Assembly (NCBI GenBank): GCA_030682135.1
Contig: JAUXQT010000043.1
Coordinates: 41,473 to 105,472, forward strand
From: Nitrospirota bacterium
GTDB lineage: Bacteria > Nitrospirota > Nitrospiria > Nitrospirales > Nitrospiraceae
Direction: 5' to 3'
Length of the DNA stretch: 64,000 nt
Shown: positions 1 through 64,000 of the stretch, one piece after another
Numbering within the stretch: position 1 is the stretch's first letter
Layout of the letters: each line of letters starts with the position of its first letter
Notes under the pieces: model-generated
The model's database searches: none
Told to the model about the DNA's origin: nothing
The model's input: the letters and a program-made list of their open reading frames with translations, nothing else
Position numbers and translations under genes: made by a program

Positions 1-1
1 C

Positions 2-1006
2 CCCTCGATCGCTGCCGGTGTCGCGCTCGTCATTTTATATGTCGTGTCGGACTTCGGCGCGGTGTCGTTGCTGCGTTATCAGACCCTCACCTATGCCGTG
101 TTCCAGCAAATGACCGGCCGGTCCGACAATACCGCGGCGAGCATCTTGAGCCTCTTACTGGTCGGGCTGGCGCTAATCTTCCTGATCACGGAACGCTGGT
201 TCCGGCAGAAGAGCCGGTTCTATCAGACCACCGGCCGTTACCGGGCTCCGCAGCGGCATCGCTATGGATGGCTCGGTACTCTTGCCGTCACCGGTTATCT
301 CGGACTAATCGTCGGCGCAGCCTTCGCACTTCCGGCTTCACTCTTAATTCAATGGAGCCTGTCGCCGGAAGCACAGGCTACCCTCGACAGCCGCTTCTTC
401 GGGTTCGTCTGGAACAGCGGTGTCTTGGCGGCCAGTGCCGCCACCGGCGGTGTCTTAATCGGCTTGCCGCTCGCCTATCTGGCGAGCCGCCGCCCGACCT
501 TCCTGAATCTGAGCTGCCTCCAAGCTGCCTATGCCGGCTATGTGCTGCCGGGACCGGTTGCCGCCCTAGCCGTCCTCGTCCTCTTTACCAAACTGGCCCC
601 GGTGTTCTATGGCTCAGTCCTGATCCTGATCGTGGCCTACGTGATCCACTTTCTCCCGGCCGGGCTCCAGTCGCTGGAGCCGGCGCTCCAGCAAATTACG
701 CCAAACCTCGAAGAGGTTGCGCGCACGCTCGGCCTTGGAATGCGTGGGACCTGGCGCCGGGTCACCCTGCCGCTCGTGCGGAACGGATTCGTCGTCGCCT
801 GGGTCTTGATGTTCCTGCAAACGATGAAGGAGCTGCCCGCAACCCTCTTGTTGCGACCGGTGGGATTCGACACCCTGGCCATTCGCGTCTGGATGGAAGC
901 GAGCGAGGAATATTTTCAACTCGCGGCCCCTTCGGCACTCTTGATCGTCGTACTGAGTCTTCCGGCATTGGCCTTGTTGGTTTCAAAAGATTGGCGCGCA
1001 GCCTAA
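2..1006 (+). CDS. ABC transporter permease, Fe3+/thiamine FbpB/ThiP type (5' truncated by window edge)
   Basis: Frame is open from position 2 (PSIAAGVALVILYVVSDFGAVSLLRYQTL...); multi-TM permease with the EEVARTLGLGMRGTWRRVTLPL EAA motif; ATPase gene follows. Confidence 0.88.
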   Translation, partial: PSIAAGVALVILYVVSDFGAVSLLRYQTLTYAVFQQMTGRSDNTAASILSLLLVGLALIFLITERWFRQKSRFYQTTGRYRAPQRHRYGWLGTLAVTGYLGLIVGAAFALPASLLIQWSLSPEAQATLDSRFFGFVWNSGVLAASAATGGVLIGLPLAYLASRRPTFLNLSCLQAAYAGYVLPGPVAALAVLVLFTKLAPVFYGSVLILIVAYVIHFLPAGLQSLEPALQQITPNLEEVARTLGLGMRGTWRRVTLPLVRNGFVVAWVLMFLQTMKELPATLLLRPVGFDTLAIRVWMEASEEYFQLAAPSALLIVVLSLPALALLVSKDWRAA

Positions 1007-1025
1007 TAGGAAGGATTGTGATTTC

Positions 1026-2150
1026 GTGATCTCAGACCATTCCACCGCACCGAATCCATCCGGGGCGAGCACCGTCCAGGGCAATCTCTTTACACCGGCC
1101 TCCTCGGTCTTGGAACTGCGCCATGTGTCCTGTTCATATGAAACCGGTCGCCCCGCAGTCCAAGAGATTTCCTTCGCGGCACGGGAGGGAGAAATTCTCT
1201 GTTTGCTCGGCCCCTCCGGCTGTGGCAAGACCACAATTCTGCGCGCGATTGCAGGCTTTGAACCGGTTCGTTCAGGCCAGATCTTCTTGTCCGGCCAACT
1301 CATGTCGTCCCCGGACGTGATGACCCCCACCGAAAACCGGCGGGTCGGCATGGTCTTTCAAGAATACGCACTGTTTCCCCACTTGCGCGTGCAGGATAAC
1401 ATCGCCTTCGGGCTCCAACAGCTCACTCGAAACATACGTGCCGCGCGGGTCCAGGAAATGCTGAGGCTCACAGGGCTGGAAGGATTCGAGCGACGCTATC
1501 CGCATGAACTCTCCGGTGGCCAGCAACAGCGGGTTGCCCTCGCTCGCGCCCTGGTCCAAAACCCCGTCGTGCTGCTGCTCGATGAGCCCTTCAGCAATCT
1601 GGACCCAGACATGGCCGGACGCATGCGCCAGGAATTACACGAGTTGCTCCGCCGGACGAAAACGACGACCGTGCTCGTCACACATGACCATGACGAGGCG
1701 TTTGCCATGGCCGATCGAATCGCCGTGCTCAACCAAGGGCGCTTGGAGCAATTCGACACCCCGGAAATGATCTACCACATGCCGGCGACGCCGTTCGTGG
1801 CCGATTTTGTCGGCCAAGCGGACTTCATTCCCGGAACCGTATCCCACGGCATGGTCCAAACCGAACTGGGAGAGTTTCCGGACACGATCGGGTGTAAAGA
1901 CGACACGACCGTCGTCGTCATGATCAGGCCGGACGACATTCATCTCGTGCCCACGGAAGGCGCCCGCGCTCGCGTCCTCTCCCGTCAATTCCGCGGCTCG
2001 GAGAATCTGTACACGGTCCGCCTCCCCTCCGGTCAAATCGTCCATAGCAGTCAGAGCTCTACGAGCGTATATCAAGCAGGTACAACCGTAGAGCTTCGTG
2101 TCTTGGCGACCCATACGGTGCTTTTTCGGCAGGAAAAATCCTCTGGCTAG
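1026..2150 (+). CDS. ABC transporter ATP-binding protein, Fe3+/polyamine (FbpC/PotA) type
   Basis: Walker A GPSGCGKTT, signature LSGGQQQRVALARAL, Walker B VVLLLDEPFSNLD, C-terminal TOBE-like region. Confidence 0.95.
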   Translation: MISDHSTAPNPSGASTVQGNLFTPASSVLELRHVSCSYETGRPAVQEISFAAREGEILCLLGPSGCGKTTILRAIAGFEPVRSGQIFLSGQLMSSPDVMTPTENRRVGMVFQEYALFPHLRVQDNIAFGLQQLTRNIRAARVQEMLRLTGLEGFERRYPHELSGGQQQRVALARALVQNPVVLLLDEPFSNLDPDMAGRMRQELHELLRRTKTTTVLVTHDHDEAFAMADRIAVLNQGRLEQFDTPEMIYHMPATPFVADFVGQADFIPGTVSHGMVQTELGEFPDTIGCKDDTTVVVMIRPDDIHLVPTEGARARVLSRQFRGSENLYTVRLPSGQIVHSSQSSTSVYQAGTTVELRVLATHTVLFRQEKSSG

Positions 2151-2280
2151 CGATTGCGGCCAGTCTGACCGAGCACCGGAAGCATTGACAGGCTTTTTCA
2201 CGATCTGGCATTGATAGATCCTCACGACTGGTCCAACCGCACCGGGCCGTGAATCACACAGAGAAAGTGAGACCTCGCGC

Positions 2281-2712
2281 ATGAATGCATTACACAACTT
2301 GGTCGATTACGGAATTATCGGCCTCTTACTGGCACTCAGCCTCTGGACCGTGGCCGTTGCGGTGGAACGGTGGCTCTTTTACCGCCGTGTCGATCTCGCG
2401 CAATACCCCACCAACCTAGGGCTGGAAATGGCGCTCACCAAACATCTGGTCATCATCGGCACGGTGGCCGCGAACGCCCCCTACATCGGCTTGCTGGGGA
2501 CCGTGCTCGGCATCATGCTTACCTTCCATACGATGGGAACCTCCGGCACCATGGCGGTCAATGCCATCATGATCGGACTCAGCCTTGCGCTCAAAGCCAC
2601 GGCGGTCGGACTGCTCGTCGCCATTCCCTGTGTCGTCATGAACAATGTACTCAGACGGAAAGTGACCGAACTCCTCGCCCAACACAAGGAACGCCATGCA
2701 ACGAGACATTGA
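2281..2712 (+). CDS. exbB: MotA/TolQ/ExbB proton channel family protein (short form)
   Basis: 143 aa; APYIGLLGTVLGIMLTFHTMG...ALKATAVGLLVAIP motif; followed by exbD and tonB. Confidence 0.93.
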   Translation: MNALHNLVDYGIIGLLLALSLWTVAVAVERWLFYRRVDLAQYPTNLGLEMALTKHLVIIGTVAANAPYIGLLGTVLGIMLTFHTMGTSGTMAVNAIMIGLSLALKATAVGLLVAIPCVVMNNVLRRKVTELLAQHKERHATRH

Positions 2713-3070
2713 TCAGATCAACGTCATCCCCCTTGTGGATGTGATGCTGGTCCTGTTGGTCATCGTGCTGACCACCGCGACCTTCATCAGCAGCGGGCAG
2801 ATTCCCGTCAATTTAGCGAAAGCGAAAGAGGTCGGCGATCGCAAAGAAACCCCGGTCGTGATCACCCTCACTGCCGACGGGGCACTGTTTCTCAACGACC
2901 ATGCCATTCCGGAGGGAGGGCTCCCCAATGCCCTGGCCACGGAACCTCGAGCGTCGGCAGTCGTGGTACGGGCAGACAAAGTCACCTTGCTCGAACGATT
3001 CGTGTCTGTGGTGGATGAAATACGGGGCCTGGGGTTTCAACAGGTCAGTCTGGAAGTCATTCGCCTGTGA
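2696..3070 (+). CDS. exbD: Biopolymer transport protein ExbD/TolR family
   Basis: INVIPLVDVMLVLLVIVLTTATFI TM segment; overlaps exbB by 17 nt. Confidence 0.93.
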   Translation: MQRDIDQINVIPLVDVMLVLLVIVLTTATFISSGQIPVNLAKAKEVGDRKETPVVITLTADGALFLNDHAIPEGGLPNALATEPRASAVVVRADKVTLLERFVSVVDEIRGLGFQQVSLEVIRL

Positions 3071-4047
3071 TCGCTGCCGAACCACATCGATCAGGGACCA
3101 GGAAAGAAGCGCACAGTCTTGGATGGCTCGTCTCCATCCTCTTGCACGGTGCCGTGGCGCTCATCGCGCTTATACTGGTGACACAGGCCCAACTCTCGCC
3201 CCAGGACGACCCCTTCAAGTGGAACGTCGCCATGGTGTCGCCGACACAACCGGTGACCGCCACAACATCGCCCCCCCATCAATCCACAGCTCCATCAGTT
3301 TCACCTCCACCCCCTACTCCCGCCTCGCCCCTGCAGCAGAATGTCCCAACACAACCCCTCGCAGCACCTCAGCCCCTTGCGCAACAGACGACTCCATCGA
3401 TTGCTGAGCGAACGGCCGTCACTCCAATGGTTGCAGATCCTCCCGCACCAATGCCACTCGAACCGGCGACGCCCTCACAGTCAGTTGCTCATACGGCACG
3501 ACCAGTCGAGCCCATCAGACATGAGGCTGTGGTGCCGAAAACTCCAGAAGCTTCACCGATTCAGAAACCAGCCGAGGAACCGCCAACCGTACCAGTACCA
3601 TCCGATACACATGCAGCGCCATCGCCCCCACCCGCCACTCCCGTTTCACCACCGACCCAGGCTGCCACACATTCCCCGATACCAGCGCCTCTGACTGACG
3701 CAGCGCCAACGCAGACTGCCGCCAGCGCTCAGGCACCGGCGAACGCACCGATAAAGCGCGACTATGGCTGGCTTTCTGAAACAATTTTACGGCGGGTAGA
3801 AGAGCTGAAGCGTTATCCTGCCTCAGCCAGGGCGGAGCGAGCTGAAGGAAAAGTCGTGGTGAAAGCCGTGATCAACGAAGACGGAAGCATCGGCGAGATG
3901 GAAGTCTTTCAGAGCTCCGGGCATCCCGTTCTCGACAAGGCCGCGATGGACACCATGAAACAGGCAGCACCTTTTCACTTGCCTCACCCATTGGGCCAAC
4001 CGCGCATGACCATCAAGATTCCGATGAGTTATCGATTGGATCGGTAG
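3067..4047 (+). CDS. tonB: TonB family energy transducer
   Basis: N-terminal TM, long Pro-rich linker, C-terminal YPASARAERAEGKVVVKAVINEDGSIGEMEVFQSSGHPVLDKAA TonB domain. Confidence 0.93.
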   Translation: MIAAEPHRSGTRKEAHSLGWLVSILLHGAVALIALILVTQAQLSPQDDPFKWNVAMVSPTQPVTATTSPPHQSTAPSVSPPPPTPASPLQQNVPTQPLAAPQPLAQQTTPSIAERTAVTPMVADPPAPMPLEPATPSQSVAHTARPVEPIRHEAVVPKTPEASPIQKPAEEPPTVPVPSDTHAAPSPPPATPVSPPTQAATHSPIPAPLTDAAPTQTAASAQAPANAPIKRDYGWLSETILRRVEELKRYPASARAERAEGKVVVKAVINEDGSIGEMEVFQSSGHPVLDKAAMDTMKQAAPFHLPHPLGQPRMTIKIPMSYRLDR

Positions 4048-4079
4048 ACCAAACAGGGAACGGGAAGCACCCTGCCCAT

Positions 4080-4388
4080 TCAACAATCCCGCTGAAGCCA
4101 GTCTCTCAGAATCCCTTCTCGATCGAATATCAGCACATAGGCGCGGCAAAAGGATGAGCGGGCCGTACCAGCGTAGCCGGAGTTGGCGCTCCCGCGGTCA
4201 AAATACGTCCAGACTACGTGATGATCCAGCCGCTCCTCAACCTTATGGGGGGAGCCATACCGCTTCGCCACCCGCTCAGCCGTAGCTTCGTTGATGCGAT
4301 CTTTGAAATAGTGGGTTTCGATCTCCGAACAGGCGCCGACTGCCCCTAAGACACAGAGAAGCAGAAGTTGTTGAACGGTCCGCATCAT
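4080..4388 (-). CDS. Hypothetical lipoprotein
   Basis: MMRTVQQLLLLCVLGAVGACSE lipobox; overlaps the apbE stop. Confidence 0.65.
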   Translation of the reverse strand: MMRTVQQLLLLCVLGAVGACSEIETHYFKDRINEATAERVAKRYGSPHKVEERLDHHVVWTYFDRGSANSGYAGTARSSFCRAYVLIFDREGILRDWLQRDC

Positions 4389-5437
4389 TGGCCTTGCCCT
4401 CTGCCATCCGATTGCCCTGGAAACCGAACCCGGTTATGTAACCCTGATGACAGAAACAGGCGACCATCAGCATCCACGATAATGGCTTCAACATCCGGCA
4501 ACCGTTCAATGAGCTCCATGCCCCGCTCCGGCCCCATCACGAAAATGCCCGTATCGAGTCCATCCGCCCAGACCCCTTCTTTGGCGATCACCGTCACACT
4601 TTGGCAGCCCCGGGCCGGCTGAAGCGTATTCGGATCCAGGATGTGATGATACCGGACCCCGTCACGCTCGAAAAATCGTTCATAGTCGCCCGCCGTTGAA
4701 ATCGCTTCATCTTCCAAGTCGATATAAACAAGAACGGCGCCCTCTTTGCGAGGATGTTGAATGCCGACGGGAAACGTTCTTCCACCCGGCAGCTGTCCGA
4801 ATGTTTTGATATCCCCCGAGAGCGCCACCACTCCCGCCAATGCCCCAGCCTGCTTCATCGCTATGACCGCGTGATCCGCGGCATAACCCTTTCCGATTCC
4901 GCCGACATCGATCCGCATGCCCGGTTTTTCAAGATAGAGAGTCTGTTCGTGCAGATCGGTCCGAACTGCCTGCAGATCCACCAAAGGACGGAGGGCATTC
5001 AACTCCGTCTCTGTCGGTATCCGTTGACCTTCGGTCACACGCCACGCATCGACGGCCGGACCGATGGCAATATTGAATCCACCACCTGTTATGCCTGCTG
5101 CCTGCTTCGCACGCTGGACGACCGTCCAGGTCTCAAGACTCACCGGAACAGGCTTGATTCCTGCCGAATCATTCACGCGAGAAAGTTCGCTGCTTGGAAT
5201 CCAGGTGCTCAGAAGTTGCTCAAGCCGCTTCACTTCTTGGAAACCCGCATTGATTGCGCTGTGGGCAACCAGATCTGTGGGTGCCACAGCCGTAATCGAC
5301 ACGAGCGTTCCCATATGGATCTGCGACCGCTTCACCACCACGGAAGGAGAACCAGGCGACAGCCCGACGCACCCTGATTCCATTATCAGGACGAGACTGA
5401 GGCAGCAAGAGGACACAATTGTTCGAACCATCGACAT
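4385..5437 (-). CDS. apbE: FAD:protein FMN transferase (ApbE family lipoprotein)
   Basis: Translation has MGTLVSITAV, DVGGIGKGYAADHA, TAGDYERFF, HHILDPNTLQPA, DGLDTGIFVMG. Start at 5437 (MSMVRTIVSS) chosen over the 5515 ORF start because of AAGGAGG six nt upstream and a lipoprotein signal. Confidence 0.93.
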   Translation of the reverse strand: MSMVRTIVSSCCLSLVLIMESGCVGLSPGSPSVVVKRSQIHMGTLVSITAVAPTDLVAHSAINAGFQEVKRLEQLLSTWIPSSELSRVNDSAGIKPVPVSLETWTVVQRAKQAAGITGGGFNIAIGPAVDAWRVTEGQRIPTETELNALRPLVDLQAVRTDLHEQTLYLEKPGMRIDVGGIGKGYAADHAVIAMKQAGALAGVVALSGDIKTFGQLPGGRTFPVGIQHPRKEGAVLVYIDLEDEAISTAGDYERFFERDGVRYHHILDPNTLQPARGCQSVTVIAKEGVWADGLDTGIFVMGPERGMELIERLPDVEAIIVDADGRLFLSSGLHNRVRFPGQSDGRGQGQ

Positions 5438-5598
5438 GAGCTGCCTCCTTCCAAATCCTGAGCCAGCCAACGAGCAACGAGAGCTCCGACTCACCCGATA
5501 AATCGCAAGGGCCACTGAGCCATCATGGCAGAATTATAGGCAATCTCCCGCAGGAAAGCATGCGTTTCACCCTTCCAAAAATCGTGCGCCCACCCCTC

Positions 5599-5650
5599 TT
5601 GACAATCGAGCCCCCATCAGGATATTAATAATCGTTCTCAATTTCATTTA
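5599..5650 (+). promoter_or_regulatory. Putative sigma70 promoter overlapped by a Fur-box-like AT-rich dyad
   Basis: TTGACA (5599-5604), about 17-18 nt spacer, ATATTA/TATTAA, then GATATTAATAATCGTTCTCAATTT, which resembles GATAATGATAATCATTATC. Confidence 0.6.
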
Positions 5651-5668
5651 GATCGATTGGCACGCACA

Positions 5669-5860
5669 ATGATCACAACAAACGCTCCTGCATCACAGAC
5701 CCATCATAGCGACGAAACACGCTGCGAGTGCGGACAGCTCATGGCCAAGGTACGGGGGCAAGGCCTCGAGTTGAAATGCAAACGTTGCAAACGGATTGTC
5801 GTCATCCCCTTCACGTCCATTGAAGGATGGACGGATCTCACGTCTCGCAATGCGTCATGA
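5669..5860 (+). CDS. Com-like small zinc-ribbon protein
   Basis: RCECGQLMAKVRGQGLELKCKRCKRIVVIPF, CxC...CxxC pattern similar to Mu Com; ATG at 5669 preferred over TTG at 5657. Confidence 0.7.
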   Translation: MITTNAPASQTHHSDETRCECGQLMAKVRGQGLELKCKRCKRIVVIPFTSIEGWTDLTSRNAS

Positions 5861-5982
5861 TCATGAAAGGAGGCTATCACGCATCTCTCGTGCGAGCAGT
5901 CACTATGGAACATCAACACGACCAGAGACCGCCGAGTCCCGAGTCAGACCACAACCCTACTCACCGTGGAGGATACCGATGA
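5857..5982 (+). CDS. Putative His-rich small ORF (41 aa), not in supplied track
   Basis: MIMKGGYHASLVRAVTMEHQHDQRPPSPESDHNPTHRGGYR; ATGA overlap with the Com-like stop (5857-5860) and with the porin start (5979-5982). Confidence 0.4.
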   Translation: MIMKGGYHASLVRAVTMEHQHDQRPPSPESDHNPTHRGGYR

Positions 5983-7442
5983 AGATCCGGTCAATCCTCG
6001 GGGCTCTTATCATCGCCAGCTTGCCGGTCATGCCGGCGTTGGCAGAGAACATGACCCCGGAGGACATTAAGAAGCTCGTCGACGAAGCCGTCAGCAAACG
6101 GATGCAGGAACATGAACGCCGGGAAAGCCCCATGGAACGAGCCATGGAAAAGAAAGAGGGTCAGCCAGGTGCCGTCCAATACCCCACCGCGACCGGACCC
6201 ATGACCGATATCAGGGTCGAGCGGAAGGGAGAAGAAAAGGTCGCCCTCGGCTTCGGTTCAACCGGGTCAGGAAAACTGATCTATGCCAAGCCCTTCTTGA
6301 GTGCCCCGAAGGCCACCGTCGGTGGCTACGCCGACGTCATGTACAACAACCTATCGCGTCAGAACCTGGACAACCCCAGCCGGAACTCCTTCGGTCAGCA
6401 GAGGTTGGTGCCCTTTATCTATGCGGACATCACCGACCATATCAAGTTCGCTACGGAAATCGAGATCGAACGGGGTGGAGTCAACGCACCCCAGGGCACT
6501 GACGGCTCAATGCAGATCGAGTTCGCGCAAATCGACTACCTGGTCCATGAGGCTGTCAATCTCCGTGCCGGTATCCTCTTGATGCCGGTGGGCAAATTCA
6601 ATTTGCTGCACGATTCACCATTGAACGACCTCGTAGATCGGCCGATGGTTTCGAGGATTGTCATCCCCAGCACCTGGTTTGAATCGGGCGCCGGCATCTA
6701 CGGCACCCTCTACCCGTCATCCCAATCCAAACTGGACTATGAAGTCTATGCGGTCAACGGCATGAGCCAAACCGCTGGCGCTATTACCGACGCGGGAGTG
6801 CGAGGCGCGCGGGGCAGCGTTTCCCGCGATCGCGACGACAACAAGGCCGTCGTCGGCCGCCTTGCCTTCAGCCCCATGCTCGGGATTGAAGTGGCAGGAT
6901 CCGGTTATCATGGTGCATACAAGCCCTCCGCTGGGGCCATCGGGACCGGGCGCATCAGCATCTTCGCGCTCGACTGGACTCTCCAAAAAGGGCCGTTCGA
7001 AATCATCGGTGAGTCCGCCTGGTCAAGAATCAGCAACAACAACGCAACCGGTACCGCCGGGAGCGGGATCGGGCCAGCCGGCATGCAGGGCTACTACATT
7101 CAAGGAAACTACCATTTCATGCCGGACTTCCTGAAGAAGTGGGCGCCCAGCCATTTCTCAGATGCCTCAACCTTCACGGCGGTTGTGCGCTGGGAACATG
7201 TCGATACCGACACCGACGATCGTACTCGGAACGCGCCGAATACTTTAGGCAATCGGCGGGAACTCGAACGGTTGACGCTCGGAATGAATTTTCGACCGAT
7301 CGAAGACACCGTGTTCAAGTTCGACTGGCAATTTAATACTCAGAAGAATGCAACCGGCCTAGTCAACGCTGGAGACCTTGGCAGCGCAAATAGTCCGATG
7401 AATGGAAACGGATTCTTAATTCAAGCAGCGACATACTTCTAG
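5979..7442 (+). CDS. Outer-membrane porin-like beta-barrel protein
   Basis: Signal peptide MKIRSILGALIIASLPVMPALA, short coiled-coil-like N-terminus, YADVMYNNL..., terminal aromatic NGFLIQAATYF; start set at 5979 with SD GGAGG. Confidence 0.85.
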   Translation: MKIRSILGALIIASLPVMPALAENMTPEDIKKLVDEAVSKRMQEHERRESPMERAMEKKEGQPGAVQYPTATGPMTDIRVERKGEEKVALGFGSTGSGKLIYAKPFLSAPKATVGGYADVMYNNLSRQNLDNPSRNSFGQQRLVPFIYADITDHIKFATEIEIERGGVNAPQGTDGSMQIEFAQIDYLVHEAVNLRAGILLMPVGKFNLLHDSPLNDLVDRPMVSRIVIPSTWFESGAGIYGTLYPSSQSKLDYEVYAVNGMSQTAGAITDAGVRGARGSVSRDRDDNKAVVGRLAFSPMLGIEVAGSGYHGAYKPSAGAIGTGRISIFALDWTLQKGPFEIIGESAWSRISNNNATGTAGSGIGPAGMQGYYIQGNYHFMPDFLKKWAPSHFSDASTFTAVVRWEHVDTDTDDRTRNAPNTLGNRRELERLTLGMNFRPIEDTVFKFDWQFNTQKNATGLVNAGDLGSANSPMNGNGFLIQAATYF

Positions 7443-7450
7443 GTATCATG

Positions 7451-7481
7451 GGTGCTCCCCACCATCCTGGTGGGGAGCACC
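7451..7481 (+). other. Perfect 14-bp stem-loop in intergenic region (no T-tract)
   Basis: GGTGCTCCCCACCA-TCC-TGGTGGGGAGCACC between porin and lipoprotein genes. Confidence 0.85.
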
Positions 7482-7501
7482 GGACAGGGATTGAGGTTTT
7501 C

Positions 7502-7957
7502 ATGTATTGTACTCGGCTCAGCCTCTTCGTGATGGCCGGTTTCCTGACAGCATGCGCCTCCATGGGCGACATGCAGCAGCGATTTGCCGTCTGCAGTTAC
7601 GACCATGCCTGGGAGGCGGCCCTTGAGGCCGTGAAAGATCGTGCGATCAACACGAAGGATAAGGATGGCGGCCTCATCGTCACCGGCTGGCTGGAAATTC
7701 CGATGCCGGGACGGACCTTTGGTGCCCTCCAACGCGACGTGGGGGATAGCAAAGATCGGTCCCGTATTACGCTTTCGGTCAAACGGCTCGACGACGTCAC
7801 GAAGATCAGCTTCGTTGAAGAGCGGCAACGGTGGGCGTTCCGGGGCGGCTCTCGTCTCTTTGGCTGGGCCTCGACGGACCCTTCCGACGACGTCATGCGT
7901 GACATCCAAAGCCGCCTGGATACCAAACTCAAGGAGCACGGATGTTCACTAACCTGA
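7502..7957 (+). CDS. Hypothetical lipoprotein
   Basis: MYCTRLSLFVMAGFLTACAS lipobox; start 7502 rather than 7448, which lies inside the hairpin region. Confidence 0.75.
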   Translation: MYCTRLSLFVMAGFLTACASMGDMQQRFAVCSYDHAWEAALEAVKDRAINTKDKDGGLIVTGWLEIPMPGRTFGALQRDVGDSKDRSRITLSVKRLDDVTKISFVEERQRWAFRGGSRLFGWASTDPSDDVMRDIQSRLDTKLKEHGCSLT

Positions 7958-8628
7958 GTGCGTACCGCACCATCACAATAGTGGTCTTGGTTATAGCCTC
8001 AACACTGCCGGCCCTGGCCGGTGAGAAAATCTGGGACAGCGAATTGCGCAGATACGTCACAGAAGAAGACTTTAAATACGAAGAGTTCATGACGGAAGAA
8101 GAAGCACTGAAGGCCGTCATGCCAAAGTCTCAGCACGTTCGCAAGGAATTGATCCGGCTCACCGCCGAGAAAAAGGAACTGATCGAACAGCGGATTGGAT
8201 GGAAGTTTCCTGAGGATTCGTTCGAACTCTACATCGGTCAAACCGGCGACAAGATCGACGGCTACGCCATGGTTCACAATACCATCGGCAAATATAAGCC
8301 CATGACCTACATGGTCGGGGTCGATGCCAAGGGTACCTGCACCGATGTGGAACTCCTCGTATTTCGGGACGCCAAAGGCAGTGAAGTTAGAACAAAGCGT
8401 TTCAACGCTCAGTACGACGGCAAAACGGTGACGGATCCGATTCGAATCAATAAGGACATCATCAACATCAGCGGAGCGACCATGTCCGTTCGCTCCATGA
8501 GCGCCGGCGTCAAACGAGTCCTCGTCCTCGTGGATGAGTTTTATTTGAAACCGGCAGGGTTGGGCAGCGATACGGTCGCAACCCGCAAGAGCGACAAAGG
8601 CTTTTTCACTTCAATATTCGGCAACTAA
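7942..8628 (+). CDS. FMN-binding domain protein with predicted covalent flavinylation motif
   Basis: Signal-like N-terminus; YVTEEDFKYEEF...; INISGATMSVRSMSAGVKRVLVL contains SGATxS (8470-8487), the ApbE target pattern. Confidence 0.85.
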   Translation: MFTNLSAYRTITIVVLVIASTLPALAGEKIWDSELRRYVTEEDFKYEEFMTEEEALKAVMPKSQHVRKELIRLTAEKKELIEQRIGWKFPEDSFELYIGQTGDKIDGYAMVHNTIGKYKPMTYMVGVDAKGTCTDVELLVFRDAKGSEVRTKRFNAQYDGKTVTDPIRINKDIINISGATMSVRSMSAGVKRVLVLVDEFYLKPAGLGSDTVATRKSDKGFFTSIFGN

Positions 8629-8652
8629 GAAAAGAGGACCGCGCGTCCCACT

Positions 8653-9171
8653 ATGAAAAATTTCAACCAACGATTCAAACTTCGCGACTCCGATCGCCAC
8701 ATTCGAATGCTCTACACACAGTTCTTACTGCTGATGTTGATCGGATTTTTATTTTCATTCTTTTGGGCCCATAGCATGACCAGCTTATCTCCTCAGGGCA
8801 TTGCCGACCATTACCGCGGATCGGACGCCACCTTCGGCGAACCAATGTCGTTCCGCGAGTTGGCCGAGATCACCCACTTCCATTTATTTACCATGCCGGT
8901 AGTGTTCATGATCCTCGTCCATGTCCTATTTTTGACCAACGCCAGCCCTGCCATGAAAGTATGGCTCTCATGGCTGTCCTTCGCCGGAGTGGGGCTCGAC
9001 CTCCTGTCTCCGTGGCTCATCAGCTATGTCTCACCTATCTTCGTGTTGACCATGCTGACCGGCGATACGCTCATGATGGCGACCTTTCTCATCATGATGT
9101 GGATTCCCCTGTATGAAATGTGGATTTTGAAACAGCCGCTCATGTCTGGCAAACGCCCAGACCCGACATGA
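8653..9171 (+). CDS. Uncharacterised membrane protein with about four TM segments
   Basis: Four hydrophobic segments; THFHLFTMPVVFMILVH helix carries three His. Confidence 0.75.
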   Translation: MKNFNQRFKLRDSDRHIRMLYTQFLLLMLIGFLFSFFWAHSMTSLSPQGIADHYRGSDATFGEPMSFRELAEITHFHLFTMPVVFMILVHVLFLTNASPAMKVWLSWLSFAGVGLDLLSPWLISYVSPIFVLTMLTGDTLMMATFLIMMWIPLYEMWILKQPLMSGKRPDPT

Positions 9172-9222
9172 GCTAGCAACGCCTTTCGCACAGCCTATCT
9201 CGGCCAGAGGTTTTTCACCCAG

Positions 9223-9262
9223 AGCCCAAGATCACGAGAGTGGTCTTGGGCTTTGTGTTTTT
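9223..9262 (+). terminator. Rho-independent terminator
   Basis: AGCCCAAGATCAC-GAGA-GTGGTCTTGGGCT then TTGTGTTTTTC. Confidence 0.85.
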
Positions 9263-9277
9263 CTTGGAGAAACGACG

Positions 9278-9958
9278 ATGGAACAGCGGATCTGTGAACA
9301 TGTCCACCCTGGGATCCTCACGATACAGGCCATGCTCAGAAAAATCGACCGCCTCCGGCTTCCGATCGCCTCACGCCGTGACGTTGAAAGTATCCTTGTG
9401 CGGCAAGTGAGCGAGGAGCTGGATCGCGCCCTCCCTTGGCAGGCAGGCCACGGCTGCCAAACGGCTGTAATCTCCAGACTGATCGGGCATGCAGTTGGCC
9501 TGACCTCCGAGGAATTGCACCATCTCAAACTTGCCGCCTTGCTTCACGACATCGGACTCTTGATGCTCCCGGCCCATCTCACCGAAAACCAGGCCCCACT
9601 TGAGCCTGAGTCCTACGTTGCCATTCAGAACCATTCCCGGCTTGGCGCGACATTGCTCGAACCGTTCTCTTTCTTAAGAGAGGCATCCGTTCTCATTGCG
9701 CATCACCATGAACGATGGGACGGCTCCGGGTACCCCTATGGCATCAGGGGTCGCTTCATCCCGCTTGGAGCCAGGATTCTTTCGATCGCCGACGCCTTCG
9801 ACGCCATCCATGTTCCCGGCATTTCAGACCATACCCTGCGCAACCGAATCGCGCTCAGAATTCTCCTGGTCGCATCCGGCACTCAATTCGACCCGGCACT
9901 CATCGAGGTCTTGTGCCATCAATCGAGTCTATCCCTGTTCCGCTCCGTTGTATCCTAA
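9278..9958 (+). CDS. HD-GYP domain protein
   Basis: LLHDIGLLMLP, IQNHSRLGATLL, IAHHHERWDGSGYPYG, ARILSIADAFDAI. Confidence 0.92.
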   Translation: MEQRICEHVHPGILTIQAMLRKIDRLRLPIASRRDVESILVRQVSEELDRALPWQAGHGCQTAVISRLIGHAVGLTSEELHHLKLAALLHDIGLLMLPAHLTENQAPLEPESYVAIQNHSRLGATLLEPFSFLREASVLIAHHHERWDGSGYPYGIRGRFIPLGARILSIADAFDAIHVPGISDHTLRNRIALRILLVASGTQFDPALIEVLCHQSSLSLFRSVVS

Positions 9959-9975
9959 CCCGAAGAGGTTCACCC

Positions 9976-11724
9976 ATGAGACTGCCTATCATCGTCCGAA
10001 CACAGACCGTTCTCTCTTCTCTCCTCTTCGCGATGCTCGCGATGGCCGGCTGCTCAGGCGGTGGGACCTCGTCGTCCGGTGGGTCTCCTAGCGCACAAGC
10101 GACCGGAACCCCAGGAGCCGAACAAGCAGTCGGTGAACGACTGTTTCTTGAAACCAGGTTCGCGCAAGCCTTCAAAGCATTCTTGGATAATAACGGCAAC
10201 GTGAACGATCCGAACGCCGGAGATCCAGTCATGAATCTCTCTGAACCAACGGGGCCAGGAGTGGGACTCCCTGGGCCTTTCGCGGGACTCTCGATGAATT
10301 GTCGAGCCTGCCACCTTGTCGATGAACATACGGCCACGCAGCCAGATTTCATGCGGCCCTACGCCGACTTCGCGCGCCGGAGTCCAATTCCGGCGCGGGC
10401 CGATGGCAAGACCCATGCGCCGCGTAATTCGCCTGCGCTGGTCAATTCTACGCTGGATCGAACCGGTGGTGTCCTGTTCCATTTCGATGCGGAATTCAAC
10501 TCGATGGAAGATTTGGTCGCGGCCACGTTCACAGGCAGGAACTACGGATGGCTCCCTGGTGAACGCCAAATGGCCATTGCCCATATCGCACGAGTCGTGC
10601 GAGGCGACAATGGCTCATTCAACCTCGCAGATCCATCCAGCGGTTTGTCCTACCGTATTCTGTTCACCGGAACGAATTCTGCCATCCCCGACGACCTCCG
10701 CCTTCCGCCTCAGTTCCGCGCCTTTGTGGGATCGGGTACCGATCAGGAGATATTCAACGCCGTCGTGAAAGTCGTCGCCGCTTACGTCAACGGGCTGCTC
10801 TTCTCGCAAACCGACGACAATGGCACCCCGATTCGCTCGCCCTTCGATGTTTTCCTGGAGATCAATGGCCTGCCTCAGCAGCCGAAGGCCAATGAGTCGC
10901 CGCTCGACTACAGCCGGCGGCTGCGGACCCTTCTCAACACGCCAGGATTCAGCCCGCAATTCGTGGCATCCAACCCGAACCGGACTGATGGCCAATTTCA
11001 ATTCCATCCCTCGCAGAACTTCGAATTCGGAGCGGCTGAGCTGGCGGGGTTGAAGATTTTCCTGGCAGAGCCATTGACGCTTCCCGCTTCACTGGGTGAA
11101 TTGACTGCGGGGACGATCGGCAACTGCATCAGCTGCCATGCAGCGCCGAACTTCACGGATTTCAAGCTGCACAATACGGGTACGACCCAACAAGAGTTCG
11201 ACGACGTCACTGTCGGCGCTGGCCATGCCCCTGGATCGTTCATGGCGCTCTCCATCCCCAATCTGGCCTCACGAACAGCCAACGATCTTCCTGCGACCGA
11301 GCAACATCCCAACGCGAGCGACCGGTTCCGATCGATCCCTTCAGCGGGAACCACGTTGACAGATTTGGGAGTCTGGAATGTCTTTGCCAATCCAGACATG
11401 CCTGGCCCTCAAGCTAAGATCAGAACCATCTTATGCGATGACCAACAGCCCTGCCCGCTAGGAGACAGTACCCTGCTCGATCGAGCGATCGCCCGGTTCA
11501 AAACTCCCGGTCTTCGGGATCTGAGCCATTCTGCTCCCTATATGCATACGGGACAGTTCGACACATTGGACGACATCATCGGATTCTATCGCGGAGTCTC
11601 CGTGCAAGCTCGTGCGGGATCATTGCGAAACGGCGCAGCCCAACTTCAGGGCATCGCACTCACAGCAGGCGACGTGACGTCTCTGGTCGCATTTTTGAAA
11701 TCGCTGAACGAGGACTACCAATAG
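9976..11724 (+). CDS. Di-haem cytochrome c peroxidase/MauG-like lipoprotein
   Basis: Lipobox AMAGCSGG; two CxxCH sites (CRACH, CISCH); C-terminal HSAPYMHTGQFDTLDDIIGFYRG; start 9976 rather than 9715. Confidence 0.88.
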   Translation: MRLPIIVRTQTVLSSLLFAMLAMAGCSGGGTSSSGGSPSAQATGTPGAEQAVGERLFLETRFAQAFKAFLDNNGNVNDPNAGDPVMNLSEPTGPGVGLPGPFAGLSMNCRACHLVDEHTATQPDFMRPYADFARRSPIPARADGKTHAPRNSPALVNSTLDRTGGVLFHFDAEFNSMEDLVAATFTGRNYGWLPGERQMAIAHIARVVRGDNGSFNLADPSSGLSYRILFTGTNSAIPDDLRLPPQFRAFVGSGTDQEIFNAVVKVVAAYVNGLLFSQTDDNGTPIRSPFDVFLEINGLPQQPKANESPLDYSRRLRTLLNTPGFSPQFVASNPNRTDGQFQFHPSQNFEFGAAELAGLKIFLAEPLTLPASLGELTAGTIGNCISCHAAPNFTDFKLHNTGTTQQEFDDVTVGAGHAPGSFMALSIPNLASRTANDLPATEQHPNASDRFRSIPSAGTTLTDLGVWNVFANPDMPGPQAKIRTILCDDQQPCPLGDSTLLDRAIARFKTPGLRDLSHSAPYMHTGQFDTLDDIIGFYRGVSVQARAGSLRNGAAQLQGIALTAGDVTSLVAFLKSLNEDYQ

Positions 11725-11775
11725 GAGCGCTCGAAAAAGCATAGACCGTGCAGCCGGTGCCCGACACACCGGCCA

Positions 11776-11847
11776 CGAAGTGGGAGTGCCATCCCACTTC
11801 GCGGGCGGGGGCCCTCACGTCCTCCTGAGGCCCCCCGCCCTCTCTTT
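11776..11847 (+). terminator. Tandem stem-loops between convergent genes, probable terminator
   Basis: CGAAGTGGGA-N6-TCCCACTTCG, then GGGCGGGGGCC...GGCCCCCCGCCC followed by TCTCTTT. Confidence 0.7.
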
Positions 11848-11903
11848 GATGCAGGAACATAGAACTATGCTGTGGCTAGTGCGGGATGAGGAGGAGCGCG
11901 CAG

Positions 11904-12374
11904 CTACTTCTTGATCTGCTCGGCGAGATACCGGTCGAGGCCCACTTGATCGATCGTCTTGAGCTGAGTCTCAAACCAATCGACATGCTCCTCCGAATCA
12001 ATCACCATGTCTTCCATCAAATGGCGGGTGGTGAAATCTCCAACCTTGGCGCAATGGACGATGGCTTTTCTGAGTGACTCGACATCTTCTCGCTCAAATC
12101 CCAGATCTGCCTTGAACAGGTCTTTCACCGTGCGCCCCGCCTCCACCTGATCGAGATGCGCGACATCCGGGGTTCCGTCCAGATAGAGGATATGATCGAT
12201 CAGACCGGAGGAATGGCTGACTTCCTCTTGCGCCAGATGGCTGAAGTGTTCATGCAGCCGCTCATAGCCCCAATTCTTACACATGGCCGCATGCAGCAGA
12301 TATTGATGTACGGCCGTCAGCTCCGACTTCAAGACCTGATTGAGGCACTCGACGACGCCTTCTTTGGCTTTCAT
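11904..12374 (-). CDS. Bacterioferritin family protein (paralogue 1, V52)
   Basis: MKAKEGVVECLNQVLKSELTAVHQYLLHA...QEEVSHSS...SEEHVDWFE; start 12374. Confidence 0.92.
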   Translation of the reverse strand: MKAKEGVVECLNQVLKSELTAVHQYLLHAAMCKNWGYERLHEHFSHLAQEEVSHSSGLIDHILYLDGTPDVAHLDQVEAGRTVKDLFKADLGFEREDVESLRKAIVHCAKVGDFTTRHLMEDMVIDSEEHVDWFETQLKTIDQVGLDRYLAEQIKK

Positions 12375-12382
12375 AGTCGCCC

Positions 12383-12859
12383 TCAGCTCTCTTTCTTGAT
12401 CTGTTCGGCGAGGTAGTTCTCCAGGCCGACCTGCTTGATCGTTTCCATCTGCGTTTCGATCCAGTCGATATGCACATCGACGTCCTTCGCCATATCTTCG
12501 AACATGTGGCGGGTCGTGAAATCCAGGACCTTCGTGCAAAGGACGATGCCTTCGTTCAGCAATGCCAGCATTTCCTGCTCAGCCTTGAGGTCGAGCTTGA
12601 GCTGCTCAGGAACCGTTTCCCCCACCTGGACGGTATTCATGCGTTGCACGTTCGGCACACCCTCCAGATAGAGGATATGCCCGATGAGTTCATCGGCATC
12701 CTTCATCTCGTCGATGCTGCGCTCCCGCACTTTATGCTGGAGCCGCTCATAGCCCCAGTTTTCACACATCTTGGCATGGACGAAATATTGATTGATCGCG
12801 GTTAGATCTGCGGTCAGCACCTTATTCAGGACGTTGACGACACCCTCTTTTGCTTTCAT
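12383..12859 (-). CDS. Bacterioferritin family protein (paralogue 2, M52)
   Basis: MKAKEGVVNVLNKVLTADLTAINQYFVHA...IDEMKDAD...VDVHIDWIE; start 12859. Confidence 0.93.
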   Translation of the reverse strand: MKAKEGVVNVLNKVLTADLTAINQYFVHAKMCENWGYERLQHKVRERSIDEMKDADELIGHILYLEGVPNVQRMNTVQVGETVPEQLKLDLKAEQEMLALLNEGIVLCTKVLDFTTRHMFEDMAKDVDVHIDWIETQMETIKQVGLENYLAEQIKKES

Positions 12860-13124
12860 GGTTTCTCCCCTTTCATACGTTGGCTTGGCCCTCATCGTTC
12901 GGGGCGCACATGTGGGTCATCCGAGCCGAAGGCTTATGCAGAACACATACGTCATTATCGGCACCGGCAGGCCATGCGTCAACTGAGCGGCAGGAGACAA
13001 ATCCGTCCATCAGCCGGCACCGGTGACATGAATGTTCACGGTCGATTCAATCGAGGAGGCAAAGATATTGGCAAGACAACAGCAGCAAGACAATAGCAGT
13101 TCATCGAAATGGCGCGAACGATGC

Positions 13125-15503
13125 TTACCCGGCCTCACGATAGCCGCATGCTTCGTCGCGGCATTGGACGCTTCGTCCAACTTGTTTGGTCACTTTTTCA
13201 ATGAGGAACGGGGCGCTGCAGGTCGGGCAGGCCTTGTTGATCGGACGGTCCCACATGGCATATTCGCACGCCGGATATTTGCTGCAGGCAAAAAATGCCC
13301 GCGCGCCCTTCTTGGTGCGCTTCTGCACGAGATCGCCGCCGCAGCCTGGCTGTGGGCATTTCACGCCCAGCGCAAGCGGCTTGGTCGTCTTACATTCTGG
13401 GTACGCAGAGCAGGCAATGAACTTGCCAAATCGCCCGGTCTTCACCACCATCGGACTGCTGCATTTCTCGCACTTCTCATCCGTCGTCAGCTCGATCTTC
13501 GGAACGATCTTTATGGTGCCATCCTCGAGCTTCTCGAAGTTCTGCGTGTTCTTGCAGGGCGGCTTATCCTTGTAGGCAGGGCAGGCAAGAAACTTTCCAT
13601 TCCGTCCCCACTTTATCTCCATCATCTTGCCGCACTTCTCGCAGGGAAGATCTGTCGGTGGCTCCACCGTGTCCTTGGGGCCGGGAATGGTCTTCGCCTT
13701 CTCCAGATCCGTGGTGAAGGTCCCGTAAAAATCCCGCACGGCCGTCACCCAGGGTTTGTTGCCTTCTTCGACTGCGTCCAGCTCCTCCTCCATGTGCGAG
13801 GTGAAGTCCACGTTGATCAGATCCGGAAATCCCTTCAGCAGGAAATCGTTGACGGTCCTCCCGGTTTCGGTGGGACCGAACCTCCCATCCACCTTCTCGG
13901 CATATTTGCGATCCTGAATCGTGGAAATGATGCTCGCATAGGTGGATGGCCGACCGATGCCTTTTTCTTCCAATTCTTTAATCAGCAACGCTTCGTTATA
14001 CCGGGGCGGCGGCTGGGTGAAATGCTGTTTCGAGAGGACGCCGGGAACCGTCTGCCCCTCCAACGACACAAGCTGCAGCTTCTCTCCCTCGTTCAGCATC
14101 GGCAACTGACGTTCTGCTTCGTCCTCAATCTCCTGCTCGCCTTTTTGCTTCTGCGCGAGCAACTCCTTATCGACTCCCTCCATATAGACGATCGTATGGC
14201 CGGGAAACTTCACGACGGTGCCAGTCGAGCGGAAGAGAAACTTCTCCTTCGTCTTGACGGGGCTCGAGTCGACGCGAGTCACGTCGAAGATCGCGGGGAC
14301 CATTTGCGAGGCAATAAATCGATTCCAGATCAACTGGTACAGCCGATACACATCCGGCTCTAAGTACTGCTTGATCGATTCCGGGTCACGGGACGCCGAC
14401 GTGGGCCGAATCGCTTCGTGGGCTTCTTGCGCCGCTTTTTGCGTTTTATACAGGTTCGGCGTGGCGGGCAAATACTCGGCCCCGAACCGTTCCTGAATTA
14501 CCTGCCGCGCTTCGTTCATCGCCTCGGTCGAGATACGCGGAGAGTCGGTCCTCATGTAGGTGATGAGACCGGTCTGGCCCTCCGCACCGATTTCGATGCC
14601 TTCATAGAGCTTCTGCGCCAACGTCATCGTTTTCTTCGACGAAAAATGCAGCTTGCGCGCCGCCTCTTGTTGCAGCCGGCTGGTGATGAAGGGGGCGACC
14701 GGATTCCGCTTCTTTTCTTTTCGCTCAATCAAATCGACGGCGAACTCTTTCCCCTGGATGGCATCGACGATGCGCTGCGCGTCGGCCGCCGTCTCAATCG
14801 ATGCATCCTGTCCATTGATCTTCTGCAGCTTGGCGTCGAACGACGGAGGGTTGGTCCCGGACAACAGCACGGCAATCGACCAGTACTCTTCTGCCCGAAA
14901 CGCTTCTCGTTCCTGTTCCCGTTCGCAAATCAATCGCATCGCCACGGACTGAACCCGGCCCATGCTGAGTCCGCGACGCACTTTGGTCCAGAGCAATTGG
15001 CTGCCTTGGTAACCGACGATCCGATCCAGCACCCGGCGGGCCTGCTGCGCATTCACCAGTTTCATGTCGACTTGCCCGGGCGACTGCAGTGCGCGCTTAA
15101 TGGCCGATTCCGTGATTTCATTGAAGAGGACCCGGAACACCTTGCCCTCTGGTTGCTCCTTCGATTTCGACTTGGATTTGGACTTAGACTTTGATATGGG
15201 CTTCTCGAGCAATTCCTGTTCGAGATGCCAGGCGATGGCTTCGCCTTCTCGATCGGGGTCCGACGCAAGATACACCCTCTCGGCCTCTTCCGCCTTTTTC
15301 TTAATGTCCGCCAAGACCTTCGTCTTCCCCTTGATCGTCACATATTGGGGCTCGAAATCGTGCTCCAGATCGACTCCGAGCTTGCTGGTGGGAAGATCCT
15401 TAATATGTCCGACGGAGGCCATGACGGTATACCCACGCCCCAGATACTTACTGATGGTGCGTGCTTTCGTCGGGGACTCGACAATGATGAGTGACTTGGC
15501 CAT
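13125..15503 (-). CDS. topA: DNA topoisomerase I
   Basis: MAKSLIIVESPTKARTISKYLG, SDPDREGEAIAWHL, TYMRTDSPRIS, C-terminal four-Cys zinc fingers. Confidence 0.99.
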   Translation of the reverse strand: MAKSLIIVESPTKARTISKYLGRGYTVMASVGHIKDLPTSKLGVDLEHDFEPQYVTIKGKTKVLADIKKKAEEAERVYLASDPDREGEAIAWHLEQELLEKPISKSKSKSKSKSKEQPEGKVFRVLFNEITESAIKRALQSPGQVDMKLVNAQQARRVLDRIVGYQGSQLLWTKVRRGLSMGRVQSVAMRLICEREQEREAFRAEEYWSIAVLLSGTNPPSFDAKLQKINGQDASIETAADAQRIVDAIQGKEFAVDLIERKEKKRNPVAPFITSRLQQEAARKLHFSSKKTMTLAQKLYEGIEIGAEGQTGLITYMRTDSPRISTEAMNEARQVIQERFGAEYLPATPNLYKTQKAAQEAHEAIRPTSASRDPESIKQYLEPDVYRLYQLIWNRFIASQMVPAIFDVTRVDSSPVKTKEKFLFRSTGTVVKFPGHTIVYMEGVDKELLAQKQKGEQEIEDEAERQLPMLNEGEKLQLVSLEGQTVPGVLSKQHFTQPPPRYNEALLIKELEEKGIGRPSTYASIISTIQDRKYAEKVDGRFGPTETGRTVNDFLLKGFPDLINVDFTSHMEEELDAVEEGNKPWVTAVRDFYGTFTTDLEKAKTIPGPKDTVEPPTDLPCEKCGKMMEIKWGRNGKFLACPAYKDKPPCKNTQNFEKLEDGTIKIVPKIELTTDEKCEKCSSPMVVKTGRFGKFIACSAYPECKTTKPLALGVKCPQPGCGGDLVQKRTKKGARAFFACSKYPACEYAMWDRPINKACPTCSAPFLIEKVTKQVGRSVQCRDEACGYREAG

Positions 15504-15577
15504 GAAGACTCCGATTCTCTACGAGGGTGCCCCCTCATCCGTACCAAATAATGCACATCCGTGCAACTGTTCGATAA

Positions 15578-16768
15578 TTATGTTCGAAGATACCGCTGTC
15601 CCGGCAGCTGTACGACTTGTTGTCGAAGCTCCAGGGACAAGAGCGCGGCCATCACGGTGGATACCGATAAGCCTGTGGCAACGATCACGTCGTCCACGGT
15701 GAGCGGATCGTACGACAAGGCATCATACACCAGCTGTTCTTCTTTACCCAACTGATCGCCGGGCCCCTTCTTCGTGTGAGAGGGTTGCAGGCGCAATCGT
15801 AGCGCCGGATCCAGCTGCGGCAGCACCGCATCGATGACATCCTGCGCCCGCTCGATCAAAGCCGCACCATCTTTGAGCAACGCGTTCGTCCCTCGACTGG
15901 TGTCTTGCTTCACAAAACCAGGAACCGCAAAGACCTCCCGGCCTTGCTCAGCGGCCAGTCTCGCGGTAATCAACGATCCGCTGTTGATGGCCGCCTCTGT
16001 GACGATCACCCCCAGGGACAGCCCGCTGATGATACGATTTCGCCTGGGAAAGTGGTGGCTATGGGGAGGCGCGCCCACCGGCGCCTCAGACAGGATGGCC
16101 CCGCGTTCCTCAATCTGTCGGCGCAATCGGTCATGTTCCGGCGGATAGGTTCGATCGATCCCGCAACCGAGAACAGCAACAGTGCGCCCCTGCGCGGCGA
16201 GGGCGCCACGGTGAGCTGCGGCATCGACGCCGCGCGCAAGACCGCTCACCACCGTCATCCCCGCTGCCGCCAAATCGTGGCTGAGCTCTTCGGTCATGGC
16301 ACGCCCCGCTGCCGTCGCTCGCCTGGCGCCTACGATAGCGATCGCCAGCTCATCCTGCTCAGTCAATGTGCCGGTGATATGTAAGAGGGGCGGAGGGTCC
16401 GCAATCATCTTCAGCCGCGCTGGATAGTTGGCATCCAAGAGGCACCGGACTTCGATCCGGCTACGCTCGATCCTATTGAGCTCCAGCTCGACGTTCCGGC
16501 AGACCTTGCTCTGAGGTCCTCGCCGGATTGCATCCGCCAGCTCGGGGCTACAGCCACCCTCGATCAAGTCATCACGGGAAGCCGACAGGACCGCATCGGG
16601 AGAATGCCAAATTCGAATCAACTTGAGGGCTGTGACGTCCCCCACGCCCTCGATAGCCAAGAGGCGAAGCCAAGGCTCCAACCGCGCCCTGGTCATAGGC
16701 TGGCCCGAAGAAGGCCTCGCGACCCCAGAGGAGGAGTTCTCACGTACAGGGGAGCTAGAAGGCTGCAT
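15578..16768 (-). CDS. dprA: DNA processing protein DprA/Smf
   Basis: AIVGARRATAAGRAM, VSGLARGVDAAAHRGAL, FPRRNRIISGLS, C-terminal winged helix; start uncertain (16768 or 16696). Confidence 0.95.
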   Translation of the reverse strand: MQPSSSPVRENSSSGVARPSSGQPMTRARLEPWLRLLAIEGVGDVTALKLIRIWHSPDAVLSASRDDLIEGGCSPELADAIRRGPQSKVCRNVELELNRIERSRIEVRCLLDANYPARLKMIADPPPLLHITGTLTEQDELAIAIVGARRATAAGRAMTEELSHDLAAAGMTVVSGLARGVDAAAHRGALAAQGRTVAVLGCGIDRTYPPEHDRLRRQIEERGAILSEAPVGAPPHSHHFPRRNRIISGLSLGVIVTEAAINSGSLITARLAAEQGREVFAVPGFVKQDTSRGTNALLKDGAALIERAQDVIDAVLPQLDPALRLRLQPSHTKKGPGDQLGKEEQLVYDALSYDPLTVDDVIVATGLSVSTVMAALLSLELRQQVVQLPGQRYLRT

Positions 16769-16797
16769 AGGCCTCGTCGCACGGAAAACTACAATCG

Positions 16798-18333
16798 TTA
16801 CAGCACTGCGAGATCGTACTGTTCCAGATGCAAGTGCTCGTCCGGCATCACAATGATTTTTGCGGCGCACTCTCGCTCCACGGCCTCCAGACCAGGCCGC
16901 TCTTCATCTTGCATCAGCCCGACGACTGAGGGATGGGCGCCGACGACGATCCGTTGCGGCTCGGGACCGCTGCCGATTCGGCGGACATCGCGGAAGATCT
17001 CATAGACCACGGTGGTCGGAGACTTCGTATAACCCCGCCCTTCGCAATAGTGACAGGGCTCTGAGAGCGAACGCAGGAGATCCTCTCGCACCCGTTCACG
17101 AGAAATCTCGATCAACCCCAAGTCGGAAATCCTGGACACTCTGGTGCGGGCCTTGTCGGTGGACATGGCATCGAGCAACGCGTGATAGACCTTGTCGCGA
17201 TTTTTCTCCCGCTCCATGTCGATGAAGTCGACGATGATGATTCCGCCGATTCCACGCAACTTCATCTGATAGGCCACTTCTTTTGCAGCCTCCAGATTGT
17301 TCCGAAGAATGGTCTCCTCCTGATCGCGTTTTCCCACGAACCGGCCGGTATTGACGTCGATGACGGTCATCGCTTCCGTATGGTCGATCACGAGATGCCC
17401 GCCGGACTTGAGCCAGACTTTGCGGCTGAGCGCCCGCGCCATCTCCTGCTCCACGCCCAGATGATCGAACAGGCTTTCCTCTTTGTCGTAGAAGTGAATG
17501 CGCGAGGTCTGTTCAGGAGAGAATCGCTGCACGAAATCACGGACGGCCTGATATTCCTCCCGCGAGTCGATCCAGAGCCGGTCGACTTTCTTGCCGAACA
17601 GATCACGCACGACGCGGAAGCTCAAGCTCAAGTCGGCATGGAGCAACGCCGGGGCCCCCTTCTGCTCACGCTTCGACAGAATGTCCTGCCAGAGCACATG
17701 CAAAAAGTCGACGTCGGATCGCAATTCGTCTTCTTTGACCCCTTCACTCACCGTACGGACAATGTAGCCACAGCCGGGATGCCGGACACGCTTCATAATG
17801 TCCTTGAGCCTGGCGCGCTCCTCGTCACGGGCGATCCGGCGAGACACGCCGATGTGCTCGACGTTGGGCATGAAGACGAGATACCGGCCCGGGAGCGACA
17901 CATAGGTCGTGACCCGTGAACCCTTGGTGCCGATCGGTCCCTTGGAGATCTGCACCATCAGCTCCTGCCCTTCACTCAGCAACTGCTCAATCGGCTTGGA
18001 GCTTTGACGGCGGGGGCCCAGCATATCCCCATCTTTATCGGCATCCTTGTCGTCCTCATCCGCATCGACAAGTGTGTCGCCCGGCTCGGAATCCAACGAC
18101 AGATCCGACACGTGCATGAAGGCCGCCTTCTCAAGGCCGATATCCACAAAGGCCGCCTGCATGCCAGGCAATACCTTTGCGACTTTTCCCTTATAAATGT
18201 TTCCGACGAAGTCCTTGTGTTTGGCGCGATCTCCGAAGAGATCCGTCACGACTCCGCCGTCCAAGACCGCCACGCGAGTTTCCTCACGTGCGACTGTAAT
18301 GGCAATTTCTACTCCCATACCCACCCCTTCCAT
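16798..18333 (-). CDS. rng: Ribonuclease G/E family
   Basis: GNIYKGKVAKVLPGMQAAFVDIGLEKAAFMH S1 domain; VIDVNTGRFVGKRD; CHYCEGRGYTKS. Confidence 0.96.
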   Translation of the reverse strand: MEGVGMGVEIAITVAREETRVAVLDGGVVTDLFGDRAKHKDFVGNIYKGKVAKVLPGMQAAFVDIGLEKAAFMHVSDLSLDSEPGDTLVDADEDDKDADKDGDMLGPRRQSSKPIEQLLSEGQELMVQISKGPIGTKGSRVTTYVSLPGRYLVFMPNVEHIGVSRRIARDEERARLKDIMKRVRHPGCGYIVRTVSEGVKEDELRSDVDFLHVLWQDILSKREQKGAPALLHADLSLSFRVVRDLFGKKVDRLWIDSREEYQAVRDFVQRFSPEQTSRIHFYDKEESLFDHLGVEQEMARALSRKVWLKSGGHLVIDHTEAMTVIDVNTGRFVGKRDQEETILRNNLEAAKEVAYQMKLRGIGGIIIVDFIDMEREKNRDKVYHALLDAMSTDKARTRVSRISDLGLIEISRERVREDLLRSLSEPCHYCEGRGYTKSPTTVVYEIFRDVRRIGSGPEPQRIVVGAHPSVVGLMQDEERPGLEAVERECAAKIIVMPDEHLHLEQYDLAVL

Positions 18334-18490
18334 TCAGGAGAACCGTCGAGCCGATGTGCAGGACGAACGCGGGGGAATCCCCAGGTTCCGGCCTCCACTC
18401 GACACCTCATCGGCTGACGGTCCACACCAGACATAATTTAATCACTTGCCTCGATCCCGATCGATTCGAGACCGCACAATCACCCGCTCG

Positions 18491-19606
18491 CTAAAAAAAA
18501 CTTAATCGGCGGCGCTTGACGTTCAAGAGCAAGCCGAGCGATGCCATCGTCATAATCGTCGCGCTCCCGCCGTAACTCATGAGCGGAAGGGGAATGCCCA
18601 CAATGGGAAACATCCCCGCCGTCATTCCAATATTGACCACCACGCAAAAGCACAACATGCAGATGATCCCGACCGCCAGCAACGCCCCGAGCTGATCCCT
18701 TGCGCGCGCGACAATTTCCAACGACAGCCAGATCAACGTCACAAACAAGATCAAGAGCGCCAACACTCCGAGAAATCCCCATTCCTCGGCAAACACAGAA
18801 AAGACAAAGTCCGTGTGCCCCTCGGGCAAAAACTTCAATTGGCTTTGGGTTCCTCCATAGAGACCCTTCCCTGTCAGCTCTCCTGCGCCAATGGCAATTC
18901 GCGATTGCAATGCATGGTATCCCTTGCCTCCAGGATCGTAGGCCGGATCGACAAAGGCCATAATGCGCTGCCGCTGATAATCATGCAATGACCCCCACAT
19001 CATCTCCCAGGCAAAGGGAAATAACATCAGTGAAAACAGGAGGATCACACCCAATGCCTTCGACCGCATCCCCACCATCAACAACATCGCGGCATAAACC
19101 GCCAAGAAGCTCAATCCGCTCCCAAGGTCCGGCTGCTTCAGGATCAGGAGCAGCCCCGGCAAGACCAATAACCCCGGGAGCACCACTCGCTGAAGCCAAC
19201 CAACCCGTGGCGCTTTTGAATAGTAATGCGCCAAGGTCACAATGAGCACCAGCTTCGCGAACTCCGATGGCTGGAACGCGAAGGGCCCCATCGGGATCCA
19301 CCGTTGCGCACCCCGGCTGCTTTTCCCCTCAAACAGCACGACCGCCAGCAGAATGAGGATGATGGCATAGGCAGGATACGCTAACCGGGCGATTCGATGA
19401 TAGTCCGAGAGCCACATCACCAGAAATGCGACCGTGCCGAGCAGGATCCACACGATCTGTTTGGCATAAAACGGGAACGCCACGCCTTGGTCGTGCGTCA
19501 CACTATAAATCGACAGGACGCCGACTCCCAGGATGACAAAGATCAGCCCGATAAAACGGAAGTCGAAATTGTCGAAGCCCCGGCTATTGATCACCCGATC
19601 GATCAT
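18491..19606 (-). CDS. rodA: Rod shape-determining protein RodA (SEDS family)
   Basis: FQPSEFAKL, LKQPDLGSGL, PEGHTDFVFSVFAEEWGF, PLPLMSYGGSA. Confidence 0.97.
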   Translation of the reverse strand: MIDRVINSRGFDNFDFRFIGLIFVILGVGVLSIYSVTHDQGVAFPFYAKQIVWILLGTVAFLVMWLSDYHRIARLAYPAYAIILILLAVVLFEGKSSRGAQRWIPMGPFAFQPSEFAKLVLIVTLAHYYSKAPRVGWLQRVVLPGLLVLPGLLLILKQPDLGSGLSFLAVYAAMLLMVGMRSKALGVILLFSLMLFPFAWEMMWGSLHDYQRQRIMAFVDPAYDPGGKGYHALQSRIAIGAGELTGKGLYGGTQSQLKFLPEGHTDFVFSVFAEEWGFLGVLALLILFVTLIWLSLEIVARARDQLGALLAVGIICMLCFCVVVNIGMTAGMFPIVGIPLPLMSYGGSATIMTMASLGLLLNVKRRRLSFF

Positions 19607-21483
19607 CTCGTGTCCTGTCCTCCGGCATCCGCTTCCCGCGCCACGGTACCATCCGGCACAGCGGCAGGAGCGGGGAGATTCAATTTCACATAGGTCTCGA
19701 TCAGCACTTTGGCGAGAGGGGCCGAGGCGGACCCTCCGTGGCCCATATGTTCACCCAGCACCGCAACGGCAATCGTAGGCGCGTCGACCGGGGCGAAGGC
19801 CACAAACCAGGCATGATCGCGAAACTTCTTGGGAATATCTTTTTCCGCCTTTTTATCTTTTCCCAACGCCGTCGTCTGCGCCGTACCGGTCTTTCCGGCA
19901 ATGGTCACCAACGCCGACTTCGCCCGCGTGGCTGTGCCCTCTGTCACCACCCCGGCCAAGGCCTCTTTGATCAATGGCAGAATTTCAGGCCTCAGCTTCA
20001 AGGTACGCTTGGGGACCGCAGGTCTTTCTTCAAGCGCTCCGGTCGCCCGATCCATCACGGCCCTGACCAATCGCGGACGAAAGGTCACGCCGTCGTTTGC
20101 AACTGTACCGATCAAACTCGCCATCTGGAGGGGGGTCACGTTGACATAACCCTGCCCAATCGATGCCGAGATCGTTTCGCCCGGCAACCAGGGCTCATTC
20201 TTGGCTTTCTGCTTCCAAGCCGAAGACGGGACGATTCCAATCCGTTCTGACGGCAGCTCGATCCCCGTCTCCTCCCCCAACCCGAACATATGGGCGAAGG
20301 AAGCCATCGTCTCAATCCCCATCCGCTGGCCAACCGTGTAGAAATACACATCGCACGATTGTATGAGTGCGCGCCGGAGGTCGACCGAGCCATGCCCGCC
20401 GGCCTTCCAATCGTGATAGAGCCGCCGGCCGAACTGATACCCTCCATTACAATGAATCGTCGTCGACGGCGTGACCGTATTGGACTCTAACGCTGCCGCA
20501 GCCATCATCACTTTGAAGACCGAACCAGGCGGGTACTGGCCCTGCGAGGCGCGATTGTTTAATGGGCGCCCTTCATTTTGCACGATCTCAGCCCATTGTT
20601 TCGGCGTGAGTTCCCGCGAAAGGACATTCGGATCGAAACCGGGACGGCTCGCCATGGCCAACACATCACCCGTCCTGGGGTCAAGCGCGACAATCGCACC
20701 CGACTCCTCCCCCAAGAGGTTTTCCGCCACTTTTTGCAGCCGCACATCGATCGTGAGATATAAGTTATCCCCGGCATGAGCCTGCTCCACAACCACGGTT
20801 CGTTTCTCGTGGCCTAACGCATCGACTTCAATACTTTTCTGCCCGGCCTGCCCGCGCACGAGCCGGTCGAAAAATTTCTCCACGCCATATTGGCCGACAA
20901 TGCTGCCCTGGTGCAGGTCGGCAAACTCTGGTTTCTCTAACTGCTCGGGCGAGACTTCCCCAACGTACCCCAACAGATGCGAGGCCGTGACGCCACCGGG
21001 GTAGTTCCGCTGCGATTCGACTTGCACCATCACGCCGGGCAAGTCCAGACGGTGCGACTCGATCAACGTCGCTTCTCGAAGCGAGAGGCGGTCCTTCACC
21101 TTGCGCGGCAGTTGTTTACTGCCGCGAGCCATCAGCTTCTTCCTCACGAGGGCCTCGTCCAGGCCCAAGAGATTGGTCAATTGTTCGATGAGAAGCTCGC
21201 GATTCTTGACGTCTTCGAGCGAGACATAGAGGGTAAAACTGGGAACATTGTTCGCCAGCAACACTCCGTTGCGATCGTAGATCAGGCCGCGAGCCGGCTC
21301 CATGATGACGGAACGTGTACGGTTGTTCTCGGAGAGATCGCGGTAGTAGGGGCCTTCACGAATCTGCAAATGCCAGAGCCGTAACGCCAATAAGGCCACG
21401 ACGAGCAACAACCCCACCCGCAGAATGATCAGCCGGCGTTGGAGCTCACCAAGTTCAGAATCGTGCAGACCAGCTGTTGCCAT
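19603..21483 (-). CDS. mrdA: Penicillin-binding protein 2
   Basis: YPPGSVFKVMMA, SCDVYFYTVGQRMG, GKTGTAQ; adjacent to rodA. Confidence 0.97.
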   Translation of the reverse strand: MATAGLHDSELGELQRRLIILRVGLLLVVALLALRLWHLQIREGPYYRDLSENNRTRSVIMEPARGLIYDRNGVLLANNVPSFTLYVSLEDVKNRELLIEQLTNLLGLDEALVRKKLMARGSKQLPRKVKDRLSLREATLIESHRLDLPGVMVQVESQRNYPGGVTASHLLGYVGEVSPEQLEKPEFADLHQGSIVGQYGVEKFFDRLVRGQAGQKSIEVDALGHEKRTVVVEQAHAGDNLYLTIDVRLQKVAENLLGEESGAIVALDPRTGDVLAMASRPGFDPNVLSRELTPKQWAEIVQNEGRPLNNRASQGQYPPGSVFKVMMAAAALESNTVTPSTTIHCNGGYQFGRRLYHDWKAGGHGSVDLRRALIQSCDVYFYTVGQRMGIETMASFAHMFGLGEETGIELPSERIGIVPSSAWKQKAKNEPWLPGETISASIGQGYVNVTPLQMASLIGTVANDGVTFRPRLVRAVMDRATGALEERPAVPKRTLKLRPEILPLIKEALAGVVTEGTATRAKSALVTIAGKTGTAQTTALGKDKKAEKDIPKKFRDHAWFVAFAPVDAPTIAVAVLGEHMGHGGSASAPLAKVLIETYVKLNLPAPAAVPDGTVAREADAGGQDTR

Positions 21484-21525
21484 GACTCACAATCACTATA
21501 CCCGCACAACCATCAAAGAGACGGG

Positions 21526-22017
21526 CTATTCGGTCCTCAGGCGGGTCACATCAAACCGTTGGGAGAGCAGCCAATAAAGCCCCGCCCCAACCGCCCCGTC
21601 AAAACAAGCCTGCGGCAGGACGATCGATTCCACGCCCCCCCACATTTGAGACATGTCGATATTTTTGAAATTGGCTAAGGCCAGCAACCCACTCGCCACG
21701 GATACCAGCAGCAATCCCACACCCAACGAGATCGACGTCACCTGCGACACCTGCCGCCCCAAGAACCCGGCCAAGAGCCCAACGCCCCCGTACGTGAGAA
21801 GACTGAGCCAGAGTTCACCGGCCGAAAACAGGCTCAGAACCCATCCGATCGCGAGCCCCAGGAGAAGGCCTTCCATTTCTCCCGCAAAAAGCCCGATAAA
21901 CACGGCAGCCACAAGCCCCATGTCCGGCTTGATATTCCATACACTCACATGCGGCAACACCGTCGTTTGCAGAGGAACGAGCAGGAGGACCAACGCCAGA
22001 TAGAAAAGAAATTTCAT
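21526..22017 (-). CDS. mreD: Rod shape-determining protein MreD
   Basis: Multi-TM protein in mreBCD order. Confidence 0.92.
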   Translation of the reverse strand: MKFLFYLALVLLLVPLQTTVLPHVSVWNIKPDMGLVAAVFIGLFAGEMEGLLLGLAIGWVLSLFSAGELWLSLLTYGGVGLLAGFLGRQVSQVTSISLGVGLLLVSVASGLLALANFKNIDMSQMWGGVESIVLPQACFDGAVGAGLYWLLSQRFDVTRLRTE

Positions 22018-22895
22018 GGCGACGGCTTTCCGGGAAGGTCCATTCCTCCCATCACCTTCGTCGACTGTCCGTACGATGCCTGAATCACCAGCACTTCCTC
22101 GACCCGGCCGACATCGACTTCCGGCATGAGTTCAGCCGATTGAAACAATGCGCCTTCCTGCTTGTCGATATGTGTAATCGTGCCGAGTGCGAGGCCGCGC
22201 GGGAAACCTCCGACCAAGCCCGACGTCACAACCCGGTCACCGTCTCGAAGCGTCGAGAGCAACGGAATATATTTCAACTGGGCCAGCCCTTGCTGGGTTC
22301 CTTCTACAATACCTTCGTCTCTTGTCCGCTGAATAAGGCCGGCGATGGCGTTATTCGGATCCGTGACCAAGAGCACCACCGAGGTTGCCCCTGTCGTTTT
22401 CACCACACGCCCGACGACGCCGGCAGGCGTGATCACACCCATGTCCGGCTTGACTCCGTCGCTCTCACCCTTGTTGAGGATGATGGCACGATAGCGATTC
22501 GTGGCATCGCGCCCGATGACTTGCGCGGCCACCATGGCCGGAAGCGCTTGCTCCTTAAATTGCAGCAAGGCTGTCAATCGTTCAGTGGCGGCAGACGACT
22601 CGCGCAACTGGTTGTTTTGTCCGCGCAACAACTCTATGTCTTTCCGTAATTGTTGATTTTCCTCCCGGACCCCTTGCAATGCCAGATACTGCTGCCACCG
22701 ATCGGCGATGCCCGTATCGATCGATGCAACGGCCTCAAGCGGAACACGCACGACGTGTCCGACAGGCCCATCCAGATATTGCAAGAGTCCTTGGATTTGA
22801 CCGGGAAGCAGGAAAAGCGCCGCCACGAGCAGTGCGAAGCAGGCAAACGCCAGACGTCTGGCACCGGGGGAAAAACGAGAATTTACCATCCACAT
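22014..22895 (-). CDS. mreC: Rod shape-determining protein MreC
   Basis: TM plus coiled coil, VIGRDATNRYRAIILNKGESDGVKPDMGVITPAGVVGRV. Confidence 0.96.
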   Translation of the reverse strand: MWMVNSRFSPGARRLAFACFALLVAALFLLPGQIQGLLQYLDGPVGHVVRVPLEAVASIDTGIADRWQQYLALQGVREENQQLRKDIELLRGQNNQLRESSAATERLTALLQFKEQALPAMVAAQVIGRDATNRYRAIILNKGESDGVKPDMGVITPAGVVGRVVKTTGATSVVLLVTDPNNAIAGLIQRTRDEGIVEGTQQGLAQLKYIPLLSTLRDGDRVVTSGLVGGFPRGLALGTITHIDKQEGALFQSAELMPEVDVGRVEEVLVIQASYGQSTKVMGGMDLPGKPSP

Positions 22896-22916
22896 AAGGC
22901 CGTGAGGGATGGAACC

Positions 22917-23984
<1,068 letters not shown>

Positions 23985-24003
23985 TCAACCTCTAACTGCG
24001 CGC

Positions 24004-24462
24004 TCAGTCGGGCAACGCCAGTCGACCAGCATCTAACACCTGAGTGCCGGCTATCTCGTCACCAAGACGCCGCCCCTGTTCGTTCCCAATGATCAATATT
24101 CCTTCGAGCGCCATGATCGCGACCGATACAATCCATCCCACATAGGGGACGGCAAAAGCTAATTGCGCGACTGCAAAGGGCAAATTGCGAATAATGGATT
24201 CCCGAAACCCTGCGGACTCACGCCGGTCTGGAAGCACCGTCTGGAGACCGATCAACCGTTTACCGATACTGCGCCCGCCGGCAAATCCATCAGCAATCAG
24301 TATATACGCCAATCCTGCCAGAAAACCTACTGGCACGATCATTTGATCGGCTGCGGCCACGATAAATACGTCGATGAGCTTGGCAATACCTCGGTTCAGG
24401 ACCTGCGCCTTCGGATAGATCCCGGCACCGACTGAATGACCTCCGCGAACCTCCTCGGCCAA
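24004..24462 (-). CDS. RDD family membrane protein
   Basis: GIAKLIDVFIVAA...GRSIGKRLIGLQ...GRRLGDEIAGTQVL. Confidence 0.82.
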   Translation of the reverse strand: MAEEVRGGHSVGAGIYPKAQVLNRGIAKLIDVFIVAAADQMIVPVGFLAGLAYILIADGFAGGRSIGKRLIGLQTVLPDRRESAGFRESIIRNLPFAVAQLAFAVPYVGWIVSVAIMALEGILIIGNEQGRRLGDEIAGTQVLDAGRLALPD

Positions 24463-24684
24463 GTGCTCTCCTTACAATTAGTGGCAAAGTATAACAAATC
24501 ACATTACCTAGCACAAACAAAGACCACTCTCCCGCAGATCGACAGGATGAATGCGACACCTGGTATTTACGGACAGAGACCGCTGCTCAATCCTGAAATC
24601 TCAACGCTGGAAGCGCGGGCGTCCCTTGCCTTTACACAGATCCCTGAGTACAATCCGCTTGCACGAACTTTCTGAGGAATTGTC

Positions 24685-25383
24685 ATGATCAAATTGATGC
24701 GTGAAGCGTCCCATAGTTATCCCTGGCTCCTCAAGTCCATCATGGGGATTATCGCCCTCGCCTTCGTCATCACCATGGGCTGGTGGGGATTCGGCGAACA
24801 GTCCGGCGCCGTCGTGGCCTCAGTCGGAGACCTCACCGTATCCCGCGACGAGTTTCGACGGGCCTACGAAAATACCTACCGCTTCTACAAGGATAAAGTG
24901 CCTGGAGAGTTCAAGGACGAAACGATCAAGCAGTTTGTGGTGGATCAACTCGTCGATAATCGGACCTGGCTCATCGCGGCCAAAAACATGGGCCTCACCG
25001 TGTCGGAGGAGGATCTGCGCGAAGTCATCATGCAGATCCCCGACTTTCAAAAAAACGGCGCATTTGACCCGGAGATCTACCAACGGCTCCTGGCAGCGAA
25101 CCATCTGACGCCCGCAATATTTGAAGCCATGGAAGCGAAAGAAGTGCTGAGCAACAAAGCCAGGCTGGTTATCCGTGACGCCGTAGCCTTAACCCCAGCC
25201 GAACTTGCCGAGGCACAGGCCCTCACTGTGCGGCAAACGGAATCGGACCCGGCAAAGGCCGCCGCAGCCAAGGACCGTGCGTTACAGGATGTCCTTTTTC
25301 AAAAGCAGCAACGCGCGCTGCTGGCCTATACCGAATCGCTCAAAACGACACTGCCCATCACCATTCACCGCGAGCTGCTGTAA
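24685..25383 (+). CDS. SurA/PpiD N-terminal-like membrane-anchored protein lacking a PPIase domain
   Basis: N-terminal TM, VGDLTVSRDEFRRAYENTYRFYKDKV...LVDNRTWLIAAKNMGLTVSEEDLREVIMQIPDFQKNGAFDPEIYQRLL. Confidence 0.82.
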   Translation: MIKLMREASHSYPWLLKSIMGIIALAFVITMGWWGFGEQSGAVVASVGDLTVSRDEFRRAYENTYRFYKDKVPGEFKDETIKQFVVDQLVDNRTWLIAAKNMGLTVSEEDLREVIMQIPDFQKNGAFDPEIYQRLLAANHLTPAIFEAMEAKEVLSNKARLVIRDAVALTPAELAEAQALTVRQTESDPAKAAAAKDRALQDVLFQKQQRALLAYTESLKTTLPITIHRELL

Positions 25384-25471
25384 GAACCGGCGCGGGGCTT
25401 GGGGCAAGAGGCGAGAGGGTTCTCCCTCGGCACCTCTTCCCGTTAACCGCTCGCCCATCGCCCCTCACCGC

Positions 25472-26491
25472 CTACAAAATCAACATCGCATCGCCATAAC
25501 TGTAGAAGCGATACCGCTCGCGAACCGCCTCGGCATAGGCCTCTCGAAGAAATTCCGTCCCGGCCAACGCGGAAACCAGCATCAACAATGTGGTGCGCGG
25601 CAGGTGAAAATTTGTGAAGAGCGCGTCGATCACCTTGAATGAGAACCCTGGCGTCATGAAGATGTCCGTCTCGCCTCGATAGGGCCTGACCTGGCCGTCA
25701 GCACGAGCCGCCGTTTCGAGCGCACGTACCGCGGTAGTTCCGACTGCGACGATCCGTCCACCTGCCGCCCGCGCATGTTGGATGGCACGAACCGCCTCTG
25801 CCCCGACCTCGATCCATTCTGCACCCATCTGATGGTCTTCGATGTGATCGACCTTCACCGGCTTGAAGGTTCCGATACCGACATGGAGCGTGACGGTCGT
25901 GAGACCGATCCCGCGCTGTTGCAGCCGAACCAGCAACTCCGGCGTGAAATGGAGCCCGGCGGTCGGGGCGGCAATGGCGCCCTCATGCTGCGCGAACAGG
26001 GTCTGATACCATTCCCGGTCCTGATCGGTCGGGGCCCGCTTCAAATAGGGCGGAAGCGGCATTCGGCCATGTTCCCGTAACCACTCAACGAACGGAACCG
26101 GACTCTCCACCCGCACGGTCGTTCTCGTCTGACCACGCTCAATCACCACTGCGGACGCGGCAGAATCCATCTCAATAATCTGCCCTGGACGAAACGTTCC
26201 CTTGATCAATACTTCCCATGTCGCAGCCCCAAGGTCTTTGACAAAAAGAATCTCCACCTCCGCACCGGAAGGACGCTTCCGTCCAACCACGCGCGCGGCC
26301 AACACTTTCGTATTGTTGACCACAAGGAGATCCCCTGGCTGAAGCAGCTCGGGCAAGTCGTCAACGCGTCGATGGGCAAGCGAGTGTGTGTGCGGCTGCA
26401 GGACGAGCAGCTTCGCGTGATCGCGTGGAAGAACCGGGTGCGTCGCAATCAACGAGGGGTCGAACGGAAAATCGAACTCGGAGAGCTGCAT
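25472..26491 (-). CDS. queA: S-adenosylmethionine:tRNA ribosyltransferase-isomerase
   Basis: FDPSLIATHPVLPRDHAKLL, TAGLHFTPELL, LHVGIGTFKPV, TNFHLPRTTLLMLVSA. Confidence 0.98.
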   Translation of the reverse strand: MQLSEFDFPFDPSLIATHPVLPRDHAKLLVLQPHTHSLAHRRVDDLPELLQPGDLLVVNNTKVLAARVVGRKRPSGAEVEILFVKDLGAATWEVLIKGTFRPGQIIEMDSAASAVVIERGQTRTTVRVESPVPFVEWLREHGRMPLPPYLKRAPTDQDREWYQTLFAQHEGAIAAPTAGLHFTPELLVRLQQRGIGLTTVTLHVGIGTFKPVKVDHIEDHQMGAEWIEVGAEAVRAIQHARAAGGRIVAVGTTAVRALETAARADGQVRPYRGETDIFMTPGFSFKVIDALFTNFHLPRTTLLMLVSALAGTEFLREAYAEAVRERYRFYSYGDAMLIL

Positions 26492-27720
26492 CAGGAAGAC
26501 GGTGGGGTCGGAGGTTTAGTCAACGTCATATTCTGCAATTCCGTACCAGGGTAGTAATACCGAAGAATCGTCGAGAAGGGATACCCCAGCTCAGCCAGTT
26601 CTTTTGCGCCCCACTGACACATGCCCACGGCGTGCCCTGCACCAAATCCCGACAGCACCACCTCTCGCCCGATCGATTCGATGGCAAACTGCGTACTTGG
26701 GATAATGGTATAGCCGACCGCTTTTCGGAGCTCTTCGCCTCGAAGAATGAGCTCCCCCCCGGAGTGCAGGATGCGCAGCTTCGCGACTCGCCCTCCGCGA
26801 CTGAACGAAAGCGGAGTCATCGTCGCAATCGTTCCCACGGAAAATCCCTGCTGCCGCAAGTTCTGTTCGAGGGTATCGACTTTGAAGGAGGATTTCCATT
26901 GATAGTAGGGCGATGCAAGGTCAAAGGGACATTCTACGCCCTTCAGATAGGGATACTCTTTGGACCACACATTCATGGCATCTTCTGTCAGTCCGGCCGC
27001 CGTCGATGAGAACGCAGCATAGATCGGCGCATCCTCATAGGTGACAACAAGCCCGCGAGTATCTTCGACCGCGCGAAGAATCCCGGCATCAACCCCTTGC
27101 TTGCCCCGATAGACTTGATCTTGCACCGTCGCCGCCACGTCATAGTCGCGTGCCGCGCTCAACATCTGTTGATAGAGCGCATAGGTTCGAGCCGCGACCG
27201 CCTGGGCCTTTAACATTTCGGGATGCCAGGCCGAACTGACCTCTGCTGGCACGACCCCTTTCACGTATTCTTCAAAATCGACCCGGTTGATAACGAGAAA
27301 CCCTTTCCCTTTCCGCACCAGGTGAACCAGGCCACTCACCGAGATCGCCACACCGGAATCGCCTGACGATACCGCCGCCCCGTGAGATTTCCTGGTAGGC
27401 CGCGGAAAAGTCAACGTGAGACCTTGCTCTCCACCCTGCAGCGTCAACCGCTCCGTCGGCACACGGACGCCGTTCAAGAGGAAGCCATGCTCCCCGACTT
27501 GAACGTGGACCGACGTGCGCAGCGTCTGGCTATGCCCTTTGGCATCCGTCACCCACAGGGGACGGTCTGCGCGGACATCGACCTGTGAGACATTCGCCGA
27601 CAACAGGACACGAATCGACTGCGCCGCCTCCGTGGCAGAGGACAGGCCAAGGAGACAGGCTCCGACCGCGAGAGCCTGGTACAGTGCACCCTTGAATGGC
27701 TTCACCGGCGAAGTATCCAT
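26491..27720 (-). CDS. SpoIID/LytB domain protein
   Basis: YVKGVVPAEVSSAWHPEMLKAQAVAARTYAL; GAGHAVGMCQWGAKELAELGYPFSTILRYYYPGTEL; start 27720. Confidence 0.93.
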   Translation of the reverse strand: MDTSPVKPFKGALYQALAVGACLLGLSSATEAAQSIRVLLSANVSQVDVRADRPLWVTDAKGHSQTLRTSVHVQVGEHGFLLNGVRVPTERLTLQGGEQGLTLTFPRPTRKSHGAAVSSGDSGVAISVSGLVHLVRKGKGFLVINRVDFEEYVKGVVPAEVSSAWHPEMLKAQAVAARTYALYQQMLSAARDYDVAATVQDQVYRGKQGVDAGILRAVEDTRGLVVTYEDAPIYAAFSSTAAGLTEDAMNVWSKEYPYLKGVECPFDLASPYYQWKSSFKVDTLEQNLRQQGFSVGTIATMTPLSFSRGGRVAKLRILHSGGELILRGEELRKAVGYTIIPSTQFAIESIGREVVLSGFGAGHAVGMCQWGAKELAELGYPFSTILRYYYPGTELQNMTLTKPPTPPSS

Positions 27721-27956
27721 GATACGAGAAAGAATACCAGACTCAGGAGGATGCTGAGGAGCAGACTGGTCGCGAGGGGAAACGAGAAGCTGACGTTGTC
27801 TCGCCGAATGGAGATGTCTCCGGGCAACTTCCCGAACCATCCCAGGAGACTCCCAGCTCCGGGAACACGATCTACGATCAACAGCACAAAACCGGCCAAT
27901 GCGATGCACAGCCCTACGATCACGAGGACTTTCCCGAGCCCCCCCCACTCAGCCAT
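27702..27956 (-). CDS. DUF2905 family small membrane protein
   Basis: GKVLVIVGLCIALAGFVLLIVDRVPGAGSLLGWFGKLPGDISIRRDNVSFSFPLATSLLLS. Confidence 0.88.
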   Translation of the reverse strand: MAEWGGLGKVLVIVGLCIALAGFVLLIVDRVPGAGSLLGWFGKLPGDISIRRDNVSFSFPLATSLLLSILLSLVFFLVSWILRR

Positions 27957-28972
27957 CAGCCTTTGGCCAAATGCTCAGCGATTTGCACCGCATTGAGAGC
28001 GGCCCCTTTGCGCAAATTATCCGCCACCACCCACAGATTGAGACCGTTCGAGATCGACTCATCTTCACGAACGCGGCCGACGTAGACCTCGTCCTTCCCC
28101 GCAACCTCCAACGGCATGGGGTAGATCTGATGGGCCGGATCGTCATACAGCAACACGCCCGGGGCCGTCGACAGAATGGCGCGGGCCTCGTTGACGGATA
28201 GTTTTTTTTCAGTCTCAATATTGATGGCTTCCGAATGCCCGACATACACCGGAACCCGCACCGTCGTCGCCGTCACCTGAATCGACTGATCGCCCATGAT
28301 CTTTCTCGTCTCATGGAGCATCTTCATCTCTTCTTTCGTATAGCCTGACGGAAGGAAGTCATCAATCTGCGGCAAGCAGTTGAAGGCGATCTGAAAAGGA
28401 TAGACCTTGGGACTCACCTCTTTGAAGCTCAACAGGTCTTGGCACTCCGTCATCAACTCGTCCATGGCGTCCTTCCCCGTGCCGGACACGGATTGAAAGG
28501 TCGTCACGACAATTCGTTTAATTCTGGCCCGATCATGGAGGGGTTTCAAGGCCACGACCATTTGAATCGTGGAACAGTTCGGGTTGGCAATAATGCCCTT
28601 ATGCCGTGGGATATCGTGCGGGTTCACCTCAGGCACCACCAGCGGCACCTCAAGGGTCATTCGCCAGGCTGCGCTGTTATCGATCACGACCGCACCGGCC
28701 TTCACCGCGATCGGCGCGAACTCCCGGCTGAGCTCCGCCCCGGCAGAAAAGAGCGCAATGTCCACGCCGGCAAACGAATCCTTCGTCAAGACTTCAATCG
28801 GGATCTCGTTCCCTTGGAATGTCACCGTGCCGCCGGCAGAACGAGCCGATGCCAGAGGGACCAGCCGTGAGACGGGAAACTCCCGCTCCTCCAGTACCTC
28901 GATCATTTCAGTCCCGACTGCCCCGGTCGCACCGACAATCGCCACCACATACCCTGATTTCTTCTTGTTCAT
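27956..28972 (-). CDS. asd: Aspartate-semialdehyde dehydrogenase
   Basis: VGATGAVGTEMIEVLEERE, IIANPNCSTIQMVVALKPLHD, VSGTGKDAMDEL. Confidence 0.98.
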   Translation of the reverse strand: MNKKKSGYVVAIVGATGAVGTEMIEVLEEREFPVSRLVPLASARSAGGTVTFQGNEIPIEVLTKDSFAGVDIALFSAGAELSREFAPIAVKAGAVVIDNSAAWRMTLEVPLVVPEVNPHDIPRHKGIIANPNCSTIQMVVALKPLHDRARIKRIVVTTFQSVSGTGKDAMDELMTECQDLLSFKEVSPKVYPFQIAFNCLPQIDDFLPSGYTKEEMKMLHETRKIMGDQSIQVTATTVRVPVYVGHSEAINIETEKKLSVNEARAILSTAPGVLLYDDPAHQIYPMPLEVAGKDEVYVGRVREDESISNGLNLWVVADNLRKGAALNAVQIAEHLAKG

Positions 28973-28990
28973 TCTGAGCCTCGATCCTGC

Positions 28991-30196
28991 CTACAGCGCG
29001 ATCTCGCGAATACGATGATTGAACGTATCGGCCACGAGCAGATACCCCGCACGAGCCATCACAATTCCAAACGGGTAACTCAGACTGGCGTCGAGAGCCG
29101 CGCAATCGTCGCCCCCATAGTTTGCCACACCAACACCGGCAATGCGCGTAATACGTCCGGTCGCGCGATCCCATCGGCGGACCAGATGGTTGTCCGAATC
29201 GGTAAAAAATAGGTTCCCCGCTTCGTCCAACACGATTCCGGATGGCCGTGACAGACTGCGGCTGGGCGGCTCATCCGGCCCTTGATACTTATACTCTCCA
29301 CCGTCACCCGCCACGGTGCTGATGAGGCCAGTGCCGAGATCGACGGCTCGAATCCTTCCACTAAAGCTATCGGCGATGACTAACGTGCCTTCTGCCGTCA
29401 GCGCCAACCCGCCGGGACCGGCCAGACCGGTATCGGTGGCAGCCATGCCGTCACCATTGTATGCAGCCGTTCCTGTCCCTGCGACCGTACGAATCACTCC
29501 GGTCGCGAGGTCTATCGCCCGCACGCGATTATTATTCTGATCGGCAATGTAGAGGTGGCCTGCATCACTCATGGCCAAGGCAACCGGTTCATTCAAACCA
29601 GCCTCTACGGCTAATCCCCCGTCTCCGGAATATCGAGGCTGCCCAAGGCCTGCGACCGTCGTAATCACACCCGTCACCGCATCCACACGCCGCACCCGAT
29701 GGTTCAGCGTATCGGCAATATAGAGATGCCCCTCCCGATCGACCACCACCGCTGTCGGAAAATTCAACAAGGCCTGATCGGCTGGGCCACCGTCTCCGCT
29801 AAAACGTTTTGCCGGCGCCGTGCCGGCTACGACGTACCGAACGGTCCCGCTTAAGTCAGTCTGTTGCGTGAACGCATGCGAATGGACGGCGTCGCTTTCG
29901 GCAAAGGGATCGTCACTCGAGCCTTCCGCTATTGGAGGGGGCGGAACTGGCGCAGCCTCCGGTCCAACGCCCTGGATACGTCCCGCAACCGTCCTGATGC
30001 AGCCGGTCTTTCGGTCGATCCTCCGAATGACATGGTTCTCAGAGTCGGCAATGAACAAGTTCCCCTCTCCATCGAGAGTCAGACTCTTGGGTTCATTGAG
30101 GCAGGCAGCGAGGGCCGAGGCTCCGTCACCGGACCAGCCAGGCTCTCCGGTGCCGGCGAGGGTTCGAATCAATCCAACGTTGAGATGTACAGTCAT
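28991..30196 (-). CDS. NHL-repeat protein
   Basis: Repeated units of the type LxIADxxNHRVRRVDxxTGVITTVAGxGxxxYxGDGxxAxxAxLxxP. Confidence 0.9.
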   Translation of the reverse strand: MTVHLNVGLIRTLAGTGEPGWSGDGASALAACLNEPKSLTLDGEGNLFIADSENHVIRRIDRKTGCIRTVAGRIQGVGPEAAPVPPPPIAEGSSDDPFAESDAVHSHAFTQQTDLSGTVRYVVAGTAPAKRFSGDGGPADQALLNFPTAVVVDREGHLYIADTLNHRVRRVDAVTGVITTVAGLGQPRYSGDGGLAVEAGLNEPVALAMSDAGHLYIADQNNNRVRAIDLATGVIRTVAGTGTAAYNGDGMAATDTGLAGPGGLALTAEGTLVIADSFSGRIRAVDLGTGLISTVAGDGGEYKYQGPDEPPSRSLSRPSGIVLDEAGNLFFTDSDNHLVRRWDRATGRITRIAGVGVANYGGDDCAALDASLSYPFGIVMARAGYLLVADTFNHRIREIAL

Positions 30197-30213
30197 CGAG
30201 TCTACAAGCCTGG

Positions 30214-31287
30214 CTAGTTCAAGTTTCGCAGGATCGCCTCGCCCATTTCCGTCGTACTGACAAGACGGGTCCCCTGGCTATGAATATCTTTGGTGCGATA
30301 TCCGAGTTCGAGGGTTTTCACGATCGCCTGTTCGATGGCTGCCGCTTCCTGATCCAACTTGAACCCATACGACAACATCATGGCCGCCGAAGCAATCGTC
30401 GCGATGGGATTCGCCACATTCTTTCCGGCAATGTCCGGGGCGCTGCCGTGAATCGGTTCGAACAGCCCGACCTGCGCACCGATACTGGCCGACGGCAACA
30501 TGCCGATGGAGCCTGTTAACATGGCCGCTTCATCGCTCAGAATATCGCCGAAGATATTATTACAGAGCATCACATCGAACTGACGCGGGTTGCGGACGAG
30601 TTGCATCGCGGCATTGTCGACATAGATATGGCTCAGCTCCACATCCTGATACCCCTTATGGGTCTCGATGACGACTCGGCGCCAGAGTTCGGACGACTCC
30701 AGCACGTTCGCTTTGTCGACGGACATTACCTTGCTCCGACGCTTTCTCGCCGCTTCGAACGCCACTTTCGCGATGCGCGCGATTTCTTCAGTCGTATAGA
30801 CCTCGGTGTTGAACCCTCGCTCGCTCCCGTTCGGCAGCTTCTCGATGCCTTTCGGCTTCCCGAAATAAATGCCGCCCGTCAGCTCCCGGATGACGAGGAT
30901 GTCGATGCCCTCGATGACCTCGCGTTTGAGCGTAGAGGCATCGGCCAACATCGGGTACAACTTCGCCGGCCGCAAGTTCGCATAGAGGCCGAGGTGCTCC
31001 CGCAAACCCAGCAGCGCGCGTTCCGGCCGCAAACTGTACTCCAGCCCTTCCCACTTGGGGCCGCCGACTGCGCCGAGCAAGACGGCATCGCTCTGTTTGG
31101 CCAGGGTCAACGTCTCCTGTGGAAGCGGGACGCCGACTTTATCGATGGCCTGGCCACCGACATCACCGGACACGAACTCGAATTGGTGATTGAACTTCTC
31201 GGCTATGGTCTTCAACACCTTCACGGCTTCGGGCACAATCTCTCGGCCTACTCCATCGCCAGCTAATACCGCAATCTTCGCCTTCAC
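30214..31287 (-). CDS. leuB: 3-isopropylmalate dehydrogenase
   Basis: [61 protein letters not shown]. Confidence 0.98.
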
Positions 31288-31328
31288 AGAGCACTCTCCC
31301 TCGTTACGCGTGATGAACGCACCAACCT

Positions 31329-31712
31329 CTATTCCAGAACTTCTTCATCCTCTGCCCGCCAAGCGGGATCGACCATGCAAAGAAACTCGATGGCAGTGGG
31401 CCCACTATTCTCCAGAGACTGCTTGCCTCCTGGAGGCACATAGACGACGGAGCCTGGCTCCACCACGACAACCGAGGTATCTATGGTCAATCGGCCACGC
31501 CCCGCAATAATATAATAGACCTCTGCAGACGTCAGCCTGTGCCACTTCGACCGAGCGCCGGGAGCCAAGGTCCCATGGGCTAGGCTATATCCAAGTGAGA
31601 GCGACTGCTTCGCCGGATGCAGGAGCTCACGGAGGACGGTGTGATCACCGGCGAGAAACTCCGGCCGATCCTCCAGGGTGACATGAACCACCGCGCACCT
31701 CACAGCCAACAA
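31329..31712 (-). CDS. Cupin domain protein
   Basis: [34 protein letters not shown]...[22 protein letters not shown]. Confidence 0.88.
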
Positions 31713-31763
31713 TATCGTCCAGGATTCAGACCGGAGCGGCTGACTGTATCGTGGTCACTTTCC

Positions 31764-33311
31764 CTAAATCAAGCTTACTTTATGCTCGCCTTGCGCCTGC
31801 TTTCCCGCCAAATACAATAGCTTGTTCAACGCGTTGAGGTAGGCACGGGCTGACGCCATGATGATGTCTGTATCCGCGCCATGGCCCGATACGGTGCGCC
31901 CATCCTCTTGAACCTTGACCGAGACTTCGCCCTGAGCATCGGTCCCCCCCGTAATCGCTTTCACGACATACATGAGGAGCGTGCTCTTCGTCTGCGTGAT
32001 CGCGGCAATGGTTCGGTAAACCGCGTCCACTGGCCCATCGCCGGTCCCGGTCTGCGAGATCGTTCGTCCGTCGATCTCAAGCTCAACCGTCGCAGTCGGC
32101 ACTTGATCCGTTCCGCTGGCCACATGGAACGACTTCAAGGTGATCCGATCGGCCATTTTGACCAACTCTTCGGAGACAATCACTTCGAGGTCCTCTTCGT
32201 AGATCTCCTTCTTCTGGTCGGCCAGCTTCTTGAAGCGCTCGAACGCGTGGTTCACCTCTTCGTCCGAGAGCGTATAACCTAGCTCGACCAGTCTCTGGCG
32301 AAACGCATGCCGTCCCGAAAGCTTCCCCATGACCATCTTGCCCTCGACCAGCCCGATCGTCTCCGGCTTCATGATTTCATAGGTCGTCTTGTCCTTCAGC
32401 AGCCCATCCTGGTGAATGCCGGACGTATGGGCAAAGGCATTCGCCCCCACAATTGCTTTGTTCGGCTGCACCACCATGCCAGTAATCTTACTGACCAATC
32501 GGCTGGTCTTCGAGATCTCTTCGGTGCGGATCCTCGTGTCGGCTTGATAGAAATCTTTCCTGGTCCGAAGTCCCATGACAATTTCTTCCAATGCCGTGTT
32601 CCCCGCTCGCTCACCGATTCCATTGATCGTACACTCAACTTGGCCGGCCCCTTCGAACACCGCCGCCAAGCTGTTTCCCACGGCAAGTCCAAGGTCGTTG
32701 TGGCAATGGACCGAAATCACCGCCTTCGCACTGTTTGGCACCTGCTCGCGAATGCCACGAATGAGCCTGCCGAATTCTTGTGGCACCGCGTAACCAACCG
32801 TATCGGGAATATTGATCGTCCCAGCTCCTGCGGCAATCACCGCTTCAATGACCTCATAGAGATAGGCGGGATCGGAGCGACTGGCATCCATGGGCGAAAA
32901 CTCCACATCGTCGACATAGCCCCTCGCCCGTTGCACCATCTCGACCGCGCGCTTCTTCGCCTCATCGCGCGTCATGCGGAACTGATGCTTCAAGTGGATA
33001 TCCGAAGTCGAGAGAAACGTGTGGATGCGGACCTTCGGGGCCCCCTTCAATGCCTCCCAGGCCCGATCGATATCCTCCGGGCGTGCCCGCGCCAAGCTAC
33101 AAATCGTGGGTCCCTCGACCTCCTGTGCAATTCGCCGCACCGCCTCAAAATCACCGGGCGAACTATAGGCAAATCCTGCTTCGATGATATCGACCCCTAA
33201 CCGCGCCAGCTGCTTCGCCACCATGATCTTCTCTTCAACATTCATGCTGGCGCCAGGAGATTGCTCTCCATCGCGCAAGGTCGTATCGAAAATTTTGATC
33301 ATCCTGGTCAT
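31764..33311 (-). CDS. leuA: 2-isopropylmalate synthase
   Basis: [68 protein letters not shown]. Confidence 0.98.
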
Positions 33312-33333
33312 GACTTCACCTCTCTTATCTGAT

Positions 33334-33450
33334 GAGATTGCTCAAAATGCTTTTCCCGCAGGACGCGGGACGACTGGGGCGTACCCGTAGGGCACGTCGC
33401 AGGGAGGCACGCGACCGAGAACGCAGCGGGAAAGCATTTTCAGCAATCTC
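33334..33450. repeat. Palindromic dispersed repeat, copy 1
   Basis: Arms 33334-33359 (GAGATTGCTCAAAATGCTTTTCCCGC) and 33426-33450 (GCGGGAAAGCATTTTCAGCAATCTC), near-perfect inverted repeat; core CGTACCCGTAGGGCACG. Confidence 0.85.
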
Positions 33451-33454
33451 AAAT

Positions 33455-33712
33455 GAAAAAGCCTCCATCCCTCAGCCCAGGGACGGAGGCTTGAGAAGCT
33501 CCGTGGTACCACCCTGATTTAGCCATGAACAACGTGCTCGCTGCTCACGGCCCTTCATTGCGCCCGATCACGGGGGCGAAACGGAATCCATTACTCGGGT
33601 TTCACGGACTCTGGCTCGGAGGCGAGTTCGGCGCCGCACAGGCTGGTTTGCACCATTCACCAGCTCTCTCGATGCTATGCGAATCGCGTACTACTCCTCG
33701 TCGCAGCCACGA
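33455..33712 (-). promoter_or_regulatory. T-box leader (Leu, specifier CUC) with intrinsic terminator, controlling leuA
   Basis: Minus strand: GAGGAGTAGTACG; AGAGAGCTGG...CCAGC stem; GAACTCGCCTCCGAGCC (specifier CTC at 33624-33626); T-box AGGGTGGTACCACGG at 33501-33515; terminator AAGCCTCCGTCCC...GGGATGGAGGCTTTTTC at 33456-33492. Confidence 0.96.
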
Positions 33713-33722
33713 ACAATTGACT

Positions 33723-34514
33723 TCAGACTGACTGCTCGGTCTTGGCCGGCAAGCGCTTCCCGGACATTTTTGCGACAAGCCCAACGAGCCGTTCTGCCGG
33801 ACCGAGCAAGGCATACCCGGCAAATATGACAAATAACATGACCGGGGGCCAGGCGGCGACGAGCATGAGCGCGAGAATCCCCCACACGAGATACGTAATG
33901 TGCCGCCCCCCGCGAAACTTCAGATCTTTGAAGCTTCGATACTTAATGGTGCTGACCATCAAGAATGAAAGGGTCAGCGTCACAATCAGGACAAGCAACG
34001 GCTTCACTTCCGTACCAATCCTGACGCTATAGTGATCGAAAATCACGAGTGAGGCCACGACCCCTGCGGCCGCAGGAATGGCAAGTCCGGTAAAATACTT
34101 GCCGTCCGACGTGGCCACCGTCGAATTAAATCGGGCCAACCGAACCGCACCCATCGCGACATATGCAAACATCACCGCAATACCAAATGTCCCCTGCCCA
34201 CTCAACGCCCAAGAATAAATCAAGAGGCCTGGGGCGACTCCGAACGACACCACATCTGACAACGAGTCGTATTCGAGACCGAAATGACTGGTGCTATTCG
34301 TTAACCGCGCTGACTTTCCGTCAAGCACGTCGAAGATCATTGCCACCAGAATGGCGACGGCTGCAACCATGTAGTTCGCATTGAATACCGACAATATCGC
34401 AAAGACGCCGCAGAGCAGATTCCCTGTCGTAAACAGATTCGGAATCAGATGCATGGCGGCCTTACGCCGTTTCCCATCTCTGCCGAACGATTGACGCAGC
34501 GCGGTAGTTTTCAT
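33723..34514 (-). CDS. pssA: CDP-diacylglycerol-serine O-phosphatidyltransferase
   Basis: HLIPNLFTTGNLLCGVFAI; DVLDGKSARLTNSTSHFGLEYDSLSD CDP-alcohol motif; start 34514 overlapping psd stop. Confidence 0.96.
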   Translation of the reverse strand: MKTTALRQSFGRDGKRRKAAMHLIPNLFTTGNLLCGVFAILSVFNANYMVAAVAILVAMIFDVLDGKSARLTNSTSHFGLEYDSLSDVVSFGVAPGLLIYSWALSGQGTFGIAVMFAYVAMGAVRLARFNSTVATSDGKYFTGLAIPAAAGVVASLVIFDHYSVRIGTEVKPLLVLIVTLTLSFLMVSTIKYRSFKDLKFRGGRHITYLVWGILALMLVAAWPPVMLFVIFAGYALLGPAERLVGLVAKMSGKRLPAKTEQSV

Positions 34515-35161
34515 GGCAATTCCCCCAAGATGGTTTCTCCACCTTTGACTCGATCGCCCACTGCAACTCTCAGAACCGTCCCGAGAGGAAGAAACGTATC
34601 CATTCGAGACCCGAATCGAATCAGCCCAAACCGCTCGCCGAGTATGGCCCGATCCCCGGCTGAAATCCAACAGACAATCCGCCTGGCGATTAATCCGGCC
34701 ACCTGCACACAGAGCACCTTCGCGCCCTGAGTCGTCCGAATCATCAAGGCATTTTGCTCGTTCCGCAACGTTGCATCGGGTCTGCTGGCCACGAGAAACA
34801 AACCCGGCTGATACTGCACCTCCTCGACAACCCCTTCACAGGGAATCCGATTGATATGCACATCGAATACGTTCAAGAAGATGGTGACTCGGATGCTGCG
34901 ATCCTTGATGAATCGAGGCTCGAACTCCTCTTCGATGGCGATGACTTTCCCATCACCGGATGCCACGAGGAGACGAGGCCCTTGAGGTATCACTCGATGT
35001 GGATTGCGGAAAAACCAGGCGACGAAGAGCGTCAGGAGCGCCCCGCCGCCAGCCGCAATCATCCCACCCAGCCATCCTGCTAGCAGTGTAACGCCAACAG
35101 CAGCCCCGATGAAGGGAATTCCTTCTTTGGCAAACGGGATGCCGACGGCACGATCTGCCAC
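34511..35161 (-). CDS. psd: Phosphatidylserine decarboxylase proenzyme
   Basis: FLNVFDVHINRIPCEGVV; C-terminal RFGSRMDTFLP self-processing region. Confidence 0.95.
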   Translation of the reverse strand: MADRAVGIPFAKEGIPFIGAAVGVTLLAGWLGGMIAAGGGALLTLFVAWFFRNPHRVIPQGPRLLVASGDGKVIAIEEEFEPRFIKDRSIRVTIFLNVFDVHINRIPCEGVVEEVQYQPGLFLVASRPDATLRNEQNALMIRTTQGAKVLCVQVAGLIARRIVCWISAGDRAILGERFGLIRFGSRMDTFLPLGTVLRVAVGDRVKGGETILGELP

Positions 35162-35179
35162 AGAGACCTCAATTCTTTC

Positions 35180-36196
<1,017 letters not shown>

Positions 36197-36256
36197 TCAC
36201 TCCTTGGGTAATAGTCGTATCAGGAAACTGATGGGGCGTTGGGTCCGTGGTGACGC

Positions 36257-36796
36257 CTATTCGCGGGCAACTTTTTTCGTCTGCAGGCTCGTCGAGCGAA
36301 TCGACTCACGGGCGACCGCGACCCGTCCGGTCCTGGTGAGCTCTTTGATGCCGAGTGGTTGCAGCAAGTTGATGATCGCTTCGATCTTGTGAGGATCTCC
36401 GGTTACTTCAATCGTATAGGTTGCCGGTGTGGAGTCGATGACATTGGCCCGAAAAATATCGGCGATCCGTAACGCTTCTGCGCGATCTTCCGGCCGCGTA
36501 TGCACTTTGATGAGCGCGGTCTCCCGCGAAACAAAATCGCTCTCATTCAAATCTACGACTTTGATGACATCGATCAGTTTATTGAGCTGTTTCACGATCT
36601 GTTCAATGATCCGATCGTCTCCGGACGTGACGATGGTCATCTGCGACATGGATGGATCGAGCGTCGGCGCGACAGAAAGACTTTCTATGTTGAACCCACG
36701 ACCGCTGAACAAACCGGCGACCCGAGACAGTGAGCCAAACTTATTCTCTACCGTTATCGAAATAATATGTTCCATACCCAATCTGTACTCCGACAC
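36257..36796 (-). CDS. ilvH: Acetolactate synthase small subunit
   Basis: ISITVENKFGSLSRVAGLFSGRGFNIESLSVAPT ACT domain; start probably 36772. Confidence 0.97.
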   Translation of the reverse strand: MSEYRLGMEHIISITVENKFGSLSRVAGLFSGRGFNIESLSVAPTLDPSMSQMTIVTSGDDRIIEQIVKQLNKLIDVIKVVDLNESDFVSRETALIKVHTRPEDRAEALRIADIFRANVIDSTPATYTIEVTGDPHKIEAIINLLQPLGIKELTRTGRVAVARESIRSTSLQTKKVARE

Positions 36797-36799
36797 CGT

Positions 36800-38575
36800 T
36801 TAGGCCGTGAGGATCGTGTCCGAATCCTTCGGCGTCACTTGCCCGGATCCTGCCTGCTTACTCTTCAAGGCTGGAGGATCTTCCAAGAGCATCTCATGAT
36901 TACAACCGCCCGCGGGGATCATCGGATAGACGTTCTCATATCGATACGTCGGCACATCGACGATCACCGGCTTATTCACGGCAATCGCTTCCTTCAAGAC
37001 ATCATCGATTTCAGAAGGCTTACTGGCCCGAAGACCGACAGCTCCGTATGCTTCTGCCAACTTCACAAAATCCGGCGTTGTCTCCAGATCGCTCGACGCA
37101 TACCGTCCTTCGTAAAAAAGATCCTGCCATTGACGGACCATTCCATGAAACCGGTTATTGAGCACGATAATCTTCACCGGCAACTTATGCACGACGGCCG
37201 TCGCCATTTCCTGCATATTCATCTGGATACTGCCGTCGCCAGCAATACAGAGAACCAACCGGCCTGGAAATGCCGCCTGCGCCCCCATGGCGGCAGGAAA
37301 CCCGAACCCCATGGTCCCAAGCCCCCCCGAGGTCAACCAGCGGTTCGGCTTGGCCAACTTAAAATACTGGGCGGCCCACATCTGATGTTGCCCCACGTCA
37401 GTCGACACAATCGGATCCAAATCTTTCGTCAGTTCATAGAGCCGCTTGATCACGTGCTGCGGCTTGGTCGGACCATCAGCGGCCTGTTGATAGGCAAGAG
37501 GATTGGCCTGTTGCCATTCGCGAAGCTGATTCCACCAGGGCTTGCGTAATTCGCGTTGATCGCCGTTTACCGTGGCACGAAGAATCTGGAGTAACTCGCG
37601 AAGCACGGTCTTACAATCGCCCACGATCGGGATATCGACATTCACATTCTTCCGAATCGAGGTCGGATCGATATCGATGTGGATGACCTTGGCATGCGGG
37701 CAAAACTCAGAAACCTTTCCCGTTACACGATCATCGAACCGCGCCCCAATGGCCACAACCAGATCGGAATAGTGCATCGCCATATTCGCACAATAGGTGC
37801 CATGCATGCCCAGCATGCCCAGGGACTGCGGATGTTCACCAGGGAAAGCCCCAAGTCCCATCAAGGTCATGTCGACCGGCATGTGGGTCAGCTCAGCCAA
37901 CTCCAGTAATTCTTGTGATGCACCCGAGAAGATGACACCGCCGCCGACGTACAGAATCGGCTTCTTCGCCTTCGTCATGGCCTCAGCCGCTTGCTTGATC
38001 TGCCACTTATTGCCTTCATACACCGGATTGTAGCTCCGAATGGAGACGGAGCTCGGATAGGTAAACTCCGCCTTATCCATCGATACATCTTTGGGAATAT
38101 CGACCAGCACCGGCCCTGGACGCCCTGTCGTCGCAATGTAGAAGGCTTCTTTGATCGTCGTCGCCAAATCGGCGACATTCTTCACGAGAAAATTGTACTT
38201 GGTGCAAGGACGGCTCAAGCCGATATTGTCCGCTTCCTGGAATGCGTCATTCCCAATCAGGCTCGTCGGCACTTGCCCGGTAAAACAAACCATCGGCACC
38301 GAATCCATGTAGGCATCAGCCAGCGCCGTGATGACATTGGTCATGCCAGGCCCTGAGGTCACAAGACAGACCCCGGCCTTACCGGTTGCCTTGGCATAAC
38401 CTTCTGCCATATGGCCCGCACCCTGTTCATGACGAGTGAGGACCACCTCAATATCTTTCTGCTGATGAAGCATGTCGAAAATCTTCAATACGACACCACC
38501 AGGAAGCGCAAAAACCGTTTTCACGCCTTCCCGCTTGAGGCATTCGATGAGGATTTCAGCACCTGTGAGCTTCAT
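36800..38575 (-). CDS. ilvB: Acetolactate synthase large subunit
   Basis: MKLTGAEILIECLKREGVKTVFALPGG; GDGSIQMNMQEMATAV TPP motif. Confidence 0.98.
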   Translation of the reverse strand: MKLTGAEILIECLKREGVKTVFALPGGVVLKIFDMLHQQKDIEVVLTRHEQGAGHMAEGYAKATGKAGVCLVTSGPGMTNVITALADAYMDSVPMVCFTGQVPTSLIGNDAFQEADNIGLSRPCTKYNFLVKNVADLATTIKEAFYIATTGRPGPVLVDIPKDVSMDKAEFTYPSSVSIRSYNPVYEGNKWQIKQAAEAMTKAKKPILYVGGGVIFSGASQELLELAELTHMPVDMTLMGLGAFPGEHPQSLGMLGMHGTYCANMAMHYSDLVVAIGARFDDRVTGKVSEFCPHAKVIHIDIDPTSIRKNVNVDIPIVGDCKTVLRELLQILRATVNGDQRELRKPWWNQLREWQQANPLAYQQAADGPTKPQHVIKRLYELTKDLDPIVSTDVGQHQMWAAQYFKLAKPNRWLTSGGLGTMGFGFPAAMGAQAAFPGRLVLCIAGDGSIQMNMQEMATAVVHKLPVKIIVLNNRFHGMVRQWQDLFYEGRYASSDLETTPDFVKLAEAYGAVGLRASKPSEIDDVLKEAIAVNKPVIVDVPTYRYENVYPMIPAGGCNHEMLLEDPPALKSKQAGSGQVTPKDSDTILTA

Positions 38576-38852
38576 GATAGAACCTCCATCCAACCCGCCG
38601 GTGAAAACCGAACGGAGGAATCGGCACGATAGGCGACGTTGCGGCTTATCCCAAATAGACCGGACCAGAATCCGACGATAACTCAGAACGTTCTGAAAAA
38701 TCAGGGATAAAGATCTATGATCCTAGCATCACACATTTCATCGCGTCAATAGTGCGGCACGCCACGCCCACCGCTCGCTGACAGTCTCCCTCCTCTATGA
38801 TATTGTTCAAATCATCCAGCACACGCTGTTGGCCCTGAGTCGTCACTCCATG

Positions 38853-39158
38853 AGCATGCCAGTCCATGTGACCATTCTCTCTCGTAAAGACTGCCATCTC
38901 TGCAATGTCATCTTCCGTATCGCAGCGCATCTCCAGGCAGAGATGAACATCACAACTACAAAAGTGGACATTGAGGGCAATCGCGCTTTGACGGAACGTT
39001 ATGGATCGAGAGTTCCCGTCGTCCTAATCGACGAGGTCGAACACCTATCAGGAAAAGTGACGGAGGGGGAGCTCCGTCGAGCGATAAAAAAAGCGCGGTG
39101 GAGAAGACCTATAAGCCGGATTCTGTCCCGTCTGGGATGTGGTCCCAAGCGGGGGTGA
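38853..39158 (+). CDS. Glutaredoxin/thioredoxin-like protein
   Basis: MPVHVTILSRKDCHLCNVIFRIA (CxxC), RYGSRVPVVLIDEVEHLSGKVTEGEL. Confidence 0.82.
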   Translation, partial: SMPVHVTILSRKDCHLCNVIFRIAAHLQAEMNITTTKVDIEGNRALTERYGSRVPVVLIDEVEHLSGKVTEGELRRAIKKARWRRPISRILSRLGCGPKRG

Positions 39159-39524
39159 TCATTTCTCTGGGATCCGAGTTGCCTCGAACCTCAAGCGACC
39201 TACCCGAAGACCTCGGCCGGGCCAGCCGGTCGCCGACTCTCCGAAGAAAGCCGACAGATGTCTTCCTATTTGGCCTTGCATCGGGCGACGCTTACCGTGC
39301 CAGTGATGTTACCACCACCGCGGTGGGCTCTTACCCCGCCGTTTCACCCTTACCTGATCCTCAGCGATAAGATTCGCACCTCATCGCCTTGGCCATCGGC
39401 GGTTTGTTCTCTGTGGTGCTGGTGTCGGATCGCTCCGCCTGGGCGTTACCCAGCGCCCTGCCCATGAAGTCCGGACTTTCCTCTAGGAGCGTTGCCGCTC
39501 CAAGCGATCACCCGGTCTTCTCCC
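39093..39524 (-). ncRNA. rnpB: RNase P RNA, bacterial type A-like
   Basis: Minus strand 5' GGAGAAGACCGGG...GAGGAAAGTCCGGACTTC...ACAGAATCCGGCTTATAGGTCTTCTCC 3'; P1 helix GGAGAAGACC/GGTCTTCTCC; 3' T-run at 39085-39091. Confidence 0.97.
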
Positions 39525-39620
39525 TCGCGCGATCTGAGTATAGAAAGGGGACACAGCGGATGCAAGTCCGTACCCTCATGCTCTGCCATCCGGGGAAAAC
39601 ACGTCCTAGCGAACACTGAA

Positions 39621-40484
39621 TTAGCGCAGCGACGGCAATGCCAAGGCCTGTGCGGGCTGTTTCGATTGGAAAATCCCCATCGCCTCCGGCATCCACTGTT
39701 TCAGCTGATCGATTCTGGTCTCATTACTCGGATGAGTCGACATGAACTCTGAAGGACCACCACCGCCCGACAACTGCGCCATCCGCTCCCAAAGGGACAC
39801 GGACTCACGTGGGTCGTACCCCGCATCGGCAGCAAGGAGAATTCCGATGTAGTCCGCTTCCGATTCATGCTTCCGACTAAACGGCAACAAGACTCCAACC
39901 TGCGCACCCGCACCAAGCGCTGCCATGGCGGCTTGAGACATCATTCCGCCGCCGCCAGCCGCTCCTGCCGCGGCCCCAGCCACCTGCAAGGCCGCATTCG
40001 TCAATTGCCCCTGGCTCATCCGTTCGGCCCCGTGACGGGCCAGGGCATGCACGACTTCATGCCCCATCACCGCTGCCAATCCGGCCTCAGTCCGTGCCAC
40101 CGGGAAAATCCCTGTGTACACCGCAATCTTGCCTCCGGGTAATGCGAAGGCATTCATGGTTTTATCGTCTTTGATGACGATCACTTCCCACTGAAACTGC
40201 TGGGCCATTTCAGCATATTTCGAACGTTTCGCAGCCTCAATAATTCGTGCCGCGACCCGCCTCACTGGCTCAATCTCTCGAGGATCTTGCGACTGCCTGA
40301 GCTTGGGGTCGGTCTTCACCTGACTATAGGCCTGCGCGCCCATCTGCATTTCTTGCGGCACGGATGTGATCAGCAACTGTGACCGACCCGTATAGGGATT
40401 CGTCTCGCACCCGCTGACCGCCAGCAGTCCGAACCCCGCCACCATCAACAATCCTCTGTGCAAGAAGGACGTCCATGCCTGCAT
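39621..40484 (-). CDS. M48 family metalloprotease lipoprotein
   Basis: Lipobox LLAVSGCETNPYTGRSQL; VMGHEVVHALARHGAERMSQ (HExxH); EADYIGILLAADAGYDP; start 40484. Confidence 0.95.
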   Translation of the reverse strand: MQAWTSFLHRGLLMVAGFGLLAVSGCETNPYTGRSQLLITSVPQEMQMGAQAYSQVKTDPKLRQSQDPREIEPVRRVAARIIEAAKRSKYAEMAQQFQWEVIVIKDDKTMNAFALPGGKIAVYTGIFPVARTEAGLAAVMGHEVVHALARHGAERMSQGQLTNAALQVAGAAAGAAGGGGMMSQAAMAALGAGAQVGVLLPFSRKHESEADYIGILLAADAGYDPRESVSLWERMAQLSGGGGPSEFMSTHPSNETRIDQLKQWMPEAMGIFQSKQPAQALALPSLR

Positions 40485-40928
40485 TGCACTTCCTCCTAAA
40501 ATGACTCGCCGTCTACGAGTGTGAAAATAAACCGTCCCTTGAAGCTCTGTAAGATTACCGCGCCGCGAGGAAAATCTCCACTTGAGCGACCGGCCTGTGG
40601 CCACGAGAACAGCCAAGATAGAGCATATCAATGAGTTCCGCGAGGAAGACGATTTCGGTCCTCTTGTCATCGCCGTCGTCTTTGCCGGCACTACGACCCT
40701 GTTTATCCCCCTGCAGGAACAAGGATACAGGCCTCAATCGCTGTTCGTGCAGAATCCCATTCCTAACTCAAGCGTCTCTCGGGTGAAATCGACATGACGT
40801 TGCCCAAAGACATGCCACTCACCGCTATACTGGCGGGATGAATGCTGATGAAGACGCTGAGCGAATACCGATGAGGATCGGTCACGACACTGTGCGGTAA
40901 GAAGGCTCAGGCGGTACAGGAAAACGGA

Positions 40929-41705
40929 CTATATCGACTCACCGATCTCAAGGATGGAGCTCTTGTCGAGATCGGGCCCCGGAGTGGCAGCCACAGGAAT
41001 TTGCCCGTCCCAGTAGAGCATCCGGCGACAATAGGGGCAAGTCTGAAGATCTTGCGAGCGCTTCACTTCTGAAATCAGTTGCGGGGCAAGTTGAAGGCGG
41101 CACCCGGAACAGGTTCCATCTTTAACCTCAGCGAGGGCTTGATCCTTCCCCGCCGTCTTGATCGCCGTATACCGCCTAAGCAGCCCCTTCTCGACATGGG
41201 CGGAATGGGCTTGCTGCTGTCCTTCAAGATCCGCCAGCTCAGCTGCGATCTTTTTCTCTAATTCGTCAGAGATCTTTTTCTCTTGCGTAAAGATCTTCTC
41301 GACGACGGCCAGCTTTTCTTGCGCTTCTTTGGCGGTCTGCTGCAGCTGCTCGATTTTCTCCATACAAAGCAGAATCTTTTCTTCGAAGTCGCCTTTCTTC
41401 TTGTTGGCCACCTCGATCTCAAATAGATGAGCCTGGTATTCCTTATTCGACTTCAGCTCAGACAGCCGTGATTTCATCTTTTCAGTATGGGCTTCGTGGA
41501 CCTCAAGGTCCTTTTCATGCGACCGCCGTTCTTTGACTACAATCTCTAGCGCAGCATTGGTCTCCTGAAGAAGCTGCTTGGCCTCTCGAAGCGGAGTCTC
41601 AACCGCGTTAAGTCGTTCAGGAATCTTTCGACGTTGATTATTGATCTCCATGATTCGGAGATCCAACTTTTGCAGCGCGATCAGGGGGGAAAGATTATGG
41701 TTCAA
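40929..41705 (-). CDS. Coiled-coil protein with C4-type zinc ribbon
   Basis: Long coiled coil then CSGCRLQLAPQLISEVKRSQDLQTCPYCRRMLYW. Confidence 0.9.
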   Translation of the reverse strand: MNHNLSPLIALQKLDLRIMEINNQRRKIPERLNAVETPLREAKQLLQETNAALEIVVKERRSHEKDLEVHEAHTEKMKSRLSELKSNKEYQAHLFEIEVANKKKGDFEEKILLCMEKIEQLQQTAKEAQEKLAVVEKIFTQEKKISDELEKKIAAELADLEGQQQAHSAHVEKGLLRRYTAIKTAGKDQALAEVKDGTCSGCRLQLAPQLISEVKRSQDLQTCPYCRRMLYWDGQIPVAATPGPDLDKSSILEIGESI

Positions 41706-41766
41706 CGCACTCCTCTAACTGTTGTTCTGCACAACGGTCTCAATCTATTGAGTTCTATGCCCCTGC

Positions 41767-41843
41767 TGGTGGGCCCACTAGGACTTGAACCTAGGACCAG
41801 CTGATTATGAGTCAGCCGCTCTAACCACCTGAGCTATGGGCCC
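41767..41843 (-). tRNA. tRNA with CAT anticodon, probably tRNA-Ile2 (lysidine)
   Basis: GGGCCCATAGCTCAGGTGGTTAGAGCGGCTGACTCATAATCAGCTGGTCCTAGGTTCAAGTCCTAGTGGGCCCACCA; full cloverleaf, encoded CCA. Confidence 0.95.
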
Positions 41844-41944
41844 GATCAGGCGGATGACTCGTCGCGCCTGCCCCGCAGACAACAACGGGTGATTCTAGGC
41901 TGCACAGGGAGCGGAGTCAAATCACTCGGACGCCCCGCATGGCA

Positions 41945-43789
41945 TCAGAGTGTTTCCACGAAGCTGCGAAGCTTCTTGCTCCGACTCGGGTGGCGCAGCT
42001 TACGCAAGGCTTTGGCCTCGATCTGCCGGATACGCTCGCGAGTGACTTCGAAGTCCTGGCCAACCTCTTCAAGGGTATGGTCGGTGGCTTCGCCGATGCC
42101 GAACCGCTTCCGCAAGACCTTCTCCTCCCGAGGCGTGAGTGTCTCCAATGCACTATTGATCTGGCGCTGGAGGTCATACCGGATCGCCGCCTCCAGAGGA
42201 GACACGGCCTTCTTATCTTCGATAAAATCGCCTAAATGACTGTCCTCTTCCTCTCCGATCGGGGTCTCCAGCGAAATCGGCTCACGCGCAATCTTCAAAA
42301 TCTTCCGCACTTTGTCCAGGGGCAAATCCATGCGCTCGGCAATTTCTTCCGGCGTCGGTTCACGTCCAAGCTTCTGAACCAGATGGCGGGAAGTCCGAAT
42401 CAGCTTATTGATCGTCTCGATCATATGCACGGGGATACGGATCGTCCTGGCTTGATCGGCGATCGCACGAGTAATCGCCTGGCGGATCCACCACGTCGCA
42501 TAGGTGCTGAACTTATAGCCACGCTTGTATTCGAATTTATCGACGGCCTTCATCAGGCCGATATTGCCTTCCTGGATCAAGTCGAGGAACTGGAGACCGC
42601 GGTTCGTGTACTTCTTGGCGATGCTGACCACGAGACGAAGATTCGCCTCCACCAGCTCGGCTTTCCCACGCTTGACCTTTTCCTCCGCCACATCCAGATG
42701 CTTCACCGCATCCTTAATCTCTTCCGCGGACACGAGGGCCTCTTCGGTCTCGAGCGTTCGAATCCGGCCCTTCGCCGCTTGATAGATATTTTTAATATCT
42801 TCAAGCGCTTCCTCCGTACAACTCGTCTTGCGTTTGACCGCGAGGAAGTCTTTCCGGTCGCGGCACAACTTCTTCAGGGCCTCAGCCCCGGCCTCGCCGC
42901 TGATTCCAAGCCGGCGCTGACAGCTAACGATCTCACGCTCCGCCGTGCGAATCTGGATCGCCAATTCCCGCACACGCTGCACCATCCGATCCTTCAACAC
43001 GCCATGCAGGTTAACGGACTCCATCTTCTCCACAACCTGATCGCGAATCGTATCGATCTGCTTCTTGATCTTCTTCTGTTTCGCAGGATCGCTGTTGGCC
43101 GTCCGCGCCACTTCGTAGAGACTCTTCAGCGAGGTCGAGATTTTCCGGACGGAGTTCAGCCCTTCGAGGGTCTTGATTCGAAGCTCTTCGTAGTCCCGCT
43201 GGATTTGCTCTTCCTCGATTTCTTCCTCGGTCTCGACGATCGGAACGATCTCACGCACATCGATGGTCCCGTTCTTCAGCTGATCGCGCAGCGCGAGAAC
43301 GAACTCGATCGTCATCGGCATCCCATAGATGACCGACGCGATGTTATTCTTCCCCTCTTCGATGCGTTTGGCGATCTCGATTTCCCCCTCACGGCTCAAG
43401 AGCGCCACACTGCCCATCTCTTTGAGATAGAGTCGAACCGGATCGTCTGTCCGGCTGAGTGCGCCTGGAGTTAAATCGATTTCCTTCTCGTCCTTCTCAT
43501 CTTTTTCTTCCTTTTCGTTTTCATCCCCGGCACCGGATCCGGAGTCGGCCCCCTCGGCGTCATCGCTCAACTCCTCGGCATCCCGGGCCTTTTTAATCCG
43601 CTCACCCTCCGGCGCATCGACGATCTCGATATCCATTTCGCCGAACATGGTCATGATGCTGCCGAATTGCTCGGAAGACACCACTTCTGCAGGCAACGTG
43701 CTATTCAACTCGTCGTAGGTCAAAAAGCCTTTCTCTTTTCCGATCGCGATGAGCTTTTTCACTTCGCCGAGCAACTCTTGTTTCGCCAT
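41945..43789 (-). CDS. rpoD: RNA polymerase sigma factor RpoD
   Basis: [60 protein letters not shown]; region 4 HTH. Confidence 0.99.
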
Positions 43790-43791
43790 GA

Positions 43792-45633
43792 CTACTCCTT
43801 CACTAAGGACAATATCCCGGTTGCAGGCCGATTGGCCTTTTGCATGCTCAATTCATTCACTTGTGCATTCAGTATCCGCGCATCCTCTCCACGGCCCTCC
43901 CGTTCGGCAGCCTTGAGTTGCGCGGTCAAATCTCGAAACGCGGCCTCGGCCCGCTTCCGCTCCAAGGTCTCTAAACAGCCCGCAACGTGGGCCGGCACAT
44001 CGTCAAAATGGTCTTCCCGCACGGACAACTCGGTCGCCAGCGACCCGCAATCCGGATGATCGGCCACCGCATCGAGCAGCAGCCTGAGTCCAACTCGGCC
44101 ATCCCGATCGAGATGGGTCAACGCCGCCTCGACGAGAATCCGGCAGGCCGGAACCGAAAAGGCCTCGGGCCGCAGCCGTTGCACATCCGCAGCGGTCAAA
44201 TGTCCGTGCAATAACAAATACAACAGATCCCGCTCTTCGCTCACACCCTTGAATGTCGCCGGTAAGGGACTGGCCAGTTGAGCCGTCGCCGGTCGACGTC
44301 CCTCCGACTGCACCAGCGCTGGATACCGCTCGATCAATCGTTGCTGGCTAATCCCCAATCGCTCGGCCACCACACGAATCCGTTCCTCTCGTTCGATCGG
44401 GTGCTCACTCTTTTGCAGAATCCGCAGCACATCGTCCACGCTACGGATTCGCCCTTCGATCGTACTGGAATCGGTCGTACTCAAACTATGCTCGAGCGCA
44501 AAGTCCAGGAGGCTCGGAGACTGCTCTTCCAGCCGTGCAAATGCCTCCGGCCCTTCCTTCCGCACATAGGTATCAGGGTCCTCGCCTGCCGGCAACGAGA
44601 CAACTTTCACGCCAAGTCCGCTATTCACGAACAGATCGAGCCCCCGCAATGCAGCACGAACCCCGGCCTGATCCGGATCGAACAACAGGACGACCTTCGA
44701 AGCAAACCGCCTGAGTACCTGAATGTGCTCCGCCGTCAGTGCGGTTCCCAGCGTCGCAACCGTATGGGTCAATCCGGCTTGATGAAGGGCAACCGCATCA
44801 AAATACCCTTCCACGACGATCACCGCCTTGAGCCTGACTACGGCTTCACGCGCAAGGTCTAACGCGTAGAGTGTCTGCCCCTTCTTGAACAAGGGAGTAT
44901 CCGGAGAGTTCAGGTATTTCGGAGTCCCCTCGCCAAGAATACGACCGCCAAAACCGACAACCCGCTTGCGCAGATCCGTAATGGGGAACATCACACGGGC
45001 GCGAAACCGGTCATAGGACCCGGACGCCTGCTCTCTCGCCACCGTCAATCCCGCAGCGGCTAAATCACTCTGCGCAAAACCCTGTTGACTCAGCGCCTTG
45101 ATCAACCCGTCCCACTCAGACGGCGCGTAACCAATTTCAAACCGCTCGATTGTCCCAGCCTGAATGCCTCGGCTCGCCAGGTAATCCCGCGCCGCCGCGC
45201 CCGCCGATCCATTTCGTAAATTCTGCTGAAACCAGGCCGTCACTGCCCGGTTCAGTGGCTCGAGACGGCTCATCTGTGCGGCCTGAGGCCCGGCATTCGG
45301 CCCGCTCTCGGGCACGACAATTCCAAACTTCTGTCCAAGGTCACGGACCGTCTCGGGAAAACTCGCACCGGTGATCCGCATCAAAAACGCAAACACGTTG
45401 CCGCCCGCACCACAGCCGAAACAATGAAAAATCTGGCGAGACGGGCTCACCGTAAAGGAGGGCGATTTTTCCTGATGGAAGGGACAGAGACCTTTCAGGT
45501 TCTGGCCAGCCCTGGTCAAACTCACGTGATGGCCGACCACCTCCGCGATATCGACCCGATCTCTGACTTGATTGATCACATCTTCAGAAATCAAACCTCG
45601 GCCCACGGGAGTCACAGCTCCTAATTCCCCCAC
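43792..45633 (-). CDS. dnaG: DNA primase
   Basis: [32 protein letters not shown] zinc finger; [14 protein letters not shown] Toprim. Confidence 0.98.
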
Positions 45634-45728
45634 CTGGCACCGGTGAGGAAGGTAAACGTAAGTGGTCGTAAAATAGACCGTTCAGGGTAGCAGACGGGAA
45701 AGAAATCTGTCAACGTGGTGGAAAGAGG

Positions 45729-46073
45729 CTAGCCTGGAGGCCAGGCAAGATGACGCCCGCCTAACACATGAAGATGCAGATGAAACACACTCTGTCCGCC
45801 ATGCGCACCGGTGTTGACGACAAAGCGATATCCGGCGTCGGTAATCCCCTTCAGTTTCGCGATCTTGTTGCCGGTCAGCATCAAGCGTCCGAGCAGCTCG
45901 ATATCTGAGTCTTGCAGTTCAGCAATCGAGGTCACATGCTTTCTGGGGATAACGAGCGTATGCGTCGGCGCCTGGGGATTGATATCGTCGAACGCGACCA
46001 CGAGATCGTCCTCGTACACGAGCGCGGCAGGAATGGTTCTCGCCACAATCTTGCAAAAGAGGCATTCGCTCAT
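45729..46073 (-). CDS. HIT family protein
   Basis: CLFCKIVARTIPAALVYEDD...THTLVIPRKHV...GGQSVFHLHLHVLGGR. Confidence 0.96.
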   Translation of the reverse strand: MSECLFCKIVARTIPAALVYEDDLVVAFDDINPQAPTHTLVIPRKHVTSIAELQDSDIELLGRLMLTGNKIAKLKGITDAGYRFVVNTGAHGGQSVFHLHLHVLGGRHLAWPPG

Positions 46074-46723
46074 GAAGTTGGCTCCTTTCTCAAGCCAGAC
46101 TTACCGAACCGAGTCGCCAACTCTTGATAGATTTCCTGCGGCGTGATGCCGTGGTGCCCCAAAGCCACCAATGTATGGAATAACAAATCCGCTGTTTCGT
46201 AGACGATTTCCTCCTTCTTCCCACCCTTGCCGGCAATCGCCACCTCCCCTGCTTCCTCGACGACTTTCTTCAAGATACGATCGACTCCGCCTTGCAGCAG
46301 TTTGGAAGTATACGATTCGCTTGAGGGTTGCTGCTTCCGCTCTTGAATCATCTGGTAGAGGCGCTCAAGAATCCCCCCCCAGGACTCCGACGTTTTCGTC
46401 TCAGGAGAATCCAGACGGGAGAAGAAGCAGGCCCGCTCACCCGTATGGCAGGTCGGACCGACTGGCTCGACCTTCACGAGCAGGGCATCGCCGTCACAAT
46501 CGAAGAACAGATCCTTGAGCTGCAGCTTGTGCCCCGAGGTCTCCCCCTTCTCCCATAATGCCTTGCGCGACCGACTCCAGAAATGCACCGACTTCGTGTC
46601 GAGGGTCTTTTGCAGCGCTTCCCGGTTCATATAGGCCACCATCAGGACCGTGCCATCTCGCCAATCCTGCACGACTGCCGGAATCAGCCCCTGCGCATCA
46701 AATTTTAATTGCCCTACATCCAT
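46070..46723 (-). CDS. hisIE: Bifunctional phosphoribosyl-AMP cyclohydrolase/phosphoribosyl-ATP pyrophosphatase
   Basis: HFWSRSRKALWEKGETSGHKLQL; EEAGEVAIAGKGGKKEEIVYETADLLFHTLVAL. Confidence 0.96.
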   Translation of the reverse strand: MDVGQLKFDAQGLIPAVVQDWRDGTVLMVAYMNREALQKTLDTKSVHFWSRSRKALWEKGETSGHKLQLKDLFFDCDGDALLVKVEPVGPTCHTGERACFFSRLDSPETKTSESWGGILERLYQMIQERKQQPSSESYTSKLLQGGVDRILKKVVEEAGEVAIAGKGGKKEEIVYETADLLFHTLVALGHHGITPQEIYQELATRFGKSGLRKEPTS

Positions 46724-47484
46724 TATCGAACCGCGACTCCCTTCTGCCGAAGATAGGCTTTCGCTTCCGGAATCGTGTGAGTCCGGAAATGGAAAATCGA
46801 CGCAGCCAGGACCGCATCCGCCTTGCCTCTGACGAATCCATCATAGAGGTGATCCAAATTCCCCACACCGCCAGACGCAATCACCGGAATCGAGACGGCC
46901 TCCGATACTGCGGACGTCAGCGCGAGATCATACCCCTGCTGTTGCCCATCTTGATCCATACTCGTGAGCAAAATTTCACCGGCCCCATACTGGGCCATCC
47001 TCTTCGCCCATTCAACGACATCGAGGCCGGTCGACTTACGACCGCCATGGGTGAAGACTTCCCACCCTGCTGCCGGCGCGGCACGATGCTTGGCATCGAT
47101 CGCCACGACGATACATTGTGTCCCGAATCGCTCGGCCGCTTCCTTCACAAATTCGGGCCGTTGAACTGCCGCCGTATTAATGCTTACCTTATCAGCACCG
47201 GCATTCAACAGGGCACGGATATCCTCAAGCGTTCGTACGCCTCCGCCAACGGTCAACGGCATAAACACCCGCGCCGCCGTCCGTTCGACCACATCGATGA
47301 TCGTGTTGCGATTCTCATGGGAAGCCGTGATATCGAGGAAGCAGAGTTCGTCGGCGCCTTCGCGATCGTAGGCCGTGGCCACTTCGACCGGATCTCCCGC
47401 ATCGCGCAAATTCACAAAGCTCACGCCTTTGACGACACGACCGTCTTTGACATCGAGACAGGGAATAATCCGTTTGGTCAACAT
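46723..47484 (-). CDS. hisF: Imidazole glycerol phosphate synthase subunit HisF
   Basis: [45 protein letters not shown]. Confidence 0.98.
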
Positions 47485-47565
47485 CTTCGCTCACTCGTGG
47501 CCAGAGGCACGAGGCTACCGGCTAGAAAAGTGGTGCGCCCAACTGTCCCTCCACGTACCACTCGC

Positions 47566-48294
47566 CTATCGCCCCTCGCCTATCGCGGCTACAGCCGCGG
47601 CGTAATCTAACTTGCCATCGTAGAGCGCTTTCCCGACAATCGCCCCTTCAACTCGTGGTCCGAGCGCCTGTACGGCTCGCACGTCTTCAATGCGAGAAAT
47701 CCCCCCGGACGCGATGACCGGGAAGGAGGACAACTCAACCACTTCTCGCAACGCCACCAGATTCGGTCCACCCAACATACCATCGCGGGCAATGTCCGTA
47801 TAAATCACCGCCCCCAAGGCATGGCCCGCCAACTCCTTGAGCAAATCGGTCGCCTTCGTCTCCGATACCGATGTCCAGCCCTTGACGGCCACCTTCCCAT
47901 CCCGCGCATCCAGTCCCAAGAGAATCTGACGAGGAAACTCCAGGCAGGCCTTCTCCAAGAAAGACCGATCGGTCAATGCCGCAGTCCCAAGCACCACCCT
48001 GCTCACACCTGCACCGAGATAGCGACGCACGGTTTCAATCGACCGGATCCCTCCCCCGACCTGCACCTTCACGCTCACGGTGCGAATGATCGCCTCGATC
48101 TGAGACAAATTGCGCGGCTCACCCTCCACCGCTCCGTTCAGATCCACCACATGAATCAGCGTCGCACCGCTTTGCTGCCATTGCCTCGCAACAGCCGGCA
48201 CGTCGTCTGAATACACCGTTTCAGCCGCCATATCGCCCTGACGCAACCGCACACAACGGCCATCTTTTAAATCGATCGCAGGAATAATCAGCAT
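47566..48294 (-). CDS. hisA: Phosphoribosylformimino-AICAR ribotide isomerase
   Basis: IIPAIDLKDGRCVRLRQGDM; VQVGGGIRSIETV; IYTDIARDGMLGGPN. Confidence 0.97.
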   Translation of the reverse strand: MLIIPAIDLKDGRCVRLRQGDMAAETVYSDDVPAVARQWQQSGATLIHVVDLNGAVEGEPRNLSQIEAIIRTVSVKVQVGGGIRSIETVRRYLGAGVSRVVLGTAALTDRSFLEKACLEFPRQILLGLDARDGKVAVKGWTSVSETKATDLLKELAGHALGAVIYTDIARDGMLGGPNLVALREVVELSSFPVIASGGISRIEDVRAVQALGPRVEGAIVGKALYDGKLDYAAAVAAIGEGR

Positions 48295-48312
48295 GCCCTA
48301 AACCGTCCCTTG

Positions 48313-49053
48313 TTAACGTTCTTCTGCCGTTCCGAATGGAAATTCACGAAGCAGATGGTCGACCCCGTAGATCGCCAATTCCTCCGCTGTGACAAACACC
48401 CCATGCCGCTGAATAAAGCCCACGAAGTCCTCCGTCATCGGCCGCTGCTTCTCGTAGTAATTCCCTTCCCACAGGATTTGCCCGTCTGCGGCGATGACCT
48501 TCGCTTCAAACCCCACTGTGGCAGGGGGACTGGCACCAAAACGACCACCAACCCGTTCCTGATACACCAACACTTGACCGATCAGCGACGCATCGGCCTT
48601 GAGCTGTTTCGCCACGGTCATCGCCAGTGACTGTCCAGTGGCAGATTGAGGCGTCGCCTGAGACGCCAGCGCTTTTGCTGCCTCACTCGGCGCAAGTACG
48701 GTCACACCCTGCCGAGACTTCAACCGGCTCCAGAGTAGCTGTGTGACTGTCGCCCCAGCGCCAGCCGGCACGGTGACTGTTTGCCGAATGAGCTGTTCAG
48801 TATTCGGTGGTACCGCAAGCGCCATATCTGAGCGGCGAGCTCCCTGAGGCGCGGAGAAGCCCTGATCGACAACATCCCTGACTTGTGGTGTCGCGAGCGT
48901 GGTGAACGGGATCAAGGCGATTGTACGAATCTGATACCGCGGCAACTCCGCAGACGATTTCGTCGTGACTTTGGATCCACTACAGCCGCCAACCGTCAAC
49001 AGAGCCAGTCCCGCCAAGACCACCAACCATCCCTTGTTGCGCATCATACTCAT
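48313..49053 (-). CDS. Hypothetical lipoprotein
   Basis: MMRNKGWLVVLAGLALLTVGGCSGSK lipobox. Confidence 0.75.
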   Translation of the reverse strand: MSMMRNKGWLVVLAGLALLTVGGCSGSKVTTKSSAELPRYQIRTIALIPFTTLATPQVRDVVDQGFSAPQGARRSDMALAVPPNTEQLIRQTVTVPAGAGATVTQLLWSRLKSRQGVTVLAPSEAAKALASQATPQSATGQSLAMTVAKQLKADASLIGQVLVYQERVGGRFGASPPATVGFEAKVIAADGQILWEGNYYEKQRPMTEDFVGFIQRHGVFVTAEELAIYGVDHLLREFPFGTAEER

Positions 49054-49658
49054 GCCCAGGCTCCAAAATTTTTGATCAGCCGTAACCCGACCGCCTGGCT
49101 CTTTTCAGGATGGAATTGGCAGGCCACCACATTGTCCCGCCAGATACTGGATACAAACGTCGTCCCGTAATCCGTCCTCGTTGCCGCAACGGCCTTGTCA
49201 GAAGGGTCGACATAAAATGAATGCACAAAATACCAGTACGAGCCATCGGGAATCCCCTCGAACAGGGGACAGGGCCGCTCCATCATGACGTTGTTCCAAC
49301 CCATGTGCGGCACCTTCAACCCCTGGTCGGCAGCAAACCGCCTGACCTTGCCGGGGATAATGCCGAGACCCTTATGAGTCCCGAATTCCTCGCTCTCCTC
49401 AAACAGCAATTGAAGGCCCAGGCAGATTCCCAGAAATGGCTTCCCCGATTGAATCGCTGCGCGAATTGGCTCCGCCAACCCATACCCCTCAACATTGGCC
49501 ATACAATCGCCAAAGGCTCCGACACCAGGCAAGACCACATGACTCGCATTTCCAATGACCTTTGAGTCACGCGTGACTACCGCCTCATGCCCCACCGCCT
49601 CAAAGGCCTTGGAGACACTGCGGAGATTCCCCATGCCGTAGTCGATTATCGCAATCAT
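49050..49658 (-). CDS. hisH: Imidazole glycerol phosphate synthase subunit HisH
   Basis: MIAIIDYGMGNLRSVSKAFE; GICLGLQLLFE; start 49658, the upstream extension is repeat DNA. Confidence 0.97.
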   Translation of the reverse strand: MIAIIDYGMGNLRSVSKAFEAVGHEAVVTRDSKVIGNASHVVLPGVGAFGDCMANVEGYGLAEPIRAAIQSGKPFLGICLGLQLLFEESEEFGTHKGLGIIPGKVRRFAADQGLKVPHMGWNNVMMERPCPLFEGIPDGSYWYFVHSFYVDPSDKAVAATRTDYGTTFVSSIWRDNVVACQFHPEKSQAVGLRLIKNFGAWA

Positions 49659-49669
49659 GTCGCTTTCTT

Positions 49670-49794
49670 GCAGGATGCTGAAAAAGTCCGCCAGCATCGT
49701 TCTCGCATCGTTCAGGGCCTCAACGTACCCTAAGGGTACGCCTCGACCCTTCACTCGCTGCGGCCTTGCTGGGCGGCCTTTTTGAGCATCCTGC
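49670..49794. repeat. Palindromic dispersed repeat, copy 2
   Basis: GCAGGATGCTGAAAAAGTCCGCCAGCA (49670-49696) vs TGCTGGGCGGCCTTTTTGAGCATCCTGC (49767-49794); core ACGTACCCTAAGGGTACGCC; homologous to copy 1 in opposite orientation. Confidence 0.85.
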
Positions 49795-50040
49795 GGGAGT
49801 CCTCTCCCATTGTGGCACACGGACGGACTATCGATATACCGTTCTGCTAAGTGTCGTTTTTCCGCAGCCTTCTGGAGGCGAGAGGCTTGGGGCTAGTGGA
49901 TAGAGGAAAGACTCTTGCTCCACTCGTACCCATTGCCCCACGCCTCTTGCCCCTAGCCTGACCGTACGGCCGTAACAATACCGCAACTAGCGCCGTCCTG
50001 CCACTGCCAATCTGAATAGGAGCAGCTGTGGGAACATGAA

Positions 50041-50077
50041 AAATAAAAGGGGACAGGCCATAAATTGCCTGTCCCCC
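50041..50077 (-). terminator. Rho-independent terminator downstream of hisB
   Basis: Minus strand GGGGACAGGC-AATTTATG-GCCTGTCCCC-TTTTATTTT. Confidence 0.93.
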
Positions 50078-50110
50078 TTGAGCCGTTCAGTTTTATCAAA
50101 ACGACGGGAT

Positions 50111-50719
50111 CTACAGCATGCCCTTCGTCGACAGCACCTTGCCCGCCAACCGTTCTTCCGGCATCGTCGCTTGATCTAACGCCTTGGCGAGGCCTTTGAA
50201 GATCGCTTCCATGATGTGGTGCGGGTTGCGGCCGTACATCAGATTCACGTGCAAGTTAAGCCCACCGTGGGTGACAAACGCCTGGAAGAAGTCTTCGAAG
50301 AGACCGAGGTCGAAGGTCTTGATCTTCCGATCAGGCAGATTCACGTTATAGACAAGATAGGGCCTACCACTGAGATCCACCGTGATCTGAGCCAGCGTTT
50401 CATCCAGCGGGAGCGAAGCAAAACCGAACCGCTTGATCCCGCCCTTCTCTCCCAACGCCTGATGCAGGGCCTTGCCCATCACAATACCGACATCCTCAAC
50501 TGTGTGATGCTCATCGATGTCGATATCGCCCTTAGCCTTGACCGTCAGATCGAAAAACCCGTGTTTGGACAACAGTTCCAGCATATGGTCGAAGAACCGG
50601 ATGCCGGTCTCGATCTTCCCTTGCCCGCTGCCGTCCAACCGCCACTCGACATGGATATCCGTTTCTTTGGTCGCGCGATGAATAGATGCCTGCCTGGATG
50701 CCGATCCGTTCTTTTTCAT
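50111..50719 (-). CDS. hisB: Imidazoleglycerol-phosphate dehydratase
   Basis: [27 protein letters not shown]-type motif ([27 protein letters not shown]), [17 protein letters not shown]. Confidence 0.98.
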
Positions 50720-51999
50720 GAAAACCTGCTTTGGGCTGATTTCGCGTGGGCGTCGAACCCTTCGATGTGGGCCAACCGAACGAGATGATCCTTCACCTTG
50801 CTCAGCTCCTCTTTCGTGTAGTGAACGATATTGCTCACTTTGAGGTAATCGTGGACAGAAAGTGCCGAAAAGAAGCGCGCCGTCCCGCCGGTCGGCAACA
50901 CGTGATTCGGACCGGCCACGTAATCCGCCACCGACGGAGGCGTATACCGACCCAAAAAGAGCGCCCCCGCATGACGGATTTTCTCTAAATAGTCGAACGG
51001 CTCATCGACCGAGAGTGTCAAATGTTCCGGGGCAATCTCGTTGGCCACATCGATGGCTTCGTCCATGGTCGTGACCACAAACGCCACCGAATGGCGCGCA
51101 ATGGACTTGGTTGCAATCTTTTCCCGTTGCAGCCCCTTCAGCTGACTGCCGATGAGTCGCACCACATCCTTCGCCAACTGCGCCGATGTGGTCACGAGAT
51201 AGACCTGTGCATCTTCGTCATGCTCCGCTTCACAGAGGAGATCGGCCGCGACATGCGCCGCCTTGGCGTCGTCATCTGCGACGACGAGCAGTTCGCTCGG
51301 ACCTGCCACCATATCGATCCCGACCGTGCCAAAGAGGAGCCGCTTGGCCGTCGCCACATAAATATTCCCGGGCCCCACGATTTTATCGACCCGTTGGATC
51401 GTCTTGGTCCCGTATGCCATCGCACCGACGGCTTGCACGCCCCCGACGCGATAGATCTCCGTCACGCCGGCAATATCGGCAGCGACCAGCAAATAGGGAT
51501 TGATCGGGCCTTTTTGCGGCGGCGTACACATCACCACGCGGGAGACACCCGCCACCTTGGCTGGAATCGCGCACATCAACACCGACGAGGGATAGACGGC
51601 CTTGCCGCCCGGCACATAGACCCCGACCGCATCGACCGGCGTGACCACCTGCCCCAACGTCGCCTCGTTATCCTGATACATCCAGGTCTTGATGCGCTGA
51701 CGCTCATGGAACGACGTAATCCGCTGGGCCGCAAACCGGAGTGCGTCGCCCTCTTCTTTTCTGATGTGGAAATAGGCCTCTTTAATTTCTTCGGGGGTGA
51801 CGCGCAGCTCCGTGGCTTTCATGGAGACGCGGTCGAACTGTTTCGTATAGCGGAGGACGGCCTTATCGCCGCCTCGCTCCACGGCTTGCAAAATCGACTT
51901 GACCGTCTTTTCAACGGCAGCCCCTTGCACACGGGCGCGCGACGTAACTTTTTTGAGTGCGGGGAGGAAGGCTCGCTCGGTGGAGGCCACGATCTTCAT
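50716..51999 (-). CDS. hisD: Histidinol dehydrogenase
   Basis: [41 protein letters not shown]-like [15 protein letters not shown]; start 51999. Confidence 0.98.
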
Positions 52000-52700
52000 G
52001 TACGCGTCCGTTTGACCGTTCGCCGTGCTCCACGCGAAGGCTTGCGCGGAGCGGCTGCTCGAGACCCGGTTGTTGTGCGACTGACGGCCCGGAGCTTGTG
52101 AATCAGCTCTGTGACCACCGCATGCTTCAGCTTCAGACTCGCTCGATTGACGACCAGCCGAGCCGTAGACTGCGCAATACACTCCACTTCGACGAGGTTA
52201 TGCGCCTTCAACGTATTGCCGGTCTCGACCAGATCGACGATCCGATCGGCCAGACCAACCAGCGGCGCCAGCTCAATCGACCCGTACAACTTGATAATTT
52301 CGACCGGCACGCCGCGCTGATTGAAATACCGCTCGGTGATCTTCGGATACTTGGTCGCGACCCGAATTTTCGAGGACAGCCGATCCCGTGAGGCCTGTCC
52401 ATCGAGCGCAGCGACGGCGATTCTACACGCTCCGAATCCTAAATCCAATGGCTCATATACGTCGCTATCTTGCTCCATCAACACATCTTTTCCGACAATT
52501 CCGACATCCGCGGCGCCATATTCGACATAGGTCGGCACATCGGTCGGCCGCACGATGAGAAAGGTCATGCCGATCTCCGGACAGGGGAACACGAGCCGGC
52601 GACTCTCGGTGGAAAGACTGCCCATGGCGTAGCCCGCTCGACGAAACACGTCCAGCGTGAGGTCCAACATTTTTCCCTTCGACAAGGCAATTGTCAGCAT
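51996..52700 (-). CDS. hisG: ATP phosphoribosyltransferase, short (HisZ-dependent type) HisG
   Basis: LTIALSKGKMLDLTLDVFRRAG; ADVGIVGKDVLME; DLVETGNTLKAHNLVEVE; about 234 aa without a C-terminal ACT-like domain; start 52700. Confidence 0.95.
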   Translation of the reverse strand: MLTIALSKGKMLDLTLDVFRRAGYAMGSLSTESRRLVFPCPEIGMTFLIVRPTDVPTYVEYGAADVGIVGKDVLMEQDSDVYEPLDLGFGACRIAVAALDGQASRDRLSSKIRVATKYPKITERYFNQRGVPVEIIKLYGSIELAPLVGLADRIVDLVETGNTLKAHNLVEVECIAQSTARLVVNRASLKLKHAVVTELIHKLRAVSRTTTGSRAAAPRKPSRGARRTVKRTRT

Positions 52701-52704
52701 GATG

Positions 52705-53982
52705 TCAGCGCGTCTCGGCCGGAGCCGCCCCTTCTTTATGACGGGTAATCGTCGCACCCAATCCTCGCAGCTTCTCTTCCATCCGCTCATACCCACGATC
52801 CAGATGGTAGACCCGGAGAATCTCCGTGGTGCCTTCCGCCGCAAGCCCAGCCAAGAACAAGCCGGCGCTCGCACGAAGATCGGAGGCCATCACCGGCGCT
52901 CCGGTCAGCCTGGTCGGTCCCGTCACCACCGCCCGGTTGCCCTCGACCTTAATATCGGCGCCCATCCTCCGCAGCTCTTCGACATGCATGAAACGGCTCT
53001 CAAAGACCGTCTCCGTAATTACACTCGTGCCCTCGGCTGCCGTCATCAAGGCCACCATTTGCGCCTGCATATCGGTGGGAAACCCGGGATAGGGTAACGT
53101 CCGGATGTCGATGCCTTTGAGCCGCGAAGCCGCATTGAGATGAATCCGGTCCTGCCCCACCTCCATCTCGACGCCGGATTCCCGTAGTTTCATCAACAGG
53201 GCATCCAAGTGGCCCGGGCAGCATCGATTGACCGTCACCGCACCCCGCGTGATAGCCCCGGCCACAAGATACGTGCCGGTTTCGATGCGATCAGGGATGA
53301 CATCGTGATCACTGCCGTGCAACTCACGGACTCCTTCGATCGTGATGACATCCGTTCCGGCACCGACGATGCGAGCCCCTCGCTTCACAAGAAAGTTCGC
53401 AAGGTCCACGATCTCGGGCTCTTTCGCCGCGTTTTCAATGACCGTAGTCCCCTGGGCCAGCGTCGCGGCCATCATCAGATTTTCCGTTCCAGTCACCGTC
53501 GGCGTGTCGCAGTAAATATGTGCGCCGATCAACCGCTTCGCGGTGGCGCGAATATACCCATGTTCCATCGAAACTTCTGCACCCATTTTGGCCAGTCCGG
53601 CAAGATGGAGATTGACGGGCCGTGACCCAATTGCACAACCACCGGGCATCGACACCGTCGCTTCGCCCCATCGTGCCAACAACGGCCCCAAGACCAGCAC
53701 GGAGGCCCTCATGGTTTTGACAAGGTCGTAGGGGGCCTGGGTCGAGCTGATCATCCCCGCATCGATCACCGCACGGTTCCCCTCATGGTGAACCTTTGCG
53801 CCCAGGATACCCAACAGCTTCCCCATGGTGACAACATCTACCACGCGGGGCACATTGGTAATCACGCACTCGCCGCCGCCAAGAATGGTAGAGGCCAAGA
53901 TCGGCAAGGCGGCATTCTTCGCCCCGCTGATCTGAACCTCTCCTCGAAGCGGTATCCCGCCGGTGATGACTGTCCGATCCAT
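52705..53982 (-). CDS. murA: UDP-N-acetylglucosamine 1-carboxyvinyltransferase
   Basis: [50 protein letters not shown]. Confidence 0.99.
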
Positions 53983-53988
53983 CTTGCC

Positions 53989-54906
53989 CTAAACTCCCAC
54001 TCGCTCCACAATCACCACCCGCTCAAGCCCCGCTTCATCCAGGACCAGCCGGTGAAATCTGTAGCTTGGTGTCTGCTCGACAATCCGGCGCATCGCACGA
54101 GCCTGGCCGGCGCCAATTTCCATGATCGCTGCACCGCCTGGGGCGAGATAGCGACAGGCCTCCCGTAGTAACCGTTCGTGCAATTCCGTCCCCTGAGGCC
54201 CTGCCACCAGCGCACCTCGTGGCTCAAACAACCGCACCTCCGGCTGAAGCGTTGCCCAATCTAACTCAGGAATATAAGGAGGGTTCGAGACAATGAGGTC
54301 AACCTGCCCTTCCAGCTTCTGCTCCGCCAATGGCCCCAGCAAGTCGCCTTCCAGCCAGGTGATACGCTCGCTGACTCCAAGCCGAATAGCATTCTGCCTG
54401 GCCACATTGAGCGCAGGGCCGGAGAGATCGGTCGCGATGACCCTCGCATGAGGTCTCATCCGTGCAATCGACACGGCGATGCACCCAGACCCCGTGCAGA
54501 CATCGACGATGGTGGCCGGCCGATCGGCACGAATCCGTTGCGTAACATATTCGACCAGCAACTGGGTCTCAGGTCTCGGGATGAGCACCGCTGGATTGAC
54601 ATTAAACTCCAGTCCGCAGAACTCCTGGGTCCCCAAAATATATTGCAGGGGCTCGCGGCCAACCCGCCGCTTGATCAAGCCTCTCGCGGCCAAGAGTTCG
54701 GAAGAGGAGAGGAGTCGGTCTCGGTTGGTCACAACATGATGTGGGGAAAGATGAAGCACGTGCTCCACAATCCACAATGCTTCCTGCTCCGCAGTCTCGA
54801 TGCCGGCCTGCTCCAGCAGCCGGCGCGCCTCGACGATGACCTCGCCAAGCGTGGCCTGTCCGACCGACTGAGGGAGAGGAGCGACCGCGTCCATATTATT
54901 ACGCAA
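53989..54906 (-). CDS. prmC: Peptide chain release factor N5-glutamine methyltransferase
   Basis: PLQYILGTQEFCGLEFNVNPAVLIPRPETQLLVE; VSNPPYIPE. Confidence 0.97.
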   Translation of the reverse strand: MRNNMDAVAPLPQSVGQATLGEVIVEARRLLEQAGIETAEQEALWIVEHVLHLSPHHVVTNRDRLLSSSELLAARGLIKRRVGREPLQYILGTQEFCGLEFNVNPAVLIPRPETQLLVEYVTQRIRADRPATIVDVCTGSGCIAVSIARMRPHARVIATDLSGPALNVARQNAIRLGVSERITWLEGDLLGPLAEQKLEGQVDLIVSNPPYIPELDWATLQPEVRLFEPRGALVAGPQGTELHERLLREACRYLAPGGAAIMEIGAGQARAMRRIVEQTPSYRFHRLVLDEAGLERVVIVERVGV

Positions 54907-55974
54907 CCCCCACTTCTTGCTGACGCTGTGCTTTTAATGCCTGAACGAATTCATCGAGGTCGCCTTCGAGCACCTGCTCCAACTTATGCAAGGTCACACC
55001 GACACGATGGTCGGTCACCCGATTCTGCGGAAAGTTATAGGTGCGGATCTTCTCGCTCCGCTCGCCCGTGCCCACCTGAGCCTTGCGGTTCTGTGCAGTT
55101 TCCGCGTCTTGCTTCTCCCGCTCCGCCTCGACGATTCTGGCCCGCAGAGTCCGCATCGCCTTTGTGCGGTTCTTCAGCTGCGACCGTTCGTCCTGACAAC
55201 TCACCACCACACCGGTTGGAATATGGGTGATCCGCACGGCCGATTTTGTCGTGTTAACGCTCTGGCCTCCGGCGCCGGATGAGCAGAAGGTGTCGATTCG
55301 AAGATCCATGGGATCGATCTGAACATCGACCTCGTCCACTTCGGGCATCACCGCAACAGTGACGGTCGAGGTATGAATCCGGCCGCTCGCCTCGGTCACG
55401 GGGACACGCTGCACCCGGTGAACCCCAGCCTCGAACTTGAAATGACTATATGCACCCTTACCTTCAATCAGCGCAACGACTCCCTTGTAGCCTCCGCCCC
55501 CGATTTCAGTGGCTTCGACCACATCGACCTTAAACCCCTTGCTCTCCGCATACTTGCTGTACATGCGAAACAAGACCCCGGCAAAAAGCGCCGCCTCGTC
55601 ACCACCGGTTCCGGCACGAATTTCGAAAAGTAGACTTTTTTCGTCTCGCGGATCTTTGGGAATGAGAAACTCTTGGGCCTGCTGCTCGATCTCGGCCTGC
55701 TGACGTTCGAGCTGGGCGCTCTCTTCCATTGCCATCTTATGCATCTCGGTTCCGGCCGTGGGATCCGCAAGGATTTGAACCGCTTCTTCCAACTGCCTGG
55801 CGTTATCCCGATAGGTGACGAGCAGCTTGGCAGCCGGCTCGATATCCGTCCGCTCTTTATTGACTTTGTGGAGCTGCGAAGGTTGGCTCATCAAAGACGG
55901 GTCCATGAGCTGATTCGTCAACTCATCGAATCGAGTGGCCAACACTTCCCATTTCTTCAGTAAGACGGCTTCCA
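54899..55974 (-). CDS. prfA: Peptide chain release factor 1
   Basis: RAGTGGDEAALFAG; GVHRVQRVPVTEASGRIHTSTVTVAVMPE; SSGAGGQSVNTTKSAVRITH; start 55974. Confidence 0.98.
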
Positions 55975-56011
55975 TGGCCCCGTTTCCCTTTAAAGTCGCA
56001 CTCCACCCCTG

Positions 56012-56055
56012 ATGCACAAAAACAAAGAGACCCTGCCCCTCAGCGAAGCAGGGTC
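56012..56055 (-). terminator. Rho-independent terminator downstream of rpmE
   Basis: Minus strand GACCCTGC-TTCGCTGAGGG-GCAGGGTC-TCTTTGTTTTT. Confidence 0.85.
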
Positions 56056-56077
56056 CCTCGTATGATCACGTCTCGAG

Positions 56078-56284
56078 CTACTTCTCTTTCTTGGCGTACT
56101 TCTTCTTGAATCGTTCGACGCGTCCTTCGGTATCGATAATTTTCTGCGTCCCCGTGAAAAACGGATGGCAGTTTGAACAGATATCGACATTGATATCGCC
56201 GCCCGTCGATCGGGTCTTATATTTGTTGCCGCAGGCGCAATGCACCCCGACTTCCCGATACACGGGATGAATACCCTTCTTCAT
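56078..56284 (-). CDS. rpmE: 50S ribosomal protein L31 (Cys-containing)
   Basis: [48 protein letters not shown]. Confidence 0.98.
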
Positions 56285-56378
56285 AATTCCCACTCCCCTG
56301 ACGTCAAAATCTTCGACCTTCGCCCATTCGAAGGCCCGTTACTGTACCCTGTCTCGGCGACTAGTTACAAGTCGGATG

Positions 56379-57650
56379 TTACCGGTTCATCGATTGGAGA
56401 AACTCCTGATTGGTCTTGGTGCCGTGCAGCTTGTCCATCAGGAACTCCATGGCTTCCATCGTTCCAAGTGGACTCAGCACCTTGCGCAGAATCCACATCT
56501 TATTGAGGCGATCCTTGTCCACCAGCAATTCTTCTTTTCTCGTCCCGGACTGGCTGATATCGATGGCTGGAAAGAGCCGCTTGTCGGCCAGGCGGCGATC
56601 GAGATGGACTTCCATGTTGCCCGTTCCTTTGAATTCTTCAAAGATCACGTCGTCCATCCGGCTGCCGGTATCGACCAGCGCCGTCGCCATAATAGTCAGA
56701 CTGCCGCCATTTTCGATGTTGCGGGCCGCGCCAAAGAACCGCTTCGGGCGCTGGAGGGCGTTCGAATCCAATCCTCCCGATAGCACCTTGCCGCTTGGCG
56801 GGGCAATTGTATTGTACGCACGAGCCAGACGGGTGATGCTATCCAGCAACACCACGACATCTTTTTTATGTTCGACCAGCCGCTTGGCCTTTTCGAGCAC
56901 CATTTCTGCCACCTGCGCATGGCGCTGAGCCGGTTCATCGAACGTAGAACTGATGACTTCGGCCTTGACCTGCCGCTGCCAGTCGGTGACTTCTTCCGGC
57001 CGTTCGTCGATGAGCAACACGATCAAGGTGACTTCTTTATGGTTCTTCAGAATGGCCCGAGCGATGGCCTGCAGCATCATCGTTTTGCCGGTTCGGGGAG
57101 CCGCGACGATCAGTCCACGCTGACCTTTGCCGATCGGGGTCGTGAGCTCCATCACGCGGGTGCAATATTCTTCACGATCGAACTCGAGGTTCAGACGCTC
57201 TTCGGGATAGAGCGGCGTCAGGTTATCGAAGAGGATCTTGTCGCGGGACACTTCTGGATCTTCGAAATTGACCTTCTCGACCTTCAGCAACGCGAAATAC
57301 CGCTCGCTCTCCTTCGGCGGTCTGATCTGACCGGAGACGGTATCACCGGTGCGCAAATTGAAACGCCGAATTTGAGAAGGGGATATATAAATATCGTCAG
57401 GGCCTGGGAGATAGTTCGAATCGGGAGCGCGCAGAAATCCGAATCCGTCGGGGAGCGTTTCGAGCACGCCCTCGCCAAAGACTACGCCATTATTCGCGGT
57501 TTGCGCCTGCAGAATCGCGAAAATCAATTCCTGCTTTCGCAGATTCGGTGCGCCATCGATCTTGAGATCGCGCGCCACCTCATTGAGATCGGCGATAGAT
57601 TTCTGCTTCAGCTCCGCGAGATGCATAACCTCCCCCTTCGTTTGTGTCAT
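56379..57650 (-). CDS. rho: Transcription termination factor Rho
   Basis: [65 protein letters not shown]. Confidence 0.99.
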
Positions 57651-58170
57651 GAGTATCCTCTCAAGCCCTTAGCTGCGTCGTCATCGGCAGCGCTCGCACG
57701 TGGTGAACCATGGGAAATTGTCCAGAAACCGAATGAATGGCAATGTCTTCGATGATCGTATGTCGTGTGTGTTAACTAAAGAGGGTGACCCGTGAAGGAC
57801 TTAATCGCTTATGCCCGTCGCTAATCAGGGTACGGCTCTGTCTCATAACTGCGGATATTGTCGCAAGGGAAAACTCATGCCGAGCTGAATGTCTCTATGG
57901 CCTAAACGATTGTGGCTTGTTTCGAGATGCGCCCCGGAAGTCTTCTTGTGTGGAGAGAACGCTGATCCGAGCTGAGATATTGGTCCAAGGATAACGCGGG
58001 CGACGTGCCTTGTCAATATGAATCACTTTCTATTTTCACCAACCCTCTTTCCCTAAGCCCGGTGAGGCAAAAAACGTCTCTGCCGAATCTGACGATACGG
58101 ATACGCCAGCCTTGCAGTTGCAGCCCAAAAGAATGGTGTGATACATGAGGAACGTCCCTAGAGGTACATC

Positions 58171-58584
58171 ATGGCACATGACGACGAACAGGAACAGCAC
58201 GAGCGAACATTTACGTTATCCGAGGCTAACCACCTCATCCCCCAGCTGAACTCCAAGCTGATATCGATCCAGCAGGCCAAGGCCGTCCTGGCTCGAACAA
58301 AGGATGAAATTCAGAAAGCTAGCGCACGGGCGGAATACGGCGGAGGCAGCACTGTCGGCCATCTGTATATCTCCGGTCTTCAGCAAGTCAGTACGAATCT
58401 TCAGGCGATCCAGGAGCTTGGCATCCTGGTGAAGGACCTGGACCTTGGCCTCTGTGACTTTCCCCATCTTCGTGATGGTCGAGTGGTCTATCTCTGCTGG
58501 AAGCTCGGAGAGCAAGAGGTTCGCTGGTGGCATGAAACGACTACCGGCTATAAAGATCGCTGTCCCATCGAGGATCTTGCCTGA
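58171..58584 (+). CDS. DUF2203 family protein
   Basis: FTLSEANHLIPQLNSKLISIQQAK...GILVKDLDLGLCDFPHLRDGRVVYLCWKLGEQEVRWWHE. Confidence 0.88.
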   Translation: MAHDDEQEQHERTFTLSEANHLIPQLNSKLISIQQAKAVLARTKDEIQKASARAEYGGGSTVGHLYISGLQQVSTNLQAIQELGILVKDLDLGLCDFPHLRDGRVVYLCWKLGEQEVRWWHETTTGYKDRCPIEDLA

Positions 58585-58618
58585 GCTCAACATTTTATAG
58601 TGCCGTCGAGGTATCAAG

Positions 58619-58897
58619 ATGAAATTCGTTATTCTCGGATTCGACGGCCCCGACGGGGAAGCCAAGCGAAAAATCTATCGCCCTGCGCATCTCGCCAAGA
58701 TGGAACCCCTCGACGCACTAGGCCGGGTTGTGTTGGCCGGTCCGCTCACGGATAAAACCGGAAGCCTGATTGTCATTGAGGCGGACTCGCTGGAAGAGGC
58801 ACAGCAATTCGCCCGCGAAGACCCCTATACCGTCCATGGTGTGTTTGAACGGGTCGAAGTCCATCCATTCGTTCAAGTCTTTCCGAAAGCGCGCTAG
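58619..58897 (+). CDS. YciI family protein
   Basis: RPAHLAKMEPLDALGRVVLAGPLTDKTGSLIVIEADSLEEAQQFAREDPYTVHGVFERVEVHPF. Confidence 0.88.
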   Translation: MKFVILGFDGPDGEAKRKIYRPAHLAKMEPLDALGRVVLAGPLTDKTGSLIVIEADSLEEAQQFAREDPYTVHGVFERVEVHPFVQVFPKAR

Positions 58898-58989
58898 TCC
58901 TAGGCCTGCGGGCCACGCGTCGTACCCCTAATACTTGCCCCTGCTTTCGTTGCATTGCCCCTTCACCAATCGAGCGGTATAGTTGTCTG

Positions 58990-60255
58990 ATGAAACTGCA
59001 CCAGCAACTACTCTACCCTCTCATATTCTCACTCATTCTATGGGGAGCTCCGGCAATGGGTGCCGCGACGAAAATCGTCGTCGCCGATAGCCAGTACGTC
59101 ATGGCTGACGGCGATACCTTGGCCGTTGCAGAAGAAAAAGTCCTCCAGCGAGCCCAACGCAAAGCGGTAGAAGAAGCAGGCGTCTATCTTGAATCTACCT
59201 TCCACGATATAGAACGTGAGACTGGGGGGATCAGCACCCAAACCAGTTCACTGGAAATCAGAACGATTGCCGCCGCAATTACAGAGACTATCATCCTCGA
59301 ATCCCGACGCTCCTTCGAGCGGGATCGTCCCGTCTTCTTTGTCCGCATTCTCGCCACGGTCAATATAAGCAGTCTCGCGGAGGCCATACGCCGATTGCAA
59401 TCCGAGCAGCAACTCGCACAACACTTTCTCCAGCTCCAGCAGGAAAACCACCGATTGCGCTCCCAATTACAAGAGCTTCAACAGCAGCCGATCGGTGTCC
59501 GAATGTTGGCTATTGAGCCGGGCGGAAATTTCGCCGCACAGCAACGCGCGCGCGTGCTATTGGAAACTGCGCTCCACACACATAACTTACGAGACAAAAT
59601 TCAGCTCAGCACCGACGCCTCCATACTCGATGACCGTTACGTCGACCCATTGATCGTACGAGGCCAAACCTATCTCCGGCTGGTCTCGCTGGCCTTTTCC
59701 CAGCAGGCTCAGCCCTCGGACTATTCGGACTATCTGGATAAAGCCAGGATAGACTTTGATCGCGCAATCACACTCGACGACAAAAATGTATGGGCATGGG
59801 TTGGGAAGGGAGATACATCCACCTGGTTGAAACAATTGGACGAGGCCACCACTGCCTACGAACAAGTCCTTGAGCTCGATCCGTTTGCCGATATCGCCCG
59901 CCAGCGACTCATCGGCGCATACACGACGCAAGCGCGCCACCAGGCAGAAACCAAATCATGGCAGCAGGCATTGACCACACTGAAGAAGTTAATTAATGCC
60001 CAAACGCCTGAAAGCTGGATCCCCTATCAAAAGGAGGCCTATGCGCTTCGAAGCGAGATCTACATCAAGCTGAATCAGCAGGAGCGGGCAATTGAAGATC
60101 TGTCCACTGTTATTCGGGTCGACCCCACCAATGCTGCGGCCCTGGTCAACAGGGCAAAACTCTATCGAGAACGCCTACAGGGGCGACTCGCCAAAGATGA
60201 CCTTGAGCGGGCCTGCGTCCTCGGGTCCAACCCTGCCTGCGAGCAATTACCATGA
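58990..60255 (+). CDS. Secreted TPR-repeat protein
   Basis: Signal peptide, N-terminal VADSQYVMADGDTLAVAEEKVLQRAQRKAVEEAGVYLES domain, coiled coil, C-terminal TPRs. Confidence 0.8.
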   Translation: MKLHQQLLYPLIFSLILWGAPAMGAATKIVVADSQYVMADGDTLAVAEEKVLQRAQRKAVEEAGVYLESTFHDIERETGGISTQTSSLEIRTIAAAITETIILESRRSFERDRPVFFVRILATVNISSLAEAIRRLQSEQQLAQHFLQLQQENHRLRSQLQELQQQPIGVRMLAIEPGGNFAAQQRARVLLETALHTHNLRDKIQLSTDASILDDRYVDPLIVRGQTYLRLVSLAFSQQAQPSDYSDYLDKARIDFDRAITLDDKNVWAWVGKGDTSTWLKQLDEATTAYEQVLELDPFADIARQRLIGAYTTQARHQAETKSWQQALTTLKKLINAQTPESWIPYQKEAYALRSEIYIKLNQQERAIEDLSTVIRVDPTNAAALVNRAKLYRERLQGRLAKDDLERACVLGSNPACEQLP

Positions 60256-60336
60256 CACCTCACAACATATTGAATACGCAATCCTTTCTCACGAGCAGGT
60301 AACCGATCCATACCCACTGAAGCCATGCCGATTAGT

Positions 60337-60366
60337 TTGACAGGGCGAAATCCACATCTCTATAAT
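60337..60366 (+). promoter_or_regulatory. Consensus sigma70 promoter
   Basis: TTGACA (60337-60342), 18 nt spacer, TATAAT (60361-60366); about 210 nt leader before the CDS at 60586. Confidence 0.8.
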
Positions 60367-60585
60367 ATGCGCGCTTCAACGGCCAGGATTGTCTATCTTC
60401 TGACAAAGCCAGCAGCTCAGGACAAAAGGCCTAAGCCACTCTTGTTAGATGGCCCGAAATTTCACGACGGTGGGCCTTCTGCGAGGTTGCAGGAGGCATA
60501 GAAAAAGCTTACAGTGAGAAAGATACAGATCATCGAAAAAATTGTGTTTCTCGTTCTTTAACCCCTTGCCGGAGAGTAAGCCGTA

Positions 60586-61221
60586 ATGACTCAGTATCGC
60601 GTCCTTCCAGGCCCGGAACATTTCCTTCCTCCATCGGCTGCGAGCATGGGCATTTGCTTGCCTAACCCTGGGGAAGCCCACATCAACGGTGTGATCGTCC
60701 CAGAGGAAAAGGCATACGAGGAAGCGGCGAAACAATTCCTCATGGCCAAAGTGCCGACGATCTTCCCTGGCCCCTTAGTTCTGTGGGCATGGAACGAGAA
60801 AGCTGCCAAAAAGGCAACCGCCATCCGTCACTTGTACAATACGCTTAAGGAATGTGTGCAGCCAGGGCAGACGCCCATGCTGATTCCAATGCCGGACTAC
60901 CGCCCCAAATACCCAAAGATCAACCCTGAAGTCGAAATCAATCCCAACCACCCGAATCTGACCATCTGGCACAATAAGATTGATTGCTGCATGTTCGTCG
61001 GGGTCCATTGCCACCAGGCGAACTTGGCACTCAAAATCATTCGGGGCGGTACCTCCTGCTACACGATCGCAATGTGCGCTCAGGCCGGCCATGAGGATGC
61101 GATGTTGTCCTTCCGCGACGCATCGGTCGAAAAGATCATGAAACTGGCCGAGTGGGTGAGAAAGTTGAAAGGGACAGTCCAACCACGGCTGACGTCAGCC
61201 AAAAGCGGAGCCTCAAACTAA
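60586..61221 (+). CDS. Probable additional subunit of multi-subunit 2-oxoacid:ferredoxin oxidoreductase (ForE/PorE-like)
   Basis: First gene of an operon with alpha, beta and gamma subunits; IWHNKIDCCMFVGVHCHQANLALKIIRGGTSCYTIAMCAQAGHEDAML; assignment mainly contextual. Confidence 0.55.
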   Translation: MTQYRVLPGPEHFLPPSAASMGICLPNPGEAHINGVIVPEEKAYEEAAKQFLMAKVPTIFPGPLVLWAWNEKAAKKATAIRHLYNTLKECVQPGQTPMLIPMPDYRPKYPKINPEVEINPNHPNLTIWHNKIDCCMFVGVHCHQANLALKIIRGGTSCYTIAMCAQAGHEDAMLSFRDASVEKIMKLAEWVRKLKGTVQPRLTSAKSGASN

Positions 61222-61261
61222 ACCGTTTGACGTTCTGACGAAAGCAAAAGGAGGCCGATCC

Positions 61262-62470
61262 ATGGCAGACACACATTCGGTCATCGGCACAAAGAATAAA
61301 AAAGGGCAGACATTCACCGACACCTGGAAGATGATGAACGACGCGCCACGCACGCCGTCATTCTATACGGGCAGCGAAGTCATCAAGGAAGCCCTCCGGC
61401 GGGCCAGCTGCGACGTAATGATTGCCTACCCGATTACCCCACAGAGCGAAGCGGCCGCCTTGATCGGCGAACTCTTTGCCGAGGGATACATCGGCGACTA
61501 CTTCCGCGGCGAGAGCGAATTCGCTGTCATGTCGCAATGCGCGGGAGCAGCCTTCGGGGGCGCGCGCGTCTTTACGACGACTGCGGGCCCCGGCACGATG
61601 CGCGCGATGGAGAATTTCCCGATGTGGTCCGGCGCACGATTGCCGATCCAGATGATCGTCACCTGCCGCGGCATCAATTCGCCGCTCTCGATTCAGCCCG
61701 ACACACTCGAAATCGCCTATCTATTGAATACCGGCATGCTCGTCTGGCATGCGGAAACCGCGCAGGACTTCTTCGATTGGATCCTCAAGGGCTACATGGT
61801 CTCGGAAGAGCCGGATGTCCACCTCCCCTTGGCACTGTGCTGCGACGGATTCTTCGTCACGCACACCAAGGACGTGGTCAATCTGACCCCGGCCGACATG
61901 TGCCTGCCTCCCTACGACCCTTACCGCTCGCCTGTGCCCTGCATGGACATGGAATGTCCACCGGTCCGGATGATGCGCGATCCCTTCGTCATGAAGAGCA
62001 ACTACATCAGCTACGCCACCCACGCATCCTGGCAACAGGAAGTCTGGGCAGCTGTGGAACGATCCCGTAAACACACGATCAAGTGGCTGAACGGCTTGAT
62101 CGAAACTGAAAACACCGATGCCGAAGTCATCATTGTGGCCTCCGGAACCGCGGTGTCTCAGGGCCGCGAAGCCATCCGCCTCCTCGAAGACGAGGGCATC
62201 CGTTGCGGTCTGGTCAAGGTCAAAGTCTTGCGGCCATGGCCGGGCGAGGAAATCCGTGAAGCTACGAAGAACGCCAAGCACATCATCGTCCCGGAGTTCA
62301 ATGTGACCGGATGGCTGGCTAAAGAAATTAAAGCCACTATCCCCAACAGCGAACGGGTACATGCAGGCCCGCGCGTCTGCGGCGGCATGACGATGCCACC
62401 GGAAATCATCGTTTCCGAAATCAAGACCCTGCTTGGCATACATACCGTGTCGATGGCCAGTCGCGGCTGA
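61262..62470 (+). CDS. Pyruvate/2-oxoglutarate:ferredoxin oxidoreductase alpha subunit
   Basis: MIAYPITPQSEAAALIGELFAEGYIGDYFRGESEFAVMSQCAGAAFGGARVFTTTAGPG. Confidence 0.93.
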   Translation: MADTHSVIGTKNKKGQTFTDTWKMMNDAPRTPSFYTGSEVIKEALRRASCDVMIAYPITPQSEAAALIGELFAEGYIGDYFRGESEFAVMSQCAGAAFGGARVFTTTAGPGTMRAMENFPMWSGARLPIQMIVTCRGINSPLSIQPDTLEIAYLLNTGMLVWHAETAQDFFDWILKGYMVSEEPDVHLPLALCCDGFFVTHTKDVVNLTPADMCLPPYDPYRSPVPCMDMECPPVRMMRDPFVMKSNYISYATHASWQQEVWAAVERSRKHTIKWLNGLIETENTDAEVIIVASGTAVSQGREAIRLLEDEGIRCGLVKVKVLRPWPGEEIREATKNAKHIIVPEFNVTGWLAKEIKATIPNSERVHAGPRVCGGMTMPPEIIVSEIKTLLGIHTVSMASRG

Positions 62471-62532
62471 TTGGATCGAGACAAGCAAGCACTAAACGCC
62501 CTGAATAAGGCGCACGTATTGAGGAGGCCATC

Positions 62533-63438
62533 ATGAGCAAGGAACGTATCAAAATTTCTGAAGACCTGTACGACATCATGCCGTCCGACTATCAAGACCT
62601 GGTGAAGAGCGCGACCTACGGCAAAGAAGACCGGGGCTGGAAGGATATCGGCAACAGCAAGGAACTGATCGAGCAGCATTCTCTCTGCGCCGGCTGCCCG
62701 GAATCCATGGCCTTCCGCTACATCCTGGCCTCCTTGCCTAACCCCGAAGACACCGTCATGGTCGGCTCCACCGGCTGTACCAGCTTGGTGTTCCCCATGG
62801 TGGCCGTACACAACATCCACTCCCTCTTCGGCAACCAGAACGCCATCGCCTCCGGCTTAAAGCGCGCCTTGAGCGTCCGCTTCCCTGGCCGGACGAAAGA
62901 CGTGGTCGTGCTGGCCGGCGACGGCGCCACCGTCGATATCGGCCTCGACATGACCTTACAAGCCTGGTTCCGCCAGGAAAAGTTCACCACGATTTGCTTC
63001 GACAACGAACTGTACGCCAACACGGGCGGCCAGGAGAGCGGTCTGATGCAGAAGGGCTTCGTCGCCAAGATGGCGCCTGTCGGCAAACTCTTCGACAAAG
63101 TCCGTCTGCCGGAAATCGCCCGTGAATCAGGCTGCCATTACGTGGTGCAATGCACGGTCAGCAAGCCCTCCCTCATTGAGAAGGTGGTCCGGAACGCGGT
63201 CATGATCTCGCGTGAAATTGGCCCGACCTACCTCCAGCTCTATACGCCATGCATTCTCGAAATCGGGAAGAACAGCATGGAAGGGCTCCAGGAAATGCGG
63301 GATTCTGAAAAGCCGACCGAGCGGTTCGCCTACAAAGAGTACATCAGTGAGCCAGCCAAGCAACTCCTGGCAGAGATGGCCGCCAAGGACAAGGAAAAGA
63401 AGGCCGCAGCCAAGCAGCTGGCCTCGCAGGGAGCCTAA
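62533..63438 (+). CDS. Pyruvate/2-oxoglutarate:ferredoxin oxidoreductase beta subunit
   Basis: HSLCAGCPESMAFRYIL; VVLAGDGATVDIGLDMTLQAWFRQEKFTTICFDNELYANTGGQESG. Confidence 0.94.
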   Translation: MSKERIKISEDLYDIMPSDYQDLVKSATYGKEDRGWKDIGNSKELIEQHSLCAGCPESMAFRYILASLPNPEDTVMVGSTGCTSLVFPMVAVHNIHSLFGNQNAIASGLKRALSVRFPGRTKDVVVLAGDGATVDIGLDMTLQAWFRQEKFTTICFDNELYANTGGQESGLMQKGFVAKMAPVGKLFDKVRLPEIARESGCHYVVQCTVSKPSLIEKVVRNAVMISREIGPTYLQLYTPCILEIGKNSMEGLQEMRDSEKPTERFAYKEYISEPAKQLLAEMAAKDKEKKAAAKQLASQGA

Positions 63439-63462
63439 TCCGATTCTGGAGGAGAGACGACC

Positions 63463-64000
63463 ATGATCAAGAAACGACTGAATATCCGGATGTCTGGATT
63501 GGGCGGACAAGGCGCCGTCACTGCCGCGCATGTCCTGGCCATGGCCGCCAACCGCGACGGCAAGTTTTCAATCTCCAATCCCTTCTTCGGCGCAGAGAAA
63601 CGTATGGCACCTGCGGAGAGCTATTGTCGGATCGGCATCGAACGGATCTACGACCGTGGCGAGTTGGTATTTCCCGACGTGATCCAAGTCTTTCACCCCC
63701 AGGTCATCACCATGGGAAAGAGCTATACCATGCCCTTCTATTCCGGTGTGAAGGAAGGGGGCCTCGTCATCATCAATTCCGCCCAACCGCTTCTATCTGA
63801 AGAAGATATTCAGCGGTTGAAAGATTTAAACGTCGCCTTGTTTTACATCGCAGGCACTGAGCTCGCCATCGAAGTTGCAGGGACCGAATTATCGACAAAT
63901 ATGTCTATGCTCGGATCGGTTGCGGGCATTACCAAATGCGTGTCGATGGAGGCTATAGACGGCGCCTTACAGGAACGGTTCGGGAAGAAGTTCGTCGCCT
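63463..64000 (+). CDS. Pyruvate/2-oxoglutarate:ferredoxin oxidoreductase gamma subunit (3' truncated by window edge)
   Basis: Not in ORF track because it has no stop in the window; MIKKRLNIRMSGLGGQGAVTAAHVLAMAANRDGKFSISNPFFGAEKRMAPAESYCRI. Confidence 0.92.
   Translation, partial: MIKKRLNIRMSGLGGQGAVTAAHVLAMAANRDGKFSISNPFFGAEKRMAPAESYCRIGIERIYDRGELVFPDVIQVFHPQVITMGKSYTMPFYSGVKEGGLVIINSAQPLLSEEDIQRLKDLNVALFYIAGTELAIEVAGTELSTNMSMLGSVAGITKCVSMEAIDGALQERFGKKFVA

Follow-up and report, generated by a model that had tools for sequence, protein, structure and literature searches.

The window, by which we mean the whole 64,000-nucleotide stretch of DNA that was analyzed, carries a run of branched-chain amino acid and phospholipid genes on its minus strand. 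In the direction of transcription, the run comprises ilvB (acetolactate synthase large subunit; 36800..38593 as the listed open reading frame, with an ATG at about 38574; Pfam TPP_enzyme N, M, and C), ilvN (acetolactate synthase small subunit; 36257..36796; ALS_ss_C and ACT_AHAS_ss), ilvC (ketol-acid reductoisomerase; 35180..36193; KARI_N and KARI_C), psd (phosphatidylserine decarboxylase; 34511..35161; PS_Dcarbxylase), and pssA (CDP-alcohol phosphatidyltransferase; CDP-OH_P_transf). The coordinates of pssA, 33723..34670, are those of the longest open reading frame, and the true start probably lies downstream of 34670. These genes are followed by leuA (2-isopropylmalate synthase; 31764..33311; HMGL-like and LeuA_dimer), a cupin gene (31329-31712; Cupin_2), and leuB (3-isopropylmalate dehydrogenase; 30214..31287; Iso_dh). 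An ilv-psd-pssA-leu run on one strand had been proposed in the original prediction, which did not name the strand; Pfam domains confirmed ilvB, ilvN, ilvC, psd, pssA, leuA, and leuB, and all of the genes, as well as the element between pssA and leuA, are on the minus strand.

This element is a leucine T-box leader (33455..33713, minus strand), extending from Stem I to the U tract of a terminator. T-box switches are well known and are rarer outside Firmicutes. The leader matched the Rfam T-box model RF00230 over its full length (model positions 1-219 of 219) at 33713-33476 on the minus strand, with a score of 81.6 bits and an E value of 3e-18. Rfam's curated gathering threshold for RF00230 is 93; the T-box falls short of it and is therefore not reported when the window is scanned with Rfam defaults. 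The match begins 9 nt after the pssA stop codon (33725-33723), close to the predicted distance of about 10 nt, and leuA lies downstream of it. A genome-wide search found one T-box in the whole genome; a separate one serving the ilv genes was thereby excluded.

All of the parts of a T-box were located on the minus strand. Stem I (33613..33708), delimited using covariation in an alignment of 54 leaders from relatives, carries two conserved motifs of the tRNA elbow contact, AGAGA in the distal bulge and GGUG in the apical loop, both of which are invariant or nearly so in the sequences of this alignment. The specifier codon, placed using the RF00230 alignment and the relatives, is CUC (Leu) at 33624..33626, in the context GAA-CUC-GCC, and agrees with the downstream gene leuA. 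The T-box motif, AGGGTGGTACCACGG, was read from the sequence and the alignment at 33501..33515, and the UGGU bulge at 33511-33508 is complementary to the 3' end, ACCA, of tRNA-Leu(GAG). This tRNA is encoded by a single gene in the genome, and its 3' end, A73-CCA, fits the UGGU bulge. Folding and covariation placed an antiterminator helix at 33479..33515 (-14.8 kcal/mol) and an intrinsic terminator at 33459..33492, with a 14-bp stem (-27.1 kcal/mol) and a U tract running to 33455. The antiterminator and the terminator are mutually exclusive, with one strand common to both helices.

The 54-leader alignment was the base for counts of covariation. Double-sided changes were present in 34 of the 62 consensus pairs, and compensatory changes were located in Stem I, Stem II, the antiterminator, and the terminator. 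Pairing was retained in 97.3% of alignment cells for the structure combining Stem I and the antiterminator and in 95.8% of cells for the terminator; each value was above those of all 500 of 500 shuffled alignments and far above those of slid versions. The shared strand pairs with its antiterminator partner as GC (21 leaders), AU (19), and GU (14), and with its terminator partner as UA (22), CG (21), and UG (11). Covariation of one strand with both of its alternative partners is the signature of a real switch. Thus, the full leucine T-box that had been predicted in front of leuA from its CUC specifier, T-box motif, and competing terminator was borne out in each of these parts, and the RF00230 search that had been proposed as a check returned a match, though one below the gathering score.

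We next turn to the distribution of the T-box. The source organism is a Nitrospira, with N. lenta among its nearest records, and the RF00230 search found the T-box in 138 of 147 genomes of its family and in all 109 of those of good quality. Less common as T-boxes may be outside Firmicutes, as had been remarked originally, they are therefore essentially universal in the family studied here. The score exceeded 93 in 58 of the 147 genomes (maximum, 114.9 bits); most copies thus fall under the Rfam cutoff, and routine annotation will miss them. Wherever the specifier was readable in relatives it encoded Leu, being CUC nearly throughout and CUG in three genomes. This variation in the third base, with the amino acid kept, was counted in favor of a leucine-specific T-box. 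The order ilvN-ilvC-psd-pssA-T-box-leuA was constant among family loci with a long enough contig. Three loci scored as T-box negative by a regular-expression search (L035, L100, and L236) all proved to contain one in the Rfam scan, while in two others (L042 and L058) the T-box is truly absent. The regular expression also returned a CCA specifier in several genera; this call was rejected, because the pattern had caught on an additional hairpin within the apical loop, and the true codon is CUC. This extra hairpin, of about 20 to 30 nt, occurs in the Stem I apical loop of six loci from several Nitrospiraceae genera (L041, L196, L200, L210, L211, and L221). It is flanked by the strands thought to contact the tRNA elbow and may represent a variant structure of the distal module. 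Separately, one genome (G017) has a second T-box (L204/L026; 96.7 bits) near the end of contig C132, with no adjoining leuA or pssA, possibly reflecting contamination or a different target gene.

Beyond the family, no T-box was detected in nine genomes of the sister family, which belongs to the same taxonomic order. T-boxes are present but scattered in other Nitrospirota; at seven such loci (L232-L238), leuA adjoins the T-box in every case, and pssA lies on the opposite side in six. On a leuA tree, the T-box trait was clustered yet patchy, with at least seven label changes, a count that is somewhat off owing to misses of the regular expression. This patchy spread may reflect an old element with losses, or transfer.

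T-boxes in front of leuA were published in 2008-2009 for Geobacter sulfurreducens and Pelobacter carbinolicus (Wels 2008, PMC2494555), and that of Geobacter was predicted to read tRNA-Leu(GAG) (G. metallireducens genome, PMC2700814). The Nitrospira T-box shares with these its position before leuA and the predicted reading of tRNA-Leu(GAG), and it therefore belongs to a known kind. A Geobacter locus (L101) likewise has the order ilvC-psd-pssA-T-box-leuA, with a T-box of 117 bits; however, the host belongs to another phylum, and leuA is only about 59% identical. Compared with RF00230, which describes transcriptional T-boxes with Stems I, II, and III and an antiterminator, the Nitrospira copy is alike in its full-length match, specifier, distal loops, T-box motif, antiterminator, and terminator. 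It differs in being GC rich, in scoring under the curated cutoff, in its Nitrospirota host, and in its placement within an operon, with a coding sequence immediately before it. No published mention of T-boxes in Nitrospira or Nitrospirae was found in searchable papers.

The leader holds a further feature, one missing from the original prediction. Between the T-box terminator and the leuA Shine-Dalgarno sequence lies a copy of a dispersed palindromic repeat (33333..33453, minus strand), which scored 81.6 bits (E value, 1.3e-18) against a covariance model made from 23 of the genome's copies. Folded as RNA, this palindrome reaches -57.5 kcal/mol; the leuA Shine-Dalgarno sequence is outside it. 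A second copy is present in the window at 49668-49794, and the genome contains at least 150 copies (all 150 scored candidates matched; 2012 at first look). The repeat is about 120 to 129 nt long, with the consensus CTAGCAGGATGCTGAAAAAGTCCGCC...TTTTTGAGCATCCTG (genome copies L242-L271), and has no match to an Rfam family. An exact subpattern occurs 33 times in the genome and 0 times in a reversed control. Nine family genomes were sampled, and seven of them, the source genome among these, contained the subpattern, which was absent from all of 52 other Nitrospirota genomes. A literature search retrieved nothing specific on Nitrospira miniature inverted-repeat transposable elements (MITEs) or a named Nitrospira palindrome.

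Several details of the palindrome copies were observed in passing. Of 30 copies checked, about half have a same-strand open frame that stops no more than about 15 nt from their left end, for which the TAG of CTAG often serves as the stop. Further short inserts are located at the hairpin tip in three copies (L244, L250, and L258), and a GCGCG hairpin lies near the right arm in four (L265, L266, L019, and L203). The positions of these inserts within the palindrome recur from copy to copy, as though its loop were a target for other small elements. At four loci (L214, L229, L230, and L231), a palindrome copy lies in the interval from pssA to the T-box and points the opposite way to the leuA-side copy. 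In these loci, about 150 extra nt separate pssA from the T-box, and these could provide room for a local promoter.

As to how the T-box is transcribed, the original prediction had offered two possibilities, an internal attenuator or a promoter inside pssA. A consensus scan predicted an operon promoter upstream of ilvB on the minus strand (38720..38749), consisting of TTGACG, an 18-nt spacer, and TGcTAGGAT. The hexamer, spacing, and extended -10 element (TGnTAGGAT, n being free) of this promoter are identical in 27 members of the genus, while the sequence further upstream is not conserved. Because the matrix used for scoring was derived from the ilvB promoters themselves, the score of the ilvB promoter is circular; its conservation is not. 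A leader of about 120 nt lies between this promoter and ilvB, promoter and leader together spanning 38570-38749 (minus strand). In most genus members Stem I starts at, or a few nucleotides past, the pssA stop codon. On this comparative evidence, with a conserved ilvB promoter but neither a conserved site like it nor extra synonymous constraint near the 3' end of pssA, we favor, with a probability of roughly 80%, the prediction that the T-box acts as an internal attenuator of one transcript running from ilvB to leuA. Of the two possibilities, the attenuator is thus preferred.

The competing explanation, in which a real T-box receives most of its transcription from a promoter of its own within pssA and leuA-leuB are separate from ilv-psd-pssA, draws on two observations. 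With a gap of 9 nt after pssA, any local promoter must sit inside pssA. In addition, three Geobacteraceae-like loci (L095, L104, and L106) have a leuA T-box with no pssA found adjoining it, indicating that an own promoter is workable. However, in the 600 nt upstream of the T-box in 27 genus loci, the best -35/-10 scores were at the level of shuffled sequence and at scattered positions, in a scan whose matrix, being built from ilvB sites, is blind to promoters of another type. The consensus scan likewise found no sigma-70-like site near the T-box on the minus strand, and synonymous identity over the last ~200 codons of pssA was flat, with no peak. The ilvB promoter, by contrast, is invariant in the 27 loci, and we consider a separate pssA promoter unlikely. 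The stretch from pssA to the T-box contains no strong terminator-like site, and the closest such site on the minus strand is a weak one of five pairs within pssA.

Two other explanations concern the function of the leader itself. The score below the Rfam gathering threshold might point to a degenerate T-box or a chance look-alike with no regulatory function, but the element is retained across the family with an intact motif and compensatory changes, and its specifier, discriminator base, and downstream gene function all fit together. The E value of 3e-18, the covariation, and the family-wide conservation rule out a chance match, and loss of function, to which we assign almost no weight, is on comparative sequence grounds already refuted for the family by covariation. 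The leuA leader is thus, judged from its sequence, a genuine leucine T-box of ordinary mechanism. Alternatively, and compatibly with the T-box model, leuA output might be set not by the T-box alone but also by the palindrome, which could, for instance, influence processing or stability of the readthrough transcript. In such a two-part leader, a T-box would be joined by a palindrome of fixed orientation that shapes the fate of readthrough RNA through processing, stability, or premature stopping. A copy is present between the T-box and leuA in 43 of 64 family loci, in the same orientation in all 43, and it is very stable as RNA. Nevertheless, many T-box-bearing relatives have no palindrome, with 72 to 107 nt from motif to start codon, so that it is dispensable for the switch; with at least 150 dispersed genomic copies, one old insertion could simply be inherited at the leuA site, and the Shine-Dalgarno sequence lies beyond it. 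Any role of the palindrome in the leuA leader is speculative, and we hold the two-part leader to be quite improbable. If it were true, a dispersed repeat family would have been recruited as a leader element.

Under the preferred internal attenuator model, RNA polymerase would start at the single promoter upstream of ilvB and transcribe ilvB-ilvN-ilvC-psd-pssA before reaching the T-box. When tRNA-Leu(GAG) is charged, the 14-bp terminator would form, and transcription would end before leuA. When it is uncharged, its anticodon would base-pair with the specifier, CUC, and its free 3' ACCA with UGGU, stabilizing the antiterminator and allowing the polymerase to continue into leuA and probably leuB. 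The leucine-specific genes would in this way be switched apart from the shared branched-chain and phospholipid genes upstream. Sequence and comparison show how the leader is built, its specificity for leucine, the alternative helices of the switch, and the conservation of the element, of its gene neighborhood, and of the promoter upstream; we infer the single transcript and charging-dependent readthrough.

The placement of the T-box in the middle of an operon is mildly interesting. Lying between phospholipid genes and leuA, it would let one branch of an apparent shared operon respond alone. The Nitrospira family is a Gram-negative lineage that was not found in published T-box surveys, and these findings suggest that Nitrospira and its relatives stably retain control of leuA by a leucine T-box throughout the family.
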